A stretch of 38,104 nucleotides of DNA from Betaproteobacteria bacterium (GTDB lineage: Bacteria > Pseudomonadota > Gammaproteobacteria > Burkholderiales > SG8-39), in the NCBI GenBank assembly GCA_005884455.1, contig VBCH01000239.1:1-38104 (forward strand), given 5' to 3'. Of this stretch, positions 1 through 38,104 are shown one piece after another (the first letter of the stretch is position 1; every line of letters begins with the position of its first letter). Under the pieces are notes generated by a model, which had not been told where the DNA came from, did not search any database, and saw only the letters and a list, made by a program, of their open reading frames with translations. The position numbers and the translations under genes are program-made.

Positions 1-142
1 GATTCCCACCAGCTGGAGCGACACTTCCATCGGCATCACGGTGAATCTCGGCAGCTTCTCCACCGGGCAGACGGCTTACCTGTTCGTGTTCGATTCCACC
101 GGCACACCCAGCGCTTCGGGCTTTCCCGTCACCGTGCAGTAG
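1..142 (+). CDS. C-terminal fragment of an unidentified, probably secreted protein
   Basis: An open frame enters from the left edge (codons in phase from base 2) and stops with TAG at 140-142, leaving 46 residues. They are rich in Ser, Thr, Gly and aromatic residues (for example the stretch AYLFVFDSTGTPSASG) with alternating hydrophobic positions. This looks like the last beta-strands of an extracellular immunoglobulin/fibronectin-type or similar beta-sandwich domain, but I do not recognise a family. The gene converges on mobA, so it is not part of the molybdenum operon. Function cannot be given from the fragment. Confidence 0.55.
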   Translation, partial: IPTSWSDTSIGITVNLGSFSTGQTAYLFVFDSTGTPSASGFPVTVQ

Positions 143-145
143 AAA

Positions 146-167
146 GCCCGGTTCGCCTCAGCCGGGC
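146..167 (-). terminator. Possible intrinsic terminator after moaA-fdhD-mobA
   Basis: GCCCGG at 146-151 pairs with CCGGGC at 162-167, extended by a G-U and an A-U pair around a 6-nt loop. Read on the minus strand the stem is followed by TTTCT, a short U-tract about 27 nt past the mobA stop. On the plus strand no T-run follows, so the signal mainly suits the minus-strand operon. The weak T-run limits confidence. Confidence 0.4.
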
Positions 168-193
168 GCGGGCAGATTGCGCCGCGGTGACGG

Positions 194-787
194 CTACATC
201 GTTCGCGGTGCGTTTTCCCAGGTTTGTAGCTCTTCGCGCGTGTTGATATTGGAGAACGCGTCCGGCTCGTCGTCGAAGCCGACCTCGACGACGTTGAGCG
301 TCGCGTACCACGCGTCGATCTTGCGCCCGCCATCTTTCAGGAAGTCGGTGAGGTGGTCGAGCACGCCGCGGCGTATGAGCGAGAACACCGGGTGGGGCTG
401 TTCGCCCGTCTTCGCAACGGCGAGTTCGGCGCCGGTTTCGTCGATCCGCTGGTACAGGCGCTCGATCAGATCCGCAGGCAGGAACGGCGAATCGCAGGGG
501 ACTGAGGCGAGAAACGGCCGTTTGGAAATGGAGAGTCCGGCGTGCAGTCCTGCGAGCGGGCCTGCGTACCCTCCGATCGCGTCGCTCACCACGCGCACGC
601 CGAAAGTCTTGTACTCCTCGTGATTCTGGTTGGCGTTGATGATGACGCCGCCGACCTGCGGTGCGAAGCGCTCGTACACGTGGTCGACGAGGCGCCTGCC
701 GCGAAACGTCTGCAGGCCCTTGTCCACCCCGCCCATGCGGCTGCCTTTGCCGCCCGCGAGGATCAGTCCGGTCACCGAGGACTGCAA
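194..787 (-). CDS. mobA: Molybdenum cofactor guanylyltransferase MobA
   Basis: MobA joins GMP from GTP to Mo-molybdopterin, giving the MGD/bis-MGD cofactor used by formate dehydrogenases of the DMSO-reductase superfamily; it is cytoplasmic. The 197-aa product has the N-terminal nucleotide-binding loop LAGGKGSRMGG (residues 10-20) followed by DKGL, a GGYAGPLAGLHAGL segment near 72-85, and the PCDSPFLP motif (97-104) that carries the metal-binding Asp of the family. Length matches E. coli MobA (about 194 aa). The called start is TTG at 787; a GTG four codons inside (775) is also possible, and neither has a good Shine-Dalgarno. It is last in moaA-fdhD-mobA, 13 nt after fdhD, next to the enzyme that needs its product. 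Confidence 0.92.
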   Translation of the reverse strand: MQSSVTGLILAGGKGSRMGGVDKGLQTFRGRRLVDHVYERFAPQVGGVIINANQNHEEYKTFGVRVVSDAIGGYAGPLAGLHAGLSISKRPFLASVPCDSPFLPADLIERLYQRIDETGAELAVAKTGEQPHPVFSLIRRGVLDHLTDFLKDGGRKIDAWYATLNVVEVGFDDEPDAFSNINTREELQTWENAPRTM

Positions 788-800
788 GGCGCGCTCGCCG

Positions 801-1652
801 CTACGCCACCATCGTCGGCGCGACGGTCTTCCTGAAGCGGTGCTTGCCGGTGAAGAGCAGGTAGTGTTTTCCGCCCGCCGCGCGGCCGATCATGGTGATC
901 CCGACCTTGTTGGCGATCTCGTGGCCCATCTTGGTGAGGCCCGAGCGGGAAACGAGGAAAGGGATGCGCATCTGCGCTGCCTTGATCACCATTTCCGAGG
1001 TGAGGCGCCCGGTGGTGTAGAAGATCTTGTCCGAGCCGTCCACGCCGTCGAGCCACATCTGTCCGGCGATCGCGTCCACGGCGTTGTGCCTGCCGACGTC
1101 CTCGACGAAGTAGAGGATCTCGACGCCGCCGGCGGTGTTGCTCGCCAGCGCGCAGCCGTGCACGGCGCCCGCCTCCTTGTAGATGGCTTCGTGGCGGCGC
1201 ACCGCGTCGAGCACGGCGTGCAGCGCATCTTCGGTGAGGGTCACGTCCTCGCGCAGCTTGATCGAGTCGACTTCTTCCATCAGGTCGCCGAACACCGTGC
1301 CCTGGCCGCAGCCGGTGGTGACGGTGCGTTTCTCCATCTTTTTTTCCAGCCCCTCGAGGGGCGCGTGCGTCGTGATCGCAACCGACGCCGTCTCCCAGTC
1401 CACCTGCACCGCGGCGATTTCGTCGACGGATTTCACCAGGCGCTGGTTGCGCAGGTAGCCGATGGCGAGCGCCTCGGGTGCCTGGCCGAGGGTCATCAGC
1501 GTGACGATTTCGCGCTTGTCCACGTAGAGCGTGAGCGGATGCTCGCCCGCTATCGGCGTCGGCACGGCCTCGCCGCGCTCGTTGATAGCCTCGACTTCGA
1601 AGGTGAGGGGCTTCGAAGCGTGGGTGAGCTTGAGGCGGTGCGGCGTCTTCAT
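801..1652 (-). CDS. fdhD: Formate dehydrogenase sulfur carrier FdhD
   Basis: FdhD passes sulfur from the cysteine desulfurase to bis-MGD so that formate dehydrogenase receives a sulfurated, active Mo site. The 283-aa product matches the family in length. It has the typical N-terminal beta region with [16 protein letters not shown] (52-67), the sulfur-carrier loop [12 protein letters not shown] with Cys115, a GCALAS stretch with Cys167, and the conserved C-terminal VGRHNAVD and TGRLTSEMV segments. E. coli FdhD has a CxxC loop (Cys121 and Cys124); here the second position is Gly118, so only Cys115 can carry the persulfide in this loop. Its start overlaps the moaA stop by 4 nt (ATGA), indicating translational coupling. 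The FDH that it serves lies on the other side of moaA. Confidence 0.95.
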
Positions 1653-2734
1653 CCGCCGATGTAGGACATCTCGATCTTGCGCAGCTTGGCCGTCTCCGCG
1701 GTGCGGATCTCGGAATAGCGGTCGGCTCGCGCCCGCCAGATGCGCGCGATTGCGTCCGAGATCTCCTCGTCGGAAGTGCCGCCGCGCAGCAGCCCGCGCA
1801 GGTCGTAGCCCGCCGTGGCGAAAAGGCAGGTATAGAGCATGCCCTCGGTGGAGAGGCGGGCACGAGTGCAGGTGCGGCAGAAGGCCTGCGTCACCGAGGA
1901 GATCACGCCGATCTCCCCGGACCCGTCCCGGTAGCGCCAGCGCTCGGCGACCTCCCCCGTGTAATTCGGCTCGACCGGCTCGAGGGGCATCTTCTCGCCG
2001 ATCATGCGGACGATCTCCGCCGAGGGAAGAACGTCGTCCATGCGCCAGCCGTTGGTCACGCCGACGTCCATGTACTCGATGAAGCGCACGATGTGGCCGC
2101 TGCCCTTGAAATAGCGCGCCATCGGGATGACGGAATCCTCGTTCGCGCCGCGCTTCACCACCATGTTGACTTTGATCGGCGCGAGCCCGGCGGCGGCGGC
2201 TGCATCGATGCCGTTCAGCACTTCGGAGACCGGGAAGTCGGCGTCGTTCATCCTGCGGAATACCGCCTCGTCCAGCGAGTCGAGGCTGACCGTGACGCGG
2301 GTGAGGCCCGCTGCTTTCAGCGCCCGCGCTTTTTTCGCGAGGACAGAGCCGTTAGTGGTGAGCGTAAGGTCGAGCCCTGGAATGTCGGCGAGCATCTCGA
2401 TCAGGCGCTCGAGGTTCCTGCGCAGGAGCGGCTCGCCGCCGGTCAGGCGGATTTTCTCGACTCCGTGGTCTTTGAAAACGCGCGCCAGCCGTGCGATCTC
2501 CTCGAAGCTCAGCAATTCGCTCTTCGGGAGAAACGCGTAGTCGGGGCCGAACACGTCGCGCGGCATGCAGTAGATGCAGCGGAAGTTGCATCGGTCCGTG
2601 ACCGAGATGCGCAGGTCGTGCAGCCTGCGGCCGAGCCTGTCCTGCGCCGAGCGCTCTGATCCACCCGATTCCCCCTTGGGAGGAAAGGGTTTTGTCCTGC
2701 GCCCGTCGTTGATGGGAATGACCCGGTCCGTCAT
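1649..2734 (-). CDS. moaA: GTP 3',8-cyclase MoaA (radical SAM)
   Basis: MoaA catalyses the first step of molybdopterin synthesis, rearranging GTP to 3',8-cyclo-GTP. The 361-aa product has the radical-SAM cluster CNFRCIYC (Cys49, Cys53, Cys56), the SAM-binding LTGGEPLLR (98-106), and the second, GTP-binding cluster as Cys286, Cys289 and Cys303 (CRTC followed by 13 residues and Cys). It ends in Ile-Gly-Gly, matching the essential C-terminal GG of MoaA. An N-terminal extension of about 35 residues precedes the [12 protein letters not shown] core. It is first in a minus-strand operon with fdhD and mobA and is divergent from the FDH operon. moaC, its usual partner, is absent from the window. Confidence 0.96.
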
Positions 2735-2805
2735 GGTTTGCGTAGCCGCATCATGAAATGCGGTTCATAATTCATCGTTCCTCAACCGCTGAGTATAGCC
2801 GCAAA
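2735..2805. promoter_or_regulatory. Divergent control region between moaA and the FDH operon, with an inverted repeat
   Basis: This 71-bp gap separates moaA (minus) from the DUF3305 gene (plus), so both operons must be controlled here. It holds a perfect inverted repeat, CCGCAT at 2746-2751 and ATGCGG at 2758-2763 with a 6-nt spacer, only 12 nt from the moaA start. A TATA-rich patch lies at 2793-2798. I could not place convincing paired -35/-10 hexamers or a clear Shine-Dalgarno for either gene. The dyad could be an operator, but the bound factor is unknown. Confidence 0.4.
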
Positions 2806-3282
2806 ATGCCTTACCCAAACCTCGCCATTGCGGTCGTCATGCAGCGCACGCAGCTCGACAACCGCTGGCAGTCGGAGAAATGGGAGCCGATCGGCGTGCT
2901 GACCGATTCGAGCGAACCCGGCTCGGCGGCGCGGGTGCTGCGGCAGGACAGCGTGAGCACGCAATGGCTGCATCCGGGGTTCAAGCTGGAACTCTTCCAC
3001 GACGAGTCGGAGGGGTATTACCTCAACCTGTACTCGCCGCAGCCCTACGTGTTCGTGAATTGGCTGGAGGAGGACGGAAAGGGCGCGCCGCAATCGGTGA
3101 CCGTGAGCTACAACGAAGCGGCGCGCCAGATGGATGGCGGAGCGCGCGTGGACGGCGTGCCGATGCCGGTCGAGTGGATTTCCTGGCTCGCCGAGTACGT
3201 CGAGAAGCACTACAAGCCCGAGGCGAAGAAGAAACGCAGCCGCCCGCCCTCGTTCAAGGGCGCGAAGAGAGACGCCGCGTGA
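2806..3282 (+). CDS. DUF3305 family protein, first gene of the formate dehydrogenase operon
   Basis: A 158-aa soluble protein with no signal peptide or membrane segment. It shows the features I associate with DUF3305: an N-terminal IAVVMQR-type strand, the segment DNRWQSEKWEPIGVL, HPGFKLELFHDESEGYYLNL, and a C-terminal WISWLAEYVEKHY. The tail is Lys/Arg-rich. DUF3305 genes occur beside DUF3306 and formate dehydrogenase genes in Shewanella and betaproteobacteria, and the role is unproven; an FDH maturation or regulatory role is inferred from position. I chose ATG 2806 because the conserved part begins there; an in-frame ATG at 2758 would place 16 unconserved residues over the divergent control region. 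Its stop overlaps the next start (GTGA). Confidence 0.8.
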   Translation: MPYPNLAIAVVMQRTQLDNRWQSEKWEPIGVLTDSSEPGSAARVLRQDSVSTQWLHPGFKLELFHDESEGYYLNLYSPQPYVFVNWLEEDGKGAPQSVTVSYNEAARQMDGGARVDGVPMPVEWISWLAEYVEKHYKPEAKKKRSRPPSFKGAKRDAA

Positions 3283-3842
3283 GCACGGGCAAGGAGCCGT
3301 TCCTGTCGCGCTGGTCGCGTCGCAAGCTCGATTCGGCGAAGGACCCGGTTGGGCCGCCGGAGGTTGCGCCCGAAACCAAGGCGCCACCGGCCACGGCCGT
3401 ACCCCCCGCGACCCGGCCGGCAGCGAAGACGGAATTGCCGCCCGTGGATACGCTCAAGGGACTCGCCTCCGAGTATCAGGATTTCTTGCGTCCCGGAGTG
3501 GACGAGAAGCTGCGCCAGTCCGCGCTCAAAAAACTCTTCCACGATCCGCATTTCAATGTGATGGACGGGCTCGACACGTACATCGACGACTATTCCAAGC
3601 CGGACCCGATTCCGCAGGAGATGCTGAAGTCGCTGAAGCAAGCGAACCGGCTGCTTTTCCCGGAGGATGCGGCGGAAAGGGACAGGGAGATCGAAGCCGA
3701 AACCGCCAGAGCGGCCGCGGCCGCGGGAAGCACGCCGGCGGCGGAAGCGCCCCCTCTCCAGGTTGCGGATGACCCGAGGATGGTGTCTGAGCCCGAGTCA
3801 CCTCCCACTCGGGATTCAAAGCCTCCGGCAAAGCCCGCCTGA
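3279..3842 (+). CDS. DUF3306 family protein
   Basis: A 187-aa soluble protein starting at GTG 3279, which overlaps the DUF3305 stop by 4 nt. It begins with the DUF3306-type FLSRWSRRKL segment (residues 7-16), followed by a Pro/Ala-rich linker (about 20-50). A compact helical part follows, with LKGLASEYQDFLRP, LKKLFHDPHFNVMDGLDTYIDDY and an LKQANRLLF helix. It ends in a low-complexity Ala/Pro/Glu tail. DUF3306 consistently accompanies DUF3305 and FDH genes; its biochemical role is not established. The two proteins are likely made in equal amounts and may work together. No cysteine motif or catalytic signature is visible. Confidence 0.78.
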   Translation: MSTGKEPFLSRWSRRKLDSAKDPVGPPEVAPETKAPPATAVPPATRPAAKTELPPVDTLKGLASEYQDFLRPGVDEKLRQSALKKLFHDPHFNVMDGLDTYIDDYSKPDPIPQEMLKSLKQANRLLFPEDAAERDREIEAETARAAAAAGSTPAAEAPPLQVADDPRMVSEPESPPTRDSKPPAKPA

Positions 3843-3851
3843 TCCCGCTTT

Positions 3852-5936
3852 ATGGCCTTAGACGACAAAACCCTGAAGCTGTGCAACTGCAACCGGACCA
3901 TGGCGCTGGACGCCAGGGCGCTGGCGGGAGCGCTCAAGCTCAAGGAGCCGATTGAAATCCACACGGAGCTGTGCCGCAAGCAGGTCGCGAGCTTCCACGG
4001 TGCGCTGAAGGACGAAGCCTGCGTGATCGCGTGCACGCAGGAAGCGCCGCTGTTCTCGGAGCTGGCGGATCAGGCGGGCTCCACCTCGGACATCAAATTC
4101 GTCAACATCCGCGAGCATGCGGGATGGTCGAAGGAGGGCGCGAAGGCCACGCCCAAGATCGCAGCGTTGCTGGCGCTCGCCGATCTGCCCGAAGCCGAAC
4201 CGGTCGCTGGCGTCTCTTACAGGTCGGGTGGCGAGCTGCTGATCGTCGGGCCGGCCGAAGCGGCGATTTCCTGGGCCGAAAAACTCGCCGGGCAGCTCGA
4301 CGTCAATGTATTGCTCACCACGGGGCGCGGCGGAGAGTTGCCCGCAGAGCGGCGCTACCCGGTGTGGTCTGGAAAAGTACAGTCGGTGAAAGGCTATCTC
4401 GGCGCGTTCGAGGTCGCCTGGCAGCAGGACAACGCAATCGATCTGGAAGTCTGCACGCGCTGCAACGCCTGCATCCACGCCTGCCCCGAACAGGCGATCG
4501 ACTTCTCCTACCAGATCGACACGGACAAGTGCAAGTCGCACCGCGAGTGCGTGAGAGCCTGTGGCGCGATCGGCGCCATAGACTTCGAGCGCGTCGAACG
4601 CGCGCGCAGCGAGCGCTTCGACATGGTGCTCGACCTTTCGCGCGATCCACTCGTCAAAACACCCCAGCCGCCCCAGGGCTATCTCGCGCCCGGCGATGAT
4701 CCGCTCGAGCAGGCGCTCGCGGCGGCGCAGCTTGCGCAGATGGTCGGCGAGTTCGAGAAGCCGCGTTTCTTCGCCTACAACGAGAAGATATGCGCCCACA
4801 GCCGCTCCAGCAAGATCGGCTGCAACCAGTGCATCGACGTGTGCTCGACTGCTGCCATCACGCCCGACGGCGATCACGTCAAGGTCGACCCCCATCTGTG
4901 CATGGGCTGCGGCGGCTGCGCGACCGTGTGCCCTTCAGGCGCCATGACCTACGCCTATCCGCGCGTGCCCGACTTCGGCGCGCGGCTGAAGCGCCTGCTT
5001 TCGGTCTACGCGCAGGCGGGCGGCAAGGACGCGTGCCTCCTGTTGCACGACGCGGGCGAGAGCCGCGCGCTCATCGCAAAGCTCGCGCGGCGCGGGACGG
5101 GCTTGCCCGCGCGTGCGATTCCGCTCGAAGTCCATCATCCCGCTTCGGTCGGCATCGACGTTCTGCTCGCAGCGCTCGCCTACGGGGCGAGCCAGGTGCT
5201 GGTACTCGCAACGCCAAAGGAAGCAGGCGAGTACGGCGACGCGCTGAAGAAGCAGATGGGTTTCGCAGAGACCATCGTCAACGCGCTCGGCTATGGCGGC
5301 GCCCATTTCATGCTGCTCGCGACCGACAGCGTTGCGGCGCTCGAGAAGGAGGTGTGGGCGCTCCAGCCGGCAGCGACGGCATCGAAGCCCGCGACCTACA
5401 ATCTAGCCGCCGAGAAGCGCACCACGCTCGAATTCGCGCTCGAACACCTCGCTAAGCTCGCACCCGAGCCTCAGGAGAGCATAGCGCTCGGCGCCGGAGC
5501 CCCGTACGGCCAGGTGCTCGTCAACAAGGAAACCTGCACGCTGTGCATGGCCTGCGTGGGCGCGTGTCCTGAATCGGCGCTGCATGACGGGCGCGACCAG
5601 CCGATGCTGAAATTCATCGAGCGCAACTGCGTGCAGTGCGGGCTGTGCGAGAAGACCTGTCCGGAAGGCGCGATCACGCTCGCGCCGCGCCTGCTGCTCA
5701 CCGCGCAGGCGAAGCAGGAGGTCGTCCTCAACGAAGCCGAGCCGTTCAACTGCGTGCGCTGCGGCAAGCCCTTCGGCACGCGGCAAATGGTAAGCAACAT
5801 GCTCGGCAAGCTCACCGGTCACTCGATGTTCGCGGGTGACGGCTCGCTGAAACGCCTTCAGATGTGCGGCGACTGCCGCGTGGTGGACATGATGGAAAAC
5901 AAGGACGAGATCTCGATACAGGACGTCAAGAAGTGA
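3852..5936 (+). CDS. Large multi-cluster 4Fe-4S protein linked to formate dehydrogenase, HdrA-like N-terminus
   Basis: A 694-aa cytoplasmic protein (no signal peptide) rich in iron-sulfur motifs, probably an electron carrier or maturation factor for the FDH. Cys11, Cys13, Cys41 and Cys61 plus VNIREHAGW near 90 resemble the N-terminal domain of HdrA. A poorly conserved nucleotide-binding-like stretch follows (GGELLIVGPAEAA). Ferredoxin motifs come next: Cys201/204/207/211 with Cys227/233/237, Cys314/324/327/331 with Cys350/353/356/360, and Cys562/565/568/572 with Cys593/596/599/603. A segment at about 380-490 recalls MvhD/FlpD but lacks its cysteines. Two CxxC pairs (634/637, 672/675) near the C-terminus could hold a metal. 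Homologous genes sit in betaproteobacterial FDH clusters, usually named only as ferredoxin-like. The stop overlaps the next gene (GTGA). Confidence 0.85.
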   Translation: MALDDKTLKLCNCNRTMALDARALAGALKLKEPIEIHTELCRKQVASFHGALKDEACVIACTQEAPLFSELADQAGSTSDIKFVNIREHAGWSKEGAKATPKIAALLALADLPEAEPVAGVSYRSGGELLIVGPAEAAISWAEKLAGQLDVNVLLTTGRGGELPAERRYPVWSGKVQSVKGYLGAFEVAWQQDNAIDLEVCTRCNACIHACPEQAIDFSYQIDTDKCKSHRECVRACGAIGAIDFERVERARSERFDMVLDLSRDPLVKTPQPPQGYLAPGDDPLEQALAAAQLAQMVGEFEKPRFFAYNEKICAHSRSSKIGCNQCIDVCSTAAITPDGDHVKVDPHLCMGCGGCATVCPSGAMTYAYPRVPDFGARLKRLLSVYAQAGGKDACLLLHDAGESRALIAKLARRGTGLPARAIPLEVHHPASVGIDVLLAALAYGASQVLVLATPKEAGEYGDALKKQMGFAETIVNALGYGGAHFMLLATDSVAALEKEVWALQPAATASKPATYNLAAEKRTTLEFALEHLAKLAPEPQESIALGAGAPYGQVLVNKETCTLCMACVGACPESALHDGRDQPMLKFIERNCVQCGLCEKTCPEGAITLAPRLLLTAQAKQEVVLNEAEPFNCVRCGKPFGTRQMVSNMLGKLTGHSMFAGDGSLKRLQMCGDCRVVDMMENKDEISIQDVKK

Positions 5937-6553
5937 GCTCGACCGTCACTCCGCTCGAATTCCACGCGCCCCTCATCCAGGAGGATGAGGCGCGCGCCGG
6001 ATACTACGCGCTGCTCGCGCGGCTGTTCTACGCGGGGCCCGACGCGGGCTTGCTCCGGACCATCGCGGGCTCCGCCGGGATCGCCACCGCCGGCGGCCGG
6101 CTGGACGGCCCGTGGAACGCTTTGGCGGCGGCGGCAGGGGCAACGGAAGCCGAGGCCGCTCGCCTGGAGTACGACGAACTCTTCGTCGGAACGGGCAAGG
6201 CCGAGGTGACGCCTTACGCGAGCTCCTATCTGGCTGCGACCGGACGGGAGAAAATCCTCGTCCGGCTGAAGCAGGACCTCGCCTCTCTCGGTTTGGGCAA
6301 GGCGGGCGCCGCCCGGGAGCCGGAGGATCACTTTGCCGGGCTCTTCGAAGTCATGAGACATTTGATTTCAGAGGGTTCGGACGATGCTGCGTTGCAAAAG
6401 CAGCGTGGCTTCTTCAGCGCTTACATCGAGCGCTCTTTCGAGGGATTTTGCCTTGCAGTGTCCGCCAACGAAAAGGCCAGGTTTTATAAGTACGTTTCCC
6501 ACTTTGCCTCGTCGTTTTTAGTGGTTGAACGCGAGGCCTTAAAGGTGTTCTAA
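5933..6553 (+). CDS. TorD/DmsD-family molybdoenzyme chaperone
   Basis: A 206-aa all-helical cytoplasmic protein of the TorD/DmsD family, which binds the Tat signal peptide of a molybdoenzyme and holds it until cofactor insertion. Diagnostic are YYALLARLFYAGPD near the N-terminus, LEYDELFVGTG, the PYASSYL motif, and the EDHFAGLFEVMRHLI helix that matches the conserved DH motif. The start is GTG 5933, overlapping the iron-sulfur gene stop by 4 nt; a longer in-frame opening upstream reads out-of-frame coding sequence. The client is almost certainly FdhA, two genes downstream, which carries a twin-arginine signal. A 55-nt gap follows before fdhX. Confidence 0.9.
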   Translation: MSSTVTPLEFHAPLIQEDEARAGYYALLARLFYAGPDAGLLRTIAGSAGIATAGGRLDGPWNALAAAAGATEAEAARLEYDELFVGTGKAEVTPYASSYLAATGREKILVRLKQDLASLGLGKAGAAREPEDHFAGLFEVMRHLISEGSDDAALQKQRGFFSAYIERSFEGFCLAVSANEKARFYKYVSHFASSFLVVEREALKVF

Positions 6554-6559
6554 TTCCCC

Positions 6560-6575
6560 ATGCAATAGCGTGCAT
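6560..6575. promoter_or_regulatory. Inverted repeat upstream of fdhX-fdhABC
   Basis: ATGCA (6560-6564) and TGCAT (6571-6575) form a perfect inverted repeat with a 6-nt spacer, in the only sizeable gap (55 nt) inside the FDH operon. Accessory genes lie before it and structural genes after it, so an internal promoter or operator is plausible. No good -35/-10 pair was found, and a 5-bp arm can arise by chance. Confidence 0.25.
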
Positions 6576-6608
6576 ATTTGGCGTTGATGATAGGAAGGAG
6601 ACCGCATT

Positions 6609-6815
6609 ATGAAAAATCAAACTAAATCCAGGCTCAGCCGCAGAAACTTCCTACTTGCAGTCGGCGCTGGCGGGGCCGCAACGGCCGCCGCGATCGCCAC
6701 TCAGGCGATCAACCCGGCCACCGCGCAGCCCGCGACGAACAACGACAAGAGGCGCGGCCGCGGCTATCAGGAAACTGCCCACGTCCGCAGTTACTACAAC
6801 ACCGCAAAAGTCTGA
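6609..6815 (+). CDS. Small Tat-signal protein of the FDH operon (FdhX-type)
   Basis: A 68-aa protein that is mostly a twin-arginine signal: SRRNFLLAVGAGGAA at residues 14-28, then an Ala-rich hydrophobic core, a likely cleavage after the TAQ stretch, and a short charged tail of about 28 residues (KRRGRGYQETAHVRSYYNTAKV). Such proteins, called FdhX in Shewanella, are encoded just before fdhA; their role is unproven. The tail's HVRSYY pattern is typical of them. A Shine-Dalgarno (AGGAAGGAG) lies 7-15 nt before ATG. It could assist Tat targeting of the FDH or be a small subunit; it has no metal ligands. Confidence 0.82.
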   Translation: MKNQTKSRLSRRNFLLAVGAGGAATAAAIATQAINPATAQPATNNDKRRGRGYQETAHVRSYYNTAKV

Positions 6816-6832
6816 CCCGAGGAGGCGCAACC

Positions 6833-9823
6833 ATGATGCTCACCAGGAAATCCGCTGGCGCTCCCGCTCATCTTTCTCCCGGCAATAGCCGTCTTTCGCG
6901 CAGCCTCTCGGGGATGCTGGCGAAGACGATCGACCGGCGCGCCTTCCTCAAGCGCTCCGGGCTGGCGGCCGGCGCGGGCGCGTTCGCGAGCCAGTTGCCC
7001 TTCAACATGATCGGCAAGGCCGATGCCGCCGACGACAAGGGCGGCAAGGTCGAGGTGAAGCGATCCGTTTGCACCCACTGCTCGGTCGGCTGCGCGATCG
7101 ACGCGGTCGTCCAGAACGGTGTGTGGGTGCGCCAGGAACCGGTGTTCGATTCTCCACTCAACCTCGGCGCGCACTGCGCCAAGGGCGCCTCGGTGCGAGA
7201 GCACGGCATGACCGAGCACTCGCACCGCCTGAAATACCCGATGAAGCTGGTGAACGGCAAGTACCAGCGCATCTCCTGGGATACGGCGATCAACGAGATC
7301 GGCGACAAGATGCTCGCGCTCCGCAAGGAGTCGGGTCCTGACGCGCTGATGTTCATCGGCTCCTCCAAGCACAACAACGAGCAGGCCTACCTGATGTGCA
7401 AGTGGGTGCGCCTGTTCGGCACCAACAACACCGACCACCAGGCGCGCATCTGCCACTCGACCACGGTCGCGGGCGTCGCCAACACCTGGGGCTACGGCGC
7501 GATGACCAACTCGTACAACGACATGAACAACTCCAAGGCGGCGCTGTACATCGGCTCGAACGCTGCCGAGGCGCATCCGGTGTCGATGATGCATTCGCTG
7601 CGCGCGAAGGAAAACGGCTGCAAGATCATGGTCGCCGACCCGCGCTACACGCGCACCGCGGCCAAGGCCGACCAGTACATCCGCATCCGCTCGGGCACCG
7701 ACATCCCGTTCCTGTTCGGCGTCCTCCATCACATCTTCAAGAACGGCTGGGAGGACAAGAAATACATCCACGACCGCGTCTACGGGATGGAGAAGGTCAA
7801 GGAAGACGTGATGAAGAAGTGGACGCCGGCGGCGGTCGAGGAAGCCTGTGGCGTGCCCGAGGCCGAGGTCTACAAGGTCGCCGAGACCATGGCTAAGAAC
7901 AAGCCGAGCACCATCGTATGGTGCATGGGCCAGACGCAGCACACCATCGGCAACGCCATGGTGCGCGCCTCGTGCATCCTGCAGCTCGCGCTCGGCAACA
8001 TCGGTGTCGCGGGCGGCGGCGCCAATATCTTCCGCGGGCACGACAACGTACAGGGCGCAACCGACCTCGGCCCGAACCCCGACTCGCTCCCCGGCTACTA
8101 CGGCCTCGCGCCTGGCGCGTACGCGCACTGGGCGCGGGTGTGGAACGTCGACCTCAAGTGGCTGCAAGACCAGTTCGTCTCGCCCGGGATGATGACCAAG
8201 GCCGGCATCACGGTGTCACGCTGGATCGACGGAGTGCTGGAGAAGAACGAGAACATCGACCAGGATCCGAACATCCGCGGCGTGTTCTACTGGGGGCACG
8301 CGCCGAACAGCCAGACGCGCGGCATCGAGATGCAGGCGGCCATGCACGCCCTCGACCTGCTCGTGGTGGTCGATCCGTATCCCTCGGCGACCGCCTCGAT
8401 GGCGGCGATGCCGCTCGACGAGCAGGGCATGCAGATCCTCAAGACCGCGGGGAAAGAAGCGAAAAAGGACCGCGCCGTGTATCTGCTTCCCGCCGCGACG
8501 CAGTTCGAGACCGAAGGCTCAGTCACCGCGTCCAACCGCTCGGTGCAGTGGCGCGAGAAGGTGATCGACCCGTTGTTCGAGTCCAAGCCCGACCAGACCA
8601 TCATGTATCTGTTCGCGAAGAAGCTCGGCTTTGCCGACCAACTGGTCGGCAAGCGGGACGGCAAGCAGAACATCAAGGTCAAGGACGACGAGCCGAACAT
8701 CGAGGACATCACCCGCGAGTTCAACCGCGGGAGCTGGACGATCGGCTACACCGGCCAGTCGCCCGAGCGGCTGCAGGCGCACATGCGCAACATGCACGTT
8801 TTCGACGTAAGGACGCTGCGCGCCAAGGGCGGCAAGGACGCCAAGACCGGCTACGTACTCGACGGCGACTACTTCGGGCTGCCGTGGCCGTGCTACGGCA
8901 ACGCGGCGCTCAAGCACCCGGGCTCGCCGAACCTCTATGACACCTCCAAGCACGTGATGGACGGCGGCGGGAATTTCCGCGCGAACTTCGGCGTGGAGAA
9001 GGACGGCGTCAACCTGCTCGCCGAGGACGGCTCGCACTCGAAAGGTGCGGACATCACCAGCGGGTATCCGGAGTTCGACCACGTTCTGCTGAAGAAGCTC
9101 GGCTGGTGGGATGAGCTCACCGACGAGGAGAAGAAGGAAGCCGAAGGCAAGAACTGGAAGACCGATCTTTCCGGCGGTATCCAGCGCGTCGTGATGAAGA
9201 ACCACGGCTGTCACCCGTTCGGCAACGCCAAGGCGCGCGCAGTGGTGTGGAACTTCCCCGACGGGATCCCGCAACATCGCGAGGCGCTTTATTCGACGCG
9301 CGCGGACCTCGTCGCGAAGTACCCGACCCATGACGACAAGAAGGCCTTCTGGCGCCTGCCGACCCTGTACAAGTCTATCCAGGACAAGAACAAGGACATC
9401 GGCAAGACCTTCCCGATCATCCTCACCTCCGGCCGATTGGTCGAATTCGAGGGCGGCGGCGAGGAGACGCGCTCCAACCCCTGGCTCGCGGAGCTGCAGC
9501 AGGACAACTTCGTGGAGATCAATCCGATTGCGGCGAACAACCGCAACATCCGCGACGGGGAGTACGTGTGGGTGAAGACGCCGACCGGCGCGCGCCTGAA
9601 GGTCAAGGCGCTGGTGACCGAGCGCGTCGGGCCCGACCACGCCTTCATTCCGTTCCACTTCTCGGGCTGGTGGCAGGGCAAGGACATGCTGCCGTACTAC
9701 CCGGACGGGGCGGCGCCGATCGTGCGCGGCGAGGCGGTGAACACCGCCACGACCTACGGTTACGATTCGGTGACGATGATGCAAGAGACAAAAACGACCG
9801 TTTGCCAAATCGAGCGGGCATAG
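6833..9823 (+). CDS. fdhA: Formate dehydrogenase catalytic subunit, Tat-exported, Cys-type
   Basis: This 996-aa molybdopterin oxidoreductase oxidises formate to CO2. It has a twin-arginine signal (DRRAFLK, Arg35-Arg36), so the active site should face the periplasm. The 4Fe-4S site is Cys80, Cys83, Cys87 and Cys115. The active-site segment HQARICHSTTVAG carries Cys207 as the Mo (or W) ligand, followed by His208; in E. coli FdnG this residue is selenocysteine, and here the codon is TGC. The motif GSNAAEAHPVS and the C-terminal dinucleotide-binding domain (LTSGRLVEFEGGG onwards) complete the bis-MGD enzyme. AGGAGG lies 7 nt before the ATG. With fdhB and fdhC it forms a membrane-bound respiratory FDH. 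Whether Mo or W is used cannot be read from sequence; a tup-type transporter nearby leaves both open. Confidence 0.96.
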   Translation: MMLTRKSAGAPAHLSPGNSRLSRSLSGMLAKTIDRRAFLKRSGLAAGAGAFASQLPFNMIGKADAADDKGGKVEVKRSVCTHCSVGCAIDAVVQNGVWVRQEPVFDSPLNLGAHCAKGASVREHGMTEHSHRLKYPMKLVNGKYQRISWDTAINEIGDKMLALRKESGPDALMFIGSSKHNNEQAYLMCKWVRLFGTNNTDHQARICHSTTVAGVANTWGYGAMTNSYNDMNNSKAALYIGSNAAEAHPVSMMHSLRAKENGCKIMVADPRYTRTAAKADQYIRIRSGTDIPFLFGVLHHIFKNGWEDKKYIHDRVYGMEKVKEDVMKKWTPAAVEEACGVPEAEVYKVAETMAKNKPSTIVWCMGQTQHTIGNAMVRASCILQLALGNIGVAGGGANIFRGHDNVQGATDLGPNPDSLPGYYGLAPGAYAHWARVWNVDLKWLQDQFVSPGMMTKAGITVSRWIDGVLEKNENIDQDPNIRGVFYWGHAPNSQTRGIEMQAAMHALDLLVVVDPYPSATASMAAMPLDEQGMQILKTAGKEAKKDRAVYLLPAATQFETEGSVTASNRSVQWREKVIDPLFESKPDQTIMYLFAKKLGFADQLVGKRDGKQNIKVKDDEPNIEDITREFNRGSWTIGYTGQSPERLQAHMRNMHVFDVRTLRAKGGKDAKTGYVLDGDYFGLPWPCYGNAALKHPGSPNLYDTSKHVMDGGGNFRANFGVEKDGVNLLAEDGSHSKGADITSGYPEFDHVLLKKLGWWDELTDEEKKEAEGKNWKTDLSGGIQRVVMKNHGCHPFGNAKARAVVWNFPDGIPQHREALYSTRADLVAKYPTHDDKKAFWRLPTLYKSIQDKNKDIGKTFPIILTSGRLVEFEGGGEETRSNPWLAELQQDNFVEINPIAANNRNIRDGEYVWVKTPTGARLKVKALVTERVGPDHAFIPFHFSGWWQGKDMLPYYPDGAAPIVRGEAVNTATTYGYDSVTMMQETKTTVCQIERA

Positions 9824-9838
9824 GGAGAGGAGACGACC

Positions 9839-10462
9839 ATGGCCAGAATGAAATTCCTTTGCGATGCCGAGCGCTGCATCGAGTGCAACGGCTGCGTGAC
9901 CGCCTGCAAGCAGGAGAACGAGGTTCCCTGGGGCGTGAACCGCCGCCGCGTGGTGACCATCAACGACGGCATCGTCGGCGCCGAGAAGTCGATCTCGGTC
10001 GCGTGCATGCACTGCTCGGACGCGCCGTGCATGGCGGTCTGCCCGGTGGACTGCTTCTACCGCACCGACGAAGGCGTGGTGCTGCACGACAAGGACCTGT
10101 GCATCGGCTGCGGCTACTGCTTCTACGCCTGCCCGTTCGGCGCGCCTCAATTCCCGCAGGCGGGCGCTTTCGGACTGCGCGGCAAGATGGACAAGTGCAC
10201 CTTCTGTGCGGGCGGCCCGGAGAAGGACTTGTCGAAGGAAGAGTTCGCGAAGTACGGTTCGAACCGTCTCGCCCAGGGCAAGCTCCCGGCGTGCGCCGAA
10301 ATGTGCTCGACCAAGGCGCTGCTCGGCGGCGACGGCGACGTGATCGCCGACATCTACCGGGAGAGGGTGCTGAAGCGCGGCAAGGGCTCGGAAGTCTGGG
10401 GCTGGGGCACGGCGTACGGCAAGCCCGATCAGAAGGCTGCGCCCGCGGGAGCGAAGTCATGA
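9839..10462 (+). CDS. fdhB: Formate dehydrogenase iron-sulfur (beta) subunit
   Basis: A 207-aa ferredoxin-like subunit that carries electrons from FdhA to the cytochrome b subunit. Four cysteine groups for 4Fe-4S clusters are visible: CIECNGCVTAC with Cys13/16/19/23; CMHCSDAPCMAVCP; CIGCGYCFYACP; and CTFC paired with the later CAEMC. It has no signal peptide, as expected for a subunit exported with the Tat-bearing FdhA. The length is short compared with FdnH (294 aa), and there is no C-terminal membrane helix, like the Shewanella/Wolinella type of FDH. ATG is preceded by GGAGAGGAG. The stop overlaps the following small gene (ATGA). Confidence 0.95.
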   Translation: MARMKFLCDAERCIECNGCVTACKQENEVPWGVNRRRVVTINDGIVGAEKSISVACMHCSDAPCMAVCPVDCFYRTDEGVVLHDKDLCIGCGYCFYACPFGAPQFPQAGAFGLRGKMDKCTFCAGGPEKDLSKEEFAKYGSNRLAQGKLPACAEMCSTKALLGGDGDVIADIYRERVLKRGKGSEVWGWGTAYGKPDQKAAPAGAKS

Positions 10463-10710
10463 AGGCGTTCGTCCTCGCGGCGGCGGCGCTCATCGCTGCA
10501 ACCGGGCTCGAGGCATGCGGCGAGCGCGAGCAGGTGATCGTCTACAAGCAGGGCAAGTACCAGGGGAAGCCGGACAGCAAGCCCTGGGACAACGACCCGG
10601 CCGCGAGCCTCTACACGTCCTCGAAGTGGACCAAAGGCGACCAAACGAGCTGGGAAAACGCCATCAGGACCCGCAATCTCTACCAGAACGAAATGACTCG
10701 GGCGAAATAG
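10459..10710 (+). CDS. Small exported or lipoprotein-like protein of the FDH operon
   Basis: An 83-aa protein starting at ATG 10459, overlapping the fdhB stop by 4 nt. It has a hydrophobic signal (KAFVLAAAALIAATG) followed by LEAC, a possible but atypical lipobox because Glu at -2 is unusual, with Cys21 as the would-be lipidated residue. The mature part is short and polar (QGKYQGKPDSKPWDND, then WTKGDQTSWENAIRTRNLYQNE). I recognise no domain. Its tight coupling between fdhB and fdhC suggests a periplasmic or membrane-anchored accessory piece of the FDH complex. If the Cys is not lipidated, a plain Sec signal peptide is the alternative. Confidence 0.75.
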   Translation: MKAFVLAAAALIAATGLEACGEREQVIVYKQGKYQGKPDSKPWDNDPAASLYTSSKWTKGDQTSWENAIRTRNLYQNEMTRAK

Positions 10711-10720
10711 GAGCAAGGCG

Positions 10721-11743
10721 ATGAAGCCGATGGTGGTTTGCCGGCGTCTTTTCGCCGTTGCTATGCTGCTGCTGCCCCTTGCCGGCACTTCGGTGGCGCA
10801 GCAGCAGGAAACGCAGCAGCAACGTGCGCAATCCCAGCCCTACAACAACGCGCCGACGTGGCGCGACGTGCGCTCGGGAAAAGAGGAGTACACGTCGATC
10901 AAGGGTCGCGAAACGGGCGTGCTGGTCCAGACTTACGGAGAGACCTGGCGACAGCTGAAGAACAGCTGGATCACGCCCATTGCCGGATGGCTGATCGCCG
11001 CGGTCGTTCTCGTGATCGGTGCCTTCTACAAGTGGCGCGGCAGCATCAAGGTCCACGGCGCGCCCACCGGCCGGCTGATCGAGCGCTTCACCCCGTTCGA
11101 GCGCTATACGCATGGGGTGGTCGCGATAAGCTTCGTCATCCTCGGTGTGAGCGGCCTCATCATGATGGTGGGCAAATACGTGCTGCTGCCGGTGATCGGC
11201 TACACGCTGTTCGCCTGGCTCGCGCAGCTTTCGAAACATTCACACAATTTCGTCGGGCCTGTGTTCATCGTGAGCCTGCTGATGTTCATCGTTATGTTCC
11301 TCAAGGACAACCTCCCGCGCCTCTACGATATCAAGTGGTTCGTGAAGCTGGGCGGGATGATCTCTGGCGAGCACGTTCCTTCCGGCAGATTCAACGCGGG
11401 CGAGAAGGTCTGGTTCTGGAGTGGCGTGGTGGTATTGAGCCTGCTCGTGAGTGCTTCGGGTCTGGTCCTGCTGTTCCCCAATTTCGACCAGGTTCGCGCG
11501 GTCATGATCGAGGCCAACGTGGTGCACATGGTTTCGGCCGGCGCGGTGCTGGCTATGTCTCTGGGCCATATGTACCTTGGTACGATCGGCCTGGACGGGG
11601 CGTACGAAGCGATGCGCACTGGATACGTGGATGAGACCTGGGCGAAGGAGCACCACGAGTACTGGTATAACGACGTGAAGTCCGGAAAGATCAAGGCCGG
11701 GACGGCGATCGGTCAACCCGCCGCGCCGCAGGCTCAGCATTGA
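10721..11743 (+). CDS. fdhC: Formate dehydrogenase cytochrome b (gamma) subunit
   Basis: A 340-aa membrane subunit passing electrons from FdhB to quinone. It starts with a signal-like segment (7-27), then a Gln-rich polar stretch (to about 82) carrying NNAPTWRDVRSGKE. Transmembrane helices follow at about 87-105, 130-150, 153-170, 182-200, 233-253 and 268-285. Likely heme-b histidines lie in YTHGVV, LSKHSHNF, VVHMV and LGHMYLG, as in FdnI-type cytochromes. The C-terminus is an amphipathic cytoplasmic tail (WAKEHHEYWYNDVKSG). The N-terminal extension compared with E. coli FdnI is shared by Shewanella-type FdhC as I recall them. It lies 10 nt after the small gene and 11 nt before the next small gene. 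Confidence 0.92.
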   Translation: MKPMVVCRRLFAVAMLLLPLAGTSVAQQQETQQQRAQSQPYNNAPTWRDVRSGKEEYTSIKGRETGVLVQTYGETWRQLKNSWITPIAGWLIAAVVLVIGAFYKWRGSIKVHGAPTGRLIERFTPFERYTHGVVAISFVILGVSGLIMMVGKYVLLPVIGYTLFAWLAQLSKHSHNFVGPVFIVSLLMFIVMFLKDNLPRLYDIKWFVKLGGMISGEHVPSGRFNAGEKVWFWSGVVVLSLLVSASGLVLLFPNFDQVRAVMIEANVVHMVSAGAVLAMSLGHMYLGTIGLDGAYEAMRTGYVDETWAKEHHEYWYNDVKSGKIKAGTAIGQPAAPQAQH

Positions 11744-11754
11744 GGAGGGACGCC

Positions 11755-11991
11755 ATGAATTTTCGCATTCTGCTGATGAGCGTCGCGATGGCGGCGACCG
11801 CAGGAGTGGTCTGGGCGAAGCTGCCCGCTGCCCCAGCCGATCCGGCCAAGGCCGCGGAAGCCAAGGCGAAAGCCGACGAAGCGGCGAAGAAGGACGCGGA
11901 CCTGCTCGGCAAGTACCAGGACAAGGCGGCGGCGAACTATCGCAAGAACAAGGGCATCAAAGGGCCGGTCCCTAAGGTGGGAGGAAAGTAA
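11755..11991 (+). CDS. Small exported Ala/Lys-rich protein ending the FDH operon
   Basis: A 78-aa protein at ATG 11755 with a good Shine-Dalgarno (GAGGAGGGA). A signal peptide is clear (FRILLMSVAMAATAGVVWA, cleavage near residue 22). The mature 57 residues are almost only Ala, Lys, Asp and Glu in a helix-forming pattern (DPAKAAEAKAKADEAAKKDA), then LLGKYQDKAAANYRKNKG and a Gly/Lys tail. No domain is recognised. It is the last gene before the terminator and is probably a small periplasmic FDH accessory protein. A TTG at 11740 is in frame but has no ribosome site. Confidence 0.75.
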   Translation: MNFRILLMSVAMAATAGVVWAKLPAAPADPAKAAEAKAKADEAAKKDADLLGKYQDKAAANYRKNKGIKGPVPKVGGK

Positions 11992-12016
11992 GACGCAGCG
12001 ATCGGGCACGATGGAC

Positions 12017-12047
12017 AAAGGGCGCCTGCGGGCGCCCTTTGCTTTTT
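12017..12047 (+). terminator. Strong intrinsic terminator of the FDH operon
   Basis: A perfect 10-bp stem, AAAGGGCGCC (12017-12026) with GGCGCCCTTT (12031-12040), closes a TGCG loop and is followed by GCTTTTT. It lies 26 nt after the last small gene of the FDH operon. No T-run follows on the minus strand, so chrA is not terminated by it. Confidence 0.9.
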
Positions 12048-12063
12048 CCAACGAGCCCCTGGC

Positions 12064-13416
12064 CTAGCCCGCGATCAGATGGTGCGCAAGGCCGGCTGCG
12101 CCGCAGGCGAGGATCACTGGGATCATGCCAGTCCGATAGCGCCACAGAGCGGCGAGCGCGGCCAGTCCGAGGAGCGCCGAGAACCATTCGAATCCCCCGG
12201 AAAACCCCGCAGGCCACAACACGTGCCAGGCGAAGAACACGGCGAGGTTGAGGATCACGCCGACCACCGCGGCGGTGATCCCCGTGAGCGGGGCTGTGAA
12301 CCGCAGATTTCCGTGCGTCGATTCCACCAGCGGCCCGCCGAGGAGGATGAACAGGAAAGAGGGGAGAAAGGTGAAGAAGGTCGCCACGGTGCCGCCTGCG
12401 CACCCGGCGAGCGCCAGCGCCTCGGGTCCGAGCGCCGCTTTCGTCCAGGCGCCGACAAACCCCACGAAGGCGACGACCATGATGAGCGGCCCGGGCGTAG
12501 TTTCTCCCAGCGCGAGCCCGTCGATCATCTGTGTCGCGGTCAGCCAGTGGTAGTGCTCCACCGCGCCCTGGTAGACGTAGGGCAGCACCGCGTACGCGCC
12601 GCCGAAGGTGAGCAGCGCCGACTTGGTGAAGAACCAGCCCATTTGCGCGAGCTCGCTCTCCCACCCGAATAGCGCAACGAGCGCACCGAGGGCTGCGCCC
12701 CAGACAGCGAGAAACACCGCAAGAACCAGGACAAAGCGCGACCAGCGGAACAGTGCGTGCGGGGGCGTGGGCGTGGCATCGTCGATCAAGGCTGGTCCGT
12801 AGCCCTTCCCGGCGCCCTCGTGGCCCCCGGTGGAGAACTTTCCCGGAGCGATGCGTCCGCCGAGGTAACCGATAATGCCGGCGCCGAGCACGATGTACGG
12901 AAATGGCGCGTGGAAGGCAAAGATCGCCACGAACGCCGCCAGGCTCATCGTCCACAGCACGGCGTTCTTGAGTGCACGCGACCCGATGCGGTACGCCGCG
13001 AACAGGACGATAGCCGTGACCGCCGGCTTGATTCCGTAGAACAGCCCGGCGACCAGCGGCACGTTTCCGAAGGCAAGGTAGACCCAGGTCAACGCGATAA
13101 GGATGAACAGGGAAGGCAATACGAAAAGGCCGCCGGATATCACTCCGCCCCAGGTGCGGTGCATCATCCAGCCGATATAGGTGGCGAGTTGCTGGGCTTC
13201 CGGTCCCGGCAGAAGCATGCAGTAGTTGAGCGCGTGCAGAAATCGCTTCTCGGAGATCCAGCGTTTCCGCTCGACGAGATCCTGGTGCATGAGCGCGATC
13301 TGCCCGGTCGGGCCGCCGAAGCTGATGAAGCCGAGCTTCAGCCAGTAGCGAAACGCCTCGCTGAAGCCAACCGGTGCGGGGGGCTGATTCGATATCGCGG
13401 ATTTTTCGGTGTCCAC
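12064..13416 (-). CDS. chrA: Chromate transporter ChrA (CHR family)
   Basis: A 450-aa inner-membrane protein of the CHR family, long form with two homologous halves, which expels chromate using the proton motive force. The N-terminal half has FGGPTGQIALMHQDLVERK and LNYCMLLPGPEAQQLATYIGW; the second half has the matching FGGAYAVLPYVYQGAVEHY and DGLALGETTPGPLIMVVAFVG. Around ten to twelve membrane segments are visible. I chose GTG 13416 because GAGGA lies 6 nt upstream of it; an in-frame TTG at 13434 has no such site. It points away from the ModE-type gene and sits between the FDH operon and the Mo/W uptake genes; CHR relatives transport other oxyanions in some bacteria, but substrate cannot be told here. 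Confidence 0.92.
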   Translation of the reverse strand: MDTEKSAISNQPPAPVGFSEAFRYWLKLGFISFGGPTGQIALMHQDLVERKRWISEKRFLHALNYCMLLPGPEAQQLATYIGWMMHRTWGGVISGGLFVLPSLFILIALTWVYLAFGNVPLVAGLFYGIKPAVTAIVLFAAYRIGSRALKNAVLWTMSLAAFVAIFAFHAPFPYIVLGAGIIGYLGGRIAPGKFSTGGHEGAGKGYGPALIDDATPTPPHALFRWSRFVLVLAVFLAVWGAALGALVALFGWESELAQMGWFFTKSALLTFGGAYAVLPYVYQGAVEHYHWLTATQMIDGLALGETTPGPLIMVVAFVGFVGAWTKAALGPEALALAGCAGGTVATFFTFLPSFLFILLGGPLVESTHGNLRFTAPLTGITAAVVGVILNLAVFFAWHVLWPAGFSGGFEWFSALLGLAALAALWRYRTGMIPVILACGAAGLAHHLIAG

Positions 13417-13550
13417 GAGCTGTCCTCGATTCAACGATCACACGCAGCGCTTGGACGGGACACCGTCTAACGAGGGAGTCTGCGATCCCCGAGTGTTGAA
13501 CTATACTGGGACCCCGTTTCTTGAGCAAACGGTGTCGATTTCTTCAACCC
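13417..13550. promoter_or_regulatory. Divergent control region between chrA and the ModE-type gene
   Basis: This 134-bp gap must hold promoters for chrA (minus) and the ModE-type gene (plus). A TATACT hexamer at 13502-13507 is a good -10 for the plus-strand gene, with an expected start near 13514. The matching -35 place (13479-13484, TCTGCG) is poor, so an activator or another arrangement is possible. No convincing chrA promoter was found. Confidence 0.4.
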
Positions 13551-13913
13551 ATGCCCCGAGCGCTCGTTCCGAAAATTCGCATTCTCATCGGCGCAGTCGT
13601 GGCGATCGGTCCGGGGAGGGCCGATTTGCTAGGCGCCATCGCCCGCACCGGGTCGATCTCGGCGGGTGCGCGCGAGATGAAGATGTCGTACCGGCGCGCC
13701 TGGCTGCTGGTCGAGGCGATGAACTCGGCCTTCCGTCGGCCGCTCGTCGAGACGCTCACCGGCGGTGAAGGGGGAGGCGGGGCGCGCGTCACGAAATTGG
13801 GAGAGGAAGTCCTTCGCCGGTACCGTGCCATGGAATCGAGAGCGGCGCGCTCGGTCGCGCCGGAGCTCAAGCGGCTCTCCCGGCTCATCGCGCCGGCGCG
13901 TCGCGCCAGATAG
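13551..13913 (+). CDS. ModE-type winged-helix DNA-binding protein without a molybdate-binding domain
   Basis: A 120-aa cytoplasmic regulator matching the N-terminal DNA-binding half of ModE: LLGAIARTGSISAGAREMKM, YRRAWLLVEAMNSAFRRPLVETLTGGEGGGGA and the C-terminal helix GEEVLRRYRAME. Full-length ModE (about 260 aa) adds two MOP domains that bind molybdate; here the protein ends at residue 120, so it cannot sense the oxyanion that way. Stand-alone forms are known in many proteobacteria. I chose ATG 13551 over the in-frame TTG 13521, since the conserved sequence begins soon after it. Its likely target is the dyad at 13952-13979 in front of the MOT1 gene just downstream; it may also act on nearby Mo genes. 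Confidence 0.88.
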   Translation: MPRALVPKIRILIGAVVAIGPGRADLLGAIARTGSISAGAREMKMSYRRAWLLVEAMNSAFRRPLVETLTGGEGGGGARVTKLGEEVLRRYRAMESRAARSVAPELKRLSRLIAPARRAR

Positions 13914-13915
13914 CT

Positions 13916-13944
13916 TTGCGTTCGATACGGGTCTCGATTAGAAT
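13916..13944 (+). promoter_or_regulatory. Sigma70-like promoter of the MOT1 gene
   Basis: TTGCGT (13916-13921), a 17-nt spacer and TAGAAT (13939-13944, 5 of 6 to TATAAT) make a plausible sigma70 promoter with a start near 13951. It lies directly after the ModE-type gene stop and would put the ModE-box-like dyad right after the transcription start. The -35 keeps only the TTG part. Confidence 0.55.
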
Positions 13945-13951
13945 TCGCGCC

Positions 13952-13979
13952 AGCGTTATATACCAATGAATATCACGAC
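13952..13979. promoter_or_regulatory. ModE-box-like operator over the MOT1 gene start codon
   Basis: The left half AGCGTTATATA (13952-13962), a 6-nt spacer and the right half AATATCACGAC (13969-13979) fit the known ModE dyad (CGnTATATA, 6-7 nt, TATATAnCG). The left core is perfect; the right core has two mismatches. The box covers the ATG at 13966 and sits just after the predicted transcription start, a position suited to repression. A ModE-type gene ends 38 nt upstream. The fit was judged by eye. Confidence 0.6.
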
Positions 13980-15129
13980 ATCGGGTACCCGCCCCGCGAT
14001 CCGCTTCGATCGCAATGAACTGTCTGGTGCGTTCGGTGACATGGGCACGGACGTGCCGCTCATTATCGGCGTTGCCCTCGCATCCCATCTCGACGGCGCA
14101 AGCGTGCTCATTATGTTCGGCGCCATGCAGATTCTGACCGGGCTCGCGTACCGAATGCCGATGCCGGTCCAGCCTCTCAAAGCCATGGCCGCCATTGTCA
14201 TTGCCCAGCAGACTGCGCCGGAGATTCTGTACGGCGCGGGAATCGCAATCGGCCTCACGATGCTGATACTCGCGTCATCGGGCGCGCTCACGTGGCTGGC
14301 GCGCGTCGTTCCCAAAAGCGTGGTGCGCGGCATCCAGTTCGGGCTGGGTCTGCAACTCGCTTCGATCTCCTTGCAGAACTATGTTCGTGCGGAGAGCACG
14401 ACGGGTTACCTCCTGGCCGGCCTCGCGTTTGTTATCGTTGTGCTGCTCTTGGGAAATCGCCGGCTGCCGGCTGCTTTGCCGGTGGTTGCTCTTGGACTCG
14501 CAATCGCGGCGTACCGACTCGACCCAAGCTCGCTGGCAGCAAGCGTGGGCTTGCACCTGCCTTCTCCTCATGTACCGCAACTGTCGGACATAGCTACCGG
14601 GTTCGTGCTGCTCGCGTTGCCGCAGATTCCCCTATCGCTGGGCAACTCTGTTCTTGCCACGCGCCAGCTGGCGCACGACCTCTTTCCCGAGCGCAATCTG
14701 ACTATCCGCAAAATTGGTATCACGTACGCCGCCATGAATCTGATCAGTCCATGGTTGGGCGGTATACCGACGTGCCATGGGTCCGGTGGCATGGCCGGCC
14801 ACTACGCATTTGGCGGCCGCACCGGCGGGTCGGTCATCATTTACGGCCTGATTTTCGTCGCGCTGGGGCTTCTCTTCGGATCAGGGTTCGACCACGTAGT
14901 GCTGGCGTTTCCATTGCCCATACTTGGCGTGCTGCTCCTCTTTGAGGCTCTCTCGTTGGTATGGCTCATCCGTGACACGGCTGATTCGCGCTTGGACTTC
15001 CCCATCGCTGCGCTCGTAGGATTGATAGCGGTCGGGCTGCCGTACGGCTATTTAGTAGGCATGGTTGTGGGCACCATACTCGTGTGGTTGGGCGCGCGGG
15101 TAAACCTCGTAAACCTCGATAAGCACTGA
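13966..15129 (+). CDS. MOT1-family molybdate/sulfate transporter
   Basis: A 387-aa integral membrane protein with about ten to eleven hydrophobic helices, matching the MOT1 branch of SulP-like transporters (high-affinity molybdate carriers in plants and algae; many bacterial members). Diagnostic segments are the N-terminal ELSGAFGDMGTDVPLIIGV, PVQPLKAMAAIVIAQQ, PLSLGNSVLAT, and PTCHGSGGMAGHYAFGGRTGG. It lacks the C-terminal STAS domain of SulP sulfate carriers. Molybdate is the favoured substrate given the ModE-type regulator before it and Tup and cofactor genes after it; sulfate or tungstate cannot be excluded. A ModE-box-like dyad overlaps the start codon. There is no strong Shine-Dalgarno. 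Confidence 0.88.
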   Translation: MNITTSGTRPAIRFDRNELSGAFGDMGTDVPLIIGVALASHLDGASVLIMFGAMQILTGLAYRMPMPVQPLKAMAAIVIAQQTAPEILYGAGIAIGLTMLILASSGALTWLARVVPKSVVRGIQFGLGLQLASISLQNYVRAESTTGYLLAGLAFVIVVLLLGNRRLPAALPVVALGLAIAAYRLDPSSLAASVGLHLPSPHVPQLSDIATGFVLLALPQIPLSLGNSVLATRQLAHDLFPERNLTIRKIGITYAAMNLISPWLGGIPTCHGSGGMAGHYAFGGRTGGSVIIYGLIFVALGLLFGSGFDHVVLAFPLPILGVLLLFEALSLVWLIRDTADSRLDFPIAALVGLIAVGLPYGYLVGMVVGTILVWLGARVNLVNLDKH

Positions 15130-15157
15130 TGGTAGGAACGGTCACCATGAGCCCAGC

Positions 15158-15853
15158 ATGTCGGAAGCCCTGACCGCCGCGGTCGAAATGCTGGTTCGGC
15201 TCGACCCCAAGCTGGTCGAGATCGTTCTCCTCAGTCTGCGCGTGAGCCTGTCGGCGGTCGCGATCTCCGCCCTGCTCGGCTTGCCAGTGGGTGCTGCGAT
15301 CGCCGTGGGCAGGTTCCCCGGCCGGCAAACCGTAATCGTATTGCTGAACGCGCTGATGGGCTTGCCACCCGTTGTAGTCGGACTGCTCGTATATCTTTTG
15401 CTCTCTCGCGCCGGCCCGTTGGGTGCGCTCGGAATTCTGTTCACGCCTTTGGCGATGGTCGTCGCGCAATCGATCCTGATCCTGCCGATCATTGCTGCGC
15501 TCTCGCGCCAGGCGATTGACGACGCGTGGCGCGAATACGAGGAGCAACTGCGCTCGCTCGGCGCGCGCCGAATGAACGCGGCGCTGACTCTGCTCTGGGA
15601 CACGCGGTTCTCGCTGCTGACCACGATCCTCGCCGGCTTTGGGCGCGCCGCCGCCGAGGTCGGCGCGGTGATGATCGTCGGCGGAAACATCGACGGCGTG
15701 ACGCGCGTGATGACCACCGCCATCGCGCTCGAAACCAGTAAGGGCGACCTGCCGCTCGCGCTCGGATTGGGGATGATCCTCATCGCCATCGTCATCGCAG
15801 TGAACGCCGCCGCCTATCTGACCAAGGAGCTGGCGCAGCGGCGCTACGGATGA
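15158..15853 (+). CDS. tupB: Tungstate/molybdate ABC transporter permease (TupB-type)
   Basis: A 231-aa permease with five or six membrane helices, forming the inner-membrane channel of a Tup-type oxyanion importer. The ABC-contact loop appears as EYEEQLRSLGARRMNA (residues 127-142), followed by TTILAGFGRAAAEVGAVMIVGGNIDG typical of TupB/WtpB/ModB. It pairs with tupC (4-nt ATGA overlap) and tupA. The ATG at 15158 lacks a good ribosome site. A better-placed ATG at 15147 in another frame opens an 8-codon reading frame ending at 15173, over the tupB start, which might couple translation. Assignment to Tup rather than Mod rests mainly on the downstream binding protein. Confidence 0.9.
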   Translation: MSEALTAAVEMLVRLDPKLVEIVLLSLRVSLSAVAISALLGLPVGAAIAVGRFPGRQTVIVLLNALMGLPPVVVGLLVYLLLSRAGPLGALGILFTPLAMVVAQSILILPIIAALSRQAIDDAWREYEEQLRSLGARRMNAALTLLWDTRFSLLTTILAGFGRAAAEVGAVMIVGGNIDGVTRVMTTAIALETSKGDLPLALGLGMILIAIVIAVNAAAYLTKELAQRRYG

Positions 15854-16575
15854 ACCAGGGCTCCATTCTCCCGCTGCGCCTCGCGGAGGTTTCGTTCACC
15901 GTCGGCGGGCCAGCCATCATCGATCGGGTTTCCCTCGAGATCGACGCGGGACCGAGCACAATCATCCTGGGCGCGAACGGCGCCGGAAAAAGCGTGCTGA
16001 TGCGCCTCATGCACGGGCTGCTGGCTCCTTCCTCGGGCCGAATCGAGTGGAGCTCGCCCGAGCGCCCGGGCGCTCCGAGGAAGCAGGCCATGGTGTTCCA
16101 GCGGCCGGTGATGCTGCGCCGCTCGGCCTACGCCAACGTAGCGTACGCACTGAAGATCGCCGGAATCCTCGAGCCCCGCCGCGGGGCGCTGGTGCGCGAG
16201 GCGCTCGATAGCGTCGGGCTCTCGCATCTTGCGCGTCGGCCGGCTCGCGTGCTGTCTGGCGGCGAGCAGCAGCGGCTCGCGCTCGCCCGGGCCTGGGCGC
16301 TGCACCCGGAAGTGCTGTTCCTCGACGAGCCTACCGCCAGCCTCGATCCGAGCGCGACGCGGGAGATCGAGTCCGTGATCAAGGCTTTCGACGCTGCAGG
16401 CACGAAAGTGGTCATGGCAACGCACAACCTTGGCCAGGCGCGGCGCCTGGGCGACGAGATCCTGTTTCTCGACCAGGGACGGCTCGTCGAGCGAGCGCCG
16501 GTCGTGGAATTCTTCGCCAGACCCAAGTCGGAGCAAGCCGCTGCTTTCATCAAAGGAGAGCTACCTTGGACCTGA
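15850..16575 (+). CDS. tupC: Tungstate/molybdate ABC transporter ATP-binding protein (TupC-type)
   Basis: A 241-aa ATPase powering the Tup importer at the inner face of the membrane. It has Walker A GANGAGKS (41-48), the Q-loop in VFQRPVML (82-89), the signature LSGGEQQ (135-141), Walker B VLFLDEP (155-161), a D-loop in SLDP and the switch His in ATHNLGQARRLGDE. It lacks the C-terminal MOP/TOBE domain of ModC, so it resembles TupC rather than ModC and should not sense molybdate by itself. It overlaps tupB by 4 nt and tupA by 10 nt. Confidence 0.93.
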   Translation: MNQGSILPLRLAEVSFTVGGPAIIDRVSLEIDAGPSTIILGANGAGKSVLMRLMHGLLAPSSGRIEWSSPERPGAPRKQAMVFQRPVMLRRSAYANVAYALKIAGILEPRRGALVREALDSVGLSHLARRPARVLSGGEQQRLALARAWALHPEVLFLDEPTASLDPSATREIESVIKAFDAAGTKVVMATHNLGQARRLGDEILFLDQGRLVERAPVVEFFARPKSEQAAAFIKGELPWT

Positions 16576-17378
16576 TACGCGGACCGTTGTTGCTCGCCGC
16601 GTCGCTCGCCGCCTTGCCCGCCCTGGCGCAGGAAAAGTTCATCGTCGTCGCCTCGACGACCTCGACCGAGCAGTCGGGCCTCTTCGGCCACATCCTGCCA
16701 GTTTTCCAGAAGAAGACCGGCATCCAGGTGCGCGTGGTCGCGCTCGGCACGGGGCAGGCGCTCGATCTCGCGCGCCGCGGCGACGCAGACGTGGTCTTCG
16801 TGCACGCTCGATCGGCCGAGGAGAAATTCCTCGCCGAAGGCCAGGGCGTCAGGCGCTTCGACGTCATGTACAACGATTTCGTCCTGATCGGCCCGAGGGC
16901 AGATCCGGCGAAGGTCTCGGGCGGCAGGGACATCCTCGACGCCTTGAAAAAGATCAAGGCTGCGGGCGCACCGTTCGTGTCGCGAGGCGACAAGAGCGGT
17001 ACGCACCTCGTCGAGCTCGATCTGTGGGAGCAGGCGGGGATCGACATCGTCACGGAAAAGGGGCCGTGGTACCGCGACACCGGCCAGGGCATGGGCCCGG
17101 CGCTCAACACCGCGGCGGCGATGAGCGCCTACATTCTCGCCGACCGCGGCACCTGGATCTCGTTCAAGAATCGCGGCGAGCTCGCCATTACGGTCGAAGG
17201 CGACAAGCGCCTGTTCAACCAGTACGGGGTGATGCTGGTGAATCCCGCCAAGCATCCCAACGTGAAAAAAGACCTTGGCCAGGCGTTTGTCGACTGGGTC
17301 GTGTCGCCCGGGGGGCAGAAGACGATCGCCGAGTACAAGATCGGCGGCGAGCAGCTGTTCTTCCCGAACGCGAAGTGA
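16566..17378 (+). CDS. tupA: Tungstate-binding periplasmic protein (TupA-type)
   Basis: A 270-aa exported solute-binding protein. The start is TTG 16566, preceded by AAAGGAGAG and overlapping tupC by 10 nt; the signal peptide (residues 1-21) follows directly. The mature protein opens with VVASTTSTEQSGLFG (28-41), the oxyanion-binding loop of TupA proteins, and has FVSRGDKSGTH, whose Arg is a ligand in characterised TupA. RRGDADVVFVHA and the C-terminal VSPGGQKTIAEYKIGGEQLF also fit. TupA proteins prefer tungstate strongly over molybdate; preference here is inferred from family. Together with FDH genes this suggests tungsten supply to, or tungsten competition at, the FDH. Confidence 0.92.
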   Translation: MDLIRGPLLLAASLAALPALAQEKFIVVASTTSTEQSGLFGHILPVFQKKTGIQVRVVALGTGQALDLARRGDADVVFVHARSAEEKFLAEGQGVRRFDVMYNDFVLIGPRADPAKVSGGRDILDALKKIKAAGAPFVSRGDKSGTHLVELDLWEQAGIDIVTEKGPWYRDTGQGMGPALNTAAAMSAYILADRGTWISFKNRGELAITVEGDKRLFNQYGVMLVNPAKHPNVKKDLGQAFVDWVVSPGGQKTIAEYKIGGEQLFFPNAK

Positions 17379-17415
17379 GCGGTCCGCTCGCTATATCCGG
17401 TTGGGAATGACGCCC

Positions 17416-17424
17416 TGATACAAT
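17416..17424 (+). promoter_or_regulatory. Extended -10 promoter element before mobB-moeA-moaDE
   Basis: TGATACAAT (17416-17424) is a TGn-TACAAT extended -10, 5 of 6 to TATAAT. The place for a -35 with 17-nt spacing (17396-17401, TCCGGT) is poor, as is usual for extended -10 promoters. The predicted start is near 17431, giving a leader of about 33 nt before mobB. Confidence 0.5.
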
Positions 17425-17434
17425 GACGCTTTTC

Positions 17435-17453
17435 GCCGGCGCGGTCCGCCGGC
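17435..17453 (+). repeat. GC-rich hairpin in the mobB leader
   Basis: GCCGGCG (17435-17441) pairs perfectly with CGCCGGC (17447-17453) around a 5-nt loop, ending 10 nt before the mobB ATG. It fills most of the predicted leader, and no Shine-Dalgarno is visible there. It is much too small to be the known Moco RNA motif. No T-run follows, so it is not a terminator for tupA. Confidence 0.5.
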
Positions 17454-17463
17454 CCGGCTCGGG

Positions 17464-17958
17464 ATGAAAATATTCGGATTCGCGGGATGGTCGGGTAGCG
17501 GCAAGACCACTTTGATCGAGCAGCTCATTCCGCGCTTCGTCAAACGCGGTCTCAGGGTATCGATGATCAAACACGCGCATCACAGCTTCGACGTTGACCA
17601 ACCGGGCAAGGATTCTTACCGCCACCGCCAGGCCGGCTGCAGCGAGGTCATGGTCGTCTCCGACAGACGCTGGGTCATCATGCACGAGCTGCGCGGAGAG
17701 CGTGAGCCTTGTCTTGAGGACCAGATTGAGCGCATTTCGCCCTGCGATCTGCTGCTCGTCGAAGGCCACAAGCATCATCCTCTGCCGAAGCTCGAAATCT
17801 GGCGCAAGGACAACGGCAAGCCCTTGCTGCATCCGGATGATGCGCACATCGTTGCGATCGCTGCGGATGCGCCGCTTGAAACGAAGCTGCCCCGCTTCGA
17901 TCTCAACGATCACGAGGGTATCGAAGAGTTCATCTTGAACTACAACGGATTCAGATGA
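17464..17958 (+). CDS. mobB: Molybdopterin-guanine dinucleotide biosynthesis adaptor MobB
   Basis: A 164-aa P-loop GTP-binding protein that assists MobA in making MGD, although it is not essential for it in E. coli. It shows GWSGSGKTTL (Walker A, 8-17), IKHAHHSFDVDQPGKDSYRHRQAG (metal/nucleotide region, typical of MobB), and DLLLVEGHKHHPLPKLEIWR (Walker B-like part). Length matches the family. It leads the operon mobB-moeA-moaD-moaE and overlaps moeA by 4 nt (ATGA). The leader holds a 7-bp hairpin and no clear ribosome site. Confidence 0.95.
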   Translation: MKIFGFAGWSGSGKTTLIEQLIPRFVKRGLRVSMIKHAHHSFDVDQPGKDSYRHRQAGCSEVMVVSDRRWVIMHELRGEREPCLEDQIERISPCDLLLVEGHKHHPLPKLEIWRKDNGKPLLHPDDAHIVAIAADAPLETKLPRFDLNDHEGIEEFILNYNGFR

Positions 17959-19160
17959 ACAAAGGCCTGCTCAACGTCGACGAAGCGCTCGAGCTACTTC
18001 TCGCCGGCGCGCGCCCGGTCAGCGAAACCGAGGCGGTGCCGACCCTCTCGGCGACGGGCAGGGTGCTCGCCGCGGCGCAGCGCTCGACGATGAACGTGCC
18101 GCCCATGGACAACAGCGCGATGGACGGTTACGCCGTGCGGCTCGCCGATCTCAAGGGACCGCAACCCCGGCTCAAGGTCTCCCAGAAAATCCCCGCGGGC
18201 TCGACGGGTAAGGCGCTCGCTCCGGGGACCGCGGCGCGCATTTTCACGGGGGCGCCGATTCCCGCGGGGGCGGACGCCATCGTGATGCAGGAGCATTGCG
18301 TGCAGGAAGGCGACGAGGTCGTGGTGAGGAAGGTTCCGGCGCGGGGCGAGTGGATCAGGCTCACCGGCAGCGATATTCGCGCGGGCGGGGAGGTGCTTCC
18401 TGCGGGACTGCGCCTGCGCCCGCAGGACACCGGGCTCGCCGCGTCGGTCGGCATCGCGTCGCTTCCTGTCCGTCGGCGCGTGCGCCTCGGGTTGCTTTTT
18501 ACCGGCGACGAGCTCGTCATGCCGGGGGATCCCCTGCCGCCCGGGCGCATCTACAACTCGAACCGTTTTACCCTGAACGGGCTTGCGGGCATCTTCGGGT
18601 GCGAGACCCGCGACTACGGGATCGTTCCCGATTCGCTGCCCGCGACGCGAGAAGTGCTGCGGCGCGCCGCCGCCGAGTGCGATGTGATCGTCACGAGCGG
18701 CGGCGTCTCGGTGGGCGAAGCGGATTTCGTCAAGCCCGCCGTCGAGGCCGAAGGCGAGCTCCTCATGTGGAAGATCGCCATGAAGCCCGGGCGGCCGCTC
18801 GCGTTCGGGCGGGTGGGCAAAGCGAATTTCATCGGGCTCCCGGGAAATCCGGTTTCGAGCTTCGTGACTTTCCTCGTGTTCGTCCGGCCGTTTCTGCTGA
18901 GAACACAGGGAATCACCGATGTGCAAGCCCACGCGCTTCCCGTGCGTGCGGATTTTGAATGGCCCGAACCCGATCTCCGGCGCGAGTTTCTGCGCGTAAA
19001 ATGGAACGCCCGCGGCGGGCTCGATCTTTATCCCACGCAGGACTCCGCGGTGCTGATGTCCACCGCGTGGGCGGACGGCCTGGTCGACAATCCGGCCGAC
19101 CATCCGATCCGCGCCGGCGACATGGTGAAGTTCATGCCGTATTCGGAGCTGTATCGATGA
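17955..19160 (+). CDS. moeA: Molybdopterin molybdenumtransferase MoeA
   Basis: A 401-aa enzyme inserting molybdate into adenylated molybdopterin. Family segments are MDNSAMDGYAVR (start of domain 1), IFTGAPIPAGADAIVMQEH, LFTGDELVMPGDPLPPGRIYNSN, the MPT/nucleotide-binding TSGGVSVGEADF, KIAMKPGRPLAFG and GLPGNPVSSFVTF. The length and the four-domain order match E. coli MoeA (411 aa). It is coupled by 4-nt overlaps to mobB before it and moaD after it. Nothing appears truncated. A tungsten-inserting role cannot be excluded, since MoeA paralogs can serve either metal. Confidence 0.96.
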   Translation: MNKGLLNVDEALELLLAGARPVSETEAVPTLSATGRVLAAAQRSTMNVPPMDNSAMDGYAVRLADLKGPQPRLKVSQKIPAGSTGKALAPGTAARIFTGAPIPAGADAIVMQEHCVQEGDEVVVRKVPARGEWIRLTGSDIRAGGEVLPAGLRLRPQDTGLAASVGIASLPVRRRVRLGLLFTGDELVMPGDPLPPGRIYNSNRFTLNGLAGIFGCETRDYGIVPDSLPATREVLRRAAAECDVIVTSGGVSVGEADFVKPAVEAEGELLMWKIAMKPGRPLAFGRVGKANFIGLPGNPVSSFVTFLVFVRPFLLRTQGITDVQAHALPVRADFEWPEPDLRREFLRVKWNARGGLDLYPTQDSAVLMSTAWADGLVDNPADHPIRAGDMVKFMPYSELYR

Positions 19161-19414
19161 AGGTCAAAGTCCTCTATCTGGCGAGCCTGCGCGAGCAGCT
19201 GGGCAAACCCGGCGAAGATCTCGAAATCCCGCCCGCGACATCCACGGTTGCGGGCTTGCGCACGCTGCTTATGGCCCGAGGGGGTGCTTGGCACACGGCG
19301 CTCGCGCAAGGGCGGGCCCTGCGCGTCGCCGTCAACCAGGAAATGGCGCAGCCGACGACGTCCGTGAAGCCGGGCGACGAAGTCGCGTTTTTTCCGCCGG
19401 TGACCGGAGGTTGA
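19157..19414 (+). CDS. moaD: Molybdopterin synthase small subunit MoaD
   Basis: An 85-aa ubiquitin-like sulfur carrier; its C-terminal Gly-Gly is thiocarboxylated and donates sulfur for the MPT dithiolene. The product ends in FFPPVTGG, the hallmark of MoaD, and begins with a beta-strand VKVLYLASLREQLG. The length matches E. coli MoaD (81 aa). ATG 19157 overlaps the moeA stop by 4 nt and has GGAG 8 nt upstream. Only 2 nt separate it from moaE, its partner in MPT synthase. The activating enzyme MoeB is not in the window. Confidence 0.95.
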   Translation: MKVKVLYLASLREQLGKPGEDLEIPPATSTVAGLRTLLMARGGAWHTALAQGRALRVAVNQEMAQPTTSVKPGDEVAFFPPVTGG

Positions 19415-19416
19415 CC

Positions 19417-19887
19417 GTGCCGGTGCGCATCCAGACCAAGGACTTCGACGCGGGTGCCGAGATAGCGGCGCTGCGGCGCGGCAACCCCAAGATCGGCGCG
19501 GTGGCGAGCTTTATCGGCTTGTGCCGTGACGTCAACGACGGTGATGTGGTGACGAAGATGACGCTGGAGCACTATCCCGGCATGACCGAGAAGGCGCTCG
19601 AAAAGATCGTCGCCGAAGCGAAAACCCGCTGGGACGTGATGGAAGCGCTCGTGGTTCACCGCGTCGGCGAGCTGAAACCCGGCGATCAGATCGTGCTCGT
19701 AGTGATCACCGGCGCCCATCGCGGCGAGGCCTTTGCCGCCTGCGAATTCATCATGGACTACCTCAAGACCCGCGCGCCGTTTTGGAAGAAGGAAGAAACT
19801 CCGCAGGGAGCGCGCTGGGTCGAAGCGCGAGCCTCCGACGACGAGGCCGCGCAGCGCTGGGAGCCGCCGAAGTCGAGCGCCGCCTGA
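19417..19887 (+). CDS. moaE: Molybdopterin synthase catalytic subunit MoaE
   Basis: A 156-aa subunit which, with MoaD, converts precursor Z (cPMP) into molybdopterin. It shows GAVASFIGLCRDVNDGD (substrate region), LEHYPGMTEKALEKIVAEA, VVHRVGELKPGDQIVLVVI, HRGEAFAACEFIMDYLKTRAPFWKKE with the catalytic lysines of the family, and the final RWVEA. I chose GTG 19417, 2 nt after moaD, because homology begins with the residues right after it; in-frame upstream sequence lies over moaD in another frame. The gene ends 19 nt before an antiporter gene. Confidence 0.95.
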   Translation: MPVRIQTKDFDAGAEIAALRRGNPKIGAVASFIGLCRDVNDGDVVTKMTLEHYPGMTEKALEKIVAEAKTRWDVMEALVVHRVGELKPGDQIVLVVITGAHRGEAFAACEFIMDYLKTRAPFWKKEETPQGARWVEARASDDEAAQRWEPPKSSAA

Positions 19888-19906
19888 GCTTGGAACGTAG
19901 GCTTCA

Positions 19907-21124
19907 ATGACGGAAATCTGGAGTCTGGCTGCACTCTGGCTCGGGCTTGCGCTGCTCGCGGCGCTGCTCTCGATCTGGATCAAGGTGGCCAATGCGCTCT
20001 CCGAGATCGTGGTCGGCACTCTGGCGCAGCTCGTTCTAGGCGCCGCCTTCGGCGCTGCGTTTCTCGGAGCGGATCAAACCTGGATCAAGTTCCTTGCCGG
20101 TACCGGCGCGATCGTCCTCACTTTCCTCGCCGGAGCTGAGCTGGATCCGGAGGTTTTCAGGCGCAAATGGAAGGAAGCGACTGCAATAGGCCTGATCAGT
20201 TTTTTCGCGCCGTTTTTTGGTTGCGCGGCGGCCGCGCGCTGGTGGCTGGGCTGGGGCGCCGAGGCGAGCTGGCTGGCCGGCGTGGCGATGTCCACGACCT
20301 CGGTCGCGGTCGTGTACGCGGTGATGATCGAATTCGGATTCAATGCGACCGACTATGGAAAGACGGTTCTGGCCGCCTGCTTCATCACCGATCTGGGAAC
20401 GGTGATCGCGCTGGGCCTGATCTTCGCGCCGTTCACGCCGAAAACGCTGCTCTTCGTCGGGGGGCTCGCCGCGGCGGCCCTCGCGCTGCCATGGCTGACG
20501 CCGCGCTTTTTCCGCCGCTTCGGCGGCCGGCCCTCGGAGCTCGAAACAAAGTTCCTGCTCCTGTTTCTGTTCGGGCTTGGCGCCCTTGCGGGCTGGGCCG
20601 AGAGCGAGGCCGTGCTCCCTGCCTACGTGCTGGGCATGCTGCTCGCGGGCACTGTGGGCAAAGACCACGCGCTGGTGCGGCGCCTGCGGACGCTTACCTT
20701 CGGCTTGCTGACGCCGTTCTACTTCATCCGGGCCGGCTCCTTCGTCTCGGTGCCCGCTCTGATCGCCGCGCCTGCCGCGTTTCTCCTGATGCTCGCCGTC
20801 AAGGTGGTGACCAAGATTGCCGGCGTGTACCCCGTGACCCAGGCGTTCCGGTCCCCGCCGAAGGAAGGCATGTATACGACCCTGTTGATGTCGACCGGCC
20901 TTACCTTCGGCACCATTTCGTCCCTGTTCGGCCTATCGCACGGCATCGTGACCCAGGCGCAGTATTCGGCCCTGGTCGCCGCCGTGATAGCGAGCGCGGT
21001 GGTACCGACGCTCATCGCCAACATCTGGTTTCTCCCGCACCATCTGCTGCCGAAACCGGACGAAGGAGATGCCGGGCAGGCCGTATCTGGCCAGTCTTCT
21101 GCGTCGCAGGTGCCGCGGAGCTGA
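19907..21124 (+). CDS. Cation:proton antiporter (CPA family, Na+/H+ exchanger domain)
   Basis: A 405-aa integral membrane protein with about twelve helices and the Na+/H+ exchanger fold. Recognisable parts are FLAGAELDPEVFRRKWK (loop after helix 3), AGVAMSTTSVAVVYAVM, and FITDLGTVIALGLIFAPF, which carries the Asp expected in the ion site. There are no C-terminal TrkA-N or other regulatory domains, unlike KefB/KefC. The ion (Na+, K+) cannot be told. It follows moaE by 19 nt and precedes the universal stress gene by 3 nt, so it probably shares the cofactor operon's transcript; its function there would be pH or ion homeostasis. Confidence 0.85.
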   Translation: MTEIWSLAALWLGLALLAALLSIWIKVANALSEIVVGTLAQLVLGAAFGAAFLGADQTWIKFLAGTGAIVLTFLAGAELDPEVFRRKWKEATAIGLISFFAPFFGCAAAARWWLGWGAEASWLAGVAMSTTSVAVVYAVMIEFGFNATDYGKTVLAACFITDLGTVIALGLIFAPFTPKTLLFVGGLAAAALALPWLTPRFFRRFGGRPSELETKFLLLFLFGLGALAGWAESEAVLPAYVLGMLLAGTVGKDHALVRRLRTLTFGLLTPFYFIRAGSFVSVPALIAAPAAFLLMLAVKVVTKIAGVYPVTQAFRSPPKEGMYTTLLMSTGLTFGTISSLFGLSHGIVTQAQYSALVAAVIASAVVPTLIANIWFLPHHLLPKPDEGDAGQAVSGQSSASQVPRS

Positions 21125-21127
21125 GCG

Positions 21128-21544
21128 ATGTACACGAAAATTCTTGTGGGCTACGACGGGTCCGAAGCCGGAAAGAAGGCGTTTGAGACCGCGCTTGAGC
21201 TTGCAGCTACGCACGGTGCTGAATTGTACGTGCTCACGGTATGCCGGCCGCCGGAGATCGGTGACGATGTCGAGACCGAGGCGGTGATCGAGAACTCGCG
21301 GCGCTACCATCGAGGCTTGCTCGCCGAGTTGAAGCCGGCGGTCTCGGCGAAGCGTGTCAAGGCGCACTTCGAGGTCGCGGTCGGCCATCCGGCGGAGCAG
21401 ATCATCTACGACGCCGACCGGCACGGGGTGGATCTCATCGTCGTCGGCGACCGCGGCCGCTCGACGTTTGCCCGCCTGCTGCTCGGCTCCGTCTCGAAGC
21501 AGGTCGTGCAGTACGCCGATCGACCGGTCATGGTCGTGCGCTGA
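21128..21544 (+). CDS. Universal stress protein (UspA family)
   Basis: A 138-aa single-domain cytoplasmic Usp protein. It opens with YTKILVGYDGSEAGKKAFE and ends with GDRGRSTFARLLLGSVSKQ and VVQYADRPVMVV, which fits the ATP-binding pattern G-x2-G-x9-G-S of ATP-binding Usp proteins. The length matches the family. It lies 3 nt after the antiporter gene; Usp proteins often act as regulators or cofactors of transporters, so a joint function is possible (inference). It converges on the kinase gene with a 17-nt gap and no visible terminator. Confidence 0.93.
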   Translation: MYTKILVGYDGSEAGKKAFETALELAATHGAELYVLTVCRPPEIGDDVETEAVIENSRRYHRGLLAELKPAVSAKRVKAHFEVAVGHPAEQIIYDADRHGVDLIVVGDRGRSTFARLLLGSVSKQVVQYADRPVMVVR

Positions 21545-21561
21545 GCCGGAACACCGCGAAG

Positions 21562-22860
21562 CTAGCCGCGACCCGCCAATCGCAGGTTCGCCTGGGTCAG
21601 GCGATCGACCAGCACGCGCATGAACGCCTTGTTGAATCCGACCTGGCAGCCGTCGGTTGCGACGCGCAAGGCATCGGCCTTGATCTCGATCACCGTGATC
21701 TCGCCCGCTGCCGTGATTGTTGTAGTGCGGCGTCCCATGCGGCCGGTGAAGTACAGGATCTCGCCGAAACACCCTCCCGGCTTGATGACGTTGAGCTGCT
21801 TGCCGAGGAGCGCTACGCTGACTTCGCCGTTGACGAGGAGGTAAAAGCTGTCGCCCTGGTCGGCTTCCCGGATGATGACGGTTCCCGCGTCCATGGTCTT
21901 CCAGCTGCCGATGCGCACGACCTCCCACAGGGCGACGTCGTCGAAATCCTCGAAAAACGCCATGTCGCGCAGGGAGTTGAATTTCTCTGAGTCGGAAACC
22001 GACGCTCCTGAAAGGCGCAGCGTGGTGAAGGCCTGGCTGAGCTCCTTGCCGAACTCGAGCCAGGTCTTGTGGCGGGCGGCTGGATCTTTCTCGATGGCCT
22101 TCATCACGATCTGGTCGAGCAGCGGCGACAGGTCGGGACGCAAAGTCACCGGCCGAGCCGGGGCCGAGTTGAGAATGGCGTAGCTCAAGCCCGCCTGGGT
22201 ATTGGCCTCGTAGGGCAAGCGGCCGGTGAGCATGCGGTACATCACTACCCCCAGCGAATAGATATCGGTCTGGTGGGTGATGTCTTCCATCCGGATCTGT
22301 TCGGGGGACATGTAAGCGGGCGAGCCCACTCCGGTGATCTGGGTCGTCTCCTGGCCATGGCGCTGCTGAAACGACGCCCCGAAATCACTGACCTTGGTGT
22401 CGCCGGACTGCGAGAGCAGGATGTTTCCCGGCTTGATGTCGCGGTGGATCACCCCGTGCTGGAACGCGTACTCGAGCGCGCGTATGCATTTGAAGATGAT
22501 CTCGATGACCTTGCTGAGGGGCAGCAGATTGGTGACGTCCGAGTGCGCCTCGAGCGTGGTCCCGGGTACGTACTCCATGACCAGGTAGCTGTGCTCGGGC
22601 TCGACCACCGCGTCGAGGATCTCGACGATGTGCGGATGGCTGAGCTTGCCGGCGAGCGCGGCCTCGGCGAGGAACGCTTTGTGCATCATGCGTTCGGTCT
22701 GCGGGCTGATGTTTTCATCGAACAGGAACACCTTGATGGCGACGTCGCGGTCGGCGAACGGGTCGCGCGCGAGGTACACCCGGCTGGTCGCGCCGCTGCC
22801 GATCTGCCTAACGATCGGGTATTTGCCCAGGTGTTCCTGGAGCTCGAATTTCATCGCCAT
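21562..22860 (-). CDS. Ser/Thr protein kinase with C-terminal cyclic-nucleotide-binding-like domain
   Basis: A 432-aa cytoplasmic protein. The kinase domain (about 14-275) has every catalytic element: GSGATSRVY (21-29), Lys43, Glu66, HRDIKPGN (139-146), DFG (159-161) and the SPE triplet at 185-187, so it should be active. A CAP/Crp-like domain follows (about 320-425) with VIIREADQGDSFYLLVNGEVSV and GGCFGEILYFTGRMGRRTTT. The phosphate-binding cassette is recognisable but has RRTTT where the usual pattern is R-x-A-T/S, so nucleotide binding is uncertain. No transmembrane segment is seen. ATG 22860 and 22854 are both possible starts. No phosphatase gene lies nearby; the targets are unknown. It is divergent from clpB. 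Confidence 0.92.
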   Translation of the reverse strand: MAMKFELQEHLGKYPIVRQIGSGATSRVYLARDPFADRDVAIKVFLFDENISPQTERMMHKAFLAEAALAGKLSHPHIVEILDAVVEPEHSYLVMEYVPGTTLEAHSDVTNLLPLSKVIEIIFKCIRALEYAFQHGVIHRDIKPGNILLSQSGDTKVSDFGASFQQRHGQETTQITGVGSPAYMSPEQIRMEDITHQTDIYSLGVVMYRMLTGRLPYEANTQAGLSYAILNSAPARPVTLRPDLSPLLDQIVMKAIEKDPAARHKTWLEFGKELSQAFTTLRLSGASVSDSEKFNSLRDMAFFEDFDDVALWEVVRIGSWKTMDAGTVIIREADQGDSFYLLVNGEVSVALLGKQLNVIKPGGCFGEILYFTGRMGRRTTTITAAGEITVIEIKADALRVATDGCQVGFNKAFMRVLVDRLTQANLRLAGRG

Positions 22861-22881
22861 CGGCGCGGGGAGTTAATTCGT

Positions 22882-22995
22882 ATGTTGGACATGAGATCGG
22901 ATTTTGCCACGTTGCAGGAGTATGCTTCGTGGGACCCGAAGCAGCACTTCAAGCTCGCGGGGCAGCGAAGCAAGATCGCAGGGGGACAGACTTGA
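22882..22995 (+). other. Short open frame upstream of clpB, doubtful
   Basis: A 37-codon open frame (MLDMRSDFATLQEYASWDPK at its start) runs from ATG 22882 to the TGA at 22993-22995, which overlaps the -35 of the clpB promoter. It has no Shine-Dalgarno and no recognised family. It fills most of the 192-nt kinase-clpB gap, so it may be a small gene, a gene remnant or chance. Confidence 0.2.
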
Positions 22996-23018
22996 AATCT
23001 GGCCTAATCCCCCCACTT
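22991..23018 (+). promoter_or_regulatory. Sigma32 heat-shock promoter of clpB
   Basis: CTTGAAA (22991-22997), a 13-nt spacer and CCCCACTT (23011-23018) closely match the sigma32 consensus (CTTGAAA, 13-15 nt, CCCCATnT). The predicted transcription start near 23025 leaves a leader of about 28 nt before ATG 23053, and so rules out the in-frame TTG at 23017 as the start. The same bases lie in a wider dyad (GGGGGA at 22981-22986, TCCCCC at 23008-23013). Confidence 0.8.
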
Positions 23019-23052
23019 GCATCTCAACTATCGGATTCCGGATCACGGCAAA

Positions 23053-25665
<2,613 letters not shown>

Positions 25666-25710
25666 AAAAAGCTTGATGGGACGCAAGGCCCCGGGCAGAA
25701 TCCGGGTTCA

Positions 25711-26151
25711 ATGTTCGTCGCCGAGTCCAAGCGCCTCACCCACGCCGGCGCCAAGAAAATAGCCGACACCGCCGTAGCCAAGGCGAGGCAGGCCGGGATC
25801 GCGATATCGGTCGCGGTTGCCGATGCGGGCGGACATCTGATCGTGCTCGAGCGCATGGACGGCGGGCGCTTCCATTCCCTGCACTCGGCGACAACCAAAG
25901 CCGCCTGTGCCGCTTCCAACATGCGGCCCACGTCCTCGCACGGCGCTCAGGGGCAGGCGCTCGACACGGCGCATGCACTCGGGCTCGCCCTCGCGGCGGG
26001 CCCCGGGCGCTGGACTGCGATGGAGGGCGGCTGCCCCATCATCATCGAAGGCGAATGCATCGGCGGCGTCGGAGTGAGCGGGGCCGACTGGGCGACGGAC
26101 GAGCGCATCGCGCGCGAAGCGGTCGAATCGATCGGCGCGAACCCGAAGTGA
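25711..26151 (+). CDS. GlcG/HbpS family protein (DUF336-type)
   Basis: A 146-aa protein of the GlcG/HbpS family. It has the typical core AVADAGGHLIVLERMDG (35-51), a Lys/Ala-rich ATTKAACAA helix and GGCPIIIEGECIGGVGVSGA (107-126). There is no signal peptide, so it should be cytoplasmic. Family members bind heme or cobalamin-like ligands, or are encoded with glycolate or degradation pathways without known function. It starts 45 nt after clpB but is followed by an oxidoreductase gene 6 nt later and then by a Bug binding protein, so it looks like part of a small catabolic group. Confidence 0.88.
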   Translation: MFVAESKRLTHAGAKKIADTAVAKARQAGIAISVAVADAGGHLIVLERMDGGRFHSLHSATTKAACAASNMRPTSSHGAQGQALDTAHALGLALAAGPGRWTAMEGGCPIIIEGECIGGVGVSGADWATDERIAREAVESIGANPK

Positions 26152-26157
26152 CAGACG

Positions 26158-27165
26158 ATGGCGTTCGAGCCCCTGCGCGTCGCGTGCATCGGCATGGGTT
26201 GGTGGTCTGACGTTCTCGCCGACGCCATCCAAAGATCGAAGAAGCTGAGGATCGTCGCCTGCTACACGCGTTCCGAGGGCAAGCGCAAGGCGTTTGCCGC
26301 GAAATACGGCTGCAGCGCGGCGCCCAGCTACGAGGCTGTCCTGAAGGATCGCGCGATCGAGGCGATCATCAACACCACGCCGAACGACGCGCATCTGGAG
26401 ACCACGCGCGCAGCCGCGCTGGCGGGCAAGCATGTGTTTCTCGACAAGCCGATCGCCAACACTGTCGCCGAAGGGCGCGCCATCACCGAGGCCTGCCGCA
26501 AGGCGGGCGTCGTGCTCGCGCTGGGATACCAGCGGCGCCGCGAGAGCTATTTTCGATGGATCCGCAAGAGAATCGACGCAGGCGAGTTCGGACAACTGGT
26601 CAACGCCGAGGCCAACATCAGCCGCGACCGGCTCGGCAAGATCGATCTCAACTCCTGGCGCTACACTGCCACGGGAATGCCGGGAGGGGTGATGCTGCAG
26701 ATCGGCATTCACTACGCGGACGTGCTCGAATATCTTCTCGGGCCCGTCAAGGCCGTCAACGGAAGGTTCGCGCAGCTCGTGCTCCCGGGTGACAATCCGG
26801 ACGTTGCGAGCCTCGTTCTCGAGCACGAGAACGGCGCCCTCTCGACGCTCAACGCGAGCTACGCCTCCGCTTCGGAGTACTACCTGATGAATATCTACGG
26901 CAAGGAGGCGAGCGCGTATTACGATATGCATCAGGGGCTGCGGCTGCTGAAGCGCGGCGGCAGCGGTCCAAGCCCGGTCGCCTGCGAAAAGAACGATACC
27001 TTCGTCGAAGAGCTCGAGGAATTCGCCCGGGCGGTCCGCGGCGACGGCCGGCCCGAGGTGGGCGGGGAAGGCGCCACCGCCTCCCTCGCAGTCATCCGGG
27101 CGGGAATCGTGTCGGCGCGCGAGGGCCGCCGCGTCGAGGTCGAGGAAATGCTCTCGAAGGATTGA
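26158..27165 (+). CDS. Gfo/Idh/MocA family NAD(P)-dependent oxidoreductase
   Basis: A 335-aa dehydrogenase of the sugar/inositol-type Gfo/Idh/MocA family. The N-terminal Rossmann fold has RVACIGMGWWSDVL (7-20), with the GxGxx loop slightly altered, then IEAIINTTPNDAHLE and HVFLDKPIANT; the usual EKP catalytic motif is DKP here. The C-terminal part shows MPGGVMLQIGIHYADVLEYLLGP, which carries the GGG/HxxD-like catalytic region of the family. The substrate is unknown. The gene is 6 nt after the GlcG-like gene and 16 nt before the Bug gene, suggesting one transcript for uptake and conversion of an unidentified compound. Confidence 0.9.
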   Translation: MAFEPLRVACIGMGWWSDVLADAIQRSKKLRIVACYTRSEGKRKAFAAKYGCSAAPSYEAVLKDRAIEAIINTTPNDAHLETTRAAALAGKHVFLDKPIANTVAEGRAITEACRKAGVVLALGYQRRRESYFRWIRKRIDAGEFGQLVNAEANISRDRLGKIDLNSWRYTATGMPGGVMLQIGIHYADVLEYLLGPVKAVNGRFAQLVLPGDNPDVASLVLEHENGALSTLNASYASASEYYLMNIYGKEASAYYDMHQGLRLLKRGGSGPSPVACEKNDTFVEELEEFARAVRGDGRPEVGGEGATASLAVIRAGIVSAREGRRVEVEEMLSKD

Positions 27166-27181
27166 GGTCAGGAGATTGTTC

Positions 27182-28132
27182 ATGAAAGCAGGATTGTCAC
27201 TCGTCGGCGCGCTCCTCGCGGCGGCCGTCCAGGCGCAGGAGCCGTCATTCCCCCATAAGAGTCCGTTGGAGATCACGGTTCTCTTCCCCGCCGGGACGTC
27301 GGCCGACGTGACCGCCCGCTTGCTCGCCGACGGGATGTCGAAGCAGCTCGGTGGCGCCAAAGTGCTCGTGGTCAACCGCCCTGGCGCCGGGGGCGGGATC
27401 GGCTACAAATACGTAGCCTCGCAGAAGGCCGACGGATACTCGATCGTCTGGAATTCCAATTCGATCTCGACGACCTTCCATTCCGGCATGTTGCCGTTCG
27501 ACTACCACGAGTTCGACGCGGTCGCGCGGGTGCTGGTGGAGTCGCCCGTGATCGCGGTGCGCGGCGAGTCGAAATGGAAAACGCTAGTCCAGCTTGTCGC
27601 CGATGCGAAATCGCGTCCCAAGGGCATCACGGTCGGAAACTCCGGAATCGGGAGTCACACCCATATCTCCTCGGTCGCGCTGTTCAAGGCCGCGGGTGCC
27701 GAGGTCGTGGATGTGCCGTTCGGCGCGGCGCAGGTGGTGCCGAGCCTGCTCGGAGGACAGGTGGATGCGGTGCTGCAGCTTCCCGCAGCGCTCTCGGGCT
27801 ACGTGAAATCGGGGCAGATGCGCCTACTCGCCTCCCTCACTTCGGCGCGCGATCCCTTGCTCGGCGATGTGCCAACCGCGCGCGAGCAAGGGTTCGACGT
27901 CTCGCTCGAAGCCTGGCGAGGAATCGCCGCGCCGAAGGGGACCCCCAAGTCCGCGGTCGCGACGCTCGAGGCGGCGATCAGGAAGACCGCGGAGAGCCCC
28001 GATTTCGTCCAGGCCTGCGAGAAGCTGGGCGTGCGTCCGGCGTTTATGGCGGGCGAAGAGTTTGGCCACCTGATCGCGAAGGAAGACGCGGAGCTCGCAC
28101 GCATCATGCAGCTTATCGGCCTGAAGAAGTAA
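27182..28132 (+). CDS. Bug/TctC-type periplasmic substrate-binding protein
   Basis: A 316-aa exported binding protein of the tripartite tricarboxylate transporter (TTT) type. A signal peptide (KAGLSLVGALLAAAVQAQ) is followed by the family pattern FPHKSPLEITVLFPAGTSADVTARL, NRPGAGGGIG and WRGIAAPKGTPKSAVATLEAAI. ATG 27182 has AGGAG upstream; an in-frame TTG 6 nt earlier is less likely. No TctA or TctB membrane genes are near, so it is an orphan binding protein, common in Burkholderiales. Its ligand is probably a carboxylated compound (family knowledge). Its last 20 nt overlap the end of the opposing YqgE gene. Confidence 0.92.
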   Translation: MKAGLSLVGALLAAAVQAQEPSFPHKSPLEITVLFPAGTSADVTARLLADGMSKQLGGAKVLVVNRPGAGGGIGYKYVASQKADGYSIVWNSNSISTTFHSGMLPFDYHEFDAVARVLVESPVIAVRGESKWKTLVQLVADAKSRPKGITVGNSGIGSHTHISSVALFKAAGAEVVDVPFGAAQVVPSLLGGQVDAVLQLPAALSGYVKSGQMRLLASLTSARDPLLGDVPTAREQGFDVSLEAWRGIAAPKGTPKSAVATLEAAIRKTAESPDFVQACEKLGVRPAFMAGEEFGHLIAKEDAELARIMQLIGLKK

Positions 28133-28727
28133 GCCTCAGCGCGTCGGCGCGGCCGTCGGCGCGGACCGCGCTCGCCCGCCTCACCATGTCCTGCCAGAGC
28201 CTGGAAGTGTCCTTCAGGAAAACCGGGTCGGCTTCGGCATCGACGACCAGCCAGTCGCCGCGGTCGAGCTCTCCGCGCAGCTGGCCCGGCGCCCAGCCGG
28301 AGTAACCCGCGAAGAAACGGATCTTCGGCGGCGGGTCGTTGAGCAGCGCGTCGATCGAGTCGGGTACGACCGCGAGGTACAGCCCGGGAAGCATCGTCAC
28401 GGCCGCGCCGGAAAACTTGTCGGCCTGGAATACGGCGAACAAGCCTTGAGGGGCTACCGGCCCGCCGAAGAATATCGGCTCCTTGAAGCGTTTGAAGCGC
28501 TCGCTCGGCAGCATCTCGGCGAGCGAGCGGTTGGTGGGCCGGTTGATGATGACGCCGGTCGTCTCCGCGCCTTCCGCCTGCGTGACCAGGACCACCGTTT
28601 CCCGGAAATTCGGGTCGGGCATCCCGGGTCTCGCGACGAGGAAAACGGCTTTGGAGGAGCCTTGCGCGTAGGCGGCCGTCGCGAGGACGAGAAACGCGAG
28701 AAAGGCGGCTAGCCGCGAGCTCTTCAT
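28113..28727 (-). CDS. Exported YqgE/AlgH-family protein, second copy
   Basis: A 204-aa protein of the YqgE/AlgH family (DUF179) with a clear Sec signal peptide (SSRLAAFLAFLVLATAAYAQ). Family motifs are TGVIINRPTNRSLAEM, PIFFGGPVAP, and FFAGYSGWAPGQLRGELDRGDWLVV. Canonical YqgE is cytoplasmic with no signal, so export is notable. The function of the family is unknown. I used ATG 28727, which overlaps the upstream YqgE copy by 4 nt (ATGA), rather than a longer in-frame opening that reads upstream coding sequence. It shares about a third of its residues with its neighbour by eye and ends overlapping the Bug gene by 20 nt. Confidence 0.88.
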   Translation of the reverse strand: MKSSRLAAFLAFLVLATAAYAQGSSKAVFLVARPGMPDPNFRETVVLVTQAEGAETTGVIINRPTNRSLAEMLPSERFKRFKEPIFFGGPVAPQGLFAVFQADKFSGAAVTMLPGLYLAVVPDSIDALLNDPPPKIRFFAGYSGWAPGQLRGELDRGDWLVVDAEADPVFLKDTSRLWQDMVRRASAVRADGRADALRLTSSGR

Positions 28728-29317
28728 CCGGGCGCCCAGGCGGTCACCGCCCGCGCGCGCCGCAGCAGCTCCTCCCAGAGTCTTGCCGGATCCTTGCGGA
28801 ACACGAGCTCGGGGTCGGCCTCGAGGACGTACCACAATCCGCGGTCGACCTCCTGGCGCAGCTCCCCCGGCCGCCAGGCGACGTAGCCGACGTAGTAGCG
28901 CGCCTCGTTGGGACTCTCCTCGATGATGTGATCGACGACCGCGCCCTGGGTCGCGAGGAACAGCTCTTTCATGATCCGGATGGATCCGGGGCCGGGTGTG
29001 TGGTCGATGTGGACCACCGCGAAAATCGCCTGGCGCAGCATCGGCCCGCCGAAGTACACGGGATCGCGCACCAGCTTGGACGGGGCGTGCTCGGGGAAGA
29101 GGCTGGAGAGCGATCGTCCGGTGGGGCGGTTGATGATGACGCCGACGTGGCGGTTGTTCTCGACCGGCACCGCGAGCAGCACAGCTCCCCTGTAATCCGG
29201 GTCGACGAGGCGCGGCGCCGCCACCAGCGTCACGGTGCCGTCCGGTTCGCCTTCCTGGGAAAGGGCGCTCGCGCCGGGGAGACAGGCGAGCAAGGCCAAA
29301 ACGGCGAGTCGGAGCAT
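28724..29317 (-). CDS. Exported YqgE/AlgH-family protein, first copy
   Basis: A 197-aa YqgE/AlgH protein with a signal peptide (LRLAVLALLACLPGASALSQ) and family motifs VGVIINRPTGRSLSSLF, PVYFGGPMLRQ and YYVGYVAWRPGELRQEVDRGLWYVL. The usual G-W of the GYSGWAPGQL motif is replaced by AW here. GGGGAGA lies 6 nt before the ATG. It follows tag by 13 nt on the same strand and overlaps the second copy by 4 nt, so the three genes are likely one operon. The pair is probably an old tandem duplication, since the two have diverged widely. Periplasmic location is predicted, but function is unknown. Confidence 0.88.
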   Translation of the reverse strand: MLRLAVLALLACLPGASALSQEGEPDGTVTLVAAPRLVDPDYRGAVLLAVPVENNRHVGVIINRPTGRSLSSLFPEHAPSKLVRDPVYFGGPMLRQAIFAVVHIDHTPGPGSIRIMKELFLATQGAVVDHIIEESPNEARYYVGYVAWRPGELRQEVDRGLWYVLEADPELVFRKDPARLWEELLRRARAVTAWAPG

Positions 29318-29330
29318 CGATCTCCCCAGG

Positions 29331-29957
29331 TTATTCGCTTTCCCCCCGGAGTTTAGCCGAAGAACCGGGTCTTGGGAGAGCCGCCAGCTGCGGGCGTCGA
29401 AAGCAAGCGGCCAGATGATCGTTCACCATTCCCACCGCCTGCATAGTGGCGTACACGATGGTCGAGCCGACGAAACGGAAGCCGCGGAGTTTCAGGTCCT
29501 TGCTGACCGCGTCCGAAAGCGGCGTGCGCGCCGGCACCTCCTTCATGCTGCGCCTGAGTTTCTGCAGCGGACGCCCGTCCACGAAGCCCCAGAGATAGGC
29601 ATCGAACGAGCCGAATTCCCGCCGGACTTCGAGAAAGGCGCGGGCGTTTCCTATCGCGGATTCGATCTTGAGGCGGTTGCGCACGATTCCGGCGTCGGCC
29701 ATCAATCTCTTCACGTCGCGCGCGCCGAAGCGCGCGACCTTTGCGGGGTCGAAGCGGGCGAAGGCCCTGCGGTAATTGTCGCGCTTGTTGAGGATCGTCG
29801 ACCAAGCGAGGCCCGCCTGGGCGCCTTCCAGGATCAGGAACTCGAAGAGGCGCCTGTCGTCGTGGACCGGCACGCCCCATTCCTCGTCGTGATAGCGCAA
29901 ATACTGCGCGCTTCCCAGGCACCAGGGGCAGCGGCGCCTGGCGTCGACTTTGCTCAT
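29331..29957 (-). CDS. tag: DNA-3-methyladenine glycosylase I (Tag)
   Basis: A 208-aa base-excision-repair enzyme that removes 3-methyladenine from alkylated DNA. It closely follows E. coli Tag (187 aa): RCPWC at the N-terminus (Cys10), YLRYHDEEWGVPVHD (His23), LEGAQAGLAWSTILNKRDNYR, and the C-terminal FVGSTIVYATMQAVGMVNDHLAACF, whose His and Cys complete the zinc site of the family. The extra length is a C-terminal tail of about 20 residues (RPQLAALPRPGSS). ATG 29957 has TGGAGCG just upstream. It is divergent from hyuA by only 43 bp and is followed by the two YqgE genes. Confidence 0.96.
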   Translation of the reverse strand: MSKVDARRRCPWCLGSAQYLRYHDEEWGVPVHDDRRLFEFLILEGAQAGLAWSTILNKRDNYRRAFARFDPAKVARFGARDVKRLMADAGIVRNRLKIESAIGNARAFLEVRREFGSFDAYLWGFVDGRPLQKLRRSMKEVPARTPLSDAVSKDLKLRGFRFVGSTIVYATMQAVGMVNDHLAACFRRPQLAALPRPGSSAKLRGESE

Positions 29958-30000
29958 CGCTCCATGATACCGTTTGAGCATTCCGAGGAGGGCGTACCTG

Positions 30001-32031
30001 TTGCTGGTGGCGATCGATATCGGCGGGACTTTCACGGACTTGATGGCCTTCGACGAGGCTACCGGCCGGTTCGCCCAAGCCAAGAGCCTCAGCACGCCCA
30101 CGCAGCTCGTCAAGGGGATCATCGATTGCCTGCGCATGAGCGGCGTGGACCTTGCGGAGATCGCCGAGCTGATCCACGGCTCGACCACCGCCATCAACAC
30201 CTTGATCGAGCGCAAAGGCGCGAAGACCGGCCTCATCGTCACTCGGGGAACGCGCGACGTGTACTCCATCGGGCGCGGCAATCGCCCCGAGTCCTACAAC
30301 CTTTTTTTTCACCGGCACCGGCCGCTCGTTCCCCGGCACCTGACCCGGGAGATCGACGAGCGGATGCTCGCCTCGGGCGAGGTGCTCGAGCCGCTCGGGC
30401 GCGCGAGCCTTGAGGAAGCCTGCCGCCACCTGGCCGAGGAAAAAGTGGAAGCGGTCGCGGTCTGCTTCCTGCATTCCTACGTCAACCCGGAGCACGAGCG
30501 CGCGGCAGGCGAGATCGTGCGCCGGGCCCTGCCCGGTGCCTACGTCTCGCTTTCCCACGAGATACTGCGCGAATACCGGGAATTCGAAAGAACGTCCACC
30601 ACGGTGGTCAACGCCTACATCGGGCCGAAAGTCGCCGGGTACATGCGCAGCCTGAAGGCGAGCCTTGCCGAGATCGGCTTTCGCGGCGAGCTCGCCATCA
30701 TGCAGTCGAACGGCGGCGTGATGACGCCCGAGGTCGCGACCGAGCGTCCAGTGGCGATGATGGAATCCGGGCCGGTCGGAGGAATCATCGCTTCCGCGCA
30801 GACGGGGCGCGCGCTGGGCTTCGCCAACGTGATCTCCTTCGACATGGGCGGCACCACCGCCAAGGCGAGCCTGATACGCGAAGGCGAGCCCGCCATGGCG
30901 CCTGGCTACTACGTCGGCGGGTACGCGAGCGGCCACCCCGTCATGGTGCCGGTGATCGACTTGGTCGAGGTGGGGGCGGGCGGCGGCAGCATCGCCTGGA
31001 TCGACGAGATCGGAGCGCTCAAGGTCGGCCCGCAGAGCGCGGGAGCCGATCCCGGGCCCATATGCTATCGCGGCGGCGGAACCGAGCCGACGATCACCGA
31101 CGCGAATCTCGTGCTGGGCCGGCTCGATCCGGATGATTTCCTCGGCGGCCAGATGGCGCTCGACGCGGAGTCCGCAGCCCGGGGCATCCTGGAGAAGATC
31201 GCCAATCCGCTGAGGGTGAGCACCGCCGCCGCGGCGCAGGCGATCGTCAACATCGCGGTCGCCAAGATGTCGCTTGCCGTGCGCGAAGTCTCGGTCGCCA
31301 AGGGCTACGATCCGCGCGACTTCGCCCTGGTCGCCTCGGGCGGCGCGGGGCCTTTGCACGTGACGGCGATCGCGCGCGAGCTGCACATACCCAAGGTGAT
31401 CGTGCCGCTCTACCCCGCGCATTTCTCGGCGCTCGGCATGCTCGCAGCCGACGAGCGCCACGATTTCATCCGCACCTTCTACGCCGATCTCGACGGCGCC
31501 GATTTCCGACAGCTCGAACGGACGGTGGAGGAGATGGCGGCGCAATCCACGCTCGCGAACAGGAAAGGCGCGGCGCGCAGGATCCATCTCGACCTGCGCT
31601 ATGTCGGCCAGGAGTTCACGCTCTCGGTGCCCGTCACGCAAAAGCAGATCGAGGCGCAGGACCGCCGCGCCATCAGGGGCGCGTTCGACCGGCTCTACGA
31701 GCGGCGCTACGCCCACCATTCGCCGGAGGAGCCGGTCGAGATCGTCAATATCCGGCTCGCCGCGATCGGAAAGCGCGCGAGCCTTGCGTTGCCCCGTCTC
31801 TCCGCGAAGCGCCGCGCCAGGGCGCATCGAAGGATGAAGGTGCATCTGGACGACCCGGCGCGTCCGGTATCCTGTCCGGTATACCGGCGCGAAGAACTCG
31901 GGGCGGGGGCGCGGATCTCCGGGCCGGCTCTGGTGCGCGAGCACGGAACCACCACGGTGCTTTTCCGGGGCGACGCCTGCAGCGTCGCCAGGACGGGCGA
32001 GCTCCTGATTTCGGTGAGAGGCGCGGCATGA
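30001..32031 (+). CDS. hyuA: Hydantoinase/oxoprolinase family protein, HyuA-type subunit
   Basis: A 676-aa ATP-dependent subunit of the hydantoinase A/oxoprolinase/acetone-acetophenone carboxylase family. The N-terminal AIDIGGTFTD (4-13), the later FDMGGTTAKASL and ASGGAGPLHV are the three ATP-binding parts of this actin-like fold. The C-terminal LVREHGTTTVLFRGDA is also characteristic. I chose TTG 30001 because GAGGAGGG (29985-29992) lies 8 nt before it and conserved sequence starts at once; TTG 29974 would put nine non-conserved residues before that. The true substrate (hydantoin, oxoproline, ketone or other) is unknown. It overlaps hyuB by 4 nt; the two subunits act together. Confidence 0.93.
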   Translation: MLVAIDIGGTFTDLMAFDEATGRFAQAKSLSTPTQLVKGIIDCLRMSGVDLAEIAELIHGSTTAINTLIERKGAKTGLIVTRGTRDVYSIGRGNRPESYNLFFHRHRPLVPRHLTREIDERMLASGEVLEPLGRASLEEACRHLAEEKVEAVAVCFLHSYVNPEHERAAGEIVRRALPGAYVSLSHEILREYREFERTSTTVVNAYIGPKVAGYMRSLKASLAEIGFRGELAIMQSNGGVMTPEVATERPVAMMESGPVGGIIASAQTGRALGFANVISFDMGGTTAKASLIREGEPAMAPGYYVGGYASGHPVMVPVIDLVEVGAGGGSIAWIDEIGALKVGPQSAGADPGPICYRGGGTEPTITDANLVLGRLDPDDFLGGQMALDAESAARGILEKIANPLRVSTAAAAQAIVNIAVAKMSLAVREVSVAKGYDPRDFALVASGGAGPLHVTAIARELHIPKVIVPLYPAHFSALGMLAADERHDFIRTFYADLDGADFRQLERTVEEMAAQSTLANRKGAARRIHLDLRYVGQEFTLSVPVTQKQIEAQDRRAIRGAFDRLYERRYAHHSPEEPVEIVNIRLAAIGKRASLALPRLSAKRRARAHRRMKVHLDDPARPVSCPVYRREELGAGARISGPALVREHGTTTVLFRGDACSVARTGELLISVRGAA

Positions 32032-33770
32032 GCACGAAACTGGACCCGGTGACGCTCGAAGTCATCCGCAACGCGCTGCCCGCGATCGCCAACGAGATGG
32101 CGGCGGACCTGCAGCGCACGTCCTACAACATGATGATCTACGAGGTGCGCGACTTCTGCACCGCGCTGGTGAGCGTCGACGGGGAGCTGATCAGCCAGAA
32201 CGTCGGGGGCGTTTCCCATTTCGTCGCGGACCTGGGCGTGATCATCACCGACGCGGTGAAGCGCTACGGCAGGAAGGGTTTCAGGCCGGGCGACGTGGTC
32301 ATCACCAATCACCAGGCGGTGGCGGGACAGCACTTGAACAACGTCGTGATCTATGTCCCGTATTTCTTCAAGGGCGAGCTGCTCGCGTTCGCCATGGTGC
32401 GGGCGCACTGGATCGACGTCGGCGGGACGAGCACGGGCTTCGGCGCGGGGCCCGAAGTGCCGGATCCCTGGCAGGAAGGCCTGCAGCTCGACCAGCTCAA
32501 GATCCACGACGGCGGCCGGCTCGACCAGACGCTTCACCGCGTCATCCGCGACAACATCCGTTTCCCCGAGTCCTCGCTCGGCGACATGAATTCGCAGATC
32601 GCTTCCTGCAAGCTGGGGATCCGGCGGCTGGACGAGCTCGTGCGCAAGTACGGCAGGGATACATTGCTTCGTGCGATCGCGCGCATCTTCGACGAGACCG
32701 AGACCCAGTGCCGCAAGATCATCGCAAGACTCGCCGACGGCGTCTACGACGCCGAATCGTTCTTCGACGACGACGGCGTCACGCCGGACGAGCGCGTGCG
32801 CATCCACGCCAGGGTCACGGTCAAATCGGGAAGCATGACCATCGATCTCTCGGGCTGCTCGCCCGAACGCAAGGCGGCCGTGAACTCGCGCACGCTCGCC
32901 GGCGCGCGAGTCGCTTACAAGGCGATCACCGCGCCCCTGGCGCCGGTGAACGAGGGCTCGTTCCGCGCGCTCGAGGTGATCATCCCCGAAGGCAACATCA
33001 TGATGGCGCGCTACCCAGCGCCCATGGCGGGCTGGAGCATTTTCGTCCCGACGGTGGTCGAGACGATCATCAGCTCGCTCGCTCAGGCGATGCCCGACAG
33101 GATTCCGGCCGCGCACCACGGGCTGCTCGGGGGATCGGTGGTGTTCTTCGGCGTTCACCCGAAGTCCAAACGCCGCTTCGTGGTCCAGAGCATCGAAGGC
33201 GGCGGCTGGGGCGGCCGTCCCTTCGAGGACGGCGAATCGGCCACGGTCTCGGTGTGCCAGGGCGACGTGCGCAACGGCTCGATCGAAGGCATCGAGATGA
33301 AGTGCCCGGTGCTGGTGAAGGCGCGCGCGCTGCGTCGCGACTCGGCGGGCGCGGGCAAGTTCCGCGGCGGCCTGGGAATCGACATGCAGGTGCGCAACTT
33401 CGTCGACGGGAAATGGAACTTCGAGCGCGCGAACCGCCGGGGGTGCCCGGCGTGGGGCCTGTGGGGCGGCGGGCCCGGCGAAAGCGGAGGCTATTACCTG
33501 CGCGCGCCCGGCGAGAGCGAATACCGCATGATGCACGGCAGCCACAAGCCGGTGAGCGCGAATTCGGAAGTCGTGGTGCGCACCGGGGGCGGCGGAGGAT
33601 GGGGCGAGCCGCTCGAGCGCGACCCGGAGCGCGTTCGCTTCGACGTGCTGGAAGAGCTCATCTCGCAGGAAGCCGCGCGGGACTTGTACGGAGTGGTGCT
33701 GAACGAAGATCTTTCGGTCGACCAGGCTGCGTCCCGCGACTTGCGGAGGAAACTCGGCCGCGCAGCATGA
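32028..33770 (+). CDS. hyuB: Hydantoinase B/oxoprolinase family protein, HyuB-type subunit
   Basis: A 580-aa partner of HyuA in ATP-dependent amide or ketone conversion. It starts with DPVTLEVIRNALPAIANEM, then RDFCTALVSVDGELISQ, GDVVITNHQAVAGQHLNNVVIY, GRPFEDGESATVSVCQGDVRNG and a C-terminal glycine-rich GGGGGWGEPLERDPERV that is typical of the family. Length fits (usually 520-600). No signal peptide or membrane segment is visible. It is joined by 4-nt overlaps to hyuA before and the MmgE/PrpD gene after, so the three proteins are made together. The pathway is not identified. Confidence 0.94.
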   Translation: MSTKLDPVTLEVIRNALPAIANEMAADLQRTSYNMMIYEVRDFCTALVSVDGELISQNVGGVSHFVADLGVIITDAVKRYGRKGFRPGDVVITNHQAVAGQHLNNVVIYVPYFFKGELLAFAMVRAHWIDVGGTSTGFGAGPEVPDPWQEGLQLDQLKIHDGGRLDQTLHRVIRDNIRFPESSLGDMNSQIASCKLGIRRLDELVRKYGRDTLLRAIARIFDETETQCRKIIARLADGVYDAESFFDDDGVTPDERVRIHARVTVKSGSMTIDLSGCSPERKAAVNSRTLAGARVAYKAITAPLAPVNEGSFRALEVIIPEGNIMMARYPAPMAGWSIFVPTVVETIISSLAQAMPDRIPAAHHGLLGGSVVFFGVHPKSKRRFVVQSIEGGGWGGRPFEDGESATVSVCQGDVRNGSIEGIEMKCPVLVKARALRRDSAGAGKFRGGLGIDMQVRNFVDGKWNFERANRRGCPAWGLWGGGPGESGGYYLRAPGESEYRMMHGSHKPVSANSEVVVRTGGGGGWGEPLERDPERVRFDVLEELISQEAARDLYGVVLNEDLSVDQAASRDLRRKLGRAA

Positions 33771-35077
33771 CGCTGCTCGAGCAACTGGGCGCCCATGTCG
33801 CCCGAGGCGGCGCCGCAACGGTGCGCGAGGCGCTGCGCCTCCACGTCGCGGACACCGTGGGCGCCTGGATCGCCGGCAGCGCAACACCGGAAGGGCGCGC
33901 GCTCGCGAAGTTCTGCGCGAATCGCGACTCCATGCCCGATCGCGTCGCCACGCACTGCGCGCTCGCGCGCCTCTCGGAGATCGACGACATCCATCTCGCT
34001 TCGGGCGTCACGCCCGGCGCGCTTGTCGTCCCTGCGGCGCTGACGATCAGCGCGTCGCTCGGCCGGGAAGGCACGGCGCTCGCGGAAGCGATCGCGATCG
34101 GCTACGACGCGATGGTGCGGCTCGGCGCGGCGCTGGGCGGACCCTCGATTCTGTACCGCGGCATCTGGCCGACGTACTTGGCCGCGCCCTTCGGCATCGC
34201 GGCGGTGGCCGCGCGTCTTCTGGGTCTGACGGAAACGCAAGCGGCTCACGCGCTCGGAATTTCGCTTGCCCTCTCATCCCCCGCGGTCGCGCACCCGGGC
34301 GGCGCGACGACGTCGCGCTGGCTCGCGATCGGGAACGCGGCGCGCAACGGCGTCACCGCCGCGCTGTCGGCGCAGAGCGGTTTCACCGGAGATCTGCGCA
34401 TCTTCGAAGGAGAATTCTTTTCCTCGATCTACGGCCTCTCGCCGAACCCGGTCTTGCTTCTCGATGAGAGCCCGACACTAAGCGAGGTGAGTTTCAAGCC
34501 TTGGTGCGCGGCGAGGCAGACCATGGCGGCGACCCAGGCGTTGAAGGAAATCATCGAGTCCGGCGCGTCGCCCTCCGAAATGTCCGAGCTCGTCGTGAGC
34601 GTGCCTCCGCCCTACCTTCGCATGATCGACCACGGAGTCGTTCCCCGCGACCGCGCTTCGCATCTGACGAGTGTTTCCTATCAGATGGCTATGGCGGCCT
34701 TGGCTCCCGAAGCCACGCTCGACGTCGGGCAGGCACCGGACCAGATTGCTGTAGGGATTCAGACCTTCATGGCGAAGATCAGCGTAAAGGCCGATGAGGA
34801 GCTGCTTCGCCACTATCCGAAGTCCTGGCCGGCGAGGCTGGTGGTTTCGCTTCCGTCCGGAAAGAGCGAGAGGCTCGTCCTCCACGTGCCGGGAGATCCC
34901 GAGCGTCCGTTCGACGAGCTTCAGGTTGCGGAGAAATTCAGGCGTCTGACCGCGCCGCTGGTCGGCGAGCGGGCAGGGCACGATCTGCTCCGCTTGAGTC
35001 TTGGCGTGCTCGATAACAAAGGAGCGCCGAAAATCCTGCTTGCGGAAATCGAACGGGCCGCCGCAGCGCCCCGCTGA
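33767..35077 (+). CDS. MmgE/PrpD family protein
   Basis: A 436-aa cytoplasmic protein of the MmgE/PrpD family, whose characterised members are 2-methylcitrate dehydratase, cis-aconitate decarboxylase and iminodisuccinate epimerase. It has ALRLHVADTVGAWIAGS near the start, EAIAIGYDAMVRLGAAL, FSSIYGLSPNPV, and FKPWCAARQTMAATQALKEI. No propionate genes (prpB, prpC) lie nearby, so methylcitrate is unlikely; a dehydratase or racemase step in the HyuAB pathway is the inference. ATG 33767 overlaps the hyuB stop by 4 nt; the reading frame open further upstream is a shadow inside hyuB. Its TGA abuts the gcdH stop on the other strand. Confidence 0.88.
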   Translation: MTLLEQLGAHVARGGAATVREALRLHVADTVGAWIAGSATPEGRALAKFCANRDSMPDRVATHCALARLSEIDDIHLASGVTPGALVVPAALTISASLGREGTALAEAIAIGYDAMVRLGAALGGPSILYRGIWPTYLAAPFGIAAVAARLLGLTETQAAHALGISLALSSPAVAHPGGATTSRWLAIGNAARNGVTAALSAQSGFTGDLRIFEGEFFSSIYGLSPNPVLLLDESPTLSEVSFKPWCAARQTMAATQALKEIIESGASPSEMSELVVSVPPPYLRMIDHGVVPRDRASHLTSVSYQMAMAALAPEATLDVGQAPDQIAVGIQTFMAKISVKADEELLRHYPKSWPARLVVSLPSGKSERLVLHVPGDPERPFDELQVAEKFRRLTAPLVGERAGHDLLRLSLGVLDNKGAPKILLAEIERAAAAPR

Positions 35078-36280
35078 TCAGGAAAACGCCTGGATGCCGG
35101 TCTGCGCCCGTCCGAGTATCAACGCGTGGATATCGTGCGTGCCTTCGTAGGTGTTCACCACCTCGAGGTTGACCATGTGACGCACCACGCCGAACTCGTC
35201 CGAGATCCCGTTGCCGCCCAGCATGTCGCGCGCGAGGCGCGCGATCTCCAGCGCCTTGCCGCAGGAGTTGCGCTTCATGATCGAGGTGATCTCGGGTGTA
35301 TCGGTGCCTTCGTCCTTCATGCGCCCGAAGCGCAGCACGCCCTGCAGCCCCAGGCATATTTCCGTCTGCATGTCGGCGAGTTTTTTCTGGATCAGCTGGT
35401 TCGCGGCGAGCGGCCGGCCGAACTGCTTGCGGTCGAGCACGTACTGGCGGGCGCGATGCCAGCAATCCTCGGCCGCGCCGAGCGCGCCCCACGCGATTCC
35501 GTAGCGCGCCGCGTTCAGGCAGGTGAACGGGCCTTTCAGGCCTTCGACGCCGGGTAGCACGTTCTCTTCCGGAACGAACACCTCGTCCATCACGACTTCG
35601 CCGGTGATCGAGGTGCGCAGGCCCACTTTGCCGTGGATCGCCGGCGCCGAGAGCCCCTTCGCGCCTTTTTCCGCGAGGAAGCCGCGGATGCGTCCGTCCT
35701 CGGTCTTCGCCCAGATCAGGAACAGATCGGCGATCGGCGCGTTGCTGATCCAGGTCTTGGAGCCCGCGAGCCTGTAGCCGCCCGGAACGTTCTTCGCGTG
35801 CGTCTGCATGCTCGCCGGATCGGAGCCGTGGTTGGGCTCGGTCAGGCCGAAGCAGCCGATCAGCTCTCCCTTGGCGAGCTTCGGCAGGTACTTCTTTTTG
35901 TGCGCCTCCGATCCGAACTCGTGGATCGGCGTCATGACGAGCGAGCTCTGCACGCTCATGGTCGAGCGGTAGCCGGAGTCCACGCGCTCGAGCTCCCGCG
36001 CGATCAGCCCGTAGCTAACGTGGTTGATACCGGCGCCGCCGTATTCCGCGGGAAGCGTGGCCCCCAGGAATCCGAGCGCGCCCATCTCGCGCAGAATCGA
36101 GGGATCCGCCTTCTCGTGGCGGAACGCCTCCAGGACGCGAGGCTGCAGTTTCTCCTGCGCGAACGCTCGCGCCGCGTCGCGCACCATGCGCTCGGCCTCG
36201 GTGAGCTGCGCCTCGAGCAGGAGGGGATCGTGCCAGGCGAATTCGGCCTTTTTGGGCTTGGTTTTGAGCGGCGCGTTCAT
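35078..36280 (-). CDS. gcdH: Glutaryl-CoA dehydrogenase / acyl-CoA dehydrogenase GcdH
   Basis: A 400-aa FAD enzyme that oxidises and decarboxylates glutaryl-CoA to crotonyl-CoA in lysine, tryptophan and aromatic breakdown. It matches GcdH closely: [60 protein letters not shown], and the C-terminal [18 protein letters not shown], where Glu379 is the catalytic base. A close relative acting on another short acyl-CoA or on a CoA-bound acid cannot be excluded. The start has GGAGAA 10 nt upstream. It follows the 3-hydroxyacyl-CoA dehydrogenase by 20 nt on the same strand; crotonyl-CoA hydration product is that enzyme's substrate, which supports the pathway. Confidence 0.94.
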
Positions 36281-36300
36281 GAAAATTCTCCGTTCGGACC

Positions 36301-37821
36301 TCACGCTTCGGGAGTGAGCAATGATACGCCCAGCCGGGCGCGGCGCTTCAGCCACGGGCTCGCGCGGTAGCGGGGGTCCCCGTAGAAATCGTGCAGGGTC
36401 TGGAGAATGCCGAGAATTCTCGCCGGGCCGATTGCGTCGCCCCAGGCGAGCGGCCCGCGCGGATAGCCCAAGCCGAGCGTCACCGCCGCATCGATGTCGG
36501 CCGGCGAAGCGATGCGCTGCTGCGCGATGTCGCAGGCGATGTTGACGATCTGCGCGACGACGCGCTGCGCGACGAAACCCGGCGAATCGTGTATCACCGA
36601 GACGGGAACCCCGTCGCTCGCGAGCAGCCCGTGCGCGGCGGCGCGCATCGCGGGCGCGGTCACGGACGTCGTCATCAGCGTGCGGCGCTTGTCGAGCGCG
36701 AACAAGCAGTCGAGCGCGAGCGTGCGCGTCGGGTCGAGCCCCTCGTCCAGCGCGGTGGCGGTCGCGTCGCGCCCGACAGGCGCGACCAGGTACAGCGACT
36801 GCGCCGCGGGCTGGGCGCCCGCGTCGATGCGCGCGCCGAGCTTCGCGACCAGCTCCGCAAGCCTCGCGCCGAGTCCCGAGCGGCTCACCCAGACGCTCGC
36901 GGGCCGCGCGGCGGGCGCGGGAGGCTCGGGGATTTGCTCCTGCTTTCCGTTCTCGTAACGGTAGAAGCCGCTGCCCGATTTGCGTCCGAAGAGGCCGGCG
37001 GCGACGCGCTGGCCCGTGAGGGGCGAGGGGCGGTAGCGCGGCTCCTCGTAATACTGCCGGTAGATCGATTCCATCACCGGGTGCGAGACGTCGAGGCCCG
37101 TCAGATCGAGCAGCTCGAAGGGGCCGAGGCGGAATCCCGCGCAGTCGCGCAGGATGCGGTCGATCCCGTGGAATTCGGCGATGCCCTCCCCGAGAATGCG
37201 CAGCGCCTCGGTGCCGTAGCCGCGGCCCGCGTGGTTGACGATGAACCCCGGCGTGTCCTTCGCGCGCACCGGCTTGTGCCCGCAGCGCAGCGCCAGCGCC
37301 GCGAGCGCCTCGCCGACCCATGGAGCAGTCAGCAAGCCGTCGACGACCTCGACGACTTTCATCAGCGGCACGGGATTGAAGAAATGAAAGCCGGCGATGC
37401 GCTCGGGCCGCTTGCACGCCGCCGCGATCGCGGTGATCGAGAAGGACGAGGTATTGGACGCCATCAGGCAATCGCCGGAAACGATATCTTCCAGCGAGCG
37501 GAACAGCTCGCGCTTGGCCTCCAGGTCTTCAACGATCGCCTCGATGACGATGGGGCAGGAGGCGAGCGACTCCCGCGAATCGGCAATGATGAGATTCGCC
37601 TGCGCCCGCGCTAGCGCGTCCCGCTCGAGGCGGCCTTTTTCGGCGAGCCTGGCGAGCTGCCCGGAGACGGACTCCTTCGCGTCCCGCGCGGCGCCCGGGC
37701 GGCTGTCGTGGAGCAGCGCGCGGATGCCCGCCTGCGCGGCGATCTGGGCGATGCCGCGTCCCATGACGCCTGTGCCGATCACCGCCAGGCTCAAGTCGGG
37801 CCGGGAAACGTCGAGGGCCAT
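36301..37821 (-). CDS. 3-hydroxyacyl-CoA dehydrogenase, long form with duplicated C-terminal domain
   Basis: A 506-aa NAD-dependent dehydrogenase that oxidises 3-hydroxyacyl-CoA (3-hydroxybutyryl- or 3-hydroxyadipyl-CoA, as in PaaH/PaaC). The Rossmann loop [18 protein letters not shown] is at about 14-31, then [20 protein letters not shown] with the conserved HFFNP, and [19 protein letters not shown]; a second C-terminal domain (about 400-500) repeats the pattern as [20 protein letters not shown] and [13 protein letters not shown]. Start ATG 37821 follows from the family; an in-frame extension to 37953 is unconserved and overlaps the divergent Bug gene. It is first in the operon with gcdH. 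Confidence 0.92.
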
Positions 37822-37937
37822 GATGCAGGGCGGAAAAGCGCCGATTCTACGTCTTTCGACCGGATCCCGGCGGCGCGTTGACGTTCCAAGGCGTTTTGGG
37901 CAAGCTTGGGCGATTCGGCTAGCGGAGGAGGAGCCGC
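37822..37937. promoter_or_regulatory. Divergent control region between the 3-hydroxyacyl-CoA dehydrogenase and Bug genes
   Basis: This 116-bp gap must contain both promoters. A TAGAAT hexamer read on the minus strand (in bases 37845-37850) could be the -10 for the dehydrogenase operon, but the -35 place is poor. For the Bug gene a strong Shine-Dalgarno GGAGGAGGAG (37924-37933) is clear, while no confident promoter was found. Confidence 0.35.
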
Positions 37938-38104
37938 ATGCATTCACTCGCACGCACGCTCGCGCTCGGGCTGTTCCTGGCGCTGCCGGCGATGGCGCAG
38001 GAATTTCCTTCGCGGCCGATCAGCCTGATCTGCCCCTGGCCGCCGGGCGGATCGACGGATACCCATCTGCGGCGCTTCGCCGAGATCGCGACCCGCACGC
38101 TCGG
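37938..38104 (+). CDS. Bug/TctC-type periplasmic binding protein, N-terminal part (cut by window end)
   Basis: The gene starts at ATG 37938, just after GGAGGAGGAG, and runs off the window after 55 codons. A signal peptide (HSLARTLALGLFLALPAMAQ) is followed by EFPSRPISLICPWPPGGSTD, the standard opening of Bug/TctC proteins of the tripartite tricarboxylate transporter family, then THLRRFAEIATRTL. It is the second such protein in the window. It lies divergent from the CoA-ester oxidation operon, so its ligand may be an acid degraded through that pathway (inference). Confidence 0.9.
   Translation, partial: MHSLARTLALGLFLALPAMAQEFPSRPISLICPWPPGGSTDTHLRRFAEIATRTL

Follow-up and report, generated by a model that had tools for sequence, protein, structure and literature searches.

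The 38,104-nt stretch of betaproteobacterial DNA analysed here (the window) contains a ModE-type operator, CGTTATATA-CCAATG-AATATCACG (positions 13954–13977, assigned to neither strand), between the gene of a one-domain ModE protein and a series of genes for molybdate/tungstate (Mo/W) uptake and molybdenum cofactor (Moco) synthesis. Judged by sequence, the ModE-type regulator of the adjacent gene very probably binds to this operator. In our view, the box is likely occupied, just downstream of the −10 element, by a dimer of the one-domain ModE, which would repress the MOT1-tupBCA-mobB-moeA-moaD-moaE genes.

Operator sequence and gene context

The modE gene (13551–13913, plus strand; assigned by TIGR00637, PF00126 and a structural model) encodes a 120-aa protein comprising the winged HTH only, which is the predicted binder of the operator. 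Downstream on the same strand lie the genes for a MOT1-family molybdate transporter, whose open reading frame begins in the operator spacer (13966–15129; PF16983, 187.1 bits), a tupB-like ABC permease (15158–15853; NF038017 above its cut-off and NF041773 TupB at 155.6 bits, below the cut-off of 320), a tupC-like ABC ATPase without a TOBE domain (15850–16575; PF00005, 99.1 bits), and a tupA-like tungstate/molybdate-binding protein (16566–17378; NF041772 TupA at 233.3 bits, below the cut-off of 400), the Tup names being given from matches below the strict NCBI cut-offs. They are followed by mobB (17464–17958; PF03205, 171.3 bits, and TIGR00176 above cut-off), moeA (17955–19160; PF03453, PF00994, and PF03454), moaD (19157–19414; ThiS family, 67.7 bits), and moaE (19414–19887, start approximate; PF02391, 134.8 bits), also on the plus strand. 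The genes from MOT1 through moaE are closely spaced on one strand, and we infer that they form an operon. On the opposite side, modE is preceded by a chromate transporter gene (12064–13434, minus strand), with formate-dehydrogenase-type genes farther upstream. A chrB-b cis-regulatory RNA motif (RF03086; 13444–13491, minus strand; 54.8 bits against a gathering score of 36.5) lies just ahead of the chromate transporter gene, in a region that the modE promoter also occupies.

Read directly from the sequence, the operator consists of a left half CGTTATATA (13954–13962), the spacer CCAATG (13963–13968), which contains the ATG at 13966–13968, and a right half AATATCACG (13969–13977). It thus takes the form CGTTATATA-N6-aATATcACG and matches 16 of the 18 fixed positions of the ModE box CGTTATATA-N6-TATATAACG, with both mismatches in the right half. 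The longer consensus ATCGNTATATA-N6-TATATANCGAT, taken from an excerpt of PMC545781, adds outer AT/AT positions at which the operator has two further mismatches. The palindrome CGNTATATA-N6-TATATANCG that characterizes ModE boxes is thus present with these two core mismatches.

At up to three mismatches, this is the only match in the window (0.00 expected from 100 shuffles) and the sole palindromic site in the 3,616,050-base assembly, which is 96% complete, the reversed-pattern control returning 0 sites. The hits scattered over unrelated genes that the first-pass annotation had named as a refutation are thus absent at this threshold. A weight matrix derived from 26 boxes of relatives in other genera of the family, which were selected by their likeness to the consensus, scores the operator at 32.3 bits, compared with 9.3 for the next best place in the window and 15.3 for the best of 20 million random 24-mers of 64% G+C. 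As befits a ModE box, the site stands at Mo/W uptake and Moco genes without being scattered over the genome, and it is conserved among relatives together with the modE gene, more weakly outside the family. As a sequence element, the ModE-type box is real. The promoter itself is AT-rich and could in principle yield an AT-rich dyad by chance; however, the shuffle, assembly, and weight-matrix statistics, together with the family-locus and genome-linkage statistics given below, make such a coincidence vanishingly improbable.

Two further places of the assembly deserve mention. A weak second ModE-like site, CGCTATATCCGGTTGGGAATGACG (17389–17412), with six mismatches and a weight-matrix score of 9.3, sits in the gap between the tupA-like gene and mobB; the congeneric genome G093 differs from it at 3 of the 24 bases, in the central part of the site. 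A partial gene for a ModA-like binding protein stands at a contig edge (276 nt, L266 1–276) and scores 27.2 bits (cut-off 62.5) and 51 bits with SBP_bac_11; a second operator could lie upstream of it, in the missing DNA.

Predicted promoter and start codon of the MOT1 gene

The operator is preceded by a weak predicted −35 hexamer TTGCGT (13916–13921, plus strand; 3/6 matches to TTGACA) and a predicted −10 hexamer TAGAAT (13939–13944, plus strand; 5/6 matches to TATAAT), separated by 17 nt. These hexamers, and the dyad with its perfect left core and two-mismatch right core, read as originally described. A promoter scan returned nothing, TTGCGT falling below the scan threshold because it matches at only three of six positions, and the −10 hexamer is kept as a predicted element solely because it is conserved. 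The modE-MOT1 junction is found in two of the five other genomes of the genus (G093 and G096), both of which keep the box with two mismatches each. Relative to the window, the left half of the box and both hexamers are unchanged in these genomes and a single right-half change occurs, in G096 only, whereas the remaining changes fall in the variable spacer between the hexamers, the stretch from the −10 hexamer to the box, and the box spacer. TAGAAT lies 9 nt ahead of the box in G093 and G096 and 7 nt ahead of it in G050 and G047; in G084, TAGGAT stands 6 nt ahead. The earlier proposal of a ModE-type operator immediately behind a promoter, beside a ModE-type gene and before Mo/W uptake genes, is therefore borne out by an arrangement that is unique in the genome and kept in relatives.

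Transcription is predicted to start at about 13951–13953, so that the dyad would begin near +2; a dimer at this position would keep RNA polymerase off the promoter or prevent its escape. Activators seldom work from positions downstream of a −10 element, and here the −10 hexamer precedes the box, which covers the predicted start. This makes it quite improbable that box-bound ModE promotes expression of the operon, either as an activator or in a dual role, although E. coli ModE is reported to activate moaABCDE (excerpt of PMC11980592). A constant −10 element upstream of the box was considered as a general rule and rejected, being seen in only 6 of 26 family loci: a 5/6 match in L060–L063 and L089, and TAGGAT (4/6) in L064. 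As an idea only, the TATATT of the box itself may serve as the −10 element in the other loci.

The first-pass annotation placed the box over the MOT1 start codon, and in this genome the overlap is real. The ATG at 13966 is the first ATG, GTG, or TTG past the in-frame stop, and the following one in frame comes after a further 75 nt, within the stretch aligned by MOT1 homologues, the full matches of which start at query residues 3–16. Thus, the ATG in the operator spacer is the only conventional start ahead of the conserved part of MOT1 in this genome. The predicted 5′ leader of about 13–15 nt has no Shine-Dalgarno sequence; the window lacks any Shine-Dalgarno-like stretch here and is 49 bases shorter in this region than G096, through either a true deletion or an assembly fault. 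The overlap is not conserved, however. By eye, G093 has the box spacer CCACCG, with an AGGAGG stretch and a GTG start downstream of the box, and G096 has the spacer CCACTG, with an AGAAGG stretch and an ATG start downstream of the box. Since the in-box ATG is absent from both genomes, the overlap is no conserved part of the arrangement; it looks like a local and recent feature of this genome, and the start codon in the spacer is no part of the mechanism.

We also rejected the in-box start codon as a conserved design on a wider scale: boxes elsewhere with in-frame starts have downstream starts as well, these loci having been read by eye and as a set; spacers with the palindrome CCATGG, also judged by eye, are apparently no starts. 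In two Billgrantia loci (L104 and L140), ModE-like boxes lie about 2.6–2.8 kb from modE with their right half overlapping or abutting an ATG; L104 has two such ATG-adjoining boxes, 27 nt apart.

With the start codon placed in the dyad loop, one might suppose that the palindrome acts in RNA, as a riboswitch-like element or as a hairpin that hides the start codon. This is very improbable: the hairpin reaches only −1.2 kcal/mol and is equalled by 47 of 200 shuffles, longer stretches give z values of 0.51 and 0.93, and the start codon lies outside the box in G093 and G096. No Rfam match was found at the operator, and the Moco riboswitch (RF01055) was found in neither the window nor the assembly. 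The suggestion that translation initiation is blocked is likewise unsupported, as the hairpin is no stronger than those of shuffles and a repressor bound to DNA does not act on the mRNA.

One-domain ModE and its linkage with the box

The modE product falls just short of the cut-offs of both families to which it is assigned, TIGR00637 (90.7 bits, cut-off 98.5) and PF00126 (HTH_1; 25.3 bits, cut-off 26.6). Its AlphaFold2 model (mean pLDDT 88.8) comprises the ModE winged HTH and the following helix only, and is closest to PDB 2IJL (TM-score 0.81, 40% identity), with the N-terminal domain of E. coli ModE (1B9M) also matching. The protein shares the winged HTH with classical ModE; the C-terminal TOBE (Mop) domains of the latter are absent from it, the chain ending at residue 120. 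Instead, it shows the hallmarks of one-domain ModE proteins, namely an HTH alone with a GPG(K/R) and SYRRAW signature. The recognition-helix region SY(R/K)xAW is common to one-domain and full-length proteins, being of the SYRRAW type in the former and YKxAWDA in the latter. In contrast, GPG(K/R/Q) before the first helix occurs in 126 of 132 short ModE proteins, a set in which a few loci are counted twice (five named duplicates and the window), and in 0 of 15 full-length ModE proteins, these being the ones found in the class; the looser GxG(K/R) occurs in 130/132 and 6/15, respectively. The near-invariant GPGK/GPGR corresponds to residues 20–23 of the window protein and may be where a ligand or partner binds.

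No TOBE domain (PF03459) was detected in the assembly at E 0.001, whereas 12 of 14 control genomes were positive; for a 96% complete draft, this is strong but not final evidence of absence. Among the 98 family genomes, 60 have a TOBE match, although some of the weak matches probably sit in unrelated ABC ATPases. Fourteen of the 25 family genomes with both modE and the box have no TOBE match, including G042 (98% complete) and the genome of the window; the matches in G093 and G096 are marginal (22.3 and 21.6 bits, cut-off 22.3). Because neither the regulator nor the assembly has a detectable TOBE domain, classical control by ModE and molybdate cannot be assumed: of the ModE control proposed earlier, the operator and the neighboring ModE-type gene stand, whereas the classical molybdate response does not follow from a regulator without TOBE.

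The search of the 98 family genomes for ModE yielded 40 genomes with a one-domain ModE, chosen from the match list by identity and typed by hand; G061, where a ModE frame carries two TOBE matches, was counted as lacking one-domain modE. The corresponding 40 loci were fetched, and in 37 of them the sequence continues for 124 nt past modE. In 23 of these 37 loci, a box with up to three mismatches starts within 101 nt after the modE stop (0.02 expected), and in 25 there is one with up to four (0.04 expected), the expected counts being those that the box frequency in the rest of these loci would give. Ahead of modE, the adjoining 124 nt contain 0 and 1 boxes at these thresholds, respectively. A genome-wide pattern search gave 32 sites in 27 of the 98 genomes, compared with two reversed-control sites. 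The box is present in 25 of the 40 genomes with one-domain modE and in 2 of the 58 others (Fisher p 6.7e-11, kinship ignored); the remaining 15 modE-carrying genomes have no box at two mismatches, and in two of them modE runs off the contig.

By our own count, 30 of the 32 sites adjoin Mo/W genes, and 24 of these follow modE at a distance of no more than 100 nt. The other six are located ahead of modA in G030, G034, G035, and G031 (TIGR01256 above cut-off), ahead of moeA in G032, and between two tupA-like genes in G017; the G036 site and the second G047 site have no Mo/W neighbor in the region viewed. Among the genes found behind post-modE boxes are modA and moeA, as well as, in one group, a gene for a TauE/SafE-type membrane protein. 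In this group (L081, L077, L092, L094, and similar loci), the TauE/SafE gene (PF01925, tested in L081) separates the box from mobB-moeA, and tupBCA precedes modE; the TauE/SafE protein is a candidate transporter of Mo, W, or sulfur oxyanions.

None of the 22 MOT1 loci outside the genus, some of them truncated, has a site at up to five mismatches; therefore, the box goes with modE and not with MOT1. Beyond the family, we examined named loci of beta-, alpha-, and gammaproteobacteria, taken as the best 80 of 565 confirmed places found with a one-domain query; all 80 are one-domain, which is biased by the query and so gives no measure of the share of full-length proteins. Among the 75 non-duplicate loci, a box starts within 101 nt after modE in 6 cases at up to three mismatches and in 14 at up to four, and three loci have a box before modE. 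The boxless modE loci may either read other motifs or have their regulators act elsewhere.

Predicted regulation and relation to known ModE systems

Under the repression model that we favor, a dimer of the 13551–13913 product would bind the dyad, and the operon would be repressed when Mo/W, or their cofactor, suffices. Since no TOBE domain was found, sensing would be direct, by the HTH protein, or via another partner, or absent, in the sense of a repressor whose level alone sets expression. This last variant, in which the degree of repression follows the amount of a metal-blind one-domain ModE and any Mo/W response has another origin, fits the missing TOBE in this assembly and in the 14 family genomes noted above, and E. 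coli ModE truncated at its C-terminus can repress in the absence of molybdate. We nevertheless regard it as rather unlikely: the strong conservation of the modE-box pair over genera suggests a regulated switch, and the clade-specific GPG(K/R/Q) could be a ligand or partner site. More boldly, and only tentatively, it may be proposed that one-domain ModE senses Mo/W or the cofactor without TOBE, for example through the GPGK helix cap, and switches a canonical box alone, and that in this genome the operator spacer took over a lost start codon, giving a near-leaderless mRNA. If such TOBE-less sensing holds true, the TOBE part of ModE would be an optional add-on.

With the E. coli-type ModE box ATCGNTATATA-N6-TATATANCGAT, the operator shares the half-site sequence, the 6-nt spacing, and the position at the promoter of a Mo-uptake gene; however, the reader here is predicted to be a TOBE-less ModE, and the regulated genes form a putative MOT1-Tup operon instead of modABC. 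Likewise, full-length E. coli ModE (PDB 1B9M, 1O7L) matches over the N-terminal winged HTH (residues ~20–96) and differs in its two molybdate-binding TOBE domains and in the helix YKxAWDA, which is YRRAW here. The closest solved structure, the putative ModE of Agrobacterium tumefaciens (2IJL), is one-domain too, the comparison being by structure alone. Single-domain ModE proteins of Desulfovibrio and Desulfotalea, as described in an excerpt of Rodionov et al. (2004; PMC545781), resemble the present regulator in having only the DNA-binding domain and in adjoining Mo uptake genes. According to the same excerpt, their predicted motif is CGGTCACG-N14-CGTGACCG, no E. coli-type box having been found, and those bacteria have MOP domains within chimeric integrases; in contrast, the E. 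coli-type box is kept here and MOP domains were found nowhere in this assembly. A single-domain ModE tied to a canonical box in TOBE-less genomes was not found in the open-licence literature searched, and we claim no priority.

The box and the one-domain ModE are each of known kinds; the pairing of a canonical box with a ModE that lacks the sensor, in a genome seemingly free of TOBE, departs modestly from them. The operator is an ordinary case of a known class, yet it fixes the predicted DNA target of a widespread sensorless ModE type. The mechanism by which single-domain ModE senses Mo was called 'not clear' by the authors of the 2004 study (excerpt of PMC545781); with a target, a promoter, and a TOBE-free genome now named, that question reduces to a simple binding experiment.
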